Below are positions 1 through 64,000 of a stretch of 64,000 nt of DNA, in pieces. A program made the position numbers and the translations under genes. Source of the stretch: Sulfurimonas sp. (GTDB lineage Bacteria > Campylobacterota > Campylobacteria > Campylobacterales > Sulfurimonadaceae); the NCBI GenBank assembly GCA_028687935.1, contig JAQTZE010000009.1:1-64000 (forward strand), given 5' to 3'. Below the pieces are notes generated by a model that had not been told where the DNA came from, ran no database searches, and saw only the letters and a list, made by a program, of their open reading frames with translations. The stretch's first letter is position 1. Each line of letters begins with the position of its first letter.

Positions 1-134
1 TAAACTTTAGGTCTCTGTGTTTGTGGACGGGAATTATAGGGGGATATAGCTTAGAAGTTTCTTAAAGTTGGATGGGGATCTTTGGAAAGTTTGAAATTTG
101 TTGTGTGATACTATATAAAGGTGTTTGATAGATT

Positions 135-160
135 AGTGTTACATTTTAAAATGTAACACT
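135..160. terminator. Perfect 26-bp palindrome at the pseudopilin 3' end
   Basis: Two 13-nt arms (AGTGTTACATTTT and its reverse complement) abut with no spacer. The TAA stop of the pseudopilin (146-148, minus strand) lies inside the palindrome. The AT-rich centre and position at a gene end suggest a bidirectional transcription terminator. There is no long T-run outside the arms, so termination is inferred from position and symmetry. Confidence 0.55.
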
Positions 161-832
161 AGCGTATCCTGTTTCAGGTCTTATTGTTATTACTGCTGTT
201 TCGGTACCATCTGTGAGAGTAACATTGCAATCTGCTATGATTAATCTTGGTGTCGGTGCTTCATAGGGTCCCGTCATAGTATGCTGATCACCTCTAATTG
301 GTCTACCCAAATAATCAAATGAAACCCTAGCACCAGCACATCCCCCACTTAATTGATAGCTTGTAATACCATAGGTCATACCAAGATTCATTTTTTTTGT
401 TCCTTGAAAACTCGCATGTAGCACATCCAAAGAAACAGTTCCGCTATACCCGCCACTCATATAAACATTTGGATTTTGAGGATCTATTGCTATTTCATTA
501 ACACTAGGGTCACCGCTATAGTTGGGTGCATCTGCAAATATTGTATATGCTGGTACATTATTTGAGTTGTTCCCATCATAAAATATAATTTGCCATCTTC
601 CTTTGTACCAATTCGCATCAGCTGCATTATATTTATCATCCATCATTGCAAGATGTTGCGTGTATCTTATATGTGCCAATACTTGCACTGCTGCTTCTTG
701 AACTGGATTTGTTTTTGTACTTGGGATAATTGTAGCAGCTAAAATACCTATAACAACTATTACAAATACTAACTCTAGCATTGTAAACGCAGTATTCAAC
801 AGAGGAGAATATTTTTTGGATGTTTTTTTCAT
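146..832 (-). CDS. Type IV pilin-like / pseudopilin protein
   Basis: A 228-residue protein with a class III (prepilin-type) signal: a basic leader of about 15 residues, then TAFTMLELVFVIVVIGILAA, which is the prepilin peptidase site plus the hydrophobic assembly helix with the conserved Glu5. The residue before the cut is Ala rather than the usual Gly, as in the pilins at 56.5-58.1 kb. The rest is a Gly/Asn/Ser-rich globular domain with two Cys residues near the C terminus (DCNVT, GGCAG) that could form a disulphide. Two D/E-X-N-X-S/T sequons (DGNNS, DCNVT) are present. Such proteins are inserted in the inner membrane and assembled into type IV pili or type II secretion pseudopili. It stands alone here, with aclA behind it and a palindrome at its stop. 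The specific system it serves cannot be told. Confidence 0.85.
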   Translation of the reverse strand: MKKTSKKYSPLLNTAFTMLELVFVIVVIGILAATIIPSTKTNPVQEAAVQVLAHIRYTQHLAMMDDKYNAADANWYKGRWQIIFYDGNNSNNVPAYTIFADAPNYSGDPSVNEIAIDPQNPNVYMSGGYSGTVSLDVLHASFQGTKKMNLGMTYGITSYQLSGGCAGARVSFDYLGRPIRGDQHTMTGPYEAPTPRLIIADCNVTLTDGTETAVITIRPETGYASVTF

Positions 833-907
833 AATAACCTACATAAAAATAAATATTGATTAGTATATCCAAAAAGATTCGAAATAAATATAAGAGGGAG
901 AAATATT

Positions 908-931
908 TACCTTAGGGAAACCCCTAAGGTA
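908..931. terminator. Intergenic hairpin downstream of aclA
   Basis: A 10-bp perfect stem (TACCTTAGGG and its complement) with an AAAC loop lies between the end of aclA and the start of the pseudopilin gene on the same strand. It is probably the second of two tandem terminators insulating aclBA. No clear T-run follows. Confidence 0.45.
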
Positions 932-953
932 ATGAAAAAGTAATTAGATTCCT

Positions 954-978
954 GTAGAAAAAAATTTAGTTTTTCTAC
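954..978 (-). terminator. Terminator of aclBA
   Basis: A 9-bp stem (GTAGAAAAA with TTTTTCTAC) and 7-nt loop sit 9 nt past the aclA stop codon. On the minus strand the arm contains the U-run, so it fits an intrinsic terminator of the aclB-aclA transcript. Confidence 0.55.
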
Positions 979-986
979 ACTGATTT

Positions 987-2789
987 TTAGATCTTCTCTG
1001 CTTCTTGTACATCATAAAGAATATCAGACATTGGGTGTCTATACATTGGCATTGCAAGGCGTTTTTCATCAAGAACGTGTCCGATGAAACCGATCGTACG
1101 ACCAAGAATAAAGAATGAATTGAGAGTACCAGAAGCGATAAATTCGTTTATCTCTTCTTCACTATAACCTAGCGCTCTCCACATATCAACCATCAAAATA
1201 CCAATTGTTCCATCAACATTGAGAATAAGATTCTCTTTTTTAGATGTAGTCAATTGCTCAACTGTTAATGCATAATCTAATAAAGATGTAGAAGGAAAAT
1301 GTGCAGCTGCATATTTTTTTAGACCTTCAACACGTAAATCAGGATTTTTCAATGATTTAATACGGTGACCGATACCAGGTATTGGCACACCCTCTTTTTT
1401 CATATGATTTAAGAATTCTGCAGGTGTAAGTTTATTGTCATCTGCATATTTGAAATACTCAGCAGCGCCGTCAATCGCACCACCGAATCTTGGACCGATT
1501 GTTAAAAGGCCGGTTACAAGAGACTCAACAACAGATTTTCCAGCACGCGCTGTTACTTTTGCATTGTGTGCACCAGAAACCGCAGGACCATGATCTGCAA
1601 CAGTTTTGATAACAGTTTCAATAAAGTCAGTAGCCCATTTTGGATACTGTTTTTTGAACCATAGTAATGAAACAACATCACCGATTCCCTTACCAGTTTC
1701 AGGAGTTGCGAGTGAAGATATTGGGAAACCAGCATATGTACACTCATCGCCTCTATCATCAGAAATCGTACAGATGAACTCTTTTGATTTTCTCACACTT
1801 GGACATAAACTCATAGCTGGTTCAGGGATAGCCGGAAGATTTAATTCTGTGAATACTTTTTTGATCATAAGTGGTAAATCATTAAATGATGCTGGAACAT
1901 GAATTCCAACCGCAGCCATTGCATTGTTTTTTGCTTCTGCAGTTTCCATATCGCCATTTGCTGAAGCACCAGCATGACCAAATTGAACACCAGAATCATA
2001 ATATTTTGCAATTGTACCGATACACCATGCGATGATTGGTTTTTTGATTTTTCCGCTTTTTACAGCTTCAATCACTTTGTACTCTTCAGTACCACCAACT
2101 TCTCCTAGTAAAATCATATATTTTACTTCTGGATTTTCTTCCATTCTTAATAAATTGTCAATAAATACTGAACCGACAAATCTATCTCCACCAATAGCAA
2201 CACCCTCAGCAATACCGTCTGCGTTTATAGCGATAATATTTGAAAGCTCATTGAAAAGACCACCTGAACGAGTTACCAGTCCACATGAACCTGCACGGTG
2301 AAGTTTTGACTGAACGATATTTTCGATTGTTCCGCCGATATTCGCGATTTTAAATGCACCAGGAGCAATTGCACCAACAGTTGCTGGCCCGATTACAGTT
2401 ACATTTTTTTCTCTTGCAGTTGCGTTCATAGCACGTGCAAGTCTCTCTGGGATACCTTCAGCAGTAATCATCATAGATGAAAAACCACCGATTTCAAGTG
2501 CTTCCATAGTAACATCGTATGCCGTTCTAAAAGATGCAAAGTTTAAAAGTACATCAGCTTGAGGCTGAGCAGCTTTTGCTGCAGCAGTAGTTTTATACAA
2601 TGGAATCATGATCTCATCCGGACCATAGAAAAATTTCTCAAATTTATTTCCACTTGTAGGTGCAACAATTGCGGCTACAGAAGGTTTTTTTCTTTGAATC
2701 GTATAGTCATAATCTAACATTCTTTGTATAGCAGTTGTATTGTTATTCCAAAAAATTGCTTGTGTATCTTTAGTATATAATTTTGCCAT
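987..2789 (-). CDS. aclA: ATP citrate lyase, large subunit (AclA)
   Basis: This 600-residue protein is the catalytic subunit of ATP citrate lyase. With AclB it cleaves citrate, using ATP and CoA, to oxaloacetate and acetyl-CoA, the key step of the reductive TCA cycle in the cytoplasm. The N-terminal part is a succinyl-CoA-synthetase-alpha-like CoA-binding and ligase module. It contains the phosphohistidine motif FGHAGASA with His272. The C-terminal third is a citrate-synthase-like domain (GPAVSGAHNAKVTARAG, GIGHRIKS). Length matches the large subunit of other two-subunit enzymes. It follows aclB by 9 nt with a strong ribosome binding site (AAGGGGAA). Two hairpins follow the stop. Only one copy of the AAACGCA word lies in the aclBA pair, unlike most of the window. 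Confidence 0.97.
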   Translation of the reverse strand: MAKLYTKDTQAIFWNNNTTAIQRMLDYDYTIQRKKPSVAAIVAPTSGNKFEKFFYGPDEIMIPLYKTTAAAKAAQPQADVLLNFASFRTAYDVTMEALEIGGFSSMMITAEGIPERLARAMNATAREKNVTVIGPATVGAIAPGAFKIANIGGTIENIVQSKLHRAGSCGLVTRSGGLFNELSNIIAINADGIAEGVAIGGDRFVGSVFIDNLLRMEENPEVKYMILLGEVGGTEEYKVIEAVKSGKIKKPIIAWCIGTIAKYYDSGVQFGHAGASANGDMETAEAKNNAMAAVGIHVPASFNDLPLMIKKVFTELNLPAIPEPAMSLCPSVRKSKEFICTISDDRGDECTYAGFPISSLATPETGKGIGDVVSLLWFKKQYPKWATDFIETVIKTVADHGPAVSGAHNAKVTARAGKSVVESLVTGLLTIGPRFGGAIDGAAEYFKYADDNKLTPAEFLNHMKKEGVPIPGIGHRIKSLKNPDLRVEGLKKYAAAHFPSTSLLDYALTVEQLTTSKKENLILNVDGTIGILMVDMWRALGYSEEEINEFIASGTLNSFFILGRTIGFIGHVLDEKRLAMPMYRHPMSDILYDVQEAEKI

Positions 2790-2798
2790 TTCTTCCCC

Positions 2799-4136
2799 TT
2801 ACTTCGCTAGTGCCATACGCACGATATCAGTTACGTGAGTTTCAGGCCCATAAACTTCTATATAAAGACCTAATCTATCAGCTGCTTCTTTAATATCTTT
2901 AAGACCTTTTTCATAGTTTGGTCCGCCACGTCTTACATATGTTTTTACTTTGTGCTCTTTCATTTTTTCAGCGTATGTTTCAAATGATTGAATGATACCT
3001 GTAAATGTTTTTGCAACATCCGTAAAGTTTGCAATTGCTCCACCGATAATAAGGATTTTTTCTCTTCCTTGTTTATCTGGAATTCTTGTCATAAGATCGA
3101 TAAGTGTATCTGCGTAAAATTTTGTCTCACTTGTAGTTGGGCCACCAGAATACTCGCCATAGTTTGCAAGATCATCAATACCTGCTAAATCTGCAATAGT
3201 ATCAGCATAAACAACTGAAGCACCACCACCAGCAACCATAGTCCAGATTCTCGCTTCTGGCTTAAGGATAGTAAGCTTGAGTGATGCACCTGATTTACTA
3301 TCAGCATCTTCAATTGCTAAAACTTCTGGAGATTTTTCTTCCATACCAAAAGAAGTAGGATAATCAACATCACCCCACTCTTCTTTCATCATAAATCCAG
3401 CAGTATCATCAAGTTTAGCAACCATATCGAGTAACTCAATTTTAGTTCCTTGCATTACGAATGGGTTAATCTCTAAGTATGCGAAGTTTAATTCTCTATA
3501 TGCTTTAAAGAATCCTATTGCAAAATTTGCAAATTTTTCTTTATCAGTAGCAGCAACATCAGCAGGTATATTAGCTTTGATTTTTGCAGCTATCTCTTCT
3601 TCAGTGTCTGTGATTGCAAAAGCTACTTCAGTAACTTTTTCATCCCAACCCTCTTCAACTTCCATACCACCTTCAGCAGACATGTATAACATATCGTTAT
3701 CGCCTACACACGTAGCAGAAATGTAATACTCTTCTTCTTGAGCGTGTGGTGTAAATGGCTCAACTACGAAGTGTGTTAACATATCTGTTTTCGCCTCACC
3801 CGTTGGTGTATCACCATCAAATGAAAAGTATACTGATTGTGGAGTTGATGATTTTTCATCTATCCATGAAGTTGCTTTTGCTAGAGAAACATCACCTGGC
3901 TTTGTATCTCTAAAGAGAACTAATCCGTTTTTACCTCTTTTACCAAACAACATATCTGGCTTAGCAACTAGTGCTTTTTCACTTAACCATTTTTTATCTT
4001 TAGCTATAGCAGTAAGCTCTGATCCATTTTGAACCATAACTGTCTCATATGCATAAGTAAAGTTTGGAAAATATTTATCCCAGTGTTTTGCTAAAATCGA
4101 CTTAGCATCATATTCTCGTATCGCTTTTTGAGCCAT
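2799..4136 (-). CDS. aclB: ATP citrate lyase, small subunit (AclB)
   Basis: This 445-residue protein is the ATP-grasp (succinyl-CoA-synthetase-beta-like) subunit of ATP citrate lyase. It supplies nucleotide- and citrate-binding parts of the heteromeric enzyme. The N-terminal ATP-grasp region includes LVAKPDMLFGKRGKNGL. A later ligase-like region has the glycine-rich VAGGGASVVYADTIADL and ends in a C-terminal SGGPTTSETKFYADTLIDL-type segment. It is the first gene of aclB-aclA, the order seen in other rTCA Campylobacterota. AGGGAG lies 5-6 nt before the ATG. The 87 nt upstream are AT-rich (GTTAAAATTATT) and should hold the operon promoter. The product marks the host as an autotroph. Confidence 0.97.
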   Translation of the reverse strand: MAQKAIREYDAKSILAKHWDKYFPNFTYAYETVMVQNGSELTAIAKDKKWLSEKALVAKPDMLFGKRGKNGLVLFRDTKPGDVSLAKATSWIDEKSSTPQSVYFSFDGDTPTGEAKTDMLTHFVVEPFTPHAQEEEYYISATCVGDNDMLYMSAEGGMEVEEGWDEKVTEVAFAITDTEEEIAAKIKANIPADVAATDKEKFANFAIGFFKAYRELNFAYLEINPFVMQGTKIELLDMVAKLDDTAGFMMKEEWGDVDYPTSFGMEEKSPEVLAIEDADSKSGASLKLTILKPEARIWTMVAGGGASVVYADTIADLAGIDDLANYGEYSGGPTTSETKFYADTLIDLMTRIPDKQGREKILIIGGAIANFTDVAKTFTGIIQSFETYAEKMKEHKVKTYVRRGGPNYEKGLKDIKEAADRLGLYIEVYGPETHVTDIVRMALAK

Positions 4137-4223
4137 CTAAACTCCCTGTATTGATATTTGGGAATAATTTTAACATATTCTTTGTTTGTACTATCTTCAG
4201 CTATTGGTAACTATTCATTAGAT

Positions 4224-5420
4224 TTATATTTTGCTTACTTTTGTAACACTTGCGTTAAATATAGCTCTATTTTTGTAACTAATAGTTACACTATTCTCTG
4301 CTCTGATATCTTCAAGTTCTTTTTCTTCTAAAATATATAAGTCACAATTATGCACACCGTAAAATCGCAAACGCAAGGCTAACTCTTGATTTGCCTCAAT
4401 ACAAGTTATCCCTTGTTTTTTTAGTGTTTCTGCAACTTCTTTTGCAATATGCATCTTATATGCGAAGTTTGTTTTAGGATTTTCAATAAAAAGGTAGAGC
4501 TCTTTATTGAAAAAAACAAGCAAAGAGTTCAGTAGTAAAAAGACTAAAGAGAGCGTAAAAATATTTCTATAGTTACTTCTAAATAGTTGTAATCTTACAC
4601 GATAAGAATTTACAAAAGTCCTTGCTGCAAGTGGAAGTGCTACAATAACATAGGGAGCAAAATGCTCTATATCTACTCTTTGTCTAAAAGAAAGTAAAAT
4701 AGAAAACAGCAGTGCTGTTGTGGCTATAAACCATAATAAATCGATATCTTTTGTAAAATATCTTCTATAAAGAACGTAAAATATATAAATAAATACTATC
4801 GGAGTAAAAACAGCTGCGTAGATTCCAATAATATCCAAGAAATACCCACTAGGCATTCCATAAACATCAAGTCCATAAATATAGACACTCAAAAGAAAAA
4901 ACAAACTATTTGCAATAATCATTTTTTTATCTTTAAGATAAAAGCCATAAAATATCAATGCTAAGAAAAGATAGGCAAAATCGCTTTCGATGAGAAGAAG
5001 TACAAATAAAAGTAGATAGTATGCTTTCTTTGTATAGTTTTCATAAATATATACAAAGAAAAGGAGACCAAAAATAACTAAACCAGCGCTATTAAAAAGT
5101 ACAGCAGAACTTATTACACCGGGTAAAAGAACAAAGATAGCTACTAACCAAAGCCTACTTCTTGCATGAATTAAATATTTTTTTGATATTTCATATAGTA
5201 ACAGAGCACTCATGAGATGCAATATAATCATCGGTAAACGCAAGGCAAAATCATTTTGGCCAAAAGAATAAAAGGAAAGTTTGATAAGAAGTTGTAAAAA
5301 AGAAGTATCACCATAAAAAAGAAGAGCTTCTTCATAAGAGATGGATAGTTCAGAAGTTTGAAGCAATAATACGAAGGCATCTACTCCTAATATAAGGAAT
5401 AAGATGAGTCTATGTATCAT
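4224..5420 (-). CDS. GT-C-type (GT39/ArnT-like) membrane glycosyltransferase candidate
   Basis: A 398-residue inner-membrane protein with about ten hydrophobic segments and a short soluble C-terminal domain of about 70 residues. The first loop after TM1 carries an acidic pair (ISYEEALLFYGDT), followed by LIKLSFYSFGQNDFALRLPMI. This spacing of acidic loop, 'ND.ALRLP' and the next helix is typical of dolichyl-phosphate-mannose/ArnT-like GT-C enzymes, which transfer a sugar from a lipid carrier to a periplasmic acceptor. It overlaps the start of the downstream-read pabA/trpG gene by 4 nt, so the two are co-transcribed, but their functions are not obviously linked. Substrate is unknown; a plain membrane protein of unknown role remains possible. 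Confidence 0.65.
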   Translation of the reverse strand: MIHRLILFLILGVDAFVLLLQTSELSISYEEALLFYGDTSFLQLLIKLSFYSFGQNDFALRLPMIILHLMSALLLYEISKKYLIHARSRLWLVAIFVLLPGVISSAVLFNSAGLVIFGLLFFVYIYENYTKKAYYLLLFVLLLIESDFAYLFLALIFYGFYLKDKKMIIANSLFFLLSVYIYGLDVYGMPSGYFLDIIGIYAAVFTPIVFIYIFYVLYRRYFTKDIDLLWFIATTALLFSILLSFRQRVDIEHFAPYVIVALPLAARTFVNSYRVRLQLFRSNYRNIFTLSLVFLLLNSLLVFFNKELYLFIENPKTNFAYKMHIAKEVAETLKKQGITCIEANQELALRLRFYGVHNCDLYILEEKELEDIRAENSVTISYKNRAIFNASVTKVSKI

Positions 5421-5986
5421 ATTTTTAAAAAGTTCCCTATTATCTCATGACCATATTCACTCATTATTGATTCAGGATGAAACTGTACACCGTAAATATC
5501 TTTATCTTTTATCTTCAGCGCCATAATTTCATAATCATCTTCACTGTAGGCAGTCGGTTCTATACTTATTGGAAGATTTTCTTTTTCTACAATAAGTGAA
5601 TGATATCTAGTTGCATTAAAAATTTCTGGTAAATCTTTAAATATCTCGCACTCTTTCGTTCTTTTCATCTTAGAGACTTTACCATGCATCATGTTTTTAG
5701 CACGCACTACATTTGCGCCAAATACTTGCGCTATGCTTTGGTGGCCCAAACAAATACCAAGGATTGGTACTTTATCTTTGAAATGTCTAATAACTTCTAA
5801 TGTCACACCGGCATCATCTGGTGTAGCAGGGCCAGGAGATATAATAATCTTTTGAGGATGTAACTCTTCAATCTCTTCAATACTCATCTCATCATTTCTG
5901 ATAATCTTTAAATCAGCTCCTAGTTCTCTGCAGTATTGAACAATATTGTATGTAAAACTATCATAATTGTCTATCATTAAAATCAT
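5417..5986 (-). CDS. pabA: Glutamine amidotransferase, PabA/TrpG type
   Basis: A 189-residue class I glutamine amidotransferase that releases ammonia from glutamine for aminodeoxychorismate (folate) or anthranilate (tryptophan) synthase. The N terminus MILMIDNYDSFTYNIVQY is characteristic. The nucleophile Cys lies in ILGICLGHQSIA and the His/Glu pair in GVQFHPESIMS. The HGKVSKMKR stretch after the nucleophile elbow also fits. No chorismate-binding partner or trp gene is nearby, so the PabA/TrpG choice is open; a class IV aminotransferase (PabC-like) elsewhere in the window slightly favours folate. It is first in a two-gene unit with the GT-C-like protein. Confidence 0.85.
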   Translation of the reverse strand: MILMIDNYDSFTYNIVQYCRELGADLKIIRNDEMSIEEIEELHPQKIIISPGPATPDDAGVTLEVIRHFKDKVPILGICLGHQSIAQVFGANVVRAKNMMHGKVSKMKRTKECEIFKDLPEIFNATRYHSLIVEKENLPISIEPTAYSEDDYEIMALKIKDKDIYGVQFHPESIMSEYGHEIIGNFLKI

Positions 5987-6104
5987 AAACGCAGTTCCTT
6001 TTCTTGTGTGAGGAATTATAACTATTTTTTCTCACAAACTCTTTAAAGAAGAGAATAGTTTTGATTTTTGTTGCGTTTAAATAAAAGTTATTGGGGAGCT
6101 AAAT

Positions 6105-6125
6105 GAAAAATGGGCTGGAGCCTAG
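6105..6125 (-). terminator. Short terminator after rplS
   Basis: Just past the rplS stop, the minus strand reads GGCT-CC-AGCC followed by CATTTTTC. The stem is only four G/C-rich pairs but is followed by a U-run. It would end the ffh/rpsP...rplS transcript. Confidence 0.35.
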
Positions 6126-6130
6126 AAGAA

Positions 6131-6490
6131 TTATTTTCTTCTAAGTTCTTTAATACGTGCTTTTTTACCAGCAAGTTCACGAAGATAGAACAGTTTCGCA
6201 CGACGTACACGACCGCGACGGATAACTGTGATCTCATCAATTGAATCACTGTAAATTGGGAATATTCTTTCAATTCCAATGCTGTTTGCACCGATCTTAC
6301 GAACAGTAATAGTTTTACCAGTTCCTTGACCTCTTTTTGATATACAAACACCTTCGTATGCTTGGATACGAGTTTTGTCACCTTCTTTAATTTTTACTGC
6401 TAAACGAACAGTATCGCCTGCACGAAAGTCTGGAAGAGTTTTCTCTGCAAGTTGTGCTTTTTCAAAGTTTTCTATATACTTATTTCTCAT
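6131..6490 (-). CDS. rplS: 50S ribosomal protein L19
   Basis: This 119-residue protein of the large ribosomal subunit lies at the 30S-50S interface. The sequence shows the L19 hallmark [27 protein letters not shown] and the basic tail [21 protein letters not shown]. Length is normal. The start overlaps the trmD stop by 11 nt and closes the rpsP-khpA-rimM-trmD-rplS block, the usual arrangement in bacteria including Helicobacter. Confidence 0.97.
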
Positions 6491-7184
6491 AAGATTTCCT
6501 TGTTCTATGCTTTAATAGCTGCTCTGGTCTGAAAAATTTTGTTTTACATTCAGATAGGGCTAATTTTATTGAGCGAATATTACTATGATTTCCCTTTAAG
6601 TATTCTGATGGAACACTGTTATTTTCATATTCTTGTGGTTTTGAAAATGATGGAGCTTCCAAAAGAGGCGTCTCAAAACTTTCAACTTCCAAAGAACCAC
6701 TATTTCCCAAAACACCTTCTATGTTTCTCGAAACAGCGTCGCAAATAACTAAAGAGGCTAGTTCGCCACCCGTTAAGATATAATCACCAATACTAAAGAC
6801 TTCATCCGCAAACTCTTCTATAACTCTTTCGTCAATACCTTCATATCTGCCGCTAACAAACGCAATATGCTCTTTTTTTGCAAGCCTTTTAGCATCATTT
6901 TGTCTAAAAGGTTTTGCGACGGGAGTGAGAAAAATGATATGAACATCTTCGTCCGCTTTTTGTAACTCTTTTAAAGAGTCAAAAAGAGGCTGAGGGTTCA
7001 TAACCATTCCAGCTCCACCGCCTACTGCAGTATCATCAACTTTAGAGTGTTTATTTTCACTAAAATCTCTTGGATTGAGATACTCAATCTCCAAAAGATT
7101 TTTATCTATGGCTCTTTTTAAAATAGAGTCCTGAAAATACCCTTCTACAAGGTTTGAAAAAAGTGTTACAAAAGTAAATTTCAT
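6480..7184 (-). CDS. trmD: tRNA (guanine37-N1)-methyltransferase
   Basis: A 234-residue SPOUT-class enzyme that methylates G37 next to the anticodon and prevents +1 frameshifting. Key motifs are the N-terminal [18 protein letters not shown], the [13 protein letters not shown] loop, [15 protein letters not shown], and [15 protein letters not shown], which forms the trefoil-knot SAM site. Two-domain length is normal. The start codon shares a base with the rimM stop, indicating translational coupling. Confidence 0.97.
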
Positions 7185-7729
7185 CAGGAAGCTTCTAGAA
7201 TATCTAAGCCGCCACTTACTACTATAATCTTTTTATCTATATCTGTTTTTACAATGAATGGCTTGTGATACGGGATTAAAAAATTTTTAGCAAGATCTTT
7301 TTTAAGAAGATCTTCACTAGTTAAAATATTTAAATAATCACTGATCGCAATACGTTCAACTTCCTCAACTACACCGAGTAATATTTCATTTTCATATACT
7401 GCACAACCAATAATATCAAACCAAAAAAACTCTCCATCTTCAAGATGACAGCTTTTTTTTGTATCTTCGTATGTTGTAAAAAGATGCGCATTTGTAAACT
7501 TTTTCGCATCTTCTGGATTGGATACTCCAGTAACTCTTATAAGGCCTCTCTCATGATTTACATCTTCAAGAGTTATATGATCTTTTTTATTCACTAAAAA
7601 AGTCGCACCTTTTTTAAATTGTTCTGGAAAATCACAATGTATATGAAATTTCATATCTCCCTTAAGCCCAACAGTTTTACCTATCGTTGCTATATGGAGT
7701 AGTTCGTTATCTTTATATTGCTTCGACAT
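7184..7729 (-). CDS. rimM: 16S rRNA processing protein RimM
   Basis: A 181-residue 30S assembly factor that binds S19 and helps mature the 16S rRNA head. The N-terminal RimM domain has [26 protein letters not shown], and the C-terminal PRC-barrel has [27 protein letters not shown] and [13 protein letters not shown]. It overlaps the khpA end by 17 nt and abuts trmD. Confidence 0.95.
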
Positions 7730-7949
7730 TTATACGGTAACTCATACCATCTTTTGCTTTACAACCTGAGATAACTGTTTTGATCGCGCCAATCATCTTT
7801 CCCTCTTTGCCTATCAGTTTACCGATATCGGCTTGATTTGCGTAGAGAACAATTTCAGATATTTCATCGCCCTGCTTTACTTCAACTCTCACATCTTCAG
7901 GATACGTAGCTATCAGTTTGGCAAAATTAGCGACAAAATCAGATATCAT
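7713..7949 (-). CDS. khpA: KH-domain RNA-binding protein (KhpA/YlqC type)
   Basis: A 78-residue protein made of a single type II KH domain, with the loop IGKLIGKEGKMIGAIKTVI (GxxG: GKEG). Such proteins bind RNA, usually as a dimer with KhpB. The position between rpsP and rimM is the normal one. It is 2 nt from rpsP and overlaps rimM. Confidence 0.92.
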   Translation of the reverse strand: MISDFVANFAKLIATYPEDVRVEVKQGDEISEIVLYANQADIGKLIGKEGKMIGAIKTVISGCKAKDGMSYRINVEAI

Positions 7950-7951
7950 AA

Positions 7952-8182
7952 TTAACGACCAGTGATCTTTTTAACGCGATCGCTCATTTTAGCACCAACG
8001 CTTAACCAGTACTCTAGTCTCTCAGCGTCAACTACCATTGTTTTTTCTTCATTCATCGGGTTGTAGTGACCGATTAGTTCAATCCAACCACCATCTCTAC
8101 GTTTACGTGAATCTGTTACCGCGATACGGTAAAAAGGTTGTTTTTTTCTTCCCATTCTAGTGAGGCGAATTACTGTTGCCAT
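7952..8182 (-). CDS. rpsP: 30S ribosomal protein S16
   Basis: A 76-residue 30S assembly protein. The N terminus [30 protein letters not shown] is near-invariant for S16. Preceded by GAAGGAC at good ribosome-binding distance. First gene of the rpsP-rplS block, separated from ffh by 116 nt of potentially structured spacer. Confidence 0.97.
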
Positions 8183-8275
8183 GTTTTGTCCTTCTCTGCG
8201 CTAGCTATATTTCAACTAGCTGTATATGTTAATTTTGCACCTAAATGCAAAGTTATAAACTCATATGAGTCCATA

Positions 8276-8293
8276 ACTTTACATTTGTAAAGT
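8276..8293 (-). terminator. Hairpin just after ffh, start of a structured spacer
   Basis: An 8-bp stem (ACTTTACA with TGTAAAGT) lies 6 nt past the ffh stop. The rest of the 116-nt ffh-rpsP spacer holds three more self-complementary stretches: ACTCATATGAGT near 8258-8269, TTTGCA/TGCAAA near 8234-8251, and CTAGCT/AGCTAG near 8201-8221. None has a U-run, so these could be processing or attenuation structures rather than terminators. Confidence 0.35.
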
Positions 8294-8298
8294 GAAGT

Positions 8299-9645
8299 CT
8301 ATCTTCGAAGTGCTCCCGCACCGCCCATTTGTCCCATCATCGCTTGAAGGTCTTTCATACCTTTTGGACCTGAGAACTTTTTCGCCATCTTCCCTGCGTT
8401 TTTAAACTGTTTAATCATTCTGTTTATTTCTACTTGTGTTAAGCCACAACCAGTTGCAATTCTCTGTTTGCGTGAAGCATTCAAGAGATCCGGATCTTCT
8501 CGCTCTTTGAGAGTCATAGAAGAGACCATCGCTTTGATATTTTTAAGTTCAGATGAATTTTCAAAATCAAAATCTTTGATAGCTTTGGACATATTCCCCA
8601 TACCTGGAATCATTCCCATGATAGAGCTCATACTTCCCATCTTTTTCATACTTTCCATCTGTTCCAAAAAGTCATTGTAGTTAAACTTTCCTTTTTGAAT
8701 CTTTTTAGTCAGTTTTTTCGCTTGCTTCTCATCGATCATTGAAGCAGTTTTTTCAGCCAATCCTTCGATGTCACCAAAGCCCATTAAACGGCTTACAACA
8801 CGATCAGGAAGGAAAACTTCCAAGTCTTCCATCTTCTCACCGCTACCGATGAAACGCAGTGGTACTTGAACTTGTGATGAGAGACCTAAAGCAACACCGC
8901 CTTTTGAATCTCCATCATATTTACTTAAAATAACACCATGAATGCCAATCTTCTCTTTAAAGACTTCTGCAGTTTTGATAGCATCTTGTCCCGTCATCGA
9001 ATCAGCTACGTAAAATATCTCATGTGGCTGTGCCGCTTTTTTAACATCTGCAAGCTCTTGCATAAGCTCTTCATCGATTGCCAAACGTCCGGCAGTATCG
9101 ATAAGAACTACATCATAAATACCGCTTCTTGCTTTTTTGAGCGCTGCGTTTACGACTTCTACAGGGTTTTTCGTACTCTCATCTTCAAAAAGTTCTACAC
9201 CAATCTGCGTTGTGATCTGGCGTAATTGTTCAACTGCTGCCAAACGCTGTAAATCGGCTGCAACAACAAGTACTTTTTTCTGCTTATTTTTTAAATAGTT
9301 TGCGAGTTTTCCAGTTGTCGTTGTCTTACCAGAACCTTGAAGTCCAGTCATAAGAATTACTGTCGGAGGATTTGGAGCGAATACAAAGCCCCTGCTGCCA
9401 CCGATTTCTAAAAGTTCGTGAAGAGAAGATTTTAGCGCGCTTAGGAACTGATCTTTTCCAATGCCCTTGAGCTTTGTCTCAATCTGAACTTTGTCTATTA
9501 GGTCTTTTACGACTTTGTGGTTTACATCTGCGCGTAATAAGTTTTTTTTGAGCTCAGTAAGCGCTTTTGAGAGAGCTTTGTCATCATCATGAAAACGAAT
9601 TTTTTTAATAGCACTTGTAAACGACTCTGTTAATGTGTCAAACAT
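8299..9645 (-). CDS. ffh: Signal recognition particle protein Ffh
   Basis: A 448-residue SRP GTPase that binds signal peptides of membrane proteins on the ribosome together with 4.5S RNA. It has the NG domain with P-loop MTGLQGSGKTTTTGKLA, DTAGRL and SKYDGDSKGG, then the Met-rich M domain (MESMKKMGSMSSIMGMIPGMGNM and the C-terminal MGQMGGAGALRR). Length is normal. Upstream, TTAGATAAAATTCGC resembles a -10 element, and AGAGGAGAGAG is the ribosome binding site. Confidence 0.98.
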   Translation of the reverse strand: MFDTLTESFTSAIKKIRFHDDDKALSKALTELKKNLLRADVNHKVVKDLIDKVQIETKLKGIGKDQFLSALKSSLHELLEIGGSRGFVFAPNPPTVILMTGLQGSGKTTTTGKLANYLKNKQKKVLVVAADLQRLAAVEQLRQITTQIGVELFEDESTKNPVEVVNAALKKARSGIYDVVLIDTAGRLAIDEELMQELADVKKAAQPHEIFYVADSMTGQDAIKTAEVFKEKIGIHGVILSKYDGDSKGGVALGLSSQVQVPLRFIGSGEKMEDLEVFLPDRVVSRLMGFGDIEGLAEKTASMIDEKQAKKLTKKIQKGKFNYNDFLEQMESMKKMGSMSSIMGMIPGMGNMSKAIKDFDFENSSELKNIKAMVSSMTLKEREDPDLLNASRKQRIATGCGLTQVEINRMIKQFKNAGKMAKKFSGPKGMKDLQAMMGQMGGAGALRR

Positions 9646-9722
9646 GAGACTCTCTCCTCTTATTTTTTTGAATGTAAAAAGTTGCGAATTTTATCTAAAA
9701 CTTGCTTTTATTTTTCTTTAAG

Positions 9723-10457
9723 TTACTCGAAGTTCACAAAGGTCTTTGGTTCTTGTGCTACAAATTCCATGCCTAAAAGTCTTACTTTATATGCGTGGAG
9801 CATAACGCGTTTTGCACGACGTCCGCCGTACTGTTCATCACCAATAATCGGATGATCAATGTAACGCAGGTGTGTACGAATTTGGTGTGTTCTTCCATGA
9901 TGTATGATACATTTTATCTTGGTCTTATTCGCACTAACAATATCAGGAAAGATCTCTGTTCTTGCAGGTTTACCTTTTGAAGATACATTGGAGTACGCTT
10001 TATTATTTTTCTTTTGTGTAAGTATAGGTTTATCCACTTCAACAGGCTCAGCGATGATACCCTCAACCCATGCGATATACTCTTTGTAGACGTTATCTTG
10101 TTTAAACTCTTTGATTGCTTTTTGACGAAACTCTTCGTTTTTTACTAGCATCAAAACCCCACTCGTTTCACGGTCAAGTCTATGTAAAAGTACAGCCGGT
10201 TTGAATTGTCTCTCTATCTCATCCGAGTTCACATGCGCAGGTTTGTCTACGACGATCATATCATCGTTTTCAAAGATAGGTCGTATCTTCTCTATTTTTT
10301 CTACACGGAACATTGTTCTAGCATCGATGTCACCACGTGCTATCATCACTTTTTTATTTCCGACATAGACCAAACCACGATCTATCATAGACTTTGCTTC
10401 AGAATTTGAAACACCCTCTTGGAGTGCCAATATTTTATATGCTTTTTCTTTTTCCAT
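9723..10457 (-). CDS. RluA-family pseudouridine synthase
   Basis: A 244-residue rRNA/tRNA pseudouridine synthase. An N-terminal S4-like RNA-binding region (residues 1-50, SEAKSMIDRGLVYVGNKKV) is followed by the catalytic domain, with the Asp in LLHRLDRETSGVLMLVK and the C-terminal HHGRTHQIRTHLRYIDHPIIGD. Target site is not readable from sequence. It is the last gene of the long run that starts at the UvrD-type helicase, 3 nt after waaA. Confidence 0.92.
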   Translation of the reverse strand: MEKEKAYKILALQEGVSNSEAKSMIDRGLVYVGNKKVMIARGDIDARTMFRVEKIEKIRPIFENDDMIVVDKPAHVNSDEIERQFKPAVLLHRLDRETSGVLMLVKNEEFRQKAIKEFKQDNVYKEYIAWVEGIIAEPVEVDKPILTQKKNNKAYSNVSSKGKPARTEIFPDIVSANKTKIKCIIHHGRTHQIRTHLRYIDHPIIGDEQYGGRRAKRVMLHAYKVRLLGMEFVAQEPKTFVNFE

Positions 10458-10460
10458 CTT

Positions 10461-11639
10461 TTACTTTCCTTTGCTGCATTGGAGTATCATCTCTACTACT
10501 CTATTTAAATCTATCTTCTCTTCTACGCGAGAAGAGGGAATATTTTTGCACTCGATGAGCGCTTTGTGTATTTCATCTGCTTCTACGTATTGTACGTGAT
10601 GCACATATTTGAAAAGCTCTTTTTGGTGAAAGAAGTGCTTTCCTGTAATGATTTTGCATCCAAAATGTGCAGGTTCAAGCGGATTATGCCCACCTACATC
10701 TTCTCTAAACGCACCGCCAAGAATTGCTATGTCACTGATCGCGTAGATATTATTCAGTTCACCCATTTTATCGACTAAAATTATATCATTTTCGAAGCTC
10801 TGCGTTTGCGAAAAGAGAGAACTACTCCAGCCATTTTGCTCAGCATAGCTTTGAATAAGCGCATAAACACTCTTAAATCGTTCCGGATGTCTTGGCACGA
10901 TAATAAGCTTTGCATCATACGATTTTTTATACTCTCTAAACGCAAGCAAAACGCTCTCTTCTTCGCCTTCATGCGTACTCCCAGCGACGATAGTTTCAAT
11001 ATCTGGCTTAGGATACTCTTTTGCTTTTTCTATCTTAGCAGCAAGTTTTATATTGCCAACGACTTCTATATTTCGAGCCCCAAGTGCCAAAAATCGATTT
11101 TTATCCACTTCGCTTTGTGCAAAGATAATCTCTACTTTTGATAAAAGCTTCTCATAAAACCATGCAAACTGTAGATATTTCTTTGCACTTCGCTCAGAGA
11201 TACGCGCATTGAGCAGAATTATCTTTGTACCTCTCGCAAACGCAACGCGAAAAAGCATATACCAAAACTCAGCCTCAAGTACAATAAGCACTTTTTCTTT
11301 TCGTACCCAAAACGGCAAGAACATCTCATAGGGAAGATAGCGTACCTTGGCATCGTATTTTTTTGCTTCTGCGTTTCCCGTTTGTGTAATCGTCGTAATC
11401 TTTATATCTTGCTTACCAAGAAGTTCCAGCAAAGGCTTCAGCGCTCTTACTTCACCTAAAGAACAGACATGAAACCAGATAGCTTCTTTGACATCAAATC
11501 GTGAGTTATTGAAAAGAAAAAAACGCGATGGAATGGATTGTTTATATTTCGATTTAAAAGAGAGGGTTATCAGAAGCGGTAACGCCACAAGATAGAGCGC
11601 TACGCTTAAGAAATAATAGAGTATCGTAAATGGCGACAA
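10461..11639 (-). CDS. waaA: 3-deoxy-D-manno-octulosonic acid (Kdo) transferase
   Basis: A 392-residue inner-membrane-anchored GT-B glycosyltransferase that adds Kdo to lipid A precursor. One N-terminal TM helix (residues 5-25) is followed by FHVCSLGEVRALKPLLELL, ITTITQTGNAEAKK, the VLEAEFWYMLFR segment, LLNARISERSAKK and the C-terminal DIAILGGAFREDVGGHNPLEPA, all WaaA hallmarks. It sits between flgZ and the rluA-family gene, as I recall for H. pylori HP0956-HP0958. Confidence 0.94.
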   Translation of the reverse strand: MSPFTILYYFLSVALYLVALPLLITLSFKSKYKQSIPSRFFLFNNSRFDVKEAIWFHVCSLGEVRALKPLLELLGKQDIKITTITQTGNAEAKKYDAKVRYLPYEMFLPFWVRKEKVLIVLEAEFWYMLFRVAFARGTKIILLNARISERSAKKYLQFAWFYEKLLSKVEIIFAQSEVDKNRFLALGARNIEVVGNIKLAAKIEKAKEYPKPDIETIVAGSTHEGEEESVLLAFREYKKSYDAKLIIVPRHPERFKSVYALIQSYAEQNGWSSSLFSQTQSFENDIILVDKMGELNNIYAISDIAILGGAFREDVGGHNPLEPAHFGCKIITGKHFFHQKELFKYVHHVQYVEADEIHKALIECKNIPSSRVEEKIDLNRVVEMILQCSKGK

Positions 11640-11642
11640 GGC

Positions 11643-12356
11643 CTATTCTTCGCTAACTTTCATGTACAAGATACGACCACAGTGTGGGCAAGTATTGATC
11701 TCATCGCCTTTGATGACATCTGCATATACTTTATCACTAATAAGCATATGACAACCCATACATGCTTGATCTTCAACTTCAACAACAGTTGAATTTTTTG
11801 CCCAGCGACGAACTTTTTGGTAAAACGCAAGACCTTTTTGATTTACTTCTCCAAGAAGCTTCTCTTTTTCAACAAATACTTTTTGTCTCTCAAGATTAAT
11901 AAGCTCTAGTTTTGCATCTACATCTGCTTTTACAGATTCGAGTTTTGTATTGAGTTCTTCAAGTGTCACTTTTGCAGATTCAACTTGTGATTTTTTTGAG
12001 TCGATGATTCTCTCAAGTCTTTCGATCTCTTCATTTGCGAAAGTTACTTGTTCTTTTGCTATTTCTTCTTCTAGTTGAAGAGATTTCATCTCGCGCTCAG
12101 TTTTGATTTCAGAGCTTTTTTTTGCATTGTCTTCTAGTTTTTGAGAAAGTTCTTTGAGGTGAAGTTCATTTTTTGCTTTTTTCACTTCTTCTGTTTTAAT
12201 TTCTTGCGTTAAATTCTCAATATCTGAGTGAATACTCTGAGTTTTTGCTAGTGCTGCTTCATAACTATAGTTTGCTTCTTCAATTTGAGGTTCAAAAGCG
12301 TCGATTTCTTTATCTACTATTGAGAGGTCTATTAGTTGTTTAAGGTGCTTGTTCAT
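11643..12356 (-). CDS. flgZ: Coiled-coil zinc-ribbon protein (HP0958/FlgZ-like)
   Basis: A 237-residue protein with a long antiparallel coiled coil (residues about 15-175, very rich in Glu/Lys/Leu) and a C-terminal zinc ribbon with CMGCH and CPHCG. In H. pylori the family member HP0958 stabilises sigma-54 (RpoN) and controls flagellin mRNA. Immediate neighbours waaA and nif3 match that locus. The function is by homology and synteny; the zinc-ribbon family (DUF164) is wider than flagellar control. Confidence 0.8.
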   Translation of the reverse strand: MNKHLKQLIDLSIVDKEIDAFEPQIEEANYSYEAALAKTQSIHSDIENLTQEIKTEEVKKAKNELHLKELSQKLEDNAKKSSEIKTEREMKSLQLEEEIAKEQVTFANEEIERLERIIDSKKSQVESAKVTLEELNTKLESVKADVDAKLELINLERQKVFVEKEKLLGEVNQKGLAFYQKVRRWAKNSTVVEVEDQACMGCHMLISDKVYADVIKGDEINTCPHCGRILYMKVSEE

Positions 12357-12401
12357 TGGACTCCTTTGGGGTTTCTCGAGTTTACCATTTTTACTATAAA
12401 G

Positions 12402-13130
12402 TCATGAAATATAAGTAAATGGATTTTCTGATGATGAAATTATAACTTCTAAACCTAAATTTTTCAAATGCTTTGCTAAAATTTGTGAAAAAAAGCGTTC
12501 ACTTTCATAATGGCCTATGTCAATCAGTGACAAATTTATACTTTTTGCTTCCATTGCGTCATGGTATTTGACATCTCCGGTCAAAAAGCAGTCTGCTTCA
12601 ATCGAGCGCATAAGTGAGCAACCAGAGCCTGTTATCAGAGCTGCGATATTTACATATTCAGAGCACTTTACACATCGTACATGAGAGAGTCCAAACGCAG
12701 TTGATACTTTTTTTGCAAAGGTGTCAAAATCTTCATCGATTTGTAGATAGGCGACAAAGCCGTCTTTTTTGATTATCTCATAGCCAAGTATCTCTTTAGC
12801 CACATATTCATTAAGATGCGTTTGGTCAAAGTTGGTATGCATCGCAATATTTGAGATATTTTTTCGTATCATCTTTTGGATAAGATTTGCAGGATATTTG
12901 CTAAACTGAAGCTGCTTCAATCCGCCAAAGATAATAGGATGATGCGTGATAAGCAGAGTCTCTTCATCGATTGTATCTATAAGTGCTTCATCCACATCGA
13001 TACTTAAAACTACTCGTTTGACTTCTTGTGAAAAATCACCAAGCAAAAGCCCTGAATTGTCCCACGATTCTTGCAGTGCAAAGGGTGAGAGTTCATCAAG
13101 TAGTCTATAAATCTCTGAGATTTTCATCAT
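12402..13130 (-). CDS. Nif3-like dinuclear metal centre protein
   Basis: A 242-residue member of the Nif3/YbgI family, whose members form toroidal hexamers with a dinuclear metal site; the reaction is not established. Visible metal-site motifs are LLITHHPIIFGGLKQL, NIAMHTNFDQTHLNEYV, and near the C terminus DIGHYESERFF. The start is 1 nt from the TPR-protein stop, so it is translationally coupled. Confidence 0.9.
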   Translation of the reverse strand: MMKISEIYRLLDELSPFALQESWDNSGLLLGDFSQEVKRVVLSIDVDEALIDTIDEETLLITHHPIIFGGLKQLQFSKYPANLIQKMIRKNISNIAMHTNFDQTHLNEYVAKEILGYEIIKKDGFVAYLQIDEDFDTFAKKVSTAFGLSHVRCVKCSEYVNIAALITGSGCSLMRSIEADCFLTGDVKYHDAMEAKSINLSLIDIGHYESERFFSQILAKHLKNLGLEVIISSSENPFTYIS

Positions 13131-13727
13131 CTATCCTTGTATCTTTGCTAACTCTTCTTTCACCTCAGCAAAATCAGGATTGAGCTCAAGCGCTTTTTCA
13201 TACATCACTATCGCTTCATCATTTTTATGCATATCCACAAGAAGATTTCCATAATTATAATAGGTCACTGGGTTTGCTGCATCGATATCTATAGAAGCCT
13301 GAAGATGGTTCTTTGCAGATGCAAACTCACCTTTTTCTCTGTAGATAGAGGCTATAGCATTATGCACATATTCATTCTCTTCGTCCACTTCAAGTGCCTC
13401 TTTATAGTAGCTAAGTGCATCATCGCTGTTTCCTGTTTGATTTAAGATATACGCTATCTTAAATAATATATCTGCGTTTTTTGCATCTTTTGCGTTTGCT
13501 TCAATAAGCAGAGCCAAAGCTTTTTCTTTATCATCATTTTCAAAAGCCTCATCCGCTCTTTGGACTAAAGCCTCCGGTGAAAAAGTAGAAAAAGCCTCTG
13601 CTGTTCTTGGTGCATCTTCAAAAGAGCTATCACCTTCTTCTTTATCTTTGAGTGTTTGTATATGCTCGTATATTTTGTATGCAAAATAAGCAGAAGCCCC
13701 GAGCATAAGAAGTTGAAAAATTGTCAT
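13131..13727 (-). CDS. Membrane-anchored TPR protein
   Basis: A 198-residue protein with an N-terminal hydrophobic anchor (residues 3-20) and an acidic linker, then about four tetratricopeptide repeats from residue 52 on (for example AKNADILFKIAYILNQTGNS, NPVTYYNYGNLLVDMHKNDE). TPRs mediate protein-protein contact; the partner is unknown. Its start overlaps the M23 peptidase stop by 4 nt, which suggests a role in envelope or cell-wall work. Confidence 0.85.
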   Translation of the reverse strand: MTIFQLLMLGASAYFAYKIYEHIQTLKDKEEGDSSFEDAPRTAEAFSTFSPEALVQRADEAFENDDKEKALALLIEANAKDAKNADILFKIAYILNQTGNSDDALSYYKEALEVDEENEYVHNAIASIYREKGEFASAKNHLQASIDIDAANPVTYYNYGNLLVDMHKNDEAIVMYEKALELNPDFAEVKEELAKIQG

Positions 13728-14596
13728 GAAATATCCTTGAGTATTGTATTGTTCATCAGTTCTATAAACTGAAGTGGATCGACCTGTACTTTGTTTATAC
13801 GCACAGCAAAATGCAAATGCGGTCCTGTGACACGACCGCTCGCTCCTGAGAGACCGAGTTGTTGTGCTTTTTTGACTTTTTGTCCTTTTTTGACATCAAA
13901 CTTGCTCATATGAAAATAGCATGTATAGATACCTTGTCCATGGTCTATCAGCACCGTCCCACCAGAGTAAAATCTCTCAGCTACAAGTGCGACAACCCCA
14001 TTATTACTTGCAACAATTGGTGTACCAACGGCTGCACGATAATCTGTTCCGCTGTGGTAGCCTTTGAGTGAATCGTTATAGACTCTTGCTTTGCCAAAAT
14101 CACTCGTTATCACGCTCTGCATCGGTGCGATAAACGCAGACTTGATATAACTCTCTTTATTAACAGTTCCATAGATACGCATCGCCTCGGCATACTCTTC
14201 TTCTGTACGATCTTTTACTGCTTTACTTGTAGGATTGACTTTTGAACTGCTTACTTGTATCTGTTCTTTTGTATATTTTCCATCTTCTACTTTGATAAAC
14301 ATCTCTTCACTAAACGCAGCCCCGTTTTTTGTATAAGTGAGTGTGAGTTTCTCTTGAGATGGCGTTTGATAATAGCTTATCGGTATTAGTGCATACATCT
14401 TTGTTGCATCTAAAGGATGTTCAAAAACTCCAAAAGATTCATCTTTGTGAGAAACTTTACTATAGATTATATTTTTCTCTTTCTCAAAGCTGATATAAGT
14501 TGTTCTACCATTTGTCACGCTTGTATCACCAAGCGTATATTCAAGCGCAAAAAGAGAGTATGTAGCTACGATAAGTGTGATAAATATGCGCATCAA
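13724..14596 (-). CDS. M23-family (LytM) peptidoglycan endopeptidase
   Basis: A 290-residue secreted protein with a signal peptide (residues 1-17) and a C-terminal M23 domain. Zinc ligands are visible in [15 protein letters not shown] (H-x3-D) and GPHLHFAV (HxH), with the extra His in YTCYFHMS. All catalytic residues are present, so it should cut peptide cross-bridges in the periplasm. Homologues in Helicobacter and Campylobacter shape the helical cell. It overlaps smpB by 4 nt upstream and the TPR gene by 4 nt downstream. Confidence 0.9.
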
Positions 14597-15045
14597 TTCC
14601 CTTTCATCGAACGCTCGATATCGCGTTTCATATCTTTTTCTTTAAGGTCTTGGCGTTTATCGTGCAACTGTTTTCCTTTTGCAATAGCGATCTGAATTTT
14701 TACAATATTTCTATCATTAAAATAGAGTTGCAAAGGTACAACTGTATAGCCATCTCGATTGACTGCTTTGAGCATCTTTTGTATCTGTTTTTTGTGCAGC
14801 AGAAGTTTTCTACTACCGCGTTCTTCGTGCGTGTAAAAATGGTGTGTTGTCTCAAGTCTGCCTATATGTGCATTAAACAAAAATGCTTCTTCTCCGACAA
14901 AACGGATAAAACTGTCTTTGAGATTTACCTTGTGTGCACGAATCGCTTTAACTTCACTCCCTGCCAAAACTAAGCCCGCTTCAAACTTTTCCTCTAAAAA
15001 ATAGTCAAAATAGGCTTTTTTATTTTTTGCAATTGTCTCGCCCAT
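14593..15045 (-). CDS. smpB: SsrA-binding protein SmpB
   Basis: A 150-residue tmRNA partner for trans-translation on stalled ribosomes. N-terminal [29 protein letters not shown] and the basic C-terminal tail [22 protein letters not shown] are diagnostic. The start shares one base with the ispE stop. The tmRNA gene itself is not in this window. Note the possible SspB-like adaptor at 19990-20448. Confidence 0.96.
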
Positions 15046-15818
15046 TATTTTTCCTTTACTCTAAAAAAACTGCTGCCGCTGCCGCTAAAATGCCAGCCAT
15101 CTTGATAAAACTGCTGTAACTCTTGATACTCTTTTAAAGCTGGAGCAAAAAGATCATTTGCTTCGTTTGCACTCATAGTTTTTAAAATATCTATAGACTT
15201 TGCCGTTTTAAAATTCTCTGTTTCTTCTGCGTTTATCGGCGCGTAAAAATTTGCTCTGTAAGAGCTATATACTTTTGGTGTACTTATCTCAAGCTTTGGA
15301 GTAAAGGTCTCAAGATCAAGCAAATCTTCTTGAAACTCTTCTACGATTTCACCAATACCGCTCACATTTGCCGCGTCATATCCATAAATAAAAAAGGGAA
15401 CATCCGCTCCGACCTTTAAACCGATTTTTGCAAGTTCATGCAGACTCAGACCTAAATGCAGTACTTCGTTACACATCTTTAAGTAGGTTGCCGCATCACT
15501 GCTCCCGCCGCCAAGACCTGCAAACGCAGGAATAGCTTTTTTCACCTGCACCCCGTGCGTACGCATGAGTTTTTCCAACGATGCTGACTCTGTTGCACAC
15601 TTGAGTGCAAAGTAGGCTTTGTAGATAGTATTTTGTTCTATAGTACAAGAAAAGTCCCCATGAATCTCAAACTTTTCACTTGTCTTTGGAAGAAAAGAGA
15701 GCTCATCATAGAGATCATTCACGCGCACAAAACGCGAGATGATCTCGTGATACGCTCCACGTAAGCCAGTTATCTTCAAAAATATATTGACCTTCGCATA
15801 GGCCTTGTAGATTTTCAT
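15045..15818 (-). CDS. ispE: 4-diphosphocytidyl-2-C-methyl-D-erythritol kinase
   Basis: A 257-residue GHMP kinase of the non-mevalonate isoprenoid pathway, phosphorylating CDP-ME. Motifs: N-terminal [21 protein letters not shown], the ATP loop [27 protein letters not shown] and the C-terminal FSGSGSSFF. Slightly shorter than the E. coli enzyme, as usual in this phylum. It lies between csrA and smpB, an order also seen in Campylobacter. Confidence 0.95.
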
Positions 15819-15828
15819 CTTTTATCTC

Positions 15829-16059
15829 TTATTTTTTGAGTATTTTACTTAAAAGTGTCAACTTTTCGATACTCACTTCTTTTGAAGAGGCGATGTTTGC
15901 ATCTTTGACATCTTCTAAAAGTTCACTTCTCATGATTGAAACATCATGTGGCGCTTCTATTCCGAGCTTCACTACACCCTTATCCACGGATATAACCTTA
16001 ACAATTATGTTCTCTGCGATTACTATGGATTCATCTAATTTTCTAGCAAGTACTAACAT
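15829..16059 (-). CDS. csrA: Carbon storage regulator CsrA
   Basis: A 76-residue RNA-binding translational regulator. MLVLARKLDESIVI and VVKLGIEAPHDVSIMRSEL are the conserved strands and RNA-binding face. In Campylobacterota CsrA represses flagellin translation and is antagonised by FliW, whose gene is at 51050-51430. The start overlaps the truB end by 17 nt. Confidence 0.96.
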   Translation of the reverse strand: MLVLARKLDESIVIAENIIVKVISVDKGVVKLGIEAPHDVSIMRSELLEDVKDANIASSKEVSIEKLTLLSKILKK

Positions 16060-16873
16060 ATATCCTACCTAGTTCGTATGTAACGGTTTCATTTTCTATT
16101 TTGATAATTGATATATTATCACCATTGTCTAGCCAATAATGCCCATCTTCTTTAATTTCTAGATCTTCCAAAGCAAGAACTCTTCCATATTTAAGATTTT
16201 CAAAATCTCCATGATAATGATTGAGTGGAATATTGAGCGATTTTTTGATATCTAAAACTTCTTCACCATTGTAGCAAAACTGTCCCTCACTCAGCCTCTC
16301 TAGAGCACTAAGGCTTCCATGTTCCACTCCAAGTCTTGTGGCGATTATCTGACCGAGCGAGCGTATATAAGAACCCTCAGAGACTGTTGCTTCAAAGGTT
16401 ACAAAAGGATGTCTATAATGGACTAGCTGCGTTTCATAGATAGTTGAGTTTATCTTATTGAGCACAACTTCCTTGCCTGCGCGCGCCAAATCGTAAGCAC
16501 GCTGGCCATTGATCTGTTTTGCACTGAAGATTGGCGGTGTATATTCTAGTTCACCCTCAAGAGACTTAATGACATCCAAGACTTTTGCATCGCTAAACGC
16601 AGGAACTATTTCAACATTTTCTATGAGTTCTATATCCAACGAATCACTCTTTGCACCTAGCCAAAGTGTCGCTCTGTACTTTTTTGGTGTTTTATCTAAA
16701 AATCTAAAAAGCTTTGTGTGCGAACCCATCCCGATGATAAGCACACCTTTTGCAAAAGGATCAAGCGTTCCTGAAAAACCAGCTTTTTTATTATTGTACT
16801 TGCGTTTAAGACGACTGAGAAAAAGGTTAGAACCTATACCAGAAGGCTTGTATGCGACGAAAAGACGATTCAT
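16043..16873 (-). CDS. truB: tRNA pseudouridine-55 synthase
   Basis: A 276-residue enzyme making psi55 in the T-loop of tRNAs. N-terminal LFVAYKPSGIGSNLFLSRL, the catalytic Asp in AGFSGTLDPFAKGVLIIGMG, KKYRATLWLGAKSDSLD and YIRSLGQIIA are diagnostic. The start overlaps the helicase stop by 4 nt. Confidence 0.96.
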   Translation of the reverse strand: MNRLFVAYKPSGIGSNLFLSRLKRKYNNKKAGFSGTLDPFAKGVLIIGMGSHTKLFRFLDKTPKKYRATLWLGAKSDSLDIELIENVEIVPAFSDAKVLDVIKSLEGELEYTPPIFSAKQINGQRAYDLARAGKEVVLNKINSTIYETQLVHYRHPFVTFEATVSEGSYIRSLGQIIATRLGVEHGSLSALERLSEGQFCYNGEEVLDIKKSLNIPLNHYHGDFENLKYGRVLALEDLEIKEDGHYWLDNGDNISIIKIENETVTYELGRIYVSTC

Positions 16874-18936
16874 AGTCTCTCTACGAATGAGGCCAAAATG
16901 TCGCGTGTAGTACCTGCAAAATTTATTTTGAGTTTAAATTCGCGTCCTGATTTACCTATTCCTGTCACACGACCTGTTCCAAAAATCTTATGACGCACCA
17001 AATCACCCTTCTTAAACGCAGTGTTTTTTTGTACAATCAAAGAACCCGCACAAAGTCCTGCTTCATTGAAAAATCTGCTCTTTTGCAGATCACTTCTACG
17101 ACCTTTGTAAAATCGGCTGTCAACATGTGAGAGAGTGAGCGTATCTTTTGCTCTGGTGAAAGAGACATAGCCAAGACGTCTCTCCTCTTCTAGGTCACTT
17201 CCATCACCGACTAAAGGTAAAAAGCCCTCTTCTAGTCCTATAATAAAGACATGTTTAAACTCCAAACCTTTGGAAGCATGGATGCTCATCATGTAGATAC
17301 TTTCGCCCTCAACTTGGTCTTGTTCACTCTGAAGTGTCAACTCATTTAAAAACTCATCGATACTCGCCTCTGGTGCATTTTTGACAAAGTCACGCATAAG
17401 TCCGTAAAACTCATCCATGTTTAAGACTCTTTCACTCTCATCAGGTAAGCCTGCATAGATCTTTTTAAGCTCAAATGACTCTTCAAGCAGATCTATAAAA
17501 TCATATGTCGACTCATTGGCAACCTTTGCTGCATATTCTATTTTTTGCAAAAATTCTTTAAGTGTCACTGCGTTTTTCTTACGAACAATCGCTTCAAGTT
17601 CTTCATGAGAGGCATTTTTTATAAACTCATACATTGAAGAACCCTTCTCATGAGCTGCTAGTTCAAGCTTATCAACACTTGCTTTTCCAAGACCGCGTTT
17701 TGGTTTATTGACAATGCGCTTAAAAGAGAAGTCATCATGATGGTTTGTTATCACACGCAAATAAGAGATAAGATCTTTGACCTCAGATCTGTCATAAAAG
17801 CGTAGTCCTCCAACAAGTTTATACGCTACCCCTGCACGGTTAAGCCCCTCTTCTATAGAACGGCTTAAAACGTTTACGCGGTAAAGAATAGCGATATCAT
17901 TTGCACTCACTCCTGCTTCAAAAAGTCTTTTGATATTCATCGCTATCTTTCTTGCTTCTTCATTCTCATCTCCAGAGTTGAGGATAGCAACATCTTCTCC
18001 GCTTCCACGTGTAGCGACAAGTGTCTTGCCCAAACGCGAACGGTTATGTTCAATGAGTGCATTTGCAACTTTGAGTATCGGTTCTTTTGAACGATAGTTT
18101 TCTTCGAGCTTAAATACAGAAGTACCGGGGAAATCTTGGTCAAACTCCATAATATTGCGTATATGTGCCCCACGCCATCCATAAATACTCTGATCATCAT
18201 CCCCAACGACACAGATATTGTTATGCGTTTTACAAAGTATTTGAACGAGCTTTAGTTGTAGTTCGTTTGTATCTTGGTACTCATCGATCATGATGTACTG
18301 ATATTTTTGAGATGTCTGTTCGGCTAAGCTTGGATTTTCTTTGAGAAGTTTGTAGGTCAGTGCGATGAGATCATCAAAATCGACAAGATTGTTCTCATGC
18401 AGATAGGTCTCATACGCCTCATACACTTTTGCAATTTGTTGATAGTTAAAAAATTCCGCTTGCTTATAGGCATCATCAGGGCTTAAAAGAGAGTTTTTAT
18501 AGCGTGAAATTTCGCTTGCAATAAGTGGTGTTGCAAGTTCTGCGTTTATCTTTTTGATAATACGTTTTTTGTCATCACTATCAATGACTACAAAATTATT
18601 TTCGCGCCCTAAAAGGTGGATGTTAAATTTTAAAAAGAGGAGTCCAAATTTATGAAAAGTACATAAAAGCGGAGGATAGGCACTCTGTGTTATCATCACA
18701 GCAGAGCGCTCACGCATCTCTTTGGCTGCTTTGTTTGTAAAGGTAAGGGTAAGCGTGTTTGAAGCAGGTATTCCCACCTCTTCTATGAGATACGCAAGTC
18801 TCGATACAATGGTAGTTGTTTTGCCGCTTCCAGCACCTGCAAGTATCAAAACGGGGCCTTCTGTTTGCCTAACCGCACTTGCTTGAGATTCATTTAATCT
18901 GTCAAATATTTTTTTCATAACAACCACTATTTTCAT
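16870..18936 (-). CDS. uvrD: UvrD/PcrA-family DNA helicase
   Basis: A 688-residue superfamily 1A 3'-5' DNA helicase for nucleotide-excision and mismatch repair. Motif I is LAGAGSGKTTTIVSRLAYL, motif II YIMIDEYQDTNELQ, motif III VGDDDQSIYGWRGA, motif IV LEENYRS, and motif V MSIHASKGLEF. A C-terminal region (KGDLVRHKIFGTGRVTGIG) is the UvrD tudor-like segment. An internal Met at residue 7 (18918) is as good a start as the listed one; neither has a strong ribosome binding site. First gene of an eleven-gene run ending at 9723. Confidence 0.93.
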   Translation of the reverse strand: MKIVVVMKKIFDRLNESQASAVRQTEGPVLILAGAGSGKTTTIVSRLAYLIEEVGIPASNTLTLTFTNKAAKEMRERSAVMITQSAYPPLLCTFHKFGLLFLKFNIHLLGRENNFVVIDSDDKKRIIKKINAELATPLIASEISRYKNSLLSPDDAYKQAEFFNYQQIAKVYEAYETYLHENNLVDFDDLIALTYKLLKENPSLAEQTSQKYQYIMIDEYQDTNELQLKLVQILCKTHNNICVVGDDDQSIYGWRGAHIRNIMEFDQDFPGTSVFKLEENYRSKEPILKVANALIEHNRSRLGKTLVATRGSGEDVAILNSGDENEEARKIAMNIKRLFEAGVSANDIAILYRVNVLSRSIEEGLNRAGVAYKLVGGLRFYDRSEVKDLISYLRVITNHHDDFSFKRIVNKPKRGLGKASVDKLELAAHEKGSSMYEFIKNASHEELEAIVRKKNAVTLKEFLQKIEYAAKVANESTYDFIDLLEESFELKKIYAGLPDESERVLNMDEFYGLMRDFVKNAPEASIDEFLNELTLQSEQDQVEGESIYMMSIHASKGLEFKHVFIIGLEEGFLPLVGDGSDLEEERRLGYVSFTRAKDTLTLSHVDSRFYKGRRSDLQKSRFFNEAGLCAGSLIVQKNTAFKKGDLVRHKIFGTGRVTGIGKSGREFKLKINFAGTTRDILASFVERL

Positions 18937-19001
18937 ATCTATTTTCTTATCTAATTTTATTATAACCTAAAAGGGATAAATTATTACAAACCTATTGCAT
19001 T

Positions 19002-19024
19002 AATTATAATTATGAGTTATAATT
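19002..19024. promoter_or_regulatory. Candidate LysR operator between the UvrD-type helicase and the LysR gene
   Basis: A perfect inverted repeat AATTATAA-(7 nt)-TTATAATT lies about 30 nt upstream of the LysR gene and contains a T-N11-A half-site pair typical of LysR-type regulators. The right arm could also be a -10 element, so binding would autorepress. Both divergent genes could be affected. Confidence 0.5.
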
Positions 19025-19054
19025 TTATTATCAATATTACTTATAGGAATTATT

Positions 19055-19957
19055 ATGTTAAGAGATTTTGCTAAATTGCAGACGTTTTTGATGGTCGTAA
19101 AAGAAAAGAGTTTTTCTAAGGCTTCGGCAAAATTGGGCATTTCCCAACCAGCTGTAACCCAACAAATCAAATTTATCGAAGACTATCTTGACACCAGAAT
19201 TGTAGAGAGAAAGAAAAATGGTATCTTACTTACAAAAGAGGGAGAAGATCTTTTTAGAATAGCAACAAGACTTGACAAAGCTATCGCAAGTAGTGAAAAA
19301 GAGCTTTTAAAGATAATCAATAAAGAGTTCACTTTTGTAATGGGTGCCTCTTTTTCTATAGGAAACTATATCCTTCCAAATTATCTTGGTGAAATCAAAA
19401 AACGCATAGACAATGAAGTCTATATGCTTGTAGGACTCTCTACAGATATGATCGATGCACTAGAAGATAAAAAAATCGATATCGCTCTTATAGAGTCTCC
19501 TGAATTTAGAGATGGTATCATTTATAGAGAATGGGTTGAAGATGAACTTGTAGTATTTTCAAATCAACCACTCAAAAAACATTTAAACGCAGATGATCTT
19601 TTTGAATTTGACTGGATTTGCCGTGATGAGAACTCACACACGAGAAAGCTAACGTCAGAAGTATTTGAAGAGATGGGTGTTCAGTGCAGTAACTTTAATG
19701 TAATCGCTGTTTTAAGCAGTCCGACTTCTATCAAAGAATCTATTATGCATGCAGATAAAAACGCAGCAAGACCGCTTGTATCAATCATGTCTCGCCACGT
19801 AATAGAGTCAGAAGTAAACTCTGGTAAACTCTTTGAAGCAAGACTCAAAAACTATAAAATAGATAGAAAATTTTATATTGCCTATAGCAAAGAGAAAAAA
19901 CATGATGCCTTTGTTGACAATGTTGTCAACTATCTTTTAACAATCTCTAAAGTTTAA
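19055..19957 (+). CDS. LysR-family transcriptional regulator
   Basis: A 300-residue regulator, the only plus-strand gene in the first 39 kb. The N-terminal winged helix (residues 5-65) includes FLMVVKEKSFSKASAKLGISQPAVTQQIKFIE. A type 2 periplasmic-binding-like effector domain follows from about residue 90. TAGGAATT lies before the ATG. It is divergent from the UvrD-type helicase gene and has no obvious metabolic partner beside it, so the effector and regulon are unknown. Its stop codon is inside a hairpin. Confidence 0.9.
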   Translation: MLRDFAKLQTFLMVVKEKSFSKASAKLGISQPAVTQQIKFIEDYLDTRIVERKKNGILLTKEGEDLFRIATRLDKAIASSEKELLKIINKEFTFVMGASFSIGNYILPNYLGEIKKRIDNEVYMLVGLSTDMIDALEDKKIDIALIESPEFRDGIIYREWVEDELVVFSNQPLKKHLNADDLFEFDWICRDENSHTRKLTSEVFEEMGVQCSNFNVIAVLSSPTSIKESIMHADKNAARPLVSIMSRHVIESEVNSGKLFEARLKNYKIDRKFYIAYSKEKKHDAFVDNVVNYLLTISKV

Positions 19958-19979
19958 AACTTTTCTCTCTCTTGAGAGA
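19949..19979. terminator. Bidirectional terminator between the LysR gene and the SspB-like gene
   Basis: Two small hairpins lie back to back: AAAGTTT-A-AAACTTT (19949-19963, containing the LysR TAA stop) and TCTCTC-TT-GAGAGA (19966-19979). The flanking genes converge here. Confidence 0.5.
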
Positions 19980-19989
19980 TAAAGTCTAT

Positions 19990-20448
19990 CTATTTTAAAA
20001 ACTTTTTATTCTCTGGATTGGATAAAAATACATCCATAGAGTTTTTCACTCCACCCTCATTTGAGACTTTTACTACTACAGTTTTTTCTTTTTTGTAACT
20101 TGCTAAGTTTATCAGTAGCGGCGTTTCATCAACGATTACCTGCATAATACTTAAAAGCGGTACACTCACTACACTTCCAAAGTTATCAGCACCAAAACCT
20201 GCTTCAAAGATAAGAAATTCATCTTCGATTCGAGCTGTCTCAAAAGTATAACCAGCCAAAAAGAAAAGTGTTAATGAACGAAATTCAGACGCAATACTCT
20301 CTGGCAAGATCGGATCAAAGTCCACATTATCGACTTTACACAATATCCCAAAGTTTTGTTCCTGCTCAAAAAAATGAATAATCAACTCTTGAATATGTCG
20401 CTTCATCATGGAAGCAAAATTTTTATTCTCTATAAGATGTTCTAACAA
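19990..20448 (-). CDS. Conserved small protein, possible SspB-like ClpXP adaptor
   Basis: A 152-residue acidic cytoplasmic protein without signal or TM segment. By eye it follows the plan of SspB, the adaptor that hands SsrA-tagged proteins to ClpXP. There is an N-terminal helix ending in HFFEQEQNFGILCKVDN, a central LTLFFLAGYTFETARI strand pair, and LIFEAGFGADNFGSVVSVPLLSIMQVI. The last resembles the FNARFGG...VSVPLAAVLAI stretch of the E. coli protein. A short tail rather than a long acidic linker with a ClpX-binding end is seen, which weakens the case. Last gene of the run from the diguanylate cyclase. Otherwise a conserved protein of unknown function. Confidence 0.6.
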   Translation of the reverse strand: MLEHLIENKNFASMMKRHIQELIIHFFEQEQNFGILCKVDNVDFDPILPESIASEFRSLTLFFLAGYTFETARIEDEFLIFEAGFGADNFGSVVSVPLLSIMQVIVDETPLLINLASYKKEKTVVVKVSNEGGVKNSMDVFLSNPENKKFLK

Positions 20449-21032
20449 ATAATTTCCCCTGCGTTTTCTTGCGTTATTATATCAAATTCTATCATTGCAT
20501 TCATAAGTGCAATGCCACTATAGTTTTTTAAATCCTCTACTGCGATATCTCTCGCAAAAAGTTTTCCCTCATCAAGGAGTCTCGCACGTGTTGTTCCTTC
20601 TAAAAGAGGCTTTTTTGGTGTGTACCAGATACCCTCGGACTCAAACGCAATATTTGCGATAGAGGTGTCACTCACAAGGCCATTACGAACAATAAGTACA
20701 TCATCACACTCACTGCGTTTTGCAAACAGAGCATCTAACTGCGTTCTATCTGTAGACTTGAAAGAATATACGATGGCATCATCTACTACAAGCTTTAATC
20801 TTTGTATAGCTCGCTTCTCATACGGATAGTAGGCTACTTCAATAGAATCTGCATCATAGACAAGTTTGCATCGAAAAAAGCCTTTCGATGGAGCGCAAAT
20901 ATACGCTCTCAGATCTTCAAACGCAGTAAGTCCAAAAGATTTAAGTACAGATTCATAGCGCCTTTGATGGTATTCAAGCGAGAAGATTTGACCATCAACT
21001 ATTTTGATGGTTTCAAAAAACTTACTCTTCAC
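20442..21032 (-). CDS. Class IV aminotransferase-like protein (PabC type)
   Basis: A PLP-dependent fold-type IV enzyme of about 196 residues, most like aminodeoxychorismate lyase, which forms p-aminobenzoate for folate. The expected PLP lysine is in VYSFKSTDRTQ. Further signatures are DDVLIVRNGLVSDTSIANIAF and WYTPKKPLLEGTTRARLL, ending in ALMNAMIEFD. I chose the GTG at 21032, just before FFETIKIVDG, where the family begins. An upstream ATG at 21071 would add 13 residues and lie inside cysK. Either way the gene overlaps the cysK stop. A general branched-chain/D-amino-acid aminotransferase is less likely given the short length. Confidence 0.75.
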   Translation of the reverse strand: MKSKFFETIKIVDGQIFSLEYHQRRYESVLKSFGLTAFEDLRAYICAPSKGFFRCKLVYDADSIEVAYYPYEKRAIQRLKLVVDDAIVYSFKSTDRTQLDALFAKRSECDDVLIVRNGLVSDTSIANIAFESEGIWYTPKKPLLEGTTRARLLDEGKLFARDIAVEDLKNYSGIALMNAMIEFDIITQENAGEIIC

Positions 21033-21948
21033 TAAAGAGTGCTGTACTGAGATATCTCTCACCTGTATCACATAAAATTGTCACGAGTATTTTTCCCTGA
21101 AACTCAGCTCTTGATGCTATCTGCATCGTTGCCCAGACATTTGCACCCGCAGAGATACCAACAAGCAGACCCTCTTTTTTCGCCAACATTTTTGCTGTTG
21201 CAATCGCATCTTCGTTGCTTACCTTAATAACTTCGCTATAAACAGTTGTGTCGAGAATATCAGGAATAAAGCCCGCGCCAATACCTTGAATCATATGCGC
21301 TCCAGCTGCTTCACCTGATAATACAGCAGAAGCAGTCGGTTCAACCGCAAAGATAGCGATATGAGAAACTTCCTCTCTTAAAACGCGAGAAGTGCCCGTA
21401 AGTGTCCCTCCAGTTCCAACAGCCGCCACAAATGCATCTATATTATTTTCTGTATCTCTTAAGATCTCTTTTGCAGTTGTGAGTCTATGTATCTCAGGAT
21501 TTGAGCTGTTTTGAAATTGTTGCAAGATTATGCTGTTCGCTATCTCTTTTTGCAGCTCTTCTGCCTTTGCGATAGCTCCACCCATACCTTTTGCCGCAGG
21601 AGTGAGCACAAGTGTTGCTCCGAGTGCTTTGAGTAGGTTACGTCTCTCTATACTCATTGATTCTGGCATAGTCAAAATTAGCTTCAAATTTTGTGCTGCA
21701 CAATTCGCAGCGAGCGCTATCCCTGTATTACCGCTTGTCGGCTCAATAATAGTAGTACCCTCTTTTATAAGTCCAGCTTCTTGTGCCCGTCTGATCATAT
21801 TAAAGCCGATTCTGTCTTTTACAGAGCTTGTCGGGTTCATAAACTCACATTTTCCAAGTATTGTTGCGCCACTCAAAGCAGAGGGAGTATTAAGTCTCAC
21901 TAGCGGGGTATTTCCTATAAGTTCTGTAATATTATTTGCTATCTTCAT
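21022..21948 (-). CDS. cysK: Cysteine synthase (O-acetylserine sulfhydrylase)
   Basis: A 308-residue PLP enzyme making cysteine from O-acetylserine and sulfide. The PLP lysine is in EFMNPTSSVKDRIG, the substrate loop is EPTSGNTGIALA, and the phosphate loop is AVGTGGTLTG. Length matches CysK. It overlaps the phosphatase gene by 4 nt and the aminotransferase gene at its 3' end. CysK versus CysM cannot be fixed by eye. Confidence 0.93.
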   Translation of the reverse strand: MKIANNITELIGNTPLVRLNTPSALSGATILGKCEFMNPTSSVKDRIGFNMIRRAQEAGLIKEGTTIIEPTSGNTGIALAANCAAQNLKLILTMPESMSIERRNLLKALGATLVLTPAAKGMGGAIAKAEELQKEIANSIILQQFQNSSNPEIHRLTTAKEILRDTENNIDAFVAAVGTGGTLTGTSRVLREEVSHIAIFAVEPTASAVLSGEAAGAHMIQGIGAGFIPDILDTTVYSEVIKVSNEDAIATAKMLAKKEGLLVGISAGANVWATMQIASRAEFQGKILVTILCDTGERYLSTALFSEE

Positions 21949-22403
21949 CCACTATCCTTTGTATACGATTTTACACTAAAAAGAGTATTCACACAACTCT
22001 CTATCATCTTGTATACCTCGTCAAAACCATCAAAGCCATCAAAAAAATAAGGATCTGGTACATCCTTACCCCCGTAACCATAATCACCGAGTTTCACAAG
22101 ATTTGTAGCACCCAATCTTTTTAAATCCTGATAATTACTCTCATCCAAAGCTACAATGAGATCAAAAGAGGTGAAATCTTCTCTTTTGACTTCTCTTGCT
22201 CGAAGATCTGCAATATCTATTCCATACTTTGCTGCAACTCGAACTGAATTGGCGCAAGGAGGCTCACCAACATGCCAAGCTCCAGTTCCTGCAGAATCTA
22301 TCTTTAAATCCATAACATTTGCAAACGCAAGATGTTTTGCATACCCTTCAGCTAGAGGTGAACGACAAATATTACCTAGACATACAAATAAAACTGACTT
22401 CAT
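21945..22403 (-). CDS. Low-molecular-weight protein tyrosine phosphatase family protein
   Basis: A 152-residue protein with the P-loop VCLGNICRSPLAEG (nucleophile Cys, Arg, Ser) at residues 7-20 and the general acid Asp in VPDPYFFDGFDGFDEVY. All catalytic residues are present. Substrate is unknown; in other bacteria such enzymes act on tyrosine-phosphorylated envelope proteins or are close to arsenate reductases. It lies 4 nt after the diguanylate cyclase gene and overlaps cysK. Confidence 0.92.
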   Translation of the reverse strand: MKSVLFVCLGNICRSPLAEGYAKHLAFANVMDLKIDSAGTGAWHVGEPPCANSVRVAAKYGIDIADLRAREVKREDFTSFDLIVALDESNYQDLKRLGATNLVKLGDYGYGGKDVPDPYFFDGFDGFDEVYKMIESCVNTLFSVKSYTKDSG

Positions 22404-22407
22404 TTTT

Positions 22408-24234
22408 TTAAAACTCTATTGCGTTTCTACCGCTTTTTTTTGCAGCATACATCTTATCATCAGCAAGTGTATACATTTTATCCCATTCGACAAGAATATC
22501 ATGTCTTAAAGTTACGACACCAAAAGATGCTGTAACAATCTTCAGAGCAGAGTTATTTTCATGCTTAATGCCAAGCTTCAAAATATTTTGTCTTACATTT
22601 TCTACAACAATTTTTGCATCACTCTCATTTGTGTTTTTATATAAAAGTGCAAATTCTTCCCCACCTAATCGGAAACAATAATCATCCGGACGTTTTAAAG
22701 AATTTTTCAGTGTATGTGCAACATCAATCAGAGTATTGTCGCCTTCCATATGTCCATAGGTGTCATTATATTCTTTAAAATGGTCAATATCTAAAACGAC
22801 AAGAGTAAGAAAACCACCATCACGCTTGACAGAATTTATTATGCGTGGTAACACATCATTGAAATATCTTCTATTATATATATGCGTAAGACCATCTGTG
22901 ATCATCAACTCTTCATTGATCTTTTTTTCTGTAATATTATGCATGACTGTGTCATAGCCAACAATTTTATTATTTTTAAATTTTGGTTGAATATTTGCAT
23001 CAACCCAAAAAGTATACCCATCTTGTTTTTGTTGCTTTATCTCACCGCTCCAATAGAATTTACTTTTAAGAGCCTCCAATAGTATGTTGTACTCATTTCT
23101 TGAGATATCTGTGTGTAAGAGTGATTTGATATTTATGCCAAGTAACTCTTCTTTAGAAAATTTACTTAAATCACAAAATGCGTCGCTTACCTCGTTGATA
23201 CTACCATAGAGATCTGTAGAGAGTGTTATAAGATTATTATCAATTAAATTCTTGTACTGAGTTACATCACCATAATTACTCTCAAGTTTTTTAATGCTCT
23301 TGTTAAAACCAATGTTGACAAGTATCAGAGTGATAATAAGTGCAAACGCAAGTAATAAGGCTATATTATTGAGATCTTTTTCTGACTCAAGAAGCTCTTT
23401 TGTTATATTTTTTGCAAAAACAATTTTTGCTAATAAATTTTCATCTTTATCTGTAATATTGAAAGCATATGTGCTATATATTTCATTAAAATTTACTTTA
23501 ATTTTTTTTATACTATCAAAGCTCTCTATATTGATGATACTACTCAGAAGTTTTGAGCTGTCAAGAATATTATAGACAAGAGAAAAACCATCAGCACTTA
23601 CACCATCTTGCGTATGAAAATTTTGATTTTTGACAAATAAAACACCTTCAACGCCATAGTATTCATCCATTTGATTGAGAATATATTCAACTTGAATTGA
23701 AAACTCAATCGCACCTATATATTTTTCATTATTAAATATAGGCCGAATTATTCTAAAAGCCAAAACATTCTCAAAAACTTCAAATCCACTAAACTGCTTT
23801 TTTTCTTTCTGCACTTCTTGCAAGAGTCTAAAAGTTTTCCCTGCGTTTATTACATCTGCGTTTTTATCATTCATCTTCAGTAGCAAGTGGCCATCTTGCG
23901 TATAAAAATTCATGCTTATAAAATTTAAATTTTCACTCTTTAGTATTTCATATCTTCCTAAAGAGAGTTGATACAGTTTCTTCGCATCATTTGCCAAGAG
24001 GGTTTCTCTCACTCCGTTGGAATTTATATTTGCATTGATTCTATTTGTATAAAATTCTATCTCTTTATTGATGAGTTTATTGTGCATAGATTTTATATTC
24101 TCAAAATTTTCTAATTCTAAAAGTTTTAATCTATGTTGCGTTTGTGTATAGACAATAGTTAAAAAGATACCTGAAAATATAATAAAAATAGAAGAGATGA
24201 AAAGGAGTGTCTGATTTTTAATACTTATATTCAT
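22408..24234 (-). CDS. Membrane diguanylate cyclase with extracytoplasmic sensor and PAS domain
   Basis: About 608 residues from the ATG at 24234, chosen because GGGAG stands 8 nt before it; an upstream ATG at 24276 has no such site. Order: TM1 (about 5-30), periplasmic Cache-like sensor (about 35-290), TM2 (IALLLAFALIITLILVNIG), PAS (about 330-440, NITEKK end), and a GGDEF domain. The active loop is FRLGGEEFALLY, with a complete RxxD inhibitory site (RPDD) at the right distance, so it should make c-di-GMP under product inhibition. The signal is unknown. Confidence 0.92.
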   Translation of the reverse strand: MNISIKNQTLLFISSIFIIFSGIFLTIVYTQTQHRLKLLELENFENIKSMHNKLINKEIEFYTNRINANINSNGVRETLLANDAKKLYQLSLGRYEILKSENLNFISMNFYTQDGHLLLKMNDKNADVINAGKTFRLLQEVQKEKKQFSGFEVFENVLAFRIIRPIFNNEKYIGAIEFSIQVEYILNQMDEYYGVEGVLFVKNQNFHTQDGVSADGFSLVYNILDSSKLLSSIINIESFDSIKKIKVNFNEIYSTYAFNITDKDENLLAKIVFAKNITKELLESEKDLNNIALLLAFALIITLILVNIGFNKSIKKLESNYGDVTQYKNLIDNNLITLSTDLYGSINEVSDAFCDLSKFSKEELLGINIKSLLHTDISRNEYNILLEALKSKFYWSGEIKQQKQDGYTFWVDANIQPKFKNNKIVGYDTVMHNITEKKINEELMITDGLTHIYNRRYFNDVLPRIINSVKRDGGFLTLVVLDIDHFKEYNDTYGHMEGDNTLIDVAHTLKNSLKRPDDYCFRLGGEEFALLYKNTNESDAKIVVENVRQNILKLGIKHENNSALKIVTASFGVVTLRHDILVEWDKMYTLADDKMYAAKKSGRNAIEF

Positions 24235-24410
24235 ACACATCACTCCCAAAAGATTAAAAACAGTAATATATAACATTTCTCAAAAAAATATCACATACTT
24301 AATTATGTTGATTATAGTACGTTTTTGTAAAAAAAGATATAAGTTGACGAAGAAATATAATATTTATAGAAGATGGGCTAAGTTGATAATTTTTGATTGA
24401 AGAAAAAAGA

Positions 24411-24495
24411 TGGTGCGGCCGGGGAGATTTGAACTCCCACACCCGTAAGGCACTACCACCTCAAGGTAGCGTGTCTACCGTTCCACCACGGCCGC
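24411..24495 (-). tRNA. tRNA-Leu (anticodon GAG)
   Basis: Read on the minus strand it folds as a class II tRNA. The acceptor stem GCGGCCG pairs with CGGCCGC, the D-loop has GGUAGACAC, and the anticodon arm CUACCUUGAGGUGGUAG carries GAG. A short variable arm and the T-arm GGGAGUUCAAAUCUCCC follow. The discriminator is A and CCA is encoded (24411-24413). It lies 62 nt after atpE on the same strand. A TTGACA-like stretch 15 nt upstream could be a -35 element. Confidence 0.95.
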
Positions 24496-24521
24496 ATATG
24501 TTTAAAAAAGGTGTCAAGGGT

Positions 24522-24540
24522 GCCAATCTAAAAGATTGGC
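24522..24540 (-). terminator. Hairpin between atpE and tRNA-Leu
   Basis: An 8-bp perfect stem (GCCAATCT with AGATTGGC, 3-nt loop) lies 18 nt past the atpE stop. A U-run follows only after about 13 nt, so it may be a terminator or a processing stem for an atpE-tRNA transcript. Confidence 0.55.
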
Positions 24541-24557
24541 GGGGTTTACTTTGGTTA

Positions 24558-24872
24558 TTAACCTAAGTATGGGTTTGCGTAAAGTGCTATAAGAGCAATT
24601 ACAAGTGCATAGATAACTTGTGCTTCGATCATCGCAAGAGCGATAAACATCGTAGTCATAAGTTTAGCACCTAAGCCTGGGTTACGTGCAGTACCAGCAA
24701 TAGTTGCAGCAGCAGTATGACCCATACCGATAGCTCCACCTAATGCAGCAAGACCAAGACCAAGGCCAGCAGCGATCATTGAGTATGCTTTAAGAGTTTG
24801 GTTTGCAACATCACCATCATTAGCGAATGCAGCAACAGTTAATGCAAGCATTAAAAAAAGTATTTTTTTCAT
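24558..24872 (-). CDS. atpE: ATP synthase F0 subunit c
   Basis: This 104-residue proteolipid forms the rotor ring of F1F0-ATP synthase. The two TM helices are AAGLGLGLAALGGAIGMG (after which comes the polar loop GTARNPGLGAKL) and the second helix with the ion-binding Glu in ALAMIEAQVIYALV. It has an N-terminal signal-like extension (residues 1-17), as usual in Campylobacterota. It stands apart from the other atp genes, next to pnp, as I recall for H. pylori. Confidence 0.96.
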   Translation of the reverse strand: MKKILFLMLALTVAAFANDGDVANQTLKAYSMIAAGLGLGLAALGGAIGMGHTAAATIAGTARNPGLGAKLMTTMFIALAMIEAQVIYALVIALIALYANPYLG

Positions 24873-25015
24873 GTATATCTCCTGAAATTATTACAAAAAC
24901 TTTCGGATAGCGTAACCCCATCTTGCAATGAAGCAACCCAAACATAAATGCTCAGATTTCCCTACTAGAAATTGATGTCGAAGTATAGTGAACTTGTTCT
25001 AAATTTTAGTTTAAA

Positions 25016-27196
25016 CTACGCACGACCTAAAGAAATTTTGTTACCTTTGAATTCTAAGATCTCAACACTAATCTTTTCGCCCTCTTTTAGGACATCTGAA
25101 ACTTTTTCAACTCTGCCATCAGAGATTTTTGAGATGTGGATAAGTCCATCCGTTCCATCTGGAAGTTCAATAAAAGCACCAAAGTCAACTATTTTTTTCA
25201 CGACACCTTCGTATTTGTCTCCGACTTCGTATTTGATCTTCGCTTGTTTCGGAGTACTCACAATGCCTTCGATATGTTCTCTGGCACCTGAAACGCCAGT
25301 TTTATTTTTACCCGTTATTTTAACTTTACCATCTTTTTTGTCTATATCGATAGCAACTTCAAATTTTTCTATAATCTCACGAATTGTTTTTCCTGCTTGA
25401 CCTATGATTTCACCAATAAAACCTGGATCAATATGAAAAAAGTCCACACTTGGCAAAACGCCATCATTAAACTCTATCTCTTTTTCCGCTTCAAGCATAA
25501 TATCTATAATATGTGCTCTGCCCTCTTTTGCCTGATATAGCGCTTCTTTTAAAACATCCAAAGAGATACCGCCAAGTTTGATATCCATCTGCATTGCAGT
25601 AATGCCCTCTTTTGAACCTGTCACTTTAAAGTCCATATCCCCATCATGATCTTCAAGTCCCATAATATCTGAGAGAATCGCGTATTGATCGCCTTCACTT
25701 ACCATACCCATAGCAATTCCTGCAATAGTGTCGCTTGTCTCAATATCTGCTGCGCGAAGTGCCATATATCCACCACATACTGTAGCCATTGAAGAAGAAC
25801 CGTTTGATTCGAGTATCTCTGAAACCAAACGTACTGTTTGTCCATCTAAATCTACAATCGGCTCAAGTGCACGTTTAGCAAGATTTCCATGTCCAAGTTC
25901 ACGTCTTTTTGTCCCCATAACAGGAGATGCTTCACCTACAGAAAAACCAGGGAAGTTGTAGTGCACCATAAAGTTTTCATTTTGCGTAGAATCATCTGTC
26001 AAACCTTCAAACATCTGAGCATCTTTTGGCCCGCCCATTGTAAGGACTACTAGAGCCTGCGTTTGACCACGAGTAAAGAGACATGAAGCATGCGCACTTG
26101 GAAGCACGTTAGTATCGATAGTAATCGGTCTCACTTCATTTAAAGCTCTTCCGTCTGCACGTACTCTTTGTGAGAGTATTTGAGAACGCACTTGCTCTTT
26201 TTTTACTTTCTCTATAGCATCTTTCAGTGCCACTTCTTCTTCTGTGCTTGCCCACTCAGGTTTACTTACGATGATACTCTTTCTCAAAGATCTCAGAGCA
26301 GTTGAGCGCTCAGATTTTGCCATTTGATTCATTGCAGCATGTATTTGCTGCATATGATTTTCTTTGACATAAGAGAGCATCGCTTCATTGATACTATGTG
26401 CTTTGTACTCTATCTGCATTGTCTCTTTTTTAAATGGTGCAAACGCAGCTTCATAAGCGGCATTGCTCGTAAAGAGGAGTTCTTCAGTTTTGCCAAATAC
26501 ATCTATAAGCTCATCTTCACTGATTGCGTTTGATACATGTTTGGAGATGATATTTGCTCCAAGTGTGGGATCAAGCATCGGATCAATATATGCATCTGTT
26601 ACATCAATATCTGTGCCACCGATACTGCGCATCTCTATCATCAACAGTTCACTGTTTGTACCTGAGAGATAAAGATCAAGTGTAGAGTTTTTGAGCTCTA
26701 ATAAAGTAGGATTGAGCACAAGTGCACCATCAATTTTTGCAGCTCTTACAGCAGAGACTGAGCGGTTGATATCAATATCAGAAACGTACAGTGCTGCAGA
26801 AGCTGCGTTTAGTGCCAAAATTTGTAAATCTGCTTCTTTATCTGCACTAAATACCATAATCGTAATTTGTGTTGGATAGCCAAAGCCTTTTGGAAAAAGT
26901 GGACGAAGAGAACGGTCTACAATACGTGAAGTAAGTGTCTCAAAATCGCTCGGCTTAGTCTCACGTTTGAAAAAACCACCCGGGATCTTTCCTGCTGCAT
27001 AACTTTTTTCTATATACTGAACTGTCAAAGGTAAAAAATCATCTTTTACTATCTCTGTCTCATCTATAACTACAGTAGCTAAGATAACTGTGTTACCCGA
27101 TTTGAGCCATGCTGCTCCGTTTGCTTGTTTCGCTACATATCCAAACGAATACTCTTCGACTCTATTTTTTAATTCTACTTTTACATCATATTTCAT
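25016..27196 (-). CDS. pnp: Polyribonucleotide nucleotidyltransferase (PNPase)
   Basis: A 726-residue phosphorolytic 3'-5' exoribonuclease. Two RNase PH-like cores are present (first at residues 10-140, second from about 320, with FTRGQTQALVVLTMGG and DIMGLEDHDGDMDFKVTGS). They are followed by KH (FIGEIIGQAGKTIREI) and S1 (YEGVVKKIVDFGAFIELPDGTDGLIH) domains at the C terminus. Complete. Its start overlaps the PRTase-like gene by 4 nt. Confidence 0.97.
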   Translation of the reverse strand: MKYDVKVELKNRVEEYSFGYVAKQANGAAWLKSGNTVILATVVIDETEIVKDDFLPLTVQYIEKSYAAGKIPGGFFKRETKPSDFETLTSRIVDRSLRPLFPKGFGYPTQITIMVFSADKEADLQILALNAASAALYVSDIDINRSVSAVRAAKIDGALVLNPTLLELKNSTLDLYLSGTNSELLMIEMRSIGGTDIDVTDAYIDPMLDPTLGANIISKHVSNAISEDELIDVFGKTEELLFTSNAAYEAAFAPFKKETMQIEYKAHSINEAMLSYVKENHMQQIHAAMNQMAKSERSTALRSLRKSIIVSKPEWASTEEEVALKDAIEKVKKEQVRSQILSQRVRADGRALNEVRPITIDTNVLPSAHASCLFTRGQTQALVVLTMGGPKDAQMFEGLTDDSTQNENFMVHYNFPGFSVGEASPVMGTKRRELGHGNLAKRALEPIVDLDGQTVRLVSEILESNGSSSMATVCGGYMALRAADIETSDTIAGIAMGMVSEGDQYAILSDIMGLEDHDGDMDFKVTGSKEGITAMQMDIKLGGISLDVLKEALYQAKEGRAHIIDIMLEAEKEIEFNDGVLPSVDFFHIDPGFIGEIIGQAGKTIREIIEKFEVAIDIDKKDGKVKITGKNKTGVSGAREHIEGIVSTPKQAKIKYEVGDKYEGVVKKIVDFGAFIELPDGTDGLIHISKISDGRVEKVSDVLKEGEKISVEILEFKGNKISLGRA

Positions 27197-27849
27197 TTAT
27201 GTTCCTCTAATAATTTTTCTATCGTCTCGTCGTCTACAGGTTCTAACTCTTCATAATAGAGCTGCGTTTCTACATAATCATCTATATCATAAAGGAAAAA
27301 GACATTATCTGCAAATGCTTCTAATGATTCTAGCACGTCACTTGGGATAACAGGAACTGCTATATAGACTGCTTTTGGGTTTTGTGAAAGGATCGTCTTG
27401 AGCGCAGACATCAGCTTGGAGCCTGTTTCACTTCCCTCATCTATCAACAAAACGACCTCTCCGCTTACCGGTGAGAAGTGACGACCTTTTCTATATTGGT
27501 AAACGTAGCTGAGTATCTCTTCTTCGTGCTTACGTCTTGCCTCACCATAGATATAGTCATATTTTATATCAAATGATGCTACTAGCTCTTCATTGATAAC
27601 TATCTCCTCATTTTCACTCACACGCGCGACTTCACACTCCTCATTATTTGGAGCCATAATCGCTTCTGAAAAAAGAAAATCTAGCTTATTAGAATATTTG
27701 CCTCGGATGTATGAACCAAGCAAAAGCCCACCTGAGGATACAGCAACAATCTTCCAAGATTCATCTTTGAATTTTTGCATGGGAATAACATCTATAAGCT
27801 TTCTAGCAGCATCTTGACGGTCTTTTAAAATATTTTTATACTGTTTCAT
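27193..27849 (-). CDS. Phosphoribosyltransferase-fold protein of unknown substrate
   Basis: A 218-residue cytoplasmic protein with a type I PRTase core. VAVSSGGLLLGSYIRG is the substrate-side loop, VVLLIDEGSETGSKLMSAL is the PRPP loop (two acidic residues followed by a GSxTG-like turn), and AVYIAVPVIPSDVLESLEAFAD is the closing strand. The substrate cannot be read. A gene in this position between lptD and pnp is conserved in Helicobacter as I recall, but the role is not known to me. Acidic C-terminal tail. Confidence 0.75.
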   Translation of the reverse strand: MKQYKNILKDRQDAARKLIDVIPMQKFKDESWKIVAVSSGGLLLGSYIRGKYSNKLDFLFSEAIMAPNNEECEVARVSENEEIVINEELVASFDIKYDYIYGEARRKHEEEILSYVYQYRKGRHFSPVSGEVVLLIDEGSETGSKLMSALKTILSQNPKAVYIAVPVIPSDVLESLEAFADNVFFLYDIDDYVETQLYYEELEPVDDETIEKLLEEHK

Positions 27850-27868
27850 GCTTCATCCTCATACAGAA

Positions 27869-30034
27869 CTACTCATTTAAGCGCATTGCGAAATTGGACT
27901 CTCCACCTTCTTTTGTAGAAGTCATGAACGGTTTGAGGATAATCGTAAAATAGATATATCTGTCATAAATCGAAGACTCTCCGTCGTTTGTTAGGACTGG
28001 TCTGTTATTCTCAGCATAGCGTATTCCAAAATCCCAACATCTTTTTTTGTACAAAAATCCAAACTCTAAACTTTTTCTCTGAGAAGATTCTAAGTCATAA
28101 TCATATCTCGTATGAAAAGAGTAATGCTGGTTGTAAGTATACCTTGCCGTTGATGTTAAATAACTTGTATGTCTGAGTGTTGTATTTGTATCAGAGATGA
28201 AAGTATCTCGAAACATATGCCCAAGAGAGAGGCGAAATCCATATCCATCATAGGCAGCTTGGTTAAATATCTTTGAGAACAGATGTTCATCAAAATTATA
28301 GAACATGTTATTGTAGATACTGATTGAATCAGTAATCTTATAATCAAGTTCATTTTCAAACTCACCTGCCTTGGTCTCTAGTGGACCATAAGTAAACTTC
28401 TGCGCCATTCTATGATAAAGTATCTCTTTGCCTTTTGCATTATAGAGATATTGCGACATATCAAATTCAACAGCTTCATCTATATCTTTGATATTATAAA
28501 ATTCGCACTGCTCAAGATCTTGATACTCAGGATCAGAACAAATATCTTGCTGATCTTCATAATAGCCTGTTTTAGACTCATTGCCACCGAGTGTATATTT
28601 TGTAGAAAAAGAAACTACATGAGTATAATCATCGAAGCTACGCGTCAAATCAGTTGATGCACCAAGAACATGATAGTATCTTGCGAAATAGCCATCGTTA
28701 TATTCTACTCCAGCAACTGGTGTCTGTTCATTGGAACTAAATTTTGTATGCTGTCCGTAAAGATTAGCCTTATAAGAAAGATTGAGATACTCATCAAAAA
28801 GAGAAGTATAGAGGGTAACTGGTGCATTAATATCTGTCTGCAGTGCAGTTTTACCAAGTTCTCTTTCAATATTTGTATTTCTCGCATCCACACTATAGAG
28901 CAAATGCTCATCAAAAAGCGTATCAAGATAATGGTGATATTGCGTCACTGGAAGCTGTTGAAGCGTATCTGCATTACTTGATTTTGTTAAATCTTCATAG
29001 TACTTGAAGTAAGCACCAATATAGTTATTATCAGTATTATAAAAAAGATTGATTCTAGAGAGAACCTGCGTTGCAGTAGCTGTGTTAAATGTATCATTAG
29101 AAGAGAGATTGATATAGTCAACGTCATTCATCTTATTGATATCCATATAGAGACCTGATTGGCCTTGCAACTGTGTCCCAAACCATTGATTAATCACGTC
29201 TTTATTTTCATATTTAAAGTTGAAGCCGTAATGGCTATCATTTACAAGATTCTGCTCTTGATAATACGCATCTTTTTCTTTAAAATAACCAACTTTGAGC
29301 TCACCCTCAGAGATTTCGCTATCAACAAAGCGAAATGTTGAGTAAAGACCAGCCCCACGTTCAGTTCTTATCTGAGGTATAAGCTCAAGGTCCCACCAAT
29401 CCTGCTCAGCAATAAAAATAGGTTGTTCATAAAAAAATCCCTCTGTTTGAGATAGGCCCATAGCTGGGATTAATAGTCCGCTTCGTCTTTGTGTATCAAG
29501 AGAATATCCAAAATAGGGAGTATATAAAATCGGGATATCGTAGATATAGAGTCTCGCATTGTAAAGATTCATCCACTGAGAATCCGTGTTATATTCAGAG
29601 GAGCTAAACTCCATCTTCCATAGAGGATTTTCGGGTTCACATCCGCTTAAAACGCCTGATTCTATATTGAGATCTTTGTCTTTATTGAGACCTTCGCTCG
29701 CCGCTATCCAGACTTCAGAAGCATTCTCAAGCATAAAGAAAGGCTTGAAAAACTTTTCCTTTTTCTTAATATTAAGCTTTGCATAATCCCCAAGAACACG
29801 ATATTTACCATCATATGTAGCGCGGATATTATCAAAAAGTTCGAGATCGCCTGTCTCTTTATTGTATATAGCACTCTTTGCGTTTAGAAAATAATCTTTA
29901 TAGATGACTGTTACATCGCCCTTTGCGTTTACAATATTATCTTTTGAGTCTACAGAAGAAGCGTATATTTCTACTTTATCTTCAGCTTGAAGCAAAGAGA
30001 AACAGAGCAAAAAGAGACAAAAGAGTTTATACAT
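27869..30034 (-). CDS. lptD: LPS-assembly outer-membrane protein LptD
   Basis: A 721-residue outer-membrane beta-barrel that inserts lipopolysaccharide in the outer leaflet. A signal peptide (residues 1-17) is followed by an OstA/LptA-like jellyroll (residues 18-110: VEIYASSVDSKDNIVNAKGDV, AIYNKETGDLELFDNI) and a barrel of alternating strands with many aromatic residues. Typical LptD features are GYSLDTQRRSGLLIPAMG and the final strand YIYFTIILKPF. Its start overlaps the RDD gene stop by 8 nt. Confidence 0.93.
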   Translation of the reverse strand: MYKLFCLFLLCFSLLQAEDKVEIYASSVDSKDNIVNAKGDVTVIYKDYFLNAKSAIYNKETGDLELFDNIRATYDGKYRVLGDYAKLNIKKKEKFFKPFFMLENASEVWIAASEGLNKDKDLNIESGVLSGCEPENPLWKMEFSSSEYNTDSQWMNLYNARLYIYDIPILYTPYFGYSLDTQRRSGLLIPAMGLSQTEGFFYEQPIFIAEQDWWDLELIPQIRTERGAGLYSTFRFVDSEISEGELKVGYFKEKDAYYQEQNLVNDSHYGFNFKYENKDVINQWFGTQLQGQSGLYMDINKMNDVDYINLSSNDTFNTATATQVLSRINLFYNTDNNYIGAYFKYYEDLTKSSNADTLQQLPVTQYHHYLDTLFDEHLLYSVDARNTNIERELGKTALQTDINAPVTLYTSLFDEYLNLSYKANLYGQHTKFSSNEQTPVAGVEYNDGYFARYYHVLGASTDLTRSFDDYTHVVSFSTKYTLGGNESKTGYYEDQQDICSDPEYQDLEQCEFYNIKDIDEAVEFDMSQYLYNAKGKEILYHRMAQKFTYGPLETKAGEFENELDYKITDSISIYNNMFYNFDEHLFSKIFNQAAYDGYGFRLSLGHMFRDTFISDTNTTLRHTSYLTSTARYTYNQHYSFHTRYDYDLESSQRKSLEFGFLYKKRCWDFGIRYAENNRPVLTNDGESSIYDRYIYFTIILKPFMTSTKEGGESNFAMRLNE

Positions 30035-30485
30035 TTATGACCAAAGTCTTTGCGGTTTTGTCATGCAGCGTTTGACGTGCAGGATCAAGCATACCCCAAA
30101 GAAAACCAAGGTAAAAGACCATTTCACTGATGACACGAAAAATTGCACGATTAAGAGAAGAGAGTACATTAGGATTATCAAGTGTTTTGATGTCAACGAC
30201 GCGTATCTTCATCAGAATTTTACCGATTGAAGCACCATATTGCATCGTAAAAAAAGCTTGGTAAGCTATCTTCATAAACATATATTCTAAAACGAACATA
30301 TTTGTAACGTTAATGATCTCTTCCATGTTTGCAGCAGAAGCGAAGTTGTCCCAGAGTGCTACGATAAGCAAAAATGAAAGTAACATCTCATCTATAAAAA
30401 ACGCAGTAGCTCTTTTTTTACTCTGCGCTAAAGTTATATCTTCTCTATGAAGGAGATCTTCTATCTCTTCGTTCATTCTAAGCAA
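30027..30485 (-). CDS. RDD-family membrane protein
   Basis: A 152-residue integral membrane protein. The RDD signature is visible as [18 protein letters not shown] in the first helix. Next come [27 protein letters not shown] and the final helix with [23 protein letters not shown]. Transport or lipid roles have been proposed for the family, but none is assigned here. It overlaps purD and lptD on either side, so all three are one transcript. Confidence 0.88.
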
Positions 30486-31746
30486 GTGCCTGATAAGCTA
30501 TATCTGTACGGAGTTTTTTTCCTGCAAAATGGACTTGACCACATCTTAGATATGCTCTATCTCGTGCTTGTTTTATTGTATCACCAAGACCAACACAAAC
30601 CAAAACGCGACCACCATCAGCATAGAGTTTATCATCTTCCATGCTCACACCTGCATAAGAGATATGGGTAAAGTTTTCTATCTCTTCATGGTGTACATCA
30701 TCGACGATAATCTCTGCTGGAGTAGAGTTTTTATACGGATAATTTTCACTTGCCATCACAACACCCACAGCGTACTGTGATGAAAACTCAACCTTAATCT
30801 CTGCAAGTCTGTTTGTAGCAGCTTTATAAAACATATCGCTTACACTCGAAGTCATCAGTGGCATCAGTATCTCACACTCAGGGTCACCAAAACGCACGTT
30901 GAACTCTAAGGTAATAGGCTCGCCTTTTACAACCATAATACCGATAAAGAGGACGCCTTCAAAAGGTGCTCCCTCTTTTTGCATCCCATCCAATGTTGGG
31001 CGAATCACTCTATCTCGTACTTTTTGATATAACTCTTCATCTACAAGAGGCGTTGGAGCATAAGCGCCCATACCGCCAGTATTTGGCCCTTGGTCATTGT
31101 CCAAAAGTCTTTTGTGATCTTGCGCAGCAGGAAGAAGGATATAATCCTCTCCATCACACACAGCAAACATAGAGAGTTCATAACCATCTAAGAACTCTTC
31201 AACGATTACTTTTTTTCCTGCATCTCCAAAACTTTTACCGCTGAGCATCTCAGAAATAGCTACTTTCGCCTCATCATGACTCATAGCGATAATAACGCCT
31301 TTACCACCACACAGTCCATCCGCTTTGACAACTATCGGAGCCGTGAGTGTGTTTGTAAATTTAAACGCATCTTCAATAGAAGCAGTCTCTATATAGCGCG
31401 CTGTAGGAATATTGTATTTTGCCAAAAAGTTTTTCATATAGACTTTTGAGCCTTCAAGTTGTGCAGCCTCTTTGCTTGGACCAAAAACTACAAGCCCATG
31501 AGATTTGAAGATATCTACCACACCATCAACAAGTGGCGCTTCTGGACCTACTATCGTAAGCTCTATTGCGTTTTGTTTTGCAAACGCAGCAAGCTCGTTA
31601 TAATCTTTGATATCAAGATTTGTTCCAAGTGTGTTTGTAGCACCATTACCTGGTTGAAAGAATAGTTCGTGCCCTTTTTCTTCATTTAAAATCGCACGAG
31701 CGATAGAATATTCTCTACCACCATTACCTAATATCAATATCTTCAT
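30478..31746 (-). CDS. purD: Phosphoribosylamine-glycine ligase
   Basis: A 422-residue ATP-grasp enzyme for the second step of purine synthesis. N-terminal [19 protein letters not shown], the ATP loop [44 protein letters not shown] and [18 protein letters not shown] are diagnostic. First gene of the purD-RDD-lptD-PRTase-pnp run. It contains an inverted pair of AAACGCA words at 31567-31588. Confidence 0.97.
31567..31588. repeat. Inverted pair of the AAACGCA word inside purD
   Basis: TGCGTTT (31567-31573) and AAACGCA (31582-31588) lie 8 nt apart within the purD coding sequence and can form a 7-bp hairpin. See the dispersed-repeat entry. Confidence 0.7.
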
Positions 31747-31824
31747 CTTTTCTCCATAATTTTAAAAAAAGCATTTAACTACAATATTCTAAATTTTGTT
31801 TGGAATACAACAGTTCAATGCTTT

Positions 31825-32027
31825 AAGCAATCCAAGTAGCCGTCTCGTAATTGGCTTGGTTCTGAAAGCCGTATTTGGGCGAAGTGAGAAATTTCTAACG
31901 GCAGTATTTTCTCGATAGAGTGAACGTATCTCAAACGAAAACACCAGCACACGAAAAATCTACTAGTTCGCAGTTTGAATATGTAGAACCCTCACATAAA
32001 CGATGCGTCGAACTACCCAGATTGCTT
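31825..32027 (-). ncRNA. ssrS: Probable 6S RNA
   Basis: The 335-nt gap between the hybrid kinase and purD has no ORF but holds a strongly structured minus-strand RNA of about 200 nt. Its ends form a 15-bp closing stem including three G-U pairs: AAGCAAUCUGGGUAG at the 5' end (32027-32013) with CUACUUGGAUUGCUU at the 3' end (31839-31825). A perfect TATAAT (32033-32038) stands 6 nt upstream. Inside the stem, UUCG follows the 5' arm and GAGACGG precedes the 3' arm, as in the E. coli molecule (AUGUUCGC...GGCGGCAUCUC). The long imperfect internal rod fits 6S RNA, which mimics an open promoter and binds sigma-70 RNA polymerase. tmRNA, RNase P and SRP RNA motifs are absent. The exact 3' end is uncertain. 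Confidence 0.65.
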
Positions 32028-32032
32028 CTATC

Positions 32033-32038
32033 ATTATA
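32033..32038 (-). promoter_or_regulatory. -10 element of the 6S-like RNA
   Basis: TATAAT preceded by TTTTG on the minus strand, spaced so that transcription would begin at the first bases of the closing stem. Campylobacterota promoters usually lack a clear -35 box, and none is evident here. Confidence 0.6.
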
Positions 32039-32082
32039 CAAAATAGATACTTGATTTAATTTTAGCCTTGTATCTATATTAC

Positions 32083-34773
32083 TTATTTCTCGGGTGTTTT
32101 ATATGAAAAAAACTTTTCTATGTACTTATCAACATCTTTAAAGAGCAGCTGAAGATTTGTATCATACATCTCGATAAGTTGTACACAATTACTTCTTGCA
32201 CCTTTTTCAAACTCATATTCTAATGCTGCCGCACTCTCGCAAAGATGATAAGCACCAATATTGAGCGTCACATCTTTTATATCCATTGCTATGCGTCTAG
32301 CTTCTTTAAAGTTGCCTTCCGTGCACATACTTGTTAAAAGTTTTGGAGACTCTCCATACATATTTTTAAAATCTTCTAAGATCGATCTATAAAATTTTGT
32401 GTCATTTTCACATCTCTCAAGACCCACAGAGATGGAGAGTTCTTCAAATTCACTTTTATTCTCTTGCGTTTTATTTAATGTTTGTGCCTGAGCAACAGCT
32501 ATACTTTTTGTCTCATAACTGAGTAGATCCAAAAGTTTTTTATAAAAGATATCTACAATAATAGGTTTAGAAATATGTCCCTGCATTCCTGCAAGCATAG
32601 CGTCCTCTATTGACTTATCCATCACATCTGCTGTGAGCGCGATAATAGGGATTGAGTCATATTTTCTATCTTTTCTAATCTCTTTACTTGCTTCATGACC
32701 ATTCATGATTGGCATGTTGATATCCATCAAAATTAAATCTATAGAGCTCTGTGTTACAAGAAACTCTATCGCCTCTTGCCCATTTTCTACAAATTGTAAC
32801 TCAATTCCTGTATCAAGCAGTAAACCTGCAATCACTTTTTGATTGATTTTATTGTCTTCTGCTACTAATATTTTCTTGCCAGAAAGTGATTTAAGGAGAC
32901 TTTTATCTATCTTTTTTTTACTGATATTATCAAGATTTTTTACGTTATATACATCTTCAATCATTGTGAGCATTGATTGCTGATTAAATGGAATCTGTAG
33001 ATAGCTATCTATCTCAATATCTTGCATAAGATGGTTATTTAATTCACTATGAATCTCACTCAGGAAAACTGTTTTGCTATTATGTTTCTTTTTAAACTCT
33101 TTAATCTTATCAACAGAATATCTGCTCAGACTTGTCTCATGAATAATAATAATGTCAAATACAATACTAGGGTCCATCACAGTCTGTTCAAAAGAAGGGA
33201 TGATATGCGTGTTGTATTTAAAATATCCAAGCATTTTTTTAATTAATACTGCTCGCTCATTATCCGCATCTACTAAAAGCACTCTTTTATTCATAAGTTC
33301 GATAGAAGGCAATCTATAGTTGCGTTTATTTTGAGGATCTTTTACTTTAAAGACCAGAGTAAAGATAAAACTTGTACCACTATCTTTTTCGCTCTCAACG
33401 CGAATATCTCCATGCATCATATCTATAAGTTGTTTTGAAATTGCCAGACCTAAGCCTGTACCGCCGTACTCCCTACTAATTGACACTTCTGCCTGTGTAA
33501 AGGATTTAAATAAAGTTTCTATTTGAGATGGAGTCATTCCTATCCCTGTATCAGTTACCGTAAATTCAAGTTTGATACTATTATGATCATCAGATATTCT
33601 CTTGATACCGAGGTTCACGCCTCCTTTTTTGGTAAACTTTATACTATTGCCCAAAAGATTGATAAGAATCTGTCTCAAACGCAGTGAATCACCTATGATA
33701 TGAGAAGGAACATCTTCTGCAATTTTCATAGAAATAGCCAATTTTTTATTTTTAGCATCCACCGCAATTGTATTAAACGCATAATCCAATACGTCATTTA
33801 TATTAAACTCGACATTCTCGAGTTTTAGTTCACCTGCTTGAATTTTGGACATATCCAGAATGTCATTGAGAATACTCAAAAGATACTCTGCAGAGCTTTC
33901 TATTCTCTTGATATTATCTGCTTGAGATTTGTTGAGTTGCGTATTTAAAATAATATGAGAAAGTCCCATAATTGCAGTCATAGGCGTTCTCAATTCATGA
34001 CTTACTTGATAGATCAATTTTTCTTTATTTTTAATCTCAAGTATATAATGATCTACTTTTGCCTGATACATCATCTCTTTTGTAGTAAAAGACTCTATGT
34101 CTCTACGATAGACAAATAAAAATCTTACAAATAGAATATTGAGCAATATAGCTACAATAAGGGCGATCTCAAGAAGATATCCACTCTCAAAACTTATAAA
34201 CGCAACACTCTTTTCTGAGTCCACTTGCGTTTGCTCACTCCTAGCAGCTGTCTCGTTTACATCAGGAAGAGCTACATGTATCTCTTTTTCATAGTTTTGC
34301 TGTGCAGTTTTTACGATTATATCTGTACGGTTTTCATCTTGCGTTTTTTCGACTTTTACTTTTTTGAGAGGGAGTTGCTTCGTTATTTCTTGCGTTTGCA
34401 CTTGCAGCTTCTCACTATTTTGTGCCAGAAGTGCATATTTCTTCTCATCCGCAGCAGATAATTTCACAACATAGACATCAGTATACTGTGTACGCAATGT
34501 GTCCAAAACTTCTTGTAAAATCGCTCTCTCACGCAGTGGCTCAATAAGTAAAAGGAAGTAATCTCCCGACTTTCTATATTTGTAAATAAAGCCATTTTCT
34601 TTTTGAAGCTTTACTATATTATCTTGACTGAGTATAAAGGCTTGAAGATTAACAAGAGCCTCTTTTGCTTCTTGCTCAGTTGCAAAAGAACTTACGCGTA
34701 TACTACGCAGATAAGAGGCATCGAGCGCAGCCACCATAAAAAAAAGCAATAAAAAAATCTGTATTAATCGCAT
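32083..34773 (-). CDS. Hybrid sensor histidine kinase with SPOR-like periplasmic domain
   Basis: An 896-residue inner-membrane protein. Order: signal peptide or TM1 (1-19); SPOR-like domain (about 20-105, YLRSIRVSSFATEQEAKEAL ... YFLLLIEPL), a fold that in other proteins binds denuded septal glycan; a Q/T-rich linker; TM2 (about 198-218); HisKA with His259 (VSHELRTPM); HATPase (TDTGIGM, GGTGLGLAIS); a receiver without normal acidic residues (VLLVDADNERA); a normal receiver with Asp684 (LILMDINMP); and a C-terminal Hpt-like helix bundle. In that bundle the expected His is Met830 (AMDIKDVTLNIGA), so it cannot carry phosphate. Transcribed alone. The four AAACGCA words at 34.2-34.4 kb fall in the linker. 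Confidence 0.88.
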   Translation of the reverse strand: MRLIQIFLLLFFMVAALDASYLRSIRVSSFATEQEAKEALVNLQAFILSQDNIVKLQKENGFIYKYRKSGDYFLLLIEPLRERAILQEVLDTLRTQYTDVYVVKLSAADEKKYALLAQNSEKLQVQTQEITKQLPLKKVKVEKTQDENRTDIIVKTAQQNYEKEIHVALPDVNETAARSEQTQVDSEKSVAFISFESGYLLEIALIVAILLNILFVRFLFVYRRDIESFTTKEMMYQAKVDHYILEIKNKEKLIYQVSHELRTPMTAIMGLSHIILNTQLNKSQADNIKRIESSAEYLLSILNDILDMSKIQAGELKLENVEFNINDVLDYAFNTIAVDAKNKKLAISMKIAEDVPSHIIGDSLRLRQILINLLGNSIKFTKKGGVNLGIKRISDDHNSIKLEFTVTDTGIGMTPSQIETLFKSFTQAEVSISREYGGTGLGLAISKQLIDMMHGDIRVESEKDSGTSFIFTLVFKVKDPQNKRNYRLPSIELMNKRVLLVDADNERAVLIKKMLGYFKYNTHIIPSFEQTVMDPSIVFDIIIIHETSLSRYSVDKIKEFKKKHNSKTVFLSEIHSELNNHLMQDIEIDSYLQIPFNQQSMLTMIEDVYNVKNLDNISKKKIDKSLLKSLSGKKILVAEDNKINQKVIAGLLLDTGIELQFVENGQEAIEFLVTQSSIDLILMDINMPIMNGHEASKEIRKDRKYDSIPIIALTADVMDKSIEDAMLAGMQGHISKPIIVDIFYKKLLDLLSYETKSIAVAQAQTLNKTQENKSEFEELSISVGLERCENDTKFYRSILEDFKNMYGESPKLLTSMCTEGNFKEARRIAMDIKDVTLNIGAYHLCESAAALEYEFEKGARSNCVQLIEMYDTNLQLLFKDVDKYIEKFFSYKTPEK

Positions 34774-34950
34774 CTGTTTCCTGAAATAATTAAATTTTAT
34801 TTATATTCATATATATATTTATATAACATGGTATAAGAAAATTCATTAAGTTTGCGTTAAGTGTCGTATAAATTGATCTTGCGATGAGGATAAGCGTATT
34901 ATTAAATGAAGATGAAGCAGAGAAAAAAGTATAAAAAAGTTATTTTGGAG

Positions 34951-34972
34951 ATAGAGAGATAAAAATCTCTAT
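34951..34972 (-). terminator. Hairpin at the guaA 3' end
   Basis: ATAGAGA and TCTCTAT form a 7-bp stem around an 8-nt loop, and the guaA TAG stop is in the stem. No U-run follows, so this is a weak terminator candidate. The remaining 175 nt to the hybrid kinase are AT-rich and should hold the kinase promoter. Confidence 0.4.
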
Positions 34973-36519
34973 TCCCATTCTATAGTTGCAGGTGGTTTTG
35001 AACTGATGTCATACACCACACGGTTTATCCCGTCAACTTCATTGATGATTCTTCTAGAGATTCTCTCAAGAAGTGTGTGAGGTAGGTGCGCAAATGTCGC
35101 AGTCATACCATCAACTGCCTCTACAACTCGTACACAAACTGTATTGTCATATGTACGGTTATCACCCATGACACCAACAGATTTTACGTTCAAAAGGACT
35201 GCGAATGCTTGCCATGTTTTTGCGTAATAGCCACTTGCTTTGAGTTCCTCAAGCAAGATGACATCTGCTTCACGAAGAATTGTTAAATCAGGAACATTAA
35301 CATCACCCATAATACGAATAGCGAGTCCTGGCCCAGGAAATGGATGACGGTTGATCATCGACTCAGGAAGTCCAAGCTCAAGACCTATTTTACGTACTTC
35401 ATCTTTGAAAAGTTCACGTAGTGGCTCGATAAGTTCAAAATCCATCCAATCAGGTAATCCACCAACATTATGGTGAGATTTGATAACTTCAGAAGGACCG
35501 TTTACAGATATTGACTCGATAACATCCGGATAGAGTGTCCCCTGTGCAAGGAATTTGATTCCATCATGTTTTTTCGCTTCTTGTTCAAATACTTCAATAA
35601 AAGTGTGCCCAATGATCTTGCGTTTTTGCTCCGGATCACTGATACCTGCAAGACGACCCAAGAAAAGTTCACTCGCATCGGCTACTACCAAAGGTGCTTT
35701 GAGGTTTACTTTGAAGATCTCCTCTACTTGTTGGCGCTCCCCTTTTCTAAGCAAACCATTGTCTACAAATACCGGAATAAGCTGATCACCGATCGCCTCA
35801 TAAAGCATCGCCGCAACAACAGAACTGTCAACGCCGCCACTAAGACCACAAAGAACCTTTCCAGTACCTACTTTTTCACGTATAAGTTTTATCTGCTCTT
35901 TGAGGAAATGTTCCATTTTCCATTTCTCAGTCACACCACAAATATCTTTTGCAAAGTTACGAAGCATCAAATAACCCTCTTCAGAGTGCTGTACTTCTGG
36001 GTGATACTGCATCGCATAGACACGTTTTTCTTCATTTGCAATAGCCGCAAAAGGAGAGTTTGCAGAGACAGCGATCGGAGTAAAACCTTCTGGAAGTACA
36101 TCTACTTTATCACTGTGGCTCATCCAAACAACACGGCCATCATCACAATCTTTAAGCAAAGGAGAACAGTTTTCTCCTGCGTTTAGGACCTGCAGTTCCG
36201 CTTTTCCATACTCATGATGGTCTGAACGTACAACACTTCCGCCAAAGTCAACAGCGATTCTTTGCATTCCATAACAGATACCTAAAACAGGGATGCCCAT
36301 AGCATAAACACCTTGATCAACTTCATATGCATCTTTGTTGTATACAGAAGAGGGACCACCGCTTAAAATAACACCTTTAGGATTTTTAGCTTTGATTTCT
36401 GCAACTGGTGTGTGGTAAGGAAGAATTTCACAATAGATTTTATCTTCACGAAGTCTGCGTGCGATAAGTTGCGTATACTGAGAGCCAAAGTCTAGTACTA
36501 TGATACTAACGTTTGTCAT
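34969..36519 (-). CDS. guaA: GMP synthase (glutamine-hydrolysing)
   Basis: About 516 residues, converting XMP to GMP. Start chosen at the ATG at 36519 ([17 protein letters not shown]), which has AAAGG 8 nt upstream; an upstream ATG at 36576 would add 19 unlikely residues. The N-terminal amidotransferase has Cys in [10 protein letters not shown] and HPE in [11 protein letters not shown]. The ATP pyrophosphatase loop is [16 protein letters not shown]. The C-terminal dimerisation domain ends in KPPATIEWE. Complete. Confidence 0.97.
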
Positions 36520-36611
36520 TTGAATGCCTTTTGTAGGGGGTAAGTTAAATTTAATAATGTTGGGAGAATAATACAATAACTTAGATTAAAGAGTGTTTTA
36601 ATGGATTTTAG

Positions 36612-36648
36612 ATAGAAAAAGAGTGCAAGAGAAAGAGCTTTCTCTTGC
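36612..36648 (-). terminator. Intrinsic terminator of nhaD
   Basis: An 11-bp perfect stem (GCAAGAGAAAG with CTTTCTCTTGC, 2-nt loop, 36625-36648) is followed on the minus strand by ACTCTTTTTC. This is the clearest rho-independent terminator in the window; it lies 14 nt past the nhaD stop. Confidence 0.8.
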
Positions 36649-36661
36649 GTTTTATTGGAGC

Positions 36662-37969
36662 CTAGTAAAGACCCATTATTTCAAATTGGACATACCAAAT
36701 GATAAGAGATAAGATATACCCCACGAGAATAGTCCATGAATGTTTCATATGTGAACCAAACGTGTAGATACCGTGAAGACGACCCATAACACCAACTCCA
36801 GCAGCAGAACCAAAACTGATTAAACTACCACCGATTCCGGCTGTAAGCGTAACTAATAACCACTGGTCAACCCCCATCGTAGGAGATGATTTTAATATCG
36901 CTGACATTACCGGAACATTATCTACGATAGCTGAGATAAAACCGACACCAATATTTGCCGCTGTTGGTCCAACTAACTCGTACATATTGTGGATGTAGTG
37001 TAAGAAACCCAAGAAGTGTAGTGCACCAACAGCAGAGAGGATACCAAAGAAAAAGAGTAAAGTATCATTTTCTACTTTTTGCATATTGACATAAATATTA
37101 AAACTCTCTTTACCTGTTTTTGTAAGCGTTACAGAGTAAAGTTTAAGGATAGCCATACCAAACATCATCCCCCACATCGCTGGAAAATGGAAGAATTGGT
37201 GTCCAAGAACAGCTAGAATAATCGTACCTACACCGAGATAGACAACACCCATACCACCATCGCGGACTTTTGGTTTTTTCTCAGTCGAAGGATCAAAGTC
37301 AGGTTTTCCTGTAGGAACTGACATACTCAGTAAAAACGCCGTAGCACCCCAACCAATAATAGACGCTGGAAAGAGATATAAGAAATCTATAAACTGCGCT
37401 TTTCCTGCTGTCCATGCCATAAGTGTCGTAATATCTCCAAATGGAGACCAAGCACCACCTGCGTTTGCAGCTACAACTATATTGATTGCACCTGGCACTA
37501 AAAACGCAAGGTTTTTCTTATCAATAGTAAAGAGTACAGTTGAGAGAATCAGTGCAGTTGTCAGGTTGTCCGCAACTGGAGAGATAAAAAATGCCAAAAG
37601 ACCCGTGAGCCAAAAAAGCTTTTTATACGTATATCCTTTTGAAACCAGTTTATACTTCATAAGATCAAATACACCGCGCTCTATAAGTGTTTCAATAAAG
37701 GTCATCGCAACAAGCAAGAAGAAGAAAATCTCTGCTATTTCTAATATTAGAGCTTCCAATTCATCATGAAGAGCATCTGGATTCAAGCCATTGATTGCAT
37801 AGTAAATACCAATCAACATAAACATAAATGTACCAGCAAAAAGAGCAGGTTTTGCTTTATTTACCTCATATCTCTCTTCTGTGGCTATAAAATAGTATGC
37901 CACTACAAAGATAGCTAAACTTAACCATCCCACCCATGTTGTAGCAAGAGTTATTGCTTCGTGTTCCAT
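36662..37969 (-). CDS. nhaD: NhaD-type Na+/H+ antiporter
   Basis: A 435-residue inner-membrane transporter of the ion transporter superfamily, with about twelve TM helices. NhaD-type motifs: FFLLVAMTFIETLIERGVFD, SPVADNLTTALILSTVLF, VVAANAGGAWSPFGDITTLMAWTAGK, and near the end GSLISFGSAAGVGVMGRL. The acidic/Asn-Thr residues in the discontinuous helices are present. It exports sodium for pH and salt homeostasis, which fits a marine organism. Its start shares one base with the nadB stop. Confidence 0.92.
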   Translation of the reverse strand: MEHEAITLATTWVGWLSLAIFVVAYYFIATEERYEVNKAKPALFAGTFMFMLIGIYYAINGLNPDALHDELEALILEIAEIFFFLLVAMTFIETLIERGVFDLMKYKLVSKGYTYKKLFWLTGLLAFFISPVADNLTTALILSTVLFTIDKKNLAFLVPGAINIVVAANAGGAWSPFGDITTLMAWTAGKAQFIDFLYLFPASIIGWGATAFLLSMSVPTGKPDFDPSTEKKPKVRDGGMGVVYLGVGTIILAVLGHQFFHFPAMWGMMFGMAILKLYSVTLTKTGKESFNIYVNMQKVENDTLLFFFGILSAVGALHFLGFLHYIHNMYELVGPTAANIGVGFISAIVDNVPVMSAILKSSPTMGVDQWLLVTLTAGIGGSLISFGSAAGVGVMGRLHGIYTFGSHMKHSWTILVGYILSLIIWYVQFEIMGLY

Positions 37970-39426
37970 TATTTCTCCTCTAAAATTGTATGAACACCAA
38001 GAGAGGTACCACGCGCCAAAGCCGATGTGACTATCTCTCTTGCTGTTAGTAAACGAAATCGTAGAAGTTTACCTATATTTTCTTTTAAAAGAAGATTGAT
38101 TTCTTCTAAGGCCTCGTTTAATCCGCTCTTTGTTCGCACTATTGAGACTTTTTCCCACATAAGCTTACGAAGTCTGTTCTTTTTTTCTTTGTCATCTTTG
38201 AGACTCATCACCTCATCACACACATCAAACGCAACAAACTCTTTTGTATCTTCTTTGCTTAAAATATCTTCAACTGCGTTTTGCGCAAATACAAGATTTT
38301 CCAGTAGAGAGTTTGAAGCGAGTCGATTTGCTCCATGCACTCCAGTCGAAGCAACTTCCCCTATAGCATAAAGATTTTTCACACTCGGGACTCTTCCTTT
38401 GGTATCTGTTTTGATACCGCCTATAGCATAGTGAAACGCAGGAGATATAGGCACTCTTTGATCGGGAACATCATAGCCGAGTGCTTTGAGATTTTTATAG
38501 ATATTTGGAAATCTGTGCGTAAAATATTCAAAATCAAAATTATCTAAAGTAAGATAGACTTTTGTACCCGTTTTGCGAACATAATCGTAAATAGATTTAC
38601 TGACGATATCACGAGAAGCAAGTTCCCCTCTTGCATCATAATCAAAGAGAAATCTTCTTCCCTCTTCATCTTCAATATGTGCACCCTCACCTCTGAGTGC
38701 TTCTGTGAGCAGTAGCTTTTGAGCATTGTCACTTTTAACAAATACGGTCGGATGAAATTGCATCATCTCCATATTTTCAAGCGGTATTCCCTTCATCACA
38801 CACAAGCCTTGCATATCTGCACTGATACAAGGTGCGTTTGTGTGATACTCAAATAGAGAACCAACACCACCACTTGCGATGATAACATCTTTAGCATAGA
38901 TATTTTTACTCTCTCTATGGTCAAGAACGCTCACACCATAACATATCCCGTCTTTGATAAGAAGATCGACAACTCTTGCATCTGAGAGCAGTGCATGTCT
39001 GTTGTGTTCAAGCAGAAAAAAGTGCATGTAACGTCCAGTCGCATCGCCTCCTGCATGAAGAATTCTCTCCGTCGAATGGGCAGCTTCTTTTGTATAAAGT
39101 AGATTGCCTTCTTTGTCTTTGTCAAATTCAAAACCGTTATTTATAAGATCATCAATAACTTCACGTGATCTTTTACTGAGTATGTCAACGGCTTCTTTAT
39201 TACAAAGACCAGCTCCAGCATCAAGCGTATCTTTAATATGGTAGGGGATATCTTCTGCATCACGTGCAAGAGCGACACCGCCTTGGGCGTAAAAACTGTT
39301 GCATTTAAAAGTCTCACGTTTGTTTATAATCAAGACTTTTTTATCTTTTGGCAACTTACTTGCTGCATAGAGCCCAGCGACTCCGGCGCCCACAATGATT
39401 ACATCATATTGCATCTGTTTGTTCAC
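37969..39426 (-). CDS. nadB: L-aspartate oxidase
   Basis: A 485-residue FAD enzyme oxidising aspartate to iminoaspartate for NAD synthesis. FAD-binding DVIIVGAGVAGLYAASKL, FYAQGGVALARDAED, AAHSTERILHAGGDATG, and LYAIGEVASTGVHGANRLASNSLLE are diagnostic. It is shorter at the C terminus than E. coli NadB, as is common. It overlaps the small lipoprotein gene by 23 nt. Confidence 0.94.
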   Translation of the reverse strand: MNKQMQYDVIIVGAGVAGLYAASKLPKDKKVLIINKRETFKCNSFYAQGGVALARDAEDIPYHIKDTLDAGAGLCNKEAVDILSKRSREVIDDLINNGFEFDKDKEGNLLYTKEAAHSTERILHAGGDATGRYMHFFLLEHNRHALLSDARVVDLLIKDGICYGVSVLDHRESKNIYAKDVIIASGGVGSLFEYHTNAPCISADMQGLCVMKGIPLENMEMMQFHPTVFVKSDNAQKLLLTEALRGEGAHIEDEEGRRFLFDYDARGELASRDIVSKSIYDYVRKTGTKVYLTLDNFDFEYFTHRFPNIYKNLKALGYDVPDQRVPISPAFHYAIGGIKTDTKGRVPSVKNLYAIGEVASTGVHGANRLASNSLLENLVFAQNAVEDILSKEDTKEFVAFDVCDEVMSLKDDKEKKNRLRKLMWEKVSIVRTKSGLNEALEEINLLLKENIGKLLRFRLLTAREIVTSALARGTSLGVHTILEEK

Positions 39427-39610
39427 AGTTCACACTCTTTTGTTGGGGTTGTGGCTTCTCTTTGAGCATAAAGCCAACATCTTCATCACTTTGCGGTAGC
39501 TCTTTTGTATAAAATGGAGGTGCTTTATAACCACATCCACTCAAACCAAATAAAAAGATTGCTATAATTGCCAAATGAAAAACGCTGCGCAGATTCTTAA
39601 CTCTATTCAA
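39404..39610 (-). CDS. Small lipoprotein
   Basis: A lipoprotein of about 68 residues. A signal peptide ends in a lipobox (FLFGLSGCGYKAPPFY), and the mature part is polar and proline-rich. The LSGCGxKxPP form resembles the LptM/YifL-type small lipoproteins that mature LptD, but this is only a short match. Start chosen at the TTG at 39610 because GAGG stands 6 nt upstream; a longer version from 39622 also begins with TTG. The 5' end overlaps the divergent DUF721-like gene by 36 nt. The 3' end overlaps nadB. Confidence 0.65.
   Translation of the reverse strand: MNRVKNLRSVFHLAIIAIFLFGLSGCGYKAPPFYTKELPQSDEDVGFMLKEKPQPQQKSVNCEQTDAI
39563..39568 (+). promoter_or_regulatory. Extended -10 promoter giving a possibly leaderless mRNA
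   Basis: TTGCTATAAT places the end of the -10 hexamer 6 nt before the ATG at 39575. Transcription would start at or within a base or two of the start codon, and there is no ribosome binding site. The site lies inside the divergent lipoprotein's coding sequence. Confidence 0.5.
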
Positions 39611-40021
39611 AATAAACCTCAATTCTCAAAACTTAATAGATATAAATGTATAAAAAAAATAGAGTCGATGTTTATGCCAACATTTCAAAGATTTGTACAA
39701 TTTACGTATATAAAAAATGAGACTCTTTTTTTCGTCTTAAACCATAATGCTGGTAAACAAGAATTTGATAATAGTATACAAAATATTAAAAAGGCTTTAA
39801 ATCTCTATGCACCCGTTGAGTGCGAAGAACTCGCTATTAAAGATATCAAAGCTTTTATTACACATTCACCTGCACAAGAAGAGCTCAAACCTACGCAAAA
39901 AGTGCAAAAATACAAAGAACGATCTAGCGGTGACTTTGCAATTGATATTAAAGACTCAAGACTCAACTCTCTTGTGCAAAGTATACAAAATATTATAAAA
40001 GAGAAAAATGCAACTTCTTGA
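39575..40021 (+). CDS. DUF721/DciA-like protein
   Basis: A 148-residue protein. The N-terminal 95 residues match the DUF721 plan: an opening helix, a strand with [26 protein letters not shown], then [12 protein letters not shown]721 includes DciA, the common bacterial replicative-helicase loader, so a helicase-loading role is possible but unproven. The C-terminal 50 residues are polar with a final helix. The stop overlaps uvrC by 14 nt. See the promoter entry for its odd start. Confidence 0.65.
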
Positions 40022-41810
40022 TACTATACAGCAGCTCCCCCAGACTCCTGGCGTTTACCAATATTTTGACATACATCAAAATCTTCTCTATATCGGTAAA
40101 GCAAAAAATCTCTCTAAAAGAGTCAAAAGCTATTTCAACTTTACGCCTGAACTCAAGCCAAACTCCAATCTTGGTATTCGTATCGCAAAAATGATCTCTC
40201 AGGCACATTCTCTTCACTATATAGTAGTTAATAGTGAGCATGACGCATTGATACTCGAAAACTCACTTATAAAACAACTCAGCCCAAAATACAATATCCT
40301 TCTGCGTGATGATAAGACTTATCCTTATATATTTTTAGATCATTCACAAAAGTATCCCCGTTTTGATATCACGAGAAAAGTTCTTCCAAGTACAGATATC
40401 AGCTATTATGGTCCTTATTCTGTTGGTGCTAGAGATATTTTAGACTCTATCTATGAACTTTGTAAACTCGTCCAAAAAAAAAGTTGTCTCTCTTCAAAAA
40501 AACTTTGCCTTTATTATCAGATAGATAAATGTCTTGGTCCCTGTGAGCTTCCTATTACGCAAGAAAGATATAAAGAGGAGCTCTCTTTTGCACATGAACT
40601 GATTGAAAATAAAAAAAAACTTCTCAAATTTTTAGATGAAAAAATGCAATTTTATGCTGAGGAGATGCGTTTTGAAGAGGCTGCACAGCTTCGTGACAGA
40701 ATACAACGTATAGAAAAAAGCCAGATATACAGTGATATCGACTTTGCAAGTGTTGCAAACTACGATATCTTTGCGTTTGCTAATAACGAAAAACGTGCTG
40801 TCGTTGTAAGAATGTTTATGCGACAGGGCAAAATCATCTCTTCTACGCATAACTTTATTCCACTCAATGATGGTTATGATGAAGATGAACTCTATCAAAG
40901 GATTCTGCTTGACTTTTATGCCACAGAAAAACCACCGATTATCGCACCTATCCTTGTGCACAAAAAATTTGAAGAGATAGAGCTTATAGAAGAACATTTG
41001 ACTACTCTTTTTGGTAAAACTGCCAATATCAGCGTCCCACAAAGAGGGGAGAGAAAACAGCTTATAGAGCTGGCTCTGCTCAATGCAAACGAGCTCTTAC
41101 AACAAGATAAAAATAAAAAAAATCCCGACAATCTTGAGGCAATACAAGAACTTTTTTTACTACAAAAAATTCCTTCTCGTGTAGAAATATTTGACAACTC
41201 ACACATGTCAGGAGTAGCAACTGTCGGCGCTATGGTAGTATATGAAGAGGCTGCGTTTGATAAGAAAAGCTATAGAATCTACCATTTAGAAGCCAGAGAT
41301 GAATATGGCCAAATGCGAGAGATGCTCACAAGAAGGGTCGAGAGTTTTGCAAAAAATTCTCCTCCAGATCTGTGGATTTTAGATGGTGGGAGTACTCTTT
41401 TAAAATTGGCATATGAGATATTATTCTCCTACGGAATAAATATCGATGTTATTGCTATTGCAAAAGAAAAAGTAGATGCAAAAGCCCATCGTGCTAAAGG
41501 TAAAGCCAATGATATTATCCATACAAAAGAGGACTCTTTTAAGCTCAAAAATAGTGATCCAAGACTTCTTTGGGTACAAAAATTAAGAGATGAGGCACAT
41601 AGAAGTGCAATTACTTTTCATAAGAAGACAAAACTCAAACTTGATCAAGAGAGCCATCTTTTATCTTTGCATGGAATTTCTATGGCAAAAATAAAAAAAC
41701 TTTTAAATCATTTTGGAACTTTTGAGTGTGTAAAAAACTCTTCTCTAGAGGAGATATCTTCTGTTTTAAATATAAAAGATGCTAATGTGATAAAAAAATA
41801 TTACAAATAA
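40008..41810 (+). CDS. uvrC: Excinuclease ABC subunit C
   Basis: A 600-residue nucleotide-excision repair nuclease that cuts on both sides of a lesion. The N-terminal GIY-YIG domain ([22 protein letters not shown]) is followed by the UVR motif near residue 205 ([20 protein letters not shown]). The RNase H-like endonuclease has [19 protein letters not shown] and LWILDGG. The C-terminal HhH is [18 protein letters not shown]. Complete. Confidence 0.97.
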
Positions 41811-41881
41811 GTTTTATTTTTAAAGCTTTATGTTATATTTGTGCCAATTCTAGTTCAAATACTTAAGTATAAGGTTTTTTT

Positions 41882-42301
41882 ATGGACAAAATAATACCTA
41901 TCGATGAAGAATATCTCTTTGACAGCAATGTGATCATTAGTCAAACGGATTTAAATGGCGTCATAACTTATGCCAACAAAACATTTTGCAATATTTCTGG
42001 CTATGATGCAAAAGAGCTTATCGGTCAACCACATAATATTATCAGACATCCCGACATGCCTAAGGCTGCATTTGATAAAATGTGGTCAACTATTCAAGGT
42101 GGACAAGTTTGGAATGGAGTTGTTAAAAACCTCAGGAAAGATGGCCTATTTTATTGGGTTGAAACTGAAATATTGCCAATCAGAGATGACAATACAACTA
42201 TTACAGGCTATATAGCTGCTAGGAAACCTGCTTCTAGAAAAAATATACAAGAGAGTGAAGAACTCTATAAAAAAATGCTTACCTCTGAAAACAAGGCTTA
42301 A
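41882..42301 (+). CDS. Aer/CetB-like PAS protein
   Basis: A 139-residue stand-alone PAS protein. Motifs match the redox-sensing PAS of Aer and of Campylobacter CetB: DLNGVITYANKTFCNISGY, HNIIRHPDMPKAAFDKMWSTI, and VWNGVVKNLRKDGLFYWVE. An FAD cofactor is likely. It has no TM segment or transducer domain. AAGG stands 7 nt before the ATG. It opens a four-gene operon with an Hpt protein, a hybrid kinase and a receiver instead of a CetA-like transducer, so its output is probably the kinase. Confidence 0.88.
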   Translation: MDKIIPIDEEYLFDSNVIISQTDLNGVITYANKTFCNISGYDAKELIGQPHNIIRHPDMPKAAFDKMWSTIQGGQVWNGVVKNLRKDGLFYWVETEILPIRDDNTTITGYIAARKPASRKNIQESEELYKKMLTSENKA

Positions 42302-42304
42302 TGA

Positions 42305-44041
42305 ATGCTAATATACAACTATAAAAAAGAATTTTTAGGTATTGACGAATTTGATCTACAAAGCTTAGGACTAAATAATTTATCTGAATTACTCGAAATA
42401 TCATCTGATTTTTCTGATCTATTTGTAAAAACACCTGGCTTTATCCATAATTTTAAACATGTGCATTGGATAGATTTTATTACATGCGCAGATTCTACTG
42501 AAGCACCGAAAGTTATCATACATATACGTGGTGATAATTATAAGTGTAATTTGAAGATTGCTACAGCTTTTTTAACTGATGCTCCGACTTCACAAGCATA
42601 TCTTGTAAATCTTCAAAATCTAAGAAAACTCAGCCCTCATGAAACTGCAGGTATAGCTGATGACATGCCACGACAGCAAACTCCAACGTTACCTCAAAGT
42701 AAACACTTTGAAACACCTACAGCTCCGATAGCACCACCAAGAGAGATAGAACAAGAGAAAGAGATTATTCAGCATGAAAAAGTGCTTCCTCCTATTATCC
42801 CTGCAGTAAGCTATAGTAACGAGCACTTGGATATAGATTTAGATGAGGCGGAAGAAGTCACTCATGCCGTTGAAGCTGAAGTGTTCAAAGTTCCAGAGCC
42901 AGTCATTGCGCAAAAAATGGAGATTGAAGAACCAAAAGTTATTCAAACGCAGACGAAACACGTCGAACCAGAACCAGAGTATGCTCATGTGCATATACAT
43001 GAGCATGAATATGTTTTTGACCCACACGTAGCTTCTAAAGAGCTTGGACTTCCAGTAGATTTGATTGAAGAGTTTATACAAGACTTTGTAGCGCAGGCTA
43101 AAGAGTTTAAAGCTGAACTCTATCAATCCCTTGAAGCAACAGATATTACAAATGTAAAAATACTTTCACACAAACTCAAAGGTGTCGCAGCCAACTTACG
43201 TGTTGCGGATGCTTTTGATACCTTAACAATTGTAAATACATCCATAGATTTTGCTGTTATTAAAGCCAATCTTGATAAGTTTTATAGAATTATCACTAAG
43301 CTTGCAGGTGAGACGCAAGAACCAGTAGTCGCAGCTGCTGAGATACGTAGTGAAGAGGATGATTTTGTATTAGATTTTAAAGATGAAGACGAGAATGATA
43401 CTTTTTATATCAAAGATGAAAAGAATGATGCAAAAGAACCTTTTGAAATAACTATTGCAGATGAAGAAGTACCAGATGTCATAGAGATGCCAGAACTTGC
43501 AGATGATGACTTCTCTCCAACACTTCAAGAGGAGATCTCTTCTGAACACCTCGATATAGACTTTGATACACTAGACTCTGAAGAACTCTCTTTGGAAGTA
43601 TCAAAAATCGATACCCTTCCTGAGCAGCTTGGAGATTTCAAAGATGATGAGCATGAAGATACATTAGAACTATTTGACTCAGAAAAAGAGATCAAACCAG
43701 TTTCACTGCTTCATGCAGAAACAAAAGCAGACTTCCAACTTGATTACAAACGAGAAGTTATAGCAAATGAGATAGGCATTGATATTGATTCTTTTAATGA
43801 ACTCTTTAGTGACTTCATAGATGAGAGTAAAGATATCTCTGCAGAAATCAAAAACGCAATTGAAAATGGAAACAAAGAGCTTTATAGAGCAGAAGCAATC
43901 AAGCTAAAAGGGATGAGTGAAAATATGCGTATTAAAGAACTCTCAGCTGAACTTGGCACGATTATTAATAGCACGCAAGCTTCTGAAGCTATGAGTTCTA
44001 TAAAGAAAATTGATGCGATACTTTCGCAAATAGGGGCGTAA
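42305..44041 (+). CDS. Dual Hpt-domain protein
   Basis: A 578-residue cytoplasmic protein. The N-terminal 110 residues form a PAS-like domain. Then come acidic and Pro-rich linkers (about 115-235), an Hpt domain with His289 in ILSHKLKGVAANLRV, a second acidic linker (about 345-475), and a second Hpt-like domain at the C terminus. In the second, the matching residue is Ile532 (AIKLKGMSENMRI), so only the first can relay phosphate. An internal repeat EHLDID opens both linkers. It is 3 nt downstream of the PAS gene and 2 nt before the hybrid kinase and should be its phosphorelay partner. Confidence 0.8.
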   Translation: MLIYNYKKEFLGIDEFDLQSLGLNNLSELLEISSDFSDLFVKTPGFIHNFKHVHWIDFITCADSTEAPKVIIHIRGDNYKCNLKIATAFLTDAPTSQAYLVNLQNLRKLSPHETAGIADDMPRQQTPTLPQSKHFETPTAPIAPPREIEQEKEIIQHEKVLPPIIPAVSYSNEHLDIDLDEAEEVTHAVEAEVFKVPEPVIAQKMEIEEPKVIQTQTKHVEPEPEYAHVHIHEHEYVFDPHVASKELGLPVDLIEEFIQDFVAQAKEFKAELYQSLEATDITNVKILSHKLKGVAANLRVADAFDTLTIVNTSIDFAVIKANLDKFYRIITKLAGETQEPVVAAAEIRSEEDDFVLDFKDEDENDTFYIKDEKNDAKEPFEITIADEEVPDVIEMPELADDDFSPTLQEEISSEHLDIDFDTLDSEELSLEVSKIDTLPEQLGDFKDDEHEDTLELFDSEKEIKPVSLLHAETKADFQLDYKREVIANEIGIDIDSFNELFSDFIDESKDISAEIKNAIENGNKELYRAEAIKLKGMSENMRIKELSAELGTIINSTQASEAMSSIKKIDAILSQIGA

Positions 44042-44043
44042 AT

Positions 44044-47000
44044 ATGCAATTAGGACTCAAAAACCGACTACGACTGATAAGTCTTTTTCCAATTTTAATT
44101 TTATTTTCTATTACGAGTTACTTTTTATATGACTCTTATGTAAATTATAAAGCAGCACAACTTCTCAAAGATAAACTCTCAGAGAACAGACTTCTCAACG
44201 AGCTCGTTGGAAATATCTCACGCGAAAGAGGTATGACCGTTATCTATCTCGGGAATGCTTCAGAGAACACAATGAAATCTCTCACAAAACAGAGAAAAAT
44301 TGTTGATGATGTGCAGGCAAAATATATCGCGCACTCTAAAGCGAATACAGCCCTTCATGACCACTCACAAGGTCTTTCTAAATGCGCAAGTTGTAATAAC
44401 ATCAAAGCTGTTTCTCAATCCATCGAGCATATCAATAAAATCAGAGAACTCGTAGATTCACAACAGACAAACTTTAGTGATGTTTACGAAAAAGTTTACG
44501 GTCAAGCACAAGCACATGGTATTGCCCAACTTGAAGCAATTACAAGTAATCAGATGGACCCTGAGATTAATGAGCTCTCCTCTTCATATATATCTATTGT
44601 TAGAGCTAAAGAGTTTACAGCGGCAGAGAGAGATTTTATCTCCTTTGTTATTGCTCGCGCTAGTACAATTGATGAGAGTGAGTTTAATACGTGGATTTCA
44701 CTCATAGCAAAAGCAGATACGATAAACTACGACACACTGCAAAACAAAGAGTTAGTTGCACAAATAAATGCAATTATAAAAAGTGAAGATACACTTGAAC
44801 TCCTTGATGATATCAATACAGAAAGAACGCAGATCATTTCGGATGCGCAAAACGGAGAATTTGAAACAAGCTCAGGTATCTGGTTTACGATGCTCTCCGA
44901 AAAAACAAACATACTCTCCAAAGCAGAGGATTTGATTCTCTCAGCTATGGATGATAGAGCAATTCAGGTTCAAGTAGATGCGCTCCAGTTTCTTACGATT
45001 ACTCTGACTATTTGGCTTATTTCGGTTATTCTCGCATTTCTTGGCTTTTTACTCTCAAATGAGATCGCGAAAAACATCAAAAACCTTGAGAGTGTACTTC
45101 AAAAAGTCGCCGAGGATGCAGATGATGCGGAGAGTCAGGTACATATCAACCTTCATACTTCAGAGGGAACTGCTGAAGCCTATGCACTTCTTGAAAGGAT
45201 TATTAAGCAAACAAGAGAAGATAAAGTTTCTGCACAAGAAGCAAGTGAAGCAAAATCTATGTTCCTTGCAAATATGTCGCATGAGATCCGTACACCGCTC
45301 AACGGAATCGTAGGATTTACTGAACTTCTTAAAGATACAGGTCTGCAGGAAGAGCAGTCTGAATTTGTTGAAATCATTGAAAAAAGCTCGGAAAACCTTC
45401 TTGAGATTATCAATAATATTCTTGACCTCTCCAAAATTGAGAGCAATAAACTTGAGATCGAAAACATTGCGTTTAACCCTGTCGAAGAGTTTGAAAGTGC
45501 CGTTGAAGTTTACGCTGTTCGTGCAAGTGAAAAACATATCGATCTTGGATGTTTCATCGATCCACAACTAGAACAGCCACTTAAAGGTGACCCAACAAAA
45601 CTTAAAGAAGTTATTATCAACCTTCTTTCAAATGCAGTCAAATTTACAAGTAGTGCCGGTTCAATCAATGTCGATATTAGAAAAATAGAGAGTGGTGAAG
45701 TAGGCATTACTAGAGTAAGATTTGAAGTTCAAGATAGTGGTATCGGTGTTACCAGTGAACAAAAATCAAGAATCTTTGAAGCCTTTTCACAAGCAGATAC
45801 ATCTATTACACGTAAATATGGTGGTACTGGTCTTGGTCTTACTATTTCAAGCAGATTTATCGAGCTTATGGGTGGATATCTAGATCTTCATAGTGAGCCA
45901 GGAGATGGAACTACATTCTTCTTTACTATTGACTTTGAAGAGGTTGAAACACTCAATGAAAGCATTAAAGGAAACTATTCAAGTATTAATGCACTTGTGC
46001 AAGAATCCTCACATAAAACAAAACGCCAAGAGATATATCTTCGTGAATATCTAGATTTTTACGGTGTAAGCTACACAACATTTAATAATATAAGTGAGAT
46101 AGAGACACTACAAAGACAAGTGAGTTATGATTTAGTTTTTGTTGACTTTGATTATGTTTCTGAAGAGAGTTTAGTTCCTTACGGTAATCTTCCTCAAGAG
46201 CTTATTCTCTTAACAAAATCATTCTATATGAAGAAGATCGACTCACTTCATGCAAACATCTTTAAAACACTTTATGAGCCTTTAAACGCAACCAAAGTAA
46301 GAGTTGTCCTAGAAAATTACACACAAGGTAACTTTACTGATAAACGCGTTAAAAAACCTTCTAAAAAAAGTTTTAATGCTCAAACATCAAAATTTAATGC
46401 CAACGTTCTTGTAGCTGAAGATAATATCATTAATCAAAAACTCATCCAAAGAACACTCGAAGATTTGGGGCTTACTGTTTCTATAGCGTCGAATGGACTC
46501 GAAGCTTTCCAAAAAAGAAAAGATGGAAACTTTGACATTATCTTCATGGATATTCAAATGCCATTTCTTGACGGCGTAGAAGCTACTAAAGAGATTCTAG
46601 AATATGAAGTAACATATAATCAGCCACATATTCCAATCATCGCATTAACTGCGAATGCGCTCAAGGGCGATAGAGAAAGATTCCTCGAAGCAGGTCTTGA
46701 TGAATACACAACCAAACCTCTCGTTCGTGCAGAAATTGTATCACTCCTTGGACATTTCCTCTCTGAGTATATAGTTCAAGAGCAAAGAGTTCCAAAATCA
46801 GTGCAAGAAGCACTAGAAAATGCTCAAATCGAAAAAGAAGATTTTGAGCAGGAGATAGAAGAGCTAGAGAGTACACAGCAAGAAGAACTACTCGAAGCAG
46901 AGGAAGAGAGTGGAATAGAGCTCATCGAAGAGGAAGAAGTTCTGAGTGCAAGTTATAAAGCAGATATTTTACTCGCTAAGAAAACACCATTTGAAGCGAA

Positions 47001-47316
47001 ACTTTATACAAAAGTACTCCATTCACTTGGCTATTCCTATGAGGTTGCAAACTCTGTAGAGGAGCTTGAAAGCATGGTATGTAAAGATAGCTATAAACTT
47101 GTATTGTTTGATAAAGAGTGTGATGGTCTAGACTTGGCTGCGTTTTCTAAAAATGTCAAAGAGGCAAATAAGAGTAGAAATTTAGATAGCTATTTAGTCA
47201 TTATCAACGACTCAGCTTCTATTGAAAATTCCGATGATGCACTTTATGTACATGAAAGTATTAAAAATATCGTCAACAAAGACTTACTACGACTCGTATT
47301 CGAAAAATTTATTTAA
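44044..47316 (+). CDS. NIT-domain hybrid sensor histidine kinase
   Basis: A 1090-residue inner-membrane kinase. TM1 is at 13-30. A large periplasmic helical domain (about 32-310, with the NIT-type opening NELVGNISRERGMTVIYLGN) is followed by TM2 (FLTITLTIWLISVILAFLGFL) and a HAMP-like linker. HisKA carries His413 (MSHEIRTPLNG). HATPase (DSGIGVT, YGGTGLGLTIS) comes next, then a receiver-like domain lacking acidic residues. A normal receiver (VLVAEDNIINQKL, IIFMDIQMP) follows, then an acidic linker, and a third receiver-like domain at the C terminus (YKADILLAKKTPFEAKL). NIT domains sense nitrate/nitrite in some proteins; a CxxC (KCASCNN) in the sensor could bind metal. AGGGG precedes the start. 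Confidence 0.9.
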   Translation: MQLGLKNRLRLISLFPILILFSITSYFLYDSYVNYKAAQLLKDKLSENRLLNELVGNISRERGMTVIYLGNASENTMKSLTKQRKIVDDVQAKYIAHSKANTALHDHSQGLSKCASCNNIKAVSQSIEHINKIRELVDSQQTNFSDVYEKVYGQAQAHGIAQLEAITSNQMDPEINELSSSYISIVRAKEFTAAERDFISFVIARASTIDESEFNTWISLIAKADTINYDTLQNKELVAQINAIIKSEDTLELLDDINTERTQIISDAQNGEFETSSGIWFTMLSEKTNILSKAEDLILSAMDDRAIQVQVDALQFLTITLTIWLISVILAFLGFLLSNEIAKNIKNLESVLQKVAEDADDAESQVHINLHTSEGTAEAYALLERIIKQTREDKVSAQEASEAKSMFLANMSHEIRTPLNGIVGFTELLKDTGLQEEQSEFVEIIEKSSENLLEIINNILDLSKIESNKLEIENIAFNPVEEFESAVEVYAVRASEKHIDLGCFIDPQLEQPLKGDPTKLKEVIINLLSNAVKFTSSAGSINVDIRKIESGEVGITRVRFEVQDSGIGVTSEQKSRIFEAFSQADTSITRKYGGTGLGLTISSRFIELMGGYLDLHSEPGDGTTFFFTIDFEEVETLNESIKGNYSSINALVQESSHKTKRQEIYLREYLDFYGVSYTTFNNISEIETLQRQVSYDLVFVDFDYVSEESLVPYGNLPQELILLTKSFYMKKIDSLHANIFKTLYEPLNATKVRVVLENYTQGNFTDKRVKKPSKKSFNAQTSKFNANVLVAEDNIINQKLIQRTLEDLGLTVSIASNGLEAFQKRKDGNFDIIFMDIQMPFLDGVEATKEILEYEVTYNQPHIPIIALTANALKGDRERFLEAGLDEYTTKPLVRAEIVSLLGHFLSEYIVQEQRVPKSVQEALENAQIEKEDFEQEIEELESTQQEELLEAEEESGIELIEEEEVLSASYKADILLAKKTPFEAKLYTKVLHSLGYSYEVANSVEELESMVCKDSYKLVLFDKECDGLDLAAFSKNVKEANKSRNLDSYLVIINDSASIENSDDALYVHESIKNIVNKDLLRLVFEKFI

Positions 47317-47325
47317 GGTATAAAA

Positions 47326-47703
47326 ATGACAAGAACAGACCTAATCGTATTAGCGGTTGATGATGATTTAATAAATCTAAAACTTTTAAGATCGATGTTG
47401 ATGAAAAGTGGCCATGTAAAAGAGGTGATAGAAGCCAAAAATGGCTCAGATGCTATTGGAGAGCTTAAGAAAAGAGATGATATTGATCTCATCTTGCTTG
47501 ATATTATTATGCCTATTATGGGTGGTATAGATATGCTTAAAGTAGTGCGCGCCGATGAAAATCTTCGTCAACTACCAATTATCGTTCTTACAACAGATGA
47601 GACCAAGAAAAGTGATGCTTTAGAGTTTGGGGCAAATGGTTTTTTAATGAAGCCTATTAGAAATGACGACCTTATGAAAAAAATCGCAACGGTCATCATC
47701 TAG
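47326..47703 (+). CDS. Single-domain response regulator
   Basis: A 125-residue CheY-like receiver with no output domain. The acidic pocket is in VLAVDDDLINLKLL, the phosphoacceptor Asp in LILLDIIMP, the Thr in IIVLTTDE, and the Lys in GFLMKPI, so all are intact. It lies 9 nt after the hybrid kinase gene and is the likely end point or phosphate sink of this four-gene relay. Whether it acts on the flagellar motor or elsewhere is unknown. Confidence 0.92.
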   Translation: MTRTDLIVLAVDDDLINLKLLRSMLMKSGHVKEVIEAKNGSDAIGELKKRDDIDLILLDIIMPIMGGIDMLKVVRADENLRQLPIIVLTTDETKKSDALEFGANGFLMKPIRNDDLMKKIATVII

Positions 47704-47732
47704 TAAATATATATTAAATCGTAAATCTTACG

Positions 47733-47762
47733 AGCAGATCTCTTAGGAAACTAAGATCTGCT
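47733..47762. terminator. Bidirectional terminator between the receiver gene and lon
   Basis: Arms AGCAGAT..CTTAG and CTAAG-ATCTGCT pair around a GAAA loop with a 2-nt bulge. The lon TAA stop (47743-47745) is inside. The two genes converge here. Confidence 0.65.
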
Positions 47763-50163
47763 TGAGAACTTCTTCTACACGGCTCACAGCTACAATCTCA
47801 ACTGCATCTTGAACTTCTTTTGGAATATCGTCTAAATCTCTCTCGTAGTTTTTAGCAGGAATCAGAACCTTTGTCATACCAGCTTTATGCGCCGCAATAA
47901 GTTTTTCTTTGAGTCCACCAATAGGAAGCACATCTCCACTGAGAGAAACTTCACCAGTCATCGCTATTTCTGAACGTATTTTTTTACCACTGAGTATAGA
48001 AGAGATAACACTTACCATAGCGATACCTGCACTTGGCCCATCTTTTGGTGTTGCACCGTCTGGGACGTGGATATGCAGGTCATAGCGTTTGTAGACTTCA
48101 CTCGGGTCAATTTCTATTTTGTCTTCTATCTCTTTAAATGTCAAAGGAATATTTACATCTTCAATTCTTAATTTTTTCGTATCAATAAGTGTTTTAACAA
48201 CACTCATAGCGATTCTTGCAGACTCTTTCATAACATCCCCAAGACTCCCTGTGAGCTGAAGATTTCCCTTTCCTTTGATACGAATACTCTCAATCTTTAA
48301 CACATCGCCACCAACTGCAGTCCAAGCAAGACCATTTACAACACCAACAACCGGTATTTTCGTTGTTTTTTCTATCTCAAACACACTTTTGTCAAAGTAG
48401 TTTTTGAGGTTTTTGAGTGTTACAGAAATTTTGTCGTTAGATTTGTGTTGCAGTATTTCTTTTGCAGCTTTTCTACTCATATCAGCTATACGGCGACGAA
48501 GATTACGCACACCCGCTTCTCTTGTGAAGCTATGGATAAGCTCTTTAAGCGCTGTTGCGGATATACTCACTTCAGATGGCTTAAGACCATGTTTTTTAAG
48601 CTCTTGCGGTATTAGGTAGCGTTTTGCTATTTCATACTTTTCTTGCGGTGTATAAGAGCTCACAGTAATAAATTCCATTCTATCACGAAGAGGAGCAGGT
48701 ATACGCCCAACATCATTTGCAGTTGCAATAAAGATAACATTACTCAAATCAATATTGAAATTGAGATAATAGTCTCTAAATTCACTATTTTGTTCAGGAT
48801 CGAGTATCTCCAAAAGAGCAGCTGTTGGATCACCTCTTTGAGAGCGTGACACTTTATCTATCTCATCAAGGACGATAACAGCATTCATTTTTTTCGCATC
48901 GATTATACCTTGAACAATACGTCCTGGCATTGCTCCTACATAGGTTCTTCTGTGACCTCTGAGCTCATTTACATCTTCCAAACCACCAAGTGCTATACGT
49001 ACTAAAGGTCGCTTGAGTGCTGTTGCTATAGAGTTTGCAAGAGATGTTTTACCAACACCCGGAGGTCCTGAAAAACATAAGATAGCGCCTGCACTTTTTT
49101 TGAGACTAATACCACGAAGTTCCAAAAGTTCGCGTACTGCAAAGTACTCAACGATTCTTTTTTTAGGTTTTTCCAAAGAAAAGTGGTCTTTATCAAGCTG
49201 CGTTTGGACATCATCAATCTTAAGTGCTTTTTTTGACTCTTCACCAAAAGGAATCTCCAACACCCAGTCAAGGTAAGTCTGTGTCATAGATGCATCTGAA
49301 GAGTCAGGATGCATACGAGAGAAGCGTTCAATCTGCTTAGATATCTCTTTATAGGCATCTTCGTTCATCTTCGCTTTTTTAGCTTCGAGTTTTTTTCTAT
49401 ACTCTTCTATCTCTTCATCACGTGAAGTATCTGTACCAAGCTCTTTTTGTATCTGCTTGAGTTGTTCTTTTAAAAAATACTCTTTATTGACTTTTTCTAT
49501 GTGTGAATGGACTTTTGAACGGATCTCTTTTTGAAGCTTGTGTGCTTCGATCTCATCCATCAAAAAGTCAACAAGATCTAAAAATCTTTTCTCAGTATCT
49601 ACCTCAACAAACAGCTTATACGCCTGCTCTTTTTTGAGTTTAACAGTGCTTGATATCAAATCTATAATACGGTTATTATCATGATTTTCTTCTATAGTAC
49701 GCAATAAGTCAGGCGGGAAATAGTTACTCACAGTAGAGAGTGCTCTTACTTTTTCTCTCACAACTTCTAATATCGCATCGATACGTAGTGAGCTTGCGTT
49801 TATAGGTTCTATAACATCCACATGTGCTATAAGTGGTTTTTCAGAGACCTTTCTTAGCATCTTTGCGCGTGCAAGACCCTGAAAAAGAACTTTTACTCTT
49901 CCATCAGGAAGTGCAACTTTTCTCATAATAGAACCAACAACTCCCACATCATAGAGAGAGTCATAATCTCGCTGCGTTTCATGGCCAGGTTTTGTTGAAC
50001 AGACGATTACAAGCGAGTTTTCTTCTATCGCTCTTGCCGCGGCGCTTATATTTGTCTCATCGCTTAAAAATATCGGTGAGATCATAAAAGGGTATAAAAA
50101 AAGTTCATCTTCTGCTAATACAGGAATATCAGCAGGAAAGTCTCCATAATTGCTTAATTTCAT
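47743..50163 (-). CDS. lon: ATP-dependent Lon protease
   Basis: An 806-residue cytoplasmic AAA+ serine protease. The N-terminal substrate domain (1-200) is followed by a coiled region, Walker A in CFSGPPGVGKTSLA, Walker B in AVIVLDEIDKV, and the C-terminal protease domain. Its catalytic Ser711 is in PKDGPSAGIAMV and the Lys lies about 43 residues later (GGLKEKLIAA). Complete. Its partner bamD upstream and the divergent fliW beyond give the order I recall for C. jejuni Cj1073c-Cj1075. Confidence 0.97.
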   Translation of the reverse strand: MKLSNYGDFPADIPVLAEDELFLYPFMISPIFLSDETNISAAARAIEENSLVIVCSTKPGHETQRDYDSLYDVGVVGSIMRKVALPDGRVKVLFQGLARAKMLRKVSEKPLIAHVDVIEPINASSLRIDAILEVVREKVRALSTVSNYFPPDLLRTIEENHDNNRIIDLISSTVKLKKEQAYKLFVEVDTEKRFLDLVDFLMDEIEAHKLQKEIRSKVHSHIEKVNKEYFLKEQLKQIQKELGTDTSRDEEIEEYRKKLEAKKAKMNEDAYKEISKQIERFSRMHPDSSDASMTQTYLDWVLEIPFGEESKKALKIDDVQTQLDKDHFSLEKPKKRIVEYFAVRELLELRGISLKKSAGAILCFSGPPGVGKTSLANSIATALKRPLVRIALGGLEDVNELRGHRRTYVGAMPGRIVQGIIDAKKMNAVIVLDEIDKVSRSQRGDPTAALLEILDPEQNSEFRDYYLNFNIDLSNVIFIATANDVGRIPAPLRDRMEFITVSSYTPQEKYEIAKRYLIPQELKKHGLKPSEVSISATALKELIHSFTREAGVRNLRRRIADMSRKAAKEILQHKSNDKISVTLKNLKNYFDKSVFEIEKTTKIPVVGVVNGLAWTAVGGDVLKIESIRIKGKGNLQLTGSLGDVMKESARIAMSVVKTLIDTKKLRIEDVNIPLTFKEIEDKIEIDPSEVYKRYDLHIHVPDGATPKDGPSAGIAMVSVISSILSGKKIRSEIAMTGEVSLSGDVLPIGGLKEKLIAAHKAGMTKVLIPAKNYERDLDDIPKEVQDAVEIVAVSRVEEVLKQILVS

Positions 50164-50171
50164 AAATTGTC

Positions 50172-50927
50172 CTATTTATTTACAGTATCTGCATTTTCTG
50201 TGCTCTCTTGTGGAGCTGAGTTTCTTGATACAACACTTTTGGTATCAGGAACCATAAAACCATACCAGCTTTCTTCCCCGTCACCTTCAAACCAAGCACG
50301 ATACCAAGGAGTATTCGCTCTCTCTATCTCATTCCAGTTTATCCATGGTTGAGGCTTGATACTTGCGTAATACGCTGCACTACGTGGCTTATCCAAACGT
50401 GTATACAAATCAGCGATGTTTTCATTGAGCGCTGCATCTGCTAAATGTAGGTTTGTTAACATCGTATCAACAACTCCATAATATACTGAATGCGGATAGG
50501 TCTGTTTAAAGTTGTCACCTTCTACAATCGCATCTTGAATAAGTACCTGATCACGCCATGGATTTGGCAGTGCCATGTATTTAGCTTTTATCTTCATAAA
50601 CTCTGCAAACTCTTTTTCATTTGGGTTTGCATATCTCTTGATATATTCATTAAAAAAATGCTCGCTTAAGAGATACTCTTCCTCATGCATATGCGCAATT
50701 GCCAAAATCATCGTAGCTTCAGGCAAAAGAGGTGAGCCGATATGCTCTCCTTGCAAGGAACTATAATAGTTATCCGCCTTTTCTAAGTTACCGCTAGACA
50801 CAGACTCCACTATCTTTGAGTACCAATACACCGCAGGTTTGTTATACTCTTCAACCTCTTTGGAACATCCCCCGAAAAAAATGAGTCCACAGAGTAGCAG
50901 AAGAGAAATATTTGTTTTTATATGCAT
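50172..50927 (-). CDS. bamD: Outer-membrane assembly lipoprotein BamD
   Basis: About 251 residues from the ATG at 50927; an upstream ATG at 50969 would push the signal peptide inside. The lipobox is LIFFGGCSKEVEEYNKP. TPR-like helical repeats follow (YWYSKIVESVSSGNLEKADNYY, ILAIAHMHEEEYLLSEHFFNEYIKRY), as expected of the Bam complex component that helps fold outer-membrane proteins. Position next to lon supports the call. AGGA stands 10 nt upstream. Confidence 0.88.
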   Translation of the reverse strand: MHIKTNISLLLLCGLIFFGGCSKEVEEYNKPAVYWYSKIVESVSSGNLEKADNYYSSLQGEHIGSPLLPEATMILAIAHMHEEEYLLSEHFFNEYIKRYANPNEKEFAEFMKIKAKYMALPNPWRDQVLIQDAIVEGDNFKQTYPHSVYYGVVDTMLTNLHLADAALNENIADLYTRLDKPRSAAYYASIKPQPWINWNEIERANTPWYRAWFEGDGEESWYGFMVPDTKSVVSRNSAPQESTENADTVNK

Positions 50928-51018
50928 ATAATAAAATCCTATTTGTAAATGAATTGCTATTCTATCCAAAACTTATATAACAGGCATTAAACTAGGTATG
51001 TTTTATGCTTTAAAGTGT

Positions 51019-51024
51019 TATACT
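51019..51024 (+). promoter_or_regulatory. Extended -10 of fliW
   Basis: TGTTATACT lies 26 nt before the fliW ATG, in the bamD/fliW divergent gap. It is followed by the ribosome binding site AAAAGG. Confidence 0.45.
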
Positions 51025-51049
51025 TCACAAAATTTACAAAAGGTTTTTT

Positions 51050-51430
51050 ATGACATTTAACTTACAAGTCCCTATTTTAGGCTTTGACGACATTAAAAAA
51101 GTTGAGTTACAAAAGATAGATGATATCTTTATGAAAATGCAAGCAGTTGAGAATCAGCACATATCTTTTACGCTTGTCAATCCTTTTGCTTTAACTGAGT
51201 ACGATTTTGAAGTACCGGAAAAAATTCAAAAACTTCTTGAGATAACTGACAACTCAAATCTCTTAGTCATGAACATAGTCCTCATCCAAACGCCAATAGA
51301 AGACTCTGTAATAAACTTCATAGGGCCACTAGTCTTCAACACAGATTCAAAAAAAGCCGCACAAATCATCCTTCAAGAATCAAGCAAGTATTCTGTTGCT
51401 GAAAAGATTTCTAACTTTTTGAAAAAGTAA
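51050..51430 (+). CDS. fliW: Flagellar assembly factor FliW
   Basis: A 126-residue protein that binds flagellin and antagonises CsrA, coupling flagellin synthesis to export. Signatures: PILGFDDIKKVELQKID, FTLVNPFALTEYDFEVPE, LVMNIVLIQTPIEDSVINFIGPLVFN. Length is normal. Its target CsrA is encoded at 15829-16059. The stop codon is inside a strong hairpin. Confidence 0.94.
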   Translation: MTFNLQVPILGFDDIKKVELQKIDDIFMKMQAVENQHISFTLVNPFALTEYDFEVPEKIQKLLEITDNSNLLVMNIVLIQTPIEDSVINFIGPLVFNTDSKKAAQIILQESSKYSVAEKISNFLKK

Positions 51431-51455
51431 TCTACACTTCCGTGTAGATTACTTT
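51424..51455 (+). terminator. Terminator of fliW
   Basis: A 14-bp perfect stem (AAAGTAATCTACAC with GTGTAGATTACTTT) around TTCC, containing the fliW TAA stop. The 148 nt between it and the surface-protein ATG at 51604 are AT-rich, with a small GCGTTTTAACGC repeat at 51545-51556 and CCACTTTTGTGG further on. The surface-protein promoter should lie there. Confidence 0.7.
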
Positions 51456-51603
51456 AAAAAACTTCAAAAAACAATATCACATTTTATCTATTTCAACTAC
51501 TTTCAGAAAAAAATTGCAATAAAAGCTGTATAATTTATCATTATGCGTTTTAACGCCATTGAGTCCACTTTTGTGGTCCACTTTTTTTCATGAGGAGTAT
51601 ATT

Positions 51604-54600
51604 ATGAAAACTTTTAATCTTTTTTCGCGATTGATTGTCATCTTTGGATTTGTGATGATTCTTGCTATATCAGGATGGGCAGATACAAATAATAATGATT
51701 CGTGTGCTAACGCTGAAAATGTTAGCCTTAATTATTCAACTACTTCCGGAAGTATGACTAAAGATAGTGACAGAGATGATTACTATGCTTTTAGTGTGAG
51801 CACAGCAGGAACACTTACTATAACTACCACTAATGCAAACCGTGATTTGGATGGGTATTTATTTGAAGCAGGATCATGCAACAGCAGTGGAACTGGTACA
51901 GTTACAAAGGATACTTCAGGTAGTGATAACGTTTCAATTACTTATAATGTTACATCTGCACAAAGTTTTATATTTGACTTATACGATTATGAGAATAAAT
52001 CAACAAACTATAATCTTACAATTACTTTTGTTTCAAGCGCTCCTACTCCAGAAATGAATATTAAAGGCAATAGTGTTGATATTACAGATAATGATAGCAC
52101 TCCAAGTACATCCGATAATACAGACTTTGGAAGTGTTACTATCGGAAATTCAGTCACTAAAACATTCATAATTGAAAATACAGGCACAGGAACACTTAAT
52201 CTGACTGGTTCACCTAGAGTTGTAACGAATGGAGACTTTAGCGTTACTACGCAACCATCTGCCACTGTTGCTGCCGGTGGGTCAACAAGCTTTATCGTCC
52301 AGTTCACTCCAAGCACAGCAGGAATAAAAAATCAAACAATTTCTCTAAGCAATAATGACTCAAATGAAAATCCTTACAACTTTAGTATCAGAGGAACTGG
52401 TCTCACTCCAATCGCCCAAGCAGCTCCAACAATAACAACTATCCCAAACCAAACAGCTTATGTCGGCGCTGCTATTTCCTTAAATATGGCTAGCTATGTG
52501 TCAGACATTAACAATGATGTTATAACTTATGGACTTATTGGGACTCTACCAGCAGGACTTATCTTTAACACTACGACAGGATATATAAGTGGAACACCGA
52601 CTGCCGTTACTGCAGCAACAAATTTTAGATTAACAGCAACAGACAGTGCTGGAAGTGGTACAACTACCACAAGTAATATATTTACTATTTCAGTGACAGA
52701 ACAAATTTTAGAGACATCGGGAGGAAGAGACTTTGTTCAAAGAACACAACATAGTCTTTTTGGAGATGTGAAAGTTATCGGGAATACTGTTTTATGTATC
52801 TTAAATAATGGGGTATGTGTGGAGCCCACCAACAATAACTCAAATGCAGATACAAATTTACAAAAAGCTCCACAATCATATTCTACTTTAACATTACCTA
52901 CAAATGCTGTTATTCAATATGCCCGTGTCTACTGGCAAGGGCGTAAAGCAGCGACAAGTACCAATGATGCTTGGGACAACACATCAAAAAACAGTGCAGC
53001 GACCATTGGGATACGAAAAGGGGCTACAGGCTCATTTACACCACTTACTGCTGATATAAAAGACTTTGATTCCACGGATTCAAACAATTACGTTCGGACA
53101 TATTCTGCGAGTGCAAATGCTATGAGCGTAGTAACGGGGGCTGATACATATTACATTGATACTGCAAACTTTTATACAAATACAGGTAAAACGAACGACA
53201 ATAATCCTAGTGATGGTTTAGGCGCTTATGGAGCATGGGTTCTCGTTATTGTTTATAACGATCCAAACGAAACAAAAGCAAGGAATGTGACGCTGTTCGA
53301 TGGATATAAACAAGTCACTAAAGATACTGGAAATATAGATATAAGCGTTTCTGGCTTTCTTACACCAAGAACGGGTACGGTTGATTCTAAAACTTATGTA
53401 TTTACCGCTGAAGGTGATAAATACCTTGAAAAAAATGGCGATGTAATAAAAATGGCAGGTCTTACTTACCACACAACATTACAAACTTTAGGTACTTTTA
53501 ACTCTCGTGTTGATGTTTTAGGAACGAGAAGTCCAAGTCTTTCAAACAATAATGGAATTGATATCCACAAGTACGATACAGGGACAACCACTGGGGCAAA
53601 AAATATTATTGATACAAATGAAGTAGGAGCTAAATTTCAGTTTACTTCCGATCAAGACACTTATTTTCCTTCACTTATTGTTTTTTCAACAGAGCTTTAT
53701 CTGCCACAGTTGTGTTATGACTACTCTATAAAACAAGATGGTCACTATTTCAATATTGATAGAACTACTTATCCTATAGCGCATCTAGATGGATACATAT
53801 CTTCTTCACCTGTAGAAGTCACTGTATATCTAAAAAACAAAGAAGCTGATATTGACGCACAAGGTATTGCACTTAAAGCAGATGTTAACGATACACTTTT
53901 TGATCTTAGCGGTAATATTTTTACTTCTAATGTTAATGGTTCCACACTCATTGATAGAGGAACTCCAACTTCTAGCGCTACACTATGTGACTATAATAGA
54001 GATGGTGACAACTCTGTGACCAACAGCGGATGTACAAATGGTCATGATATACGTAAAGGGAATGGCTCTTTATCGGCACAAGATTATGTCTATACCAAGT
54101 ATATTTTACAACCTAATAATGTTACTGGCGTTACACGAGTAAGCCAACCACTCGGTCTATCTATCAAATATTACATAACTGCCAATGGTAATAAAGTTGA
54201 ATATCCTGACTATGTCTTAGGTGGTGTCAATGTGCCTCTTTGTCCGCCAACTGCCTCATACCAACCAGAATGGGGTTACTTCAATGTCGTACAAAGCGGA
54301 CAAGCAAATAACTCTATAAAAAACAATATTTATTCTCAAATATCTCGTAAACCATTTGATGCAACTGTTGTTTTTGATTCTACTCCAGCAACTGGAAATA
54401 ATCAAGCGCCAACTTCAAATATCAAAACAACTTTGCTTGTTGAGATTATCGATATAGATGCCTTTGGAGATATCAATGCATCTTGCGCAAATCCTGATTC
54501 TAGTTTGTCTGAGCCAATCTTTACTTCTGTAAACTTTACAAATACTAGCTTTCAAGCAAATTTAACGACACAAAGTAATGATTATTATAACTTTGCTGTA

Positions 54601-56550
54601 CAAAACGCAGCTTTTAGAATTTGGTACTTTAATGATGTAAATGGAACGCTTATACAAGATTGGAATGCAACAACTACGAATGCAAATAAAACACTTACAG
54701 GGATTGCAGGTCTCTATAAACCTACTACGCACACACTATGTAGTAGCCAATGCGCAACACCAACATCAACAACTTGTTTTGATTGTATCAAAACGAATTA
54801 TGCACAGCCGATCTGTTCACGAGACAACTTCTCTATACGTCCAGAATCGTATGATCTCCGTCTTTACGATGTAAATCAAACACTGCCTGCATATGATATT
54901 GCGACCGATCCAACAAATCTCAAGAACACAACTAAAGTTGATCTTTCAAACAAATATGGATATGATCCTCTACATTCTACTCCTACAGATCGTATCAATT
55001 TAGCTTCAGAGTACAATTATAGATTTGATATTGCTGCAACTGGACATGATGGCATCACATTTGTTCCTGGTTATACGAGATACTTTAATGGAGAATTAGA
55101 CTACAATGCAGTCCTACTATGGGATCCACAATCAACAAAGACAGGCTGCAACGATATAACAGATAAGAATATTTCTTTCTATGTTGGAAATGGCGTAATG
55201 CAAAATGAAGAACACAATCATTTGGAAGTCGGAGAATATAAACTCAATATTTTTGATACTACATGGACAGCAAGAGATTGGCAAAATATGACACATCATA
55301 CTACTGCAAATGCTTTTACATTAGATCCAGATTGTAATACAAATTCAAATTCTTCAACACTCACAAATTACAGATATGGATGTAATGTCTCTACAGATCA
55401 TGGGAGTGATGGAGGTGGCCGTGTTTATAAAGATCATGACTTAACATTTCATCCCTATAAATTTGATGTACTTGGTATAATCGCATCTGTTGGTCTCAAT
55501 CATGATATTAATGTCACTAATGCTTTTATCTATATGGCAGATATGAATCAAAGTCAAGATGAAAATATGTCTTTTCATCTCAATGGCACAATCATTGCCA
55601 AAGGATATAACAATGTAGTGCCAAGTAACTTTGTTAATAATTGCTACGCTAAAGCACTTGATATCAATGTCACGGAAACCAATACTTCTCATACTAATAG
55701 TAGCGGTATCAACCTTGCATATCAGCTGCGTTTTCATGATATAAACGCAAGCGGAAGCGTTATCACTTCTTTTGATATAAACGCAACAAAAACATTGGCA
55801 ATGGATGATGCAAACATTCAGACTGGACAAAACTACTTCACAAAAGATCTCAATGGAAGCATGAGTACTGTCTTAAATCTCAACTACTCAAGAGAATCAA
55901 ATGTAACTGCTAATCCAAAAACTATTTATATCAGCAAATATAAGGTTAACTGCATAAACTCAGAAGATGAATGCACATTTAACGCTAATTTAGATGAAAA
56001 TACAACCCAAGGTGAAAAAGATATAAACGCAACGATCAAACACTATTATGGTCGTACAAATGTTCCAAAACAAGTATATATATCTCCTGTAGGAACAACT
56101 GGAACTCCGGCTAATGATCTAATCTATTATGAAGTTTTTTGTAATGGAACTGGATGCGACAAAACGCTTCTCTCAAATGGAGTAAACTCACGAAATTCTG
56201 ATGATCCACGATGGTTTATCAATACAAGTCACATCGCCGGGTTTGGAACGGCTGGAAATATAAATCAAAAAAATGCAGCAAATGTTACTGCTACAACTGC
56301 AGGCGGTGTGCATCAGGATTCTACAAATATCGTCTATGATACACTTAAAGGCTATCCATATAAAGCTACAATGGAGCATAATGCTTCAAGTTGGCTCATC
56401 TATAATAGATACAATGCTGCAGCAACACTCAATGAATTTGAAGTTGAATTTCAAGCTCCAGAATCTGGTTGGACGGGTATCCACAATAACAATATAAATA
56501 CTGCTGTAGGTAAAGGTGCTATCTGGACAAATAAAAGGTTGGATTGGTAA
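51604..56550 (+). CDS. Giant secreted multidomain surface protein (pilus-associated adhesin candidate)
   Basis: 1648 residues from the ATG at 51604, which has GAGGAG 7 nt upstream; a TTG at 51559 would start in frame but adds a non-signal extension. A Sec signal peptide ends near residue 26 (ISGWA). Order: a PPC-like beta domain (about 30-145, DDYYAFSVSTAGTLTITTT); a choice-of-anchor-D domain (about 148-265); a putative Ig domain (about 275-372, NQTAYVGAAISLNM ... ISGTPTAV); a large beta-rich region (from about 375, YARVYWQGRKAATS); and a long C-terminal part with several paired Cys. It has 18 D/E-X-N-X-S/T glycosylation sequons, all beyond about residue 760. The stop overlaps the next pilin start, and the arrangement resembles MSHA-type pilus loci, where a large MshQ-like protein sits with minor pilins. 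Confidence 0.8.
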   Translation: MKTFNLFSRLIVIFGFVMILAISGWADTNNNDSCANAENVSLNYSTTSGSMTKDSDRDDYYAFSVSTAGTLTITTTNANRDLDGYLFEAGSCNSSGTGTVTKDTSGSDNVSITYNVTSAQSFIFDLYDYENKSTNYNLTITFVSSAPTPEMNIKGNSVDITDNDSTPSTSDNTDFGSVTIGNSVTKTFIIENTGTGTLNLTGSPRVVTNGDFSVTTQPSATVAAGGSTSFIVQFTPSTAGIKNQTISLSNNDSNENPYNFSIRGTGLTPIAQAAPTITTIPNQTAYVGAAISLNMASYVSDINNDVITYGLIGTLPAGLIFNTTTGYISGTPTAVTAATNFRLTATDSAGSGTTTTSNIFTISVTEQILETSGGRDFVQRTQHSLFGDVKVIGNTVLCILNNGVCVEPTNNNSNADTNLQKAPQSYSTLTLPTNAVIQYARVYWQGRKAATSTNDAWDNTSKNSAATIGIRKGATGSFTPLTADIKDFDSTDSNNYVRTYSASANAMSVVTGADTYYIDTANFYTNTGKTNDNNPSDGLGAYGAWVLVIVYNDPNETKARNVTLFDGYKQVTKDTGNIDISVSGFLTPRTGTVDSKTYVFTAEGDKYLEKNGDVIKMAGLTYHTTLQTLGTFNSRVDVLGTRSPSLSNNNGIDIHKYDTGTTTGAKNIIDTNEVGAKFQFTSDQDTYFPSLIVFSTELYLPQLCYDYSIKQDGHYFNIDRTTYPIAHLDGYISSSPVEVTVYLKNKEADIDAQGIALKADVNDTLFDLSGNIFTSNVNGSTLIDRGTPTSSATLCDYNRDGDNSVTNSGCTNGHDIRKGNGSLSAQDYVYTKYILQPNNVTGVTRVSQPLGLSIKYYITANGNKVEYPDYVLGGVNVPLCPPTASYQPEWGYFNVVQSGQANNSIKNNIYSQISRKPFDATVVFDSTPATGNNQAPTSNIKTTLLVEIIDIDAFGDINASCANPDSSLSEPIFTSVNFTNTSFQANLTTQSNDYYNFAVQNAAFRIWYFNDVNGTLIQDWNATTTNANKTLTGIAGLYKPTTHTLCSSQCATPTSTTCFDCIKTNYAQPICSRDNFSIRPESYDLRLYDVNQTLPAYDIATDPTNLKNTTKVDLSNKYGYDPLHSTPTDRINLASEYNYRFDIAATGHDGITFVPGYTRYFNGELDYNAVLLWDPQSTKTGCNDITDKNISFYVGNGVMQNEEHNHLEVGEYKLNIFDTTWTARDWQNMTHHTTANAFTLDPDCNTNSNSSTLTNYRYGCNVSTDHGSDGGGRVYKDHDLTFHPYKFDVLGIIASVGLNHDINVTNAFIYMADMNQSQDENMSFHLNGTIIAKGYNNVVPSNFVNNCYAKALDINVTETNTSHTNSSGINLAYQLRFHDINASGSVITSFDINATKTLAMDDANIQTGQNYFTKDLNGSMSTVLNLNYSRESNVTANPKTIYISKYKVNCINSEDECTFNANLDENTTQGEKDINATIKHYYGRTNVPKQVYISPVGTTGTPANDLIYYEVFCNGTGCDKTLLSNGVNSRNSDDPRWFINTSHIAGFGTAGNINQKNAANVTATTAGGVHQDSTNIVYDTLKGYPYKATMEHNASSWLIYNRYNAAATLNEFEVEFQAPESGWTGIHNNNINTAVGKGAIWTNKRLDW

Positions 56551-57197
56551 TGACAAAGCTCAGAACTGCTTTTACTCTAATTGAGTTAATATTTGCTATC
56601 GTAATAATAGGTATAGCAACTTTATCTTTGCCAATGATCTCCCAAGTCACAGCAAAAGGAAGTGAAAAAAGTTTGGCGCAGGAGGCTATCTTTATCGCCT
56701 TCACTGAGATCACAAAAGTAACCTCTTCCGCTTGGGATGAAAATAGCAGAACTGGTACAAATGATTTTGAGTACGTTATCTACGCATCAACTACAGAAGC
56801 AAATACTTCAGCAATAAACGATTTGCGAGGTAGATCGGGTAATATCAATATCCTTTACAATAATACGGATGGTAATAGAACTTTACGCCCTACAATGGTA
56901 ACTTTTGATCCAGATGACAATGCAACAGGAGTATTCAGAGAAGATGACATTGACGACTATATCATCTTAACCGCAAACGCAACTGGAAGTGCAGGAAGTC
57001 AAACTGGCTACAAGTATCAATATACAAAAGACATAAATGTAACTACTCCTGCATCATTTGGAACACTCGCAAACGATCCAAACATCAAAAGAATTCAAAT
57101 CGGTGTGAATGATTCTACAGGCTTGATTGTCAGTTTTTATATGTATGCAACCAACAGTGGGAGTGTTGCAAATCATCCATGGAGGGTTTTAGAATGA
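56550..57197 (+). CDS. Type IV pilin-like minor pilin
   Basis: A 215-residue prepilin. A short leader MTKLRTA is followed by FTLIELIFAIVIIGIATLSL, with Glu5 present and Ala before the cut. The start is the ATG overlapping the surface-protein TAA (TAATG); an in-frame TTG 6 nt earlier is less likely. Four N-glycosylation sequons are present (EANTS, DGNRT, DDNAT, DINVT). Tight coupling to the giant protein upstream and to two more pilin-like genes downstream points to one pilus or pseudopilus complex. Confidence 0.88.
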   Translation: MTKLRTAFTLIELIFAIVIIGIATLSLPMISQVTAKGSEKSLAQEAIFIAFTEITKVTSSAWDENSRTGTNDFEYVIYASTTEANTSAINDLRGRSGNINILYNNTDGNRTLRPTMVTFDPDDNATGVFREDDIDDYIILTANATGSAGSQTGYKYQYTKDINVTTPASFGTLANDPNIKRIQIGVNDSTGLIVSFYMYATNSGSVANHPWRVLE

Positions 57198-58078
57198 AAC
57201 GCAGTGCTTTTACTATGCTTGAACTCATCTTTGTCATTGTTGTCATGGGGATAATTGGAAAATTTGGAGTGGAGTTTTTAGCCCAAGCATACAAAACTTT
57301 TATCCAGGCAAAAATAAATAATGAACTTCATGCAAACAGTGCAAATGCGCTTCAGTTTATTGCCAAAAGATTAGAATATCGTATACCTCCATCTGCCATC
57401 AAAAGAATTTCAGGTGCAGCTGGGTTTGTTGGTGTAACTGAAGTTGTAGCCAATCCAAATGCATATAATGTTTTAGAATGGATATCCTATGACAGCGATG
57501 GTTTCAGAGGGACGAATGCACCATTATGGAGCGGGATTGTAGATCTAGACCCTTCTGTAACAACACTGAATGCTATAACGTCTGTAGCAACCAATACAAC
57601 TGACGTAGATGATCTTATTAAAATTTTATCCAACAACACTAAAACTATTGCTAATGCTGCAATCATTTTTAATGCAGAAAACAGTCATCCAAACTCTTTT
57701 GGATGGTCTGGCGGTGATGTTTTAAATGACCAGTCGCAAGCAATGCACCCTATAAATGCTGCTAGCGCAACTTCTTTTAGCTCAAGTCTTGGAGGCATAA
57801 ACTTCAACGGTATGAAAATCTATAATCGCTATATGTTAGCATGGAGTGCTTATGCTATTGTTCATAACGGAACAGATCTAATACTTTATTACAATTATCA
57901 ACCTTGGGCAGGGCAAAACTATTTAAATGGTACTCCCGAACTTTTAATGCAAAATGTAGACACTTTTAGAATAAAGACCAATCCAAGTGGCGGGATATTT
58001 AGTATCATGGTATGTGCCAGAAGTAATCTTATTGCTGGGGAGGATCATTCAATATGCAAAGAAAAAGTCATATTTTAA
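57194..58078 (+). CDS. Type IV pilin-like protein, larger minor pilin
   Basis: A 294-residue prepilin beginning MKRSAFTMLELIFVIVVMG, again with Ala at -1 and Glu5. The start is the ATG at 57194, which overlaps the previous TGA (ATGA) and has GGAGGG 7 nt upstream. The first helix contains IIGKFGVEFLAQAYKTF. The size and position match the GspJ/PilW/MshO class of minor pilins that cap the fibre. No sequon of the D/E type was found. Confidence 0.85.
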   Translation: MKRSAFTMLELIFVIVVMGIIGKFGVEFLAQAYKTFIQAKINNELHANSANALQFIAKRLEYRIPPSAIKRISGAAGFVGVTEVVANPNAYNVLEWISYDSDGFRGTNAPLWSGIVDLDPSVTTLNAITSVATNTTDVDDLIKILSNNTKTIANAAIIFNAENSHPNSFGWSGGDVLNDQSQAMHPINAASATSFSSSLGGINFNGMKIYNRYMLAWSAYAIVHNGTDLILYYNYQPWAGQNYLNGTPELLMQNVDTFRIKTNPSGGIFSIMVCARSNLIAGEDHSICKEKVIF

Positions 58079-58506
58079 GACTCAAACGCAATGGTATGGC
58101 TATGATTATGGCTATCTCAGTTATTGTAATTGTTGCGACTATATTGAGCCTTGCACTTTCTCTCACTACCCTTACAAACAAGAGCAGTGTTGATTTATAT
58201 GTATATGAACAAGCAAATCTTCTTGCTAGAAGTGCAGGAGAATATGCAAAACTCAAAATTGGTACGGATAATAGTGATGTAAACAGATGTGGGTACGCTG
58301 GAGAAACTTTTACTCAAGACTACTACAATGTAATTATCAGTGTTAATTATATATATGATACTAGTACATCAATGTGTGGTACTGCTTCATTAGCTCAAAC
58401 AGACCCTTTTGGAGTTGCGCGCATAGATGTGACCGTTGAAGTTAATAATCCAGCTATTACAAGTGAGCCGATTAGAATATTCAAAAGAAAATTGGTTGAG
58501 TTATAA
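58054..58506 (+). CDS. PilX/MshP-like minor pilin
   Basis: A 150-residue protein with a basic leader (MQRKSHILRLKRNG) and the hydrophobic segment MAMIMAISVIVIVATILSLALSL. It lacks the FTxxE prepilin core, like GspK/PilX/MshP proteins. It then carries two Cys that could pair (RCGYAG, SMCGTA). It overlaps the previous gene by 25 nt and ends the surface-protein/pilin operon. Confidence 0.75.
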   Translation: MQRKSHILRLKRNGMAMIMAISVIVIVATILSLALSLTTLTNKSSVDLYVYEQANLLARSAGEYAKLKIGTDNSDVNRCGYAGETFTQDYYNVIISVNYIYDTSTSMCGTASLAQTDPFGVARIDVTVEVNNPAITSEPIRIFKRKLVEL

Positions 58507-58574
58507 GAAAATTATAAAAGTTCTAAACCTTTTAATGCTATAATTTTTTCTATTTAAAACAACAAGGATTATTA

Positions 58575-59108
58575 ATGAATATTTCATTAACTGGAAGACA
58601 CGTAGAGCTTACTGAAGGTATCAAGGCTCATATGAATACTTCTATCGATACACTTAGCAAATTTCATATGGACATCATATCTGTAAACGTTATCGCTTCT
58701 GCACAAAGTAAAAAAGGTAAAGACCACTCATGTGTTGAGTATGTTATCAACCTTGCACACAAAAACTCAGTTATCATCAAACAAAGTGATGATGATTTAT
58801 ATGCTGCTATCGACCTTGCAACTGCAAGAGCACAAAAAGCGCTTCGCCGTATGCACGACCGTGACACGGATCACCACAAAGTTGGTATCAATGACACTAA
58901 AGCTGAAACTGCTGATGTTAAAGCTGAAACAGAAGCTATGGAAGATGAGATCGTTCCTGTTTCACTTGCACTGTACAAGCCTCGTGAAGTAGAAGATGTT
59001 TTGACAGATCTTAAAGAAAGCACAAAAGTTTTCGAGATCTTTTTGGACAACGAAGGTAAAACTCGCGTTTTATACAAAAAAAGCAACGGTGCGTTTGGTC
59101 TTTACTAA
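58575..59108 (+). CDS. hpf: Ribosome hibernation promoting factor, long form
   Basis: A 177-residue protein that dimerises idle 70S ribosomes. The N-terminal S30AE domain (1-100, MNISLTGRHVELTEGIKAHM ... DDDLYAAIDLATARAQKAL) and the C-terminal dimerisation domain (about 125-177, FEIFLDNEGKTRVLYKKSNGAFGLY) mark the long form. CAAGGATTATTA precedes the ATG. Own promoter likely after the pilin operon (GCTATAATTTT at about 58540). Confidence 0.94.
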   Translation: MNISLTGRHVELTEGIKAHMNTSIDTLSKFHMDIISVNVIASAQSKKGKDHSCVEYVINLAHKNSVIIKQSDDDLYAAIDLATARAQKALRRMHDRDTDHHKVGINDTKAETADVKAETEAMEDEIVPVSLALYKPREVEDVLTDLKESTKVFEIFLDNEGKTRVLYKKSNGAFGLY

Positions 59109-59130
59109 GATTTAGACTGCCACACTGCGC

Positions 59131-59160
59131 TCGCAGTGACAAGAGCTCTTGTCACTGCGA
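59131..59160. repeat. REP-like 30-bp perfect palindrome at the hpf/recG junction
   Basis: Arms TCGCAGTGACAAGAG and its complement meet without a spacer. The recG TGA stop (59152-59154) is inside. Just upstream, CACTGCG at 59123-59129 can instead pair with CGCAGTG at 59132-59138, giving a competing hairpin. The GACTGCCACACTGCGCTCG lead and the GTCACTGCGA ends resemble the widespread 'GTCATTGCGAG'-type REP sequences of other bacteria. It probably also terminates both converging genes. Confidence 0.65.
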
Positions 59161-60951
59161 TATTTTCAAATCTTTTTTCACTCTTTTTACAATTGCTTCA
59201 TCTTCTACTAAATCGACAAAACGAAACTGTGTACCGCTTTGGTTTGTCCCTTTGAGCAGGTCACCACTTTTACGAAACTTCAAATCCAGATTTGCTATAT
59301 CAAAGCCGCTTGTCGTTGTGACAAATTCATCAAGTCTCTCAGACTTGCTTTTATTTGTATAGAGATAACAGTAACCTTTAAGCCCTGTACGGCTTACCCG
59401 CCCACGCAGTTGATGCAAAGTTGAGAGTCCAAGTCGCTCAGCACCTACGATGACTACTGTTGTAAGTCGTGGCAGCGAGATACCTACCTCAACAACTGTT
59501 GTAGCGATAAGTATCTTTCCGCTCTCTCTAAAGTCCATCAACACCTGCTCTTTTTCCTTATCTTTTCCATGTGTCACATAAACATCATCAAAGTTCTTTT
59601 CCCAATAGCCGCGAGCCTCTTCAATACTTTGATATTCTAAGATTTCACTCTGTTCAACCAAAGGATAGACGAGCAAAACCTGATTATTTTTACTTATCTC
59701 CTCTTTCATATGTGACAACAAGTCTGGAAAATCACTCTTATGAATGACTTGCGAGCTTATATCTTTGGTAAATGGTGTAGAAGTAATGAGAGATACATCG
59801 ATATGTGCAGTCTCTATCATCGCTTGAGTACGGGGAATAGGTGTCGCAGAAAACTGTAAAAAGTGTGGTTTTTTCGTACCTTCAGAGACGAGTTTTTCCA
59901 GCATGTTTCTCTGCTGCGTTCCAAATCTGTGCTGTTCATCCACCATTACAAGTGCAACCTCTGGGAGCTCTCTATATAAAAGTGCGTGCGTGCCTATGAT
60001 AAAATCATATTCACTCAAATCTACTTTTTTTGTCTTATTTGTGACCAAAACAGATTTTAGCGTCGGTAAAAACTTCTGCGCCTCTTCAAAGAGTTGATTT
60101 GCCAAAATAGTTGTAGGTGCCATAAGAACAGAACGATGTGGTGCCATCATAAACGCAGCAGCCAAAATAACCATAGTCTTTCCGCTCCCCACATCTCCTA
60201 CAACCATGCGTTTTGCAGCCACCTCTTTTGCAAAATCATCTTTTATATTTTCGATTGCGTTTATCTGCTCTGGTGTCAAAGAAAAAGGGAGTGTTTTCGC
60301 CCACTTTTTATACTCACTTTTTTGAGATTTGAGTGCCACAAAGTAACGTCGTTTAGCAGCAAGCTGATTCATATAGGAATAGAGTTCTATGTATTTCAGC
60401 GCATCAAGCGACTCTTGTGGGAGCTCTTTACTTTGCAAGAGTTGTTCATCAGGGAAATGAACTCTTAGCACTGCGTTTATAATATCTTTGCTGAGTCCCT
60501 CAGAGAGAAGATTTTCCTGTGTTAGCATTTGTGCCATAAAACGCAGCATAACATCGCTTCTAAGAGCTGATTTGTACTTAGGCGTAATCAGACCTGCGTT
60601 TGTTACTTTTCTTGGCATACTCATACTACAATGCCCTATTTTACACTCAAGCACACCATAATAATAATCCCGTTCACCTACGACAAACTGATGCATCATA
60701 TATGGCTTTGGACGAAACAAAACTCCAGTGACGCTGTGCCCGAAATTGTGTGCAAAAAAAGTTATCTGGATGGAGTTTGCGGAGCGATAAACGGACTCAA
60801 CAGTAGCGTCAATGAGTTGGGCTTTATGGATTTGAAGTTTCTCATGCAGACGATAATCTTCATAGGCATGAGGAATAGTAAGAGCAAGCTCGCTGTAACT
60901 GTTGATTCCAAGTTTTTTACACTTTGCTTCTTGCTCTTTTGTGAGGTTCAT
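59152..60951 (-). CDS. recG: ATP-dependent DNA helicase RecG
   Basis: A 599-residue helicase that remodels stalled replication forks and Holliday junctions. The N-terminal wedge/OB region (40-150) is followed by Walker A (MVVGDVGSGKTMVILAAA), DEQH (VDEQHRFGTQQRNML), QFSATPIPRT, and the C-terminal VGISLPRLTTVVIVGAERLGLSTLHQLRGRVSR. It is about 90 residues shorter than E. coli RecG, mostly at the N terminus, which is normal for this phylum. Confidence 0.93.
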   Translation of the reverse strand: MNLTKEQEAKCKKLGINSYSELALTIPHAYEDYRLHEKLQIHKAQLIDATVESVYRSANSIQITFFAHNFGHSVTGVLFRPKPYMMHQFVVGERDYYYGVLECKIGHCSMSMPRKVTNAGLITPKYKSALRSDVMLRFMAQMLTQENLLSEGLSKDIINAVLRVHFPDEQLLQSKELPQESLDALKYIELYSYMNQLAAKRRYFVALKSQKSEYKKWAKTLPFSLTPEQINAIENIKDDFAKEVAAKRMVVGDVGSGKTMVILAAAFMMAPHRSVLMAPTTILANQLFEEAQKFLPTLKSVLVTNKTKKVDLSEYDFIIGTHALLYRELPEVALVMVDEQHRFGTQQRNMLEKLVSEGTKKPHFLQFSATPIPRTQAMIETAHIDVSLITSTPFTKDISSQVIHKSDFPDLLSHMKEEISKNNQVLLVYPLVEQSEILEYQSIEEARGYWEKNFDDVYVTHGKDKEKEQVLMDFRESGKILIATTVVEVGISLPRLTTVVIVGAERLGLSTLHQLRGRVSRTGLKGYCYLYTNKSKSERLDEFVTTTSGFDIANLDLKFRKSGDLLKGTNQSGTQFRFVDLVEDEAIVKRVKKDLKISQ

Positions 60952-60996
60952 ATTGCATCCTTAATATAAAAGAGTAGCTACTTTTTTAGACTAAGA

Positions 60997-61027
60997 AAAA
61001 ATATATTGCGTTTTGCAATATATTTTT
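60997..61027 (-). terminator. Terminator of the M16-like gene
   Basis: A 13-bp perfect stem AAAAATATATTGC / GCAATATATTTTT with a 5-nt loop, lying 11 nt past the stop of the M16-like gene. The stem-loop includes one copy of the TGCGTTT word. A second small palindrome AGTAGCTACT followed by a T-run lies at about 60972-60987. Confidence 0.7.
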
Positions 61028-61037
61028 GAAAGATTTA

Positions 61038-62321
61038 CTATTTTGTGACGATTGCATAACTGAGATTGACAATCTCTGTATGTTTTTTGATAAAGGTATT
61101 CAGCTCTTCTAGTGTAAGATTTTTGATCTTTTCAAGTTCCAGTGCAGAAAACCCGAGTTCTTGACCTCTGTAGTACTCCAAGAAAGTACGGTTAAGTCTT
61201 TGGCTCATCGTCTCAACACGAAGTGGCTCACTTCCAAGCAAGAAACGCTGCGTTTGCTCAAGCTCTTCTTGTGTGACGCCCTCTTTTACAAATGTCGCTA
61301 CGACTTCATTGACAGTTTTTTTTGCCTCTTCAAGCGAGTCAAGTTTTGTCTGGAGATAGCCATTGAAGTTGCTGTTTGATTTTGCGATATTGACGCGTGC
61401 ATATGCAGAATAGGCAAGACCGCGTTTGACACGAATCTCTTCCATCAAGCGTGAACCAAAACCACCAGTTCCGAGAATAAATGTAGCCACTCTTGCTTTA
61501 AACTGCTCTTCATCATCAGAGCTCATATTGTATGGTGCCCCAAAGTAAACATATGCCTGTTCCGTTTCGCGTTTAAGAATACGCTCTTTTGGTGTTTTGC
61601 TTACATCAAAGTGTGCAACTTCACTACTTTGACCTTTTGTGAGTGCATCGATCACTTTTGCTATCTTTTTCTTCGCATCTTCAAGATCGATATCGCCACC
61701 CAAAACCACAATAAGCTTTGAGCTTACAAGATTTGTTTTTACAAATTTTTCTACGTCTGAGAGTTCTATAGACTTCACACTCGCCATAGTTCCAGAAGCA
61801 GGATTTGCTAAAACTGTGCCCTCAAAAAGAAGTGCATTAAGCTCATTTGCTGCAATATAGTCAAAGTCGTTCTCTTTGCGGCTCAGTCCGCCAAGTGTCA
61901 TCGTTTTGACCTTCTGAACAGACTCTTTCGTGAGATTTGGATCTTTTAAAAGTGCATCAAAATAAGAGAGTCCTTCATCAAAGTTCTCACGAAGACATCC
62001 AAGGTCCATCACAAAAGTCTCTGAACCTGCGCCTGCTGAAATATTGATCGCCTTTGCTTCAAGCGCATCTGCAAAAGCGTTGCTCCCAAGTTTCTTCGTC
62101 CCTTCGTTCATCATCTTTGCGCTAAACTTCGCCAAACCAGCTTTATCTGCATCTATGATACTTCCGCTGTTTGTAAATGTAAACTGCAAACTCACTAAAG
62201 GAAGACGTTTATCCTGCTCAAATATTATCGGTATTTTTAAGCCGTTTGTCTCTATAAAATCAATTTTTGCCGCCATAAGTATCTGTCCTAATAAAAGTAG
62301 TGTTAATAATATTTTTTTCAT
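61038..62321 (-). CDS. M16-family peptidase homologue lacking the zinc site
   Basis: A 427-residue secreted or periplasmic protein with a signal peptide (residues 1-18). It has the two-lobed M16 fold. In the first lobe the inverted zinc motif HxxEH is replaced by KxxAK (AGLAKFSAKMMNEGT where active members have GLAHFLEHMxFxGT), so it should not be a protease by itself. In the second lobe the substrate-binding Arg/Tyr region is intact (FGSRLMEEIRVKRGLAYSAYA). Such members usually pair with an active subunit or act as binding proteins. No second M16 gene is in the window. Next to mqnC. Confidence 0.9.
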   Translation of the reverse strand: MKKILLTLLLLGQILMAAKIDFIETNGLKIPIIFEQDKRLPLVSLQFTFTNSGSIIDADKAGLAKFSAKMMNEGTKKLGSNAFADALEAKAINISAGAGSETFVMDLGCLRENFDEGLSYFDALLKDPNLTKESVQKVKTMTLGGLSRKENDFDYIAANELNALLFEGTVLANPASGTMASVKSIELSDVEKFVKTNLVSSKLIVVLGGDIDLEDAKKKIAKVIDALTKGQSSEVAHFDVSKTPKERILKRETEQAYVYFGAPYNMSSDDEEQFKARVATFILGTGGFGSRLMEEIRVKRGLAYSAYARVNIAKSNSNFNGYLQTKLDSLEEAKKTVNEVVATFVKEGVTQEELEQTQRFLLGSEPLRVETMSQRLNRTFLEYYRGQELGFSALELEKIKNLTLEELNTFIKKHTEIVNLSYAIVTK

Positions 62322-63371
62322 CTATGCAAATTTCTCTAAAATCTCATACGCAGTATTGCGAACAGCTGCACTCTCACCCAAATCTTGAATAAGATGCACC
62401 ATCTCTTCTTTTGCCATTGTGTATGCCGCTCCAGCAGAGCTTACAACATTTTCTTCCATCATCGTTGATCCAAGATCATTGGCTCCAAAACGCAGCGCCA
62501 TCTGACCGATATATGGCCCTTGTGTCACCCATGAGCTTTGGATATTTGGTACATTATCCAAATAGAGACGTGCCACTGCGAGCAAACGCAAGTAGCGGTT
62601 GGATGATGGTTTCTCCATATCAGGAATCTGTGCTAAAAGTTCTGTATGTTTGCCCTGAAAACTCCACATGATAAAGGCACGAAAACCACCCGTCTCATCT
62701 TGAAGATTTCGTATCATATCAAAGTGATCGATGATATCTTCGTCTGTTTCAACTGTTCCATACATCATCGTCGCTGTTGATTTGATATCAAGTTTATGCG
62801 CTTTTCTATGGATATCTACCCACACATCTGAGTCAATCTTTTTAGGTGCGATGATATCACGTACCTTATCAGAGAGTATCTCAGCCCCTGCTCCAGGGAT
62901 AGAAGCAAGACCTTTTGCTTTGAGACGTGTGAGTACTTCTTCTACCGTGATACGAGAGACTTTTGCGATAAAATCTATCTCGATAGAAGAAAAACCATGG
63001 ATAGTAATCTGCGGATATTTTGTATGGATATGTTCTACCAAATCCTCATACCACTCGATTTTGAGTTTCGGATGGACTCCGCCTTGGAAAAGTATCTGCG
63101 TTCCGCCTATCTCAAGCAGTTCATCTATCTTTGTATCGATCTCTTCATAAGTCAGCACATACGCATCGGCATCTTTTTCATGACGATAAAACGCACAAAA
63201 CTTACAATCTACCCAGCAGATATTTGTGTAGTTGATATTTCTATCCACTACAAAAGTCGTAATACCTTCAGGGTGGAGTTCTTTTTTTCTCGCACTTGCC
63301 ATACGTCCAAGCTCTTTGAGGTCTGCGTTTTTGATCAGATCAAGTGCTTCTTCTTTTGTTAATCTTTTCAT
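62322..63371 (-). CDS. mqnC: Cyclic dehypoxanthine futalosine synthase
   Basis: About 349 residues; radical SAM enzyme of the futalosine menaquinone pathway. Start chosen at the ATG at 63371 (MKRLTKEEALDLIK), which has AGAGAGAA upstream; an ATG at 63410 lies inside the next gene. The Fe-S cluster motif is CWVDCKFCAFY. QILFQGGVHPKLKIEWYEDL, SIPGAGAEILSDKVRDIIAPKK, ATMMYGTVETDEDI and QDETGGFRAFIMWSFQ match MqnC rather than MqnE. It shows that menaquinone is made from futalosine here. Confidence 0.9.
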   Translation of the reverse strand: MKRLTKEEALDLIKNADLKELGRMASARKKELHPEGITTFVVDRNINYTNICWVDCKFCAFYRHEKDADAYVLTYEEIDTKIDELLEIGGTQILFQGGVHPKLKIEWYEDLVEHIHTKYPQITIHGFSSIEIDFIAKVSRITVEEVLTRLKAKGLASIPGAGAEILSDKVRDIIAPKKIDSDVWVDIHRKAHKLDIKSTATMMYGTVETDEDIIDHFDMIRNLQDETGGFRAFIMWSFQGKHTELLAQIPDMEKPSSNRYLRLLAVARLYLDNVPNIQSSWVTQGPYIGQMALRFGANDLGSTMMEENVVSSAGAAYTMAKEEMVHLIQDLGESAAVRNTAYEILEKFA

Positions 63372-63381
63372 TATTCTCTCT

Positions 63382-63813
63382 TTATTTGGTTGCTTTGGCG
63401 ATAATAGCACTCAAACCTTTATCCATAGCTTCTAAATGTTTTTCATTATTGAGCTTAAAATCTTGTTTAAGTGTACTAACTTCTCTAAACGCAACTTTAA
63501 CACTCGTAGCAGAATCTCTATACACCAGTACTCGCAATGGTAAATCAAGAGCACTGAGGATATCTTCTTGCATCAGTTTTGTACCTGCTTTTGGATTACC
63601 AAAGAGTATAACTTGTGCCTCAGACATCTCCATATTTACCATTTGTGCATTTTTTGTATGGTTGATGATACCAAAGAGTGTAAAACCTTTGGAGGTGACA
63701 ATCTCTCTTATATTTTCTATTGTTTGTGAGACATCATAATGACTCTGCACAATTTTGATCTCACCTGCATACAAACTGAGCATACATCCAAAGAAAAGAA
63801 GAAATTTTTTCAT
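63382..63813 (-). CDS. Secreted DUF302 protein
   Basis: A 143-residue protein with a signal peptide (residues 1-16, ending SLYAG) and a DUF302 domain: ENIREIVTSKGFTLFGIINHTKNAQMVNM, AQVILFGNPKAGTKLMQEDILSALDLPLRVLVY. The family is small and its function is not known. It lies 10 nt before mqnC and 3 nt after nusB. Confidence 0.9.
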   Translation of the reverse strand: MKKFLLFFGCMLSLYAGEIKIVQSHYDVSQTIENIREIVTSKGFTLFGIINHTKNAQMVNMEMSEAQVILFGNPKAGTKLMQEDILSALDLPLRVLVYRDSATSVKVAFREVSTLKQDFKLNNEKHLEAMDKGLSAIIAKATK

Positions 63814-63816
63814 CGC

Positions 63817-64000
63817 TTATGAATCCAGTTTATCTTTACTTATAGCGTCTAAAACGCCATTGATAAATTTAGGAGACTGCTCACTTCCAAATGCTTTTGT
63901 GATTTCGACCGCTTCGTTGATAACCACAGCCGAATCAAGTTCTCCATACAAAATCTCATATGTAGCAAGTCTAAGTGTCGCGCGCTCAATACTTCCAAGT
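63817..64000 (-). CDS. nusB: Transcription antitermination factor NusB (3' part)
   Basis: The last 60 residues, cut by the window end. [39 protein letters not shown] and [13 protein letters not shown] match the C-terminal half of NusB, which joins the ribosomal antitermination complex. The TAA is at 63817-63819. Confidence 0.9.

Follow-up and report, generated by a model that had tools for sequence, protein, structure and literature searches.

A sequon-dense giant protein encoded with minor prepilins in Sulfurimonas is a probable N-glycosylated pilus-tip adhesin

In Vibrio cholerae, the type IVa pilus known as MSHA has MshQ as its putative adhesin (PMC7096442). PilY1 and the minor pilins FimU, PilV, PilW and PilX, an adhesin acting with minor pilins, were proposed to prime pilus assembly and to form the tip (PMC7541494, PMC5979040). 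Archaeal surface-filament proteins bear N-glycans (PMC2952790), and the role of bacterial general N-glycosylation is still poorly defined (PMC6478998). Both the Pgl system and MshQ have been described before; the literature searched, which comprised open-access papers only, contained no pilus-tip operon that is rich in sequons and stays so throughout an order.

The window, that is, the whole 64,000-nucleotide stretch of Sulfurimonas DNA that was analysed, encodes a giant protein with the following features.

51604 to 56550, plus strand: giant, putatively exported MshQ-like protein, 1,648 aa, ATG start
51604 to 51681, plus strand: Sec-type signal peptide, residues 1-26 (MKTFNLFSRLIVIFGFVMILAISGWA), predicted by inspection only
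52048 to 52395, plus strand: choice-of-anchor D / HYDIN-type Ig domain, residues 149-264 (NF012200, E 8e-22; PF22544, E 1.8e-12)
52423 to 52698, plus strand: He_PIG Ig domain, residues 274-365 (PF05345, E 4.5e-14)
52696 to 53829, plus strand: head module, residues 365-742, all-beta model (pLDDT 88), no sequons
53824 to 56547, plus strand: conserved C-terminal region, residues 741-1648, Ig-like beta sandwiches, containing all 18 sequons
53881 to 56388, plus strand: span of the 18 D/E-X-N-X-S/T sequons, from DVNDT (Asn 762) to EHNAS (Asn 1593)

An alternative TTG start is possible at 51559. The protein met the export criterion through its N-terminal signal peptide, which was judged by eye without a prediction program. 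Its nearest named homologs are from Sulfurimonas. The N-terminal modules differ among homologs, with choice-of-anchor D and He_PIG in the giant protein and choice-of-anchor L in the homolog at L173, and the head module is present in roughly one in two named homologs, while the C-terminal part is conserved. AlphaFold modelled residues 741-1648 (pLDDT 82) as a string of Ig-like beta sandwiches. Structure search with this model returned Ig-like matches only, the best being VIA, a streptococcal pilin (Z 8.6 across 110 residues), and search with the head model gave nothing above Z 6.9 and no obvious relative in the PDB. Neither predicted model is used to assign a family.

With the sequon defined as D/E-X-N-X-S/T (X not P), the sequon Asn residues were 762, 958, 1013, 1021, 1091, 1189, 1303, 1315, 1321, 1355, 1360, 1381, 1393, 1417, 1433, 1466, 1475 and 1593. 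The original prediction of 18 such motifs between about residues 760 and 1595, against about three expected from residue frequencies, was thus matched exactly in number and closely in position and expectation. Composition predicted 3.34 sequons for the whole protein and 1.71 for residues 741-1600, so the observed number was 5.4-fold over chance. None of 2,000 shuffles reached 18 sequons; shuffling within local 40-aa blocks (20,000 shuffles) averaged 3.3 and never exceeded 13, and a Markov-1 null averaged 3.5 with 12 at most. In residues 741-1600, the reversed motif was found once (1.7 expected), D/E-X-Q-X-S/T was absent, D/E-X-D-X-S/T was found twice (1.0 expected), and motifs with shifted spacings were found one to four times (about 1.8 expected each). 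N-X-S/T without D/E at -2 was not enriched in the giant protein, and the remaining frames of the same DNA contained zero to two sequons. Loops held 67% of sequon Asn and 62% of other Asn, so the sequons were not loop-enriched, which counts against the reading as an N-glycosylated tip adhesin.

The proteome control covered about 1.37 Mb of the 2.58 Mb genome, with the cytoplasmic and exported classes set by simple hydrophobicity rules. Cytoplasmic proteins contained 0.9 of the expected sequons. Asn-rich cytoplasmic proteins, in which an equal sequon density would have counted against the original prediction, contained 25 against 31 expected and were not enriched. Exported proteins showed a 1.9-fold enrichment even with the giant protein excluded, and the reversed motif in them stood at 1.0. 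G044 comes from the same order, consists of one contig and gave no STT3 match; its exported proteins contained 0.99 of the expected sequons. A second sequon-dense exported protein, of 1,413 aa with Big_9/cadherin domains, is encoded on C28 (L163:13406-17644, C28:33406-37644) and carries 22 sequons against 2.7 expected. A further prepilin-like protein of 228 aa, encoded at 149-832 of the window on the minus strand, carries two against 0.15 expected. Two 379-aa ORFs with the same N-terminus (L042:14400-15539 and 16803-17942) are probably a tandem duplication.

Enrichment was also found across the family. Nearly all of about 100 Campylobacterales homologs were sequon-enriched, 6-fold when pooled; 68 named homologs contained 1,001 sequons against 165 expected, with 138 copies of the reversed motif. 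In 34 family members the pooled count was 547 against 87 expected (6.3-fold), while the reversed motif was found 65 times against 87 and N-X-S/T lacking D/E at -2 was found 711 times against 706. In these 34 members, D and E alone were enriched at -2, S and T alone at +2 given D/E at -2, and Asn alone at the centre; Pro was rare at both X positions, and D/E-x-D-x-S/T, D/E-x-Q-x-S/T, D/E-x-N-x-D/N and the reversed motif were at 0.75 to 1.2 of chance. Judged from these sequences, the profile is the fingerprint of PglB, in agreement with the proposal that the motif is the acceptor of the Campylobacter enzyme. Relatives 52-56% identical to the giant protein retained seven or eight of the 18 sites, and sequon Asn was retained about as often as Asn generally. 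The sites therefore turn over at high number, so that what selection seems to favour is a density of glycans, not particular positions.

A single STT3/PglB is encoded in the 2.58 Mb genome, at C41:141911-143029. It aligned end to end with Campylobacter lari PglB (5ogl; phmmer E 2.4e-160) and retains the equivalents of D56, R147, D154, D156, E319, R331 and WWDYG, which include catalytic residues and residues that read the -2 position. R331 helps to read the acid at -2, and the conserved Arg alone is insufficient to fix the -2 rule (PMC4894442). Against the PglB model of NCBIfam it scored E 1.1e-192 and 642 bits, below the model cut-off of 1300 bits; the protein is therefore named a PglB homolog and not the Campylobacter equivalog. 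The absence of a pglB homologue, which would have refuted the original prediction, was thus not met, but the pgl locus expected with it was not recovered: pglB lies outside any pgl cluster, away from pglC and glycosyltransferase genes, and its neighbours by inspection are sugar-kinase-like, radical-SAM-like, galU-like and sugar-isomerase-like genes. Profile search gave no match to PF02397 (PglC) in the genome, which leaves the start of the lipid-linked glycan open. Enzymes of the WecA/MraY type (PF00953) do occur: the one on C28 resembles MraY, and there are others on C30 and C8. Relatives G006, G020, G021, G026 and G030 likewise have PglB and no PF02397 match.

PglB was present in 47 of the 50 genomes of named homologs. 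The genome G314 belongs to the same genus and is 99% complete, in 110 contigs; neither family nor protein search detected PglB in it, and its giant homolog carried three sequons against 2.2 expected. The homolog at L173, where PglB is present, is 45% identical to that of G314 over its length and carried 24 sequons against 2.5 expected; two of these 24 sites survive in G314, against 10 to 11 in L188 and L186, from genomes with PglB. G314 is a single case, and its lack of PglB could be an assembly gap. The correspondence was not complete in either direction. At L206 (L206:6095-10507) PglB is present and the homolog had two sequons against 2.4 expected, and in G295, also with PglB, a distant homolog had none. 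G303, G092, G164 and others were enriched, yet gave no PglB match; these are draft genomes. The seeming negatives G230 and G102 had PglB fragments on short contigs, so fragmented drafts do give false negatives. The presence of the family against that of STT3 in 299 genomes gave counts of 164/25/55/55 (Fisher P 9e-12), which serves as support only, given the relatedness of the genomes and the assembly gaps behind some of the STT3 negatives. The prepilins at L206 are likewise not sequon-enriched despite PglB.

Downstream of the giant gene, four further genes were identified.

56550 to 57197, plus strand: prepilin 1, 215 aa, with a type IV N-methylation motif and four sequons (0.35 expected)
57179 to 58078, plus strand: prepilin 2, 299 aa, resembling GspJ/MshO in size and position, no sequons
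58054 to 58506, plus strand: prepilin 3, 150 aa, with a GspK/PilX/MshP-like N-terminus, no sequons
58575 to 59108, plus strand: ribosome-hibernation-factor-like cytoplasmic protein, named by sequence resemblance with no profile run

The order of the giant gene, three prepilins and the ribosome-hibernation-factor-like gene was found in 51 named loci. Over these loci prepilin 1 carried 116 sequons against 16.3 expected (7-fold), prepilin 2 carried 125 against 17.7 (7-fold), and prepilin 3 carried 95 against 6.9 (14-fold), while the cytoplasmic neighbour, an internal negative control, carried six against 9.3 (0.6-fold). At 56550-58506 itself, prepilin 1 alone of the three carries sequons.

DUF6701 (PF20419), the domain of MshQ, was matched at L206 (E 4e-8) and in two of 31 family members (best 4.8e-9), and on these matches the family appears remotely linked to MshQ. 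The giant protein itself had no DUF6701 match in the profile search, and its C-terminal part was left unassigned by Pfam. Genes on C36 stand in MSHA order: secretin-like, AAA_22 (MshM-like), TPR (MshN-like), MshEN with T2SSE (MshE-like) and T2SSF (MshG-like). As read from these domains and their order, the genome carries an MSHA-type pilus machine there. The suggestion of an adhesin or pilus-tip protein was therefore supported by the downstream prepilins, the remote MshQ homology, the MSHA-type machine and the Ig-like stalk model. Its heavy N-glycosylation, claimed together with this role, is backed by the sequons and PglB but is itself inferred.

Sequon density could in principle reflect the fold, with D-x-N-x-S/T repeated in the Ig-like domains for structural or metal-binding reasons, for example as a turn or a calcium loop, unrelated to glycosylation. 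All sequons do lie in the beta-sandwich string, some at strand ends, and the words DINAT and DINAS recur. We nevertheless consider this improbable: related and reversed motifs stay near chance, E serves at -2 and either S or T at +2, neither X position tolerates Pro well, the sites turn over among relatives, and the motif is also enriched in prepilins and exported proteins of unrelated fold. A calcium-loop motif was rejected since related motifs were not enriched. The protein is also rich in Asn (10.8%), in Asp and in Ser and Thr (21% together), and the abundant word AAACGCA supplies Asn-Ala codons, so that a bias of composition or DNA might produce the motif. The overlap of this word with the sequons, which the original prediction had pointed out, is real but small; AAACGCA does not explain the sequons because only three of the 18 Asn (1381, 1393 and 1475) lie in it. 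Against this bias also stand the composition, local-block and Markov nulls, with means of 3.3-3.5 and, for the last two, maxima of 12-13, the lack of enrichment in Asn-rich cytoplasmic proteins, and the sequon-rich homologs at L173 and L179, which have hardly any AAACGCA. A composition or codon artefact was rejected on the shuffles, the other frames and the cytoplasmic controls, and we give this account almost no weight. AAACGCA itself is the commonest 7-mer, with 2,563 copies on both strands of the 1.37 Mb (1.9 per kb) and 107 in the window, and is followed by A or G in 88% of cases; it is dense in L198, L201 and L194, is nearly absent from other relatives, and looks like a DNA-uptake-type repeat.

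It remains conceivable, though unlikely, that the sequons are glycosylated on a surface or secreted adhesin that is not part of a pilus, with the prepilins merely co-regulated. Direct pilus evidence is lacking, the head is modular, and the sequon-rich cadherin/Big_9 protein on C28 is encoded away from the operon; such a separation from the pilus is hard to reconcile with the order of giant gene and three prepilins kept in 51 loci, and with remote MshQ homology in a genome that has an MSHA-type machine. We consider it likely that the giant protein is a divergent MshQ, an MSHA-type pilus-tip adhesin N-glycosylated by PglB on an Ig-like stalk, for which there are no glycan data. The protein would be exported by Sec, and the cell's own PglB would N-glycosylate many sites in the periplasm, during or after translocation. 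The adjacently encoded minor pilins may then carry it outward in the tip complex of an MSHA-type pilus, with glycans coating the stalk of Ig-like domains. Computation established the motif and its specificity, its restriction to exported proteins, the PglB, the conserved prepilin operon and the almost complete lack of sequons in one Sulfurimonas relative without detected PglB; site occupancy and the pilus-tip location are inferred, as is a role of the glycans in protecting, solubilising or stiffening the stalk.

The sequon is dense in this marine sulfur bacterium and is kept so in the pilus-tip genes of its relatives, so bacteria probably build sugar-coated pilus tips. That Campylobacterales MSHA-type pili in general have a tip complex of one giant adhesin and three minor pilins, in which N-glycan density itself is selected, is a proposition to which we give even odds; such a tip would be a bacterial glycan-coated one, with sites that turn over at constant density and decay upon loss of PglB. 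The signal comes from genomes only: the selected PglB sites are concentrated within a single operon that holds its own negative control, and there is a relative in which PglB was not found. The pilus tip is a probable main client of PglB in free-living Campylobacterota, and its function can be tested in one operon. A general route is also suggested, in which N-glycoproteomes and the specificity of oligosaccharyltransferases are predicted from sequence.

Compared with known systems, the giant protein resembles MshQ in being large, predicted to be exported and multi-domain, and in having minor prepilin genes beside its own in a species that has an MSHA-type machine. Unlike MshQ, it lacks a DUF6701 match and is dense in PglB sequons, and its operon begins with the adhesin followed by the minor prepilins and is separate from the genes of the machine. 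The pairing of an adhesin with minor pilins is like that of the PilY1 tip complex; the PilY1-type beta-propeller C-terminal domain was not matched in the giant protein by Pfam up to E 1, and the giant protein, unlike PilY1, has Ig-like strings. With the general Pgl system of Campylobacter it shares the identical extended sequon and a PglB homologous over its full length, but here 18 sequons occur in one Sulfurimonas protein with the density family-wide, and PglB is encoded outside a pgl cluster, PglC not having been found. The predicted N-glycans on a surface filament recall archaeal N-glycosylated surface-filament and S-layer proteins, from which the locus differs in its bacterial extended sequon and its MSHA-type pilus.
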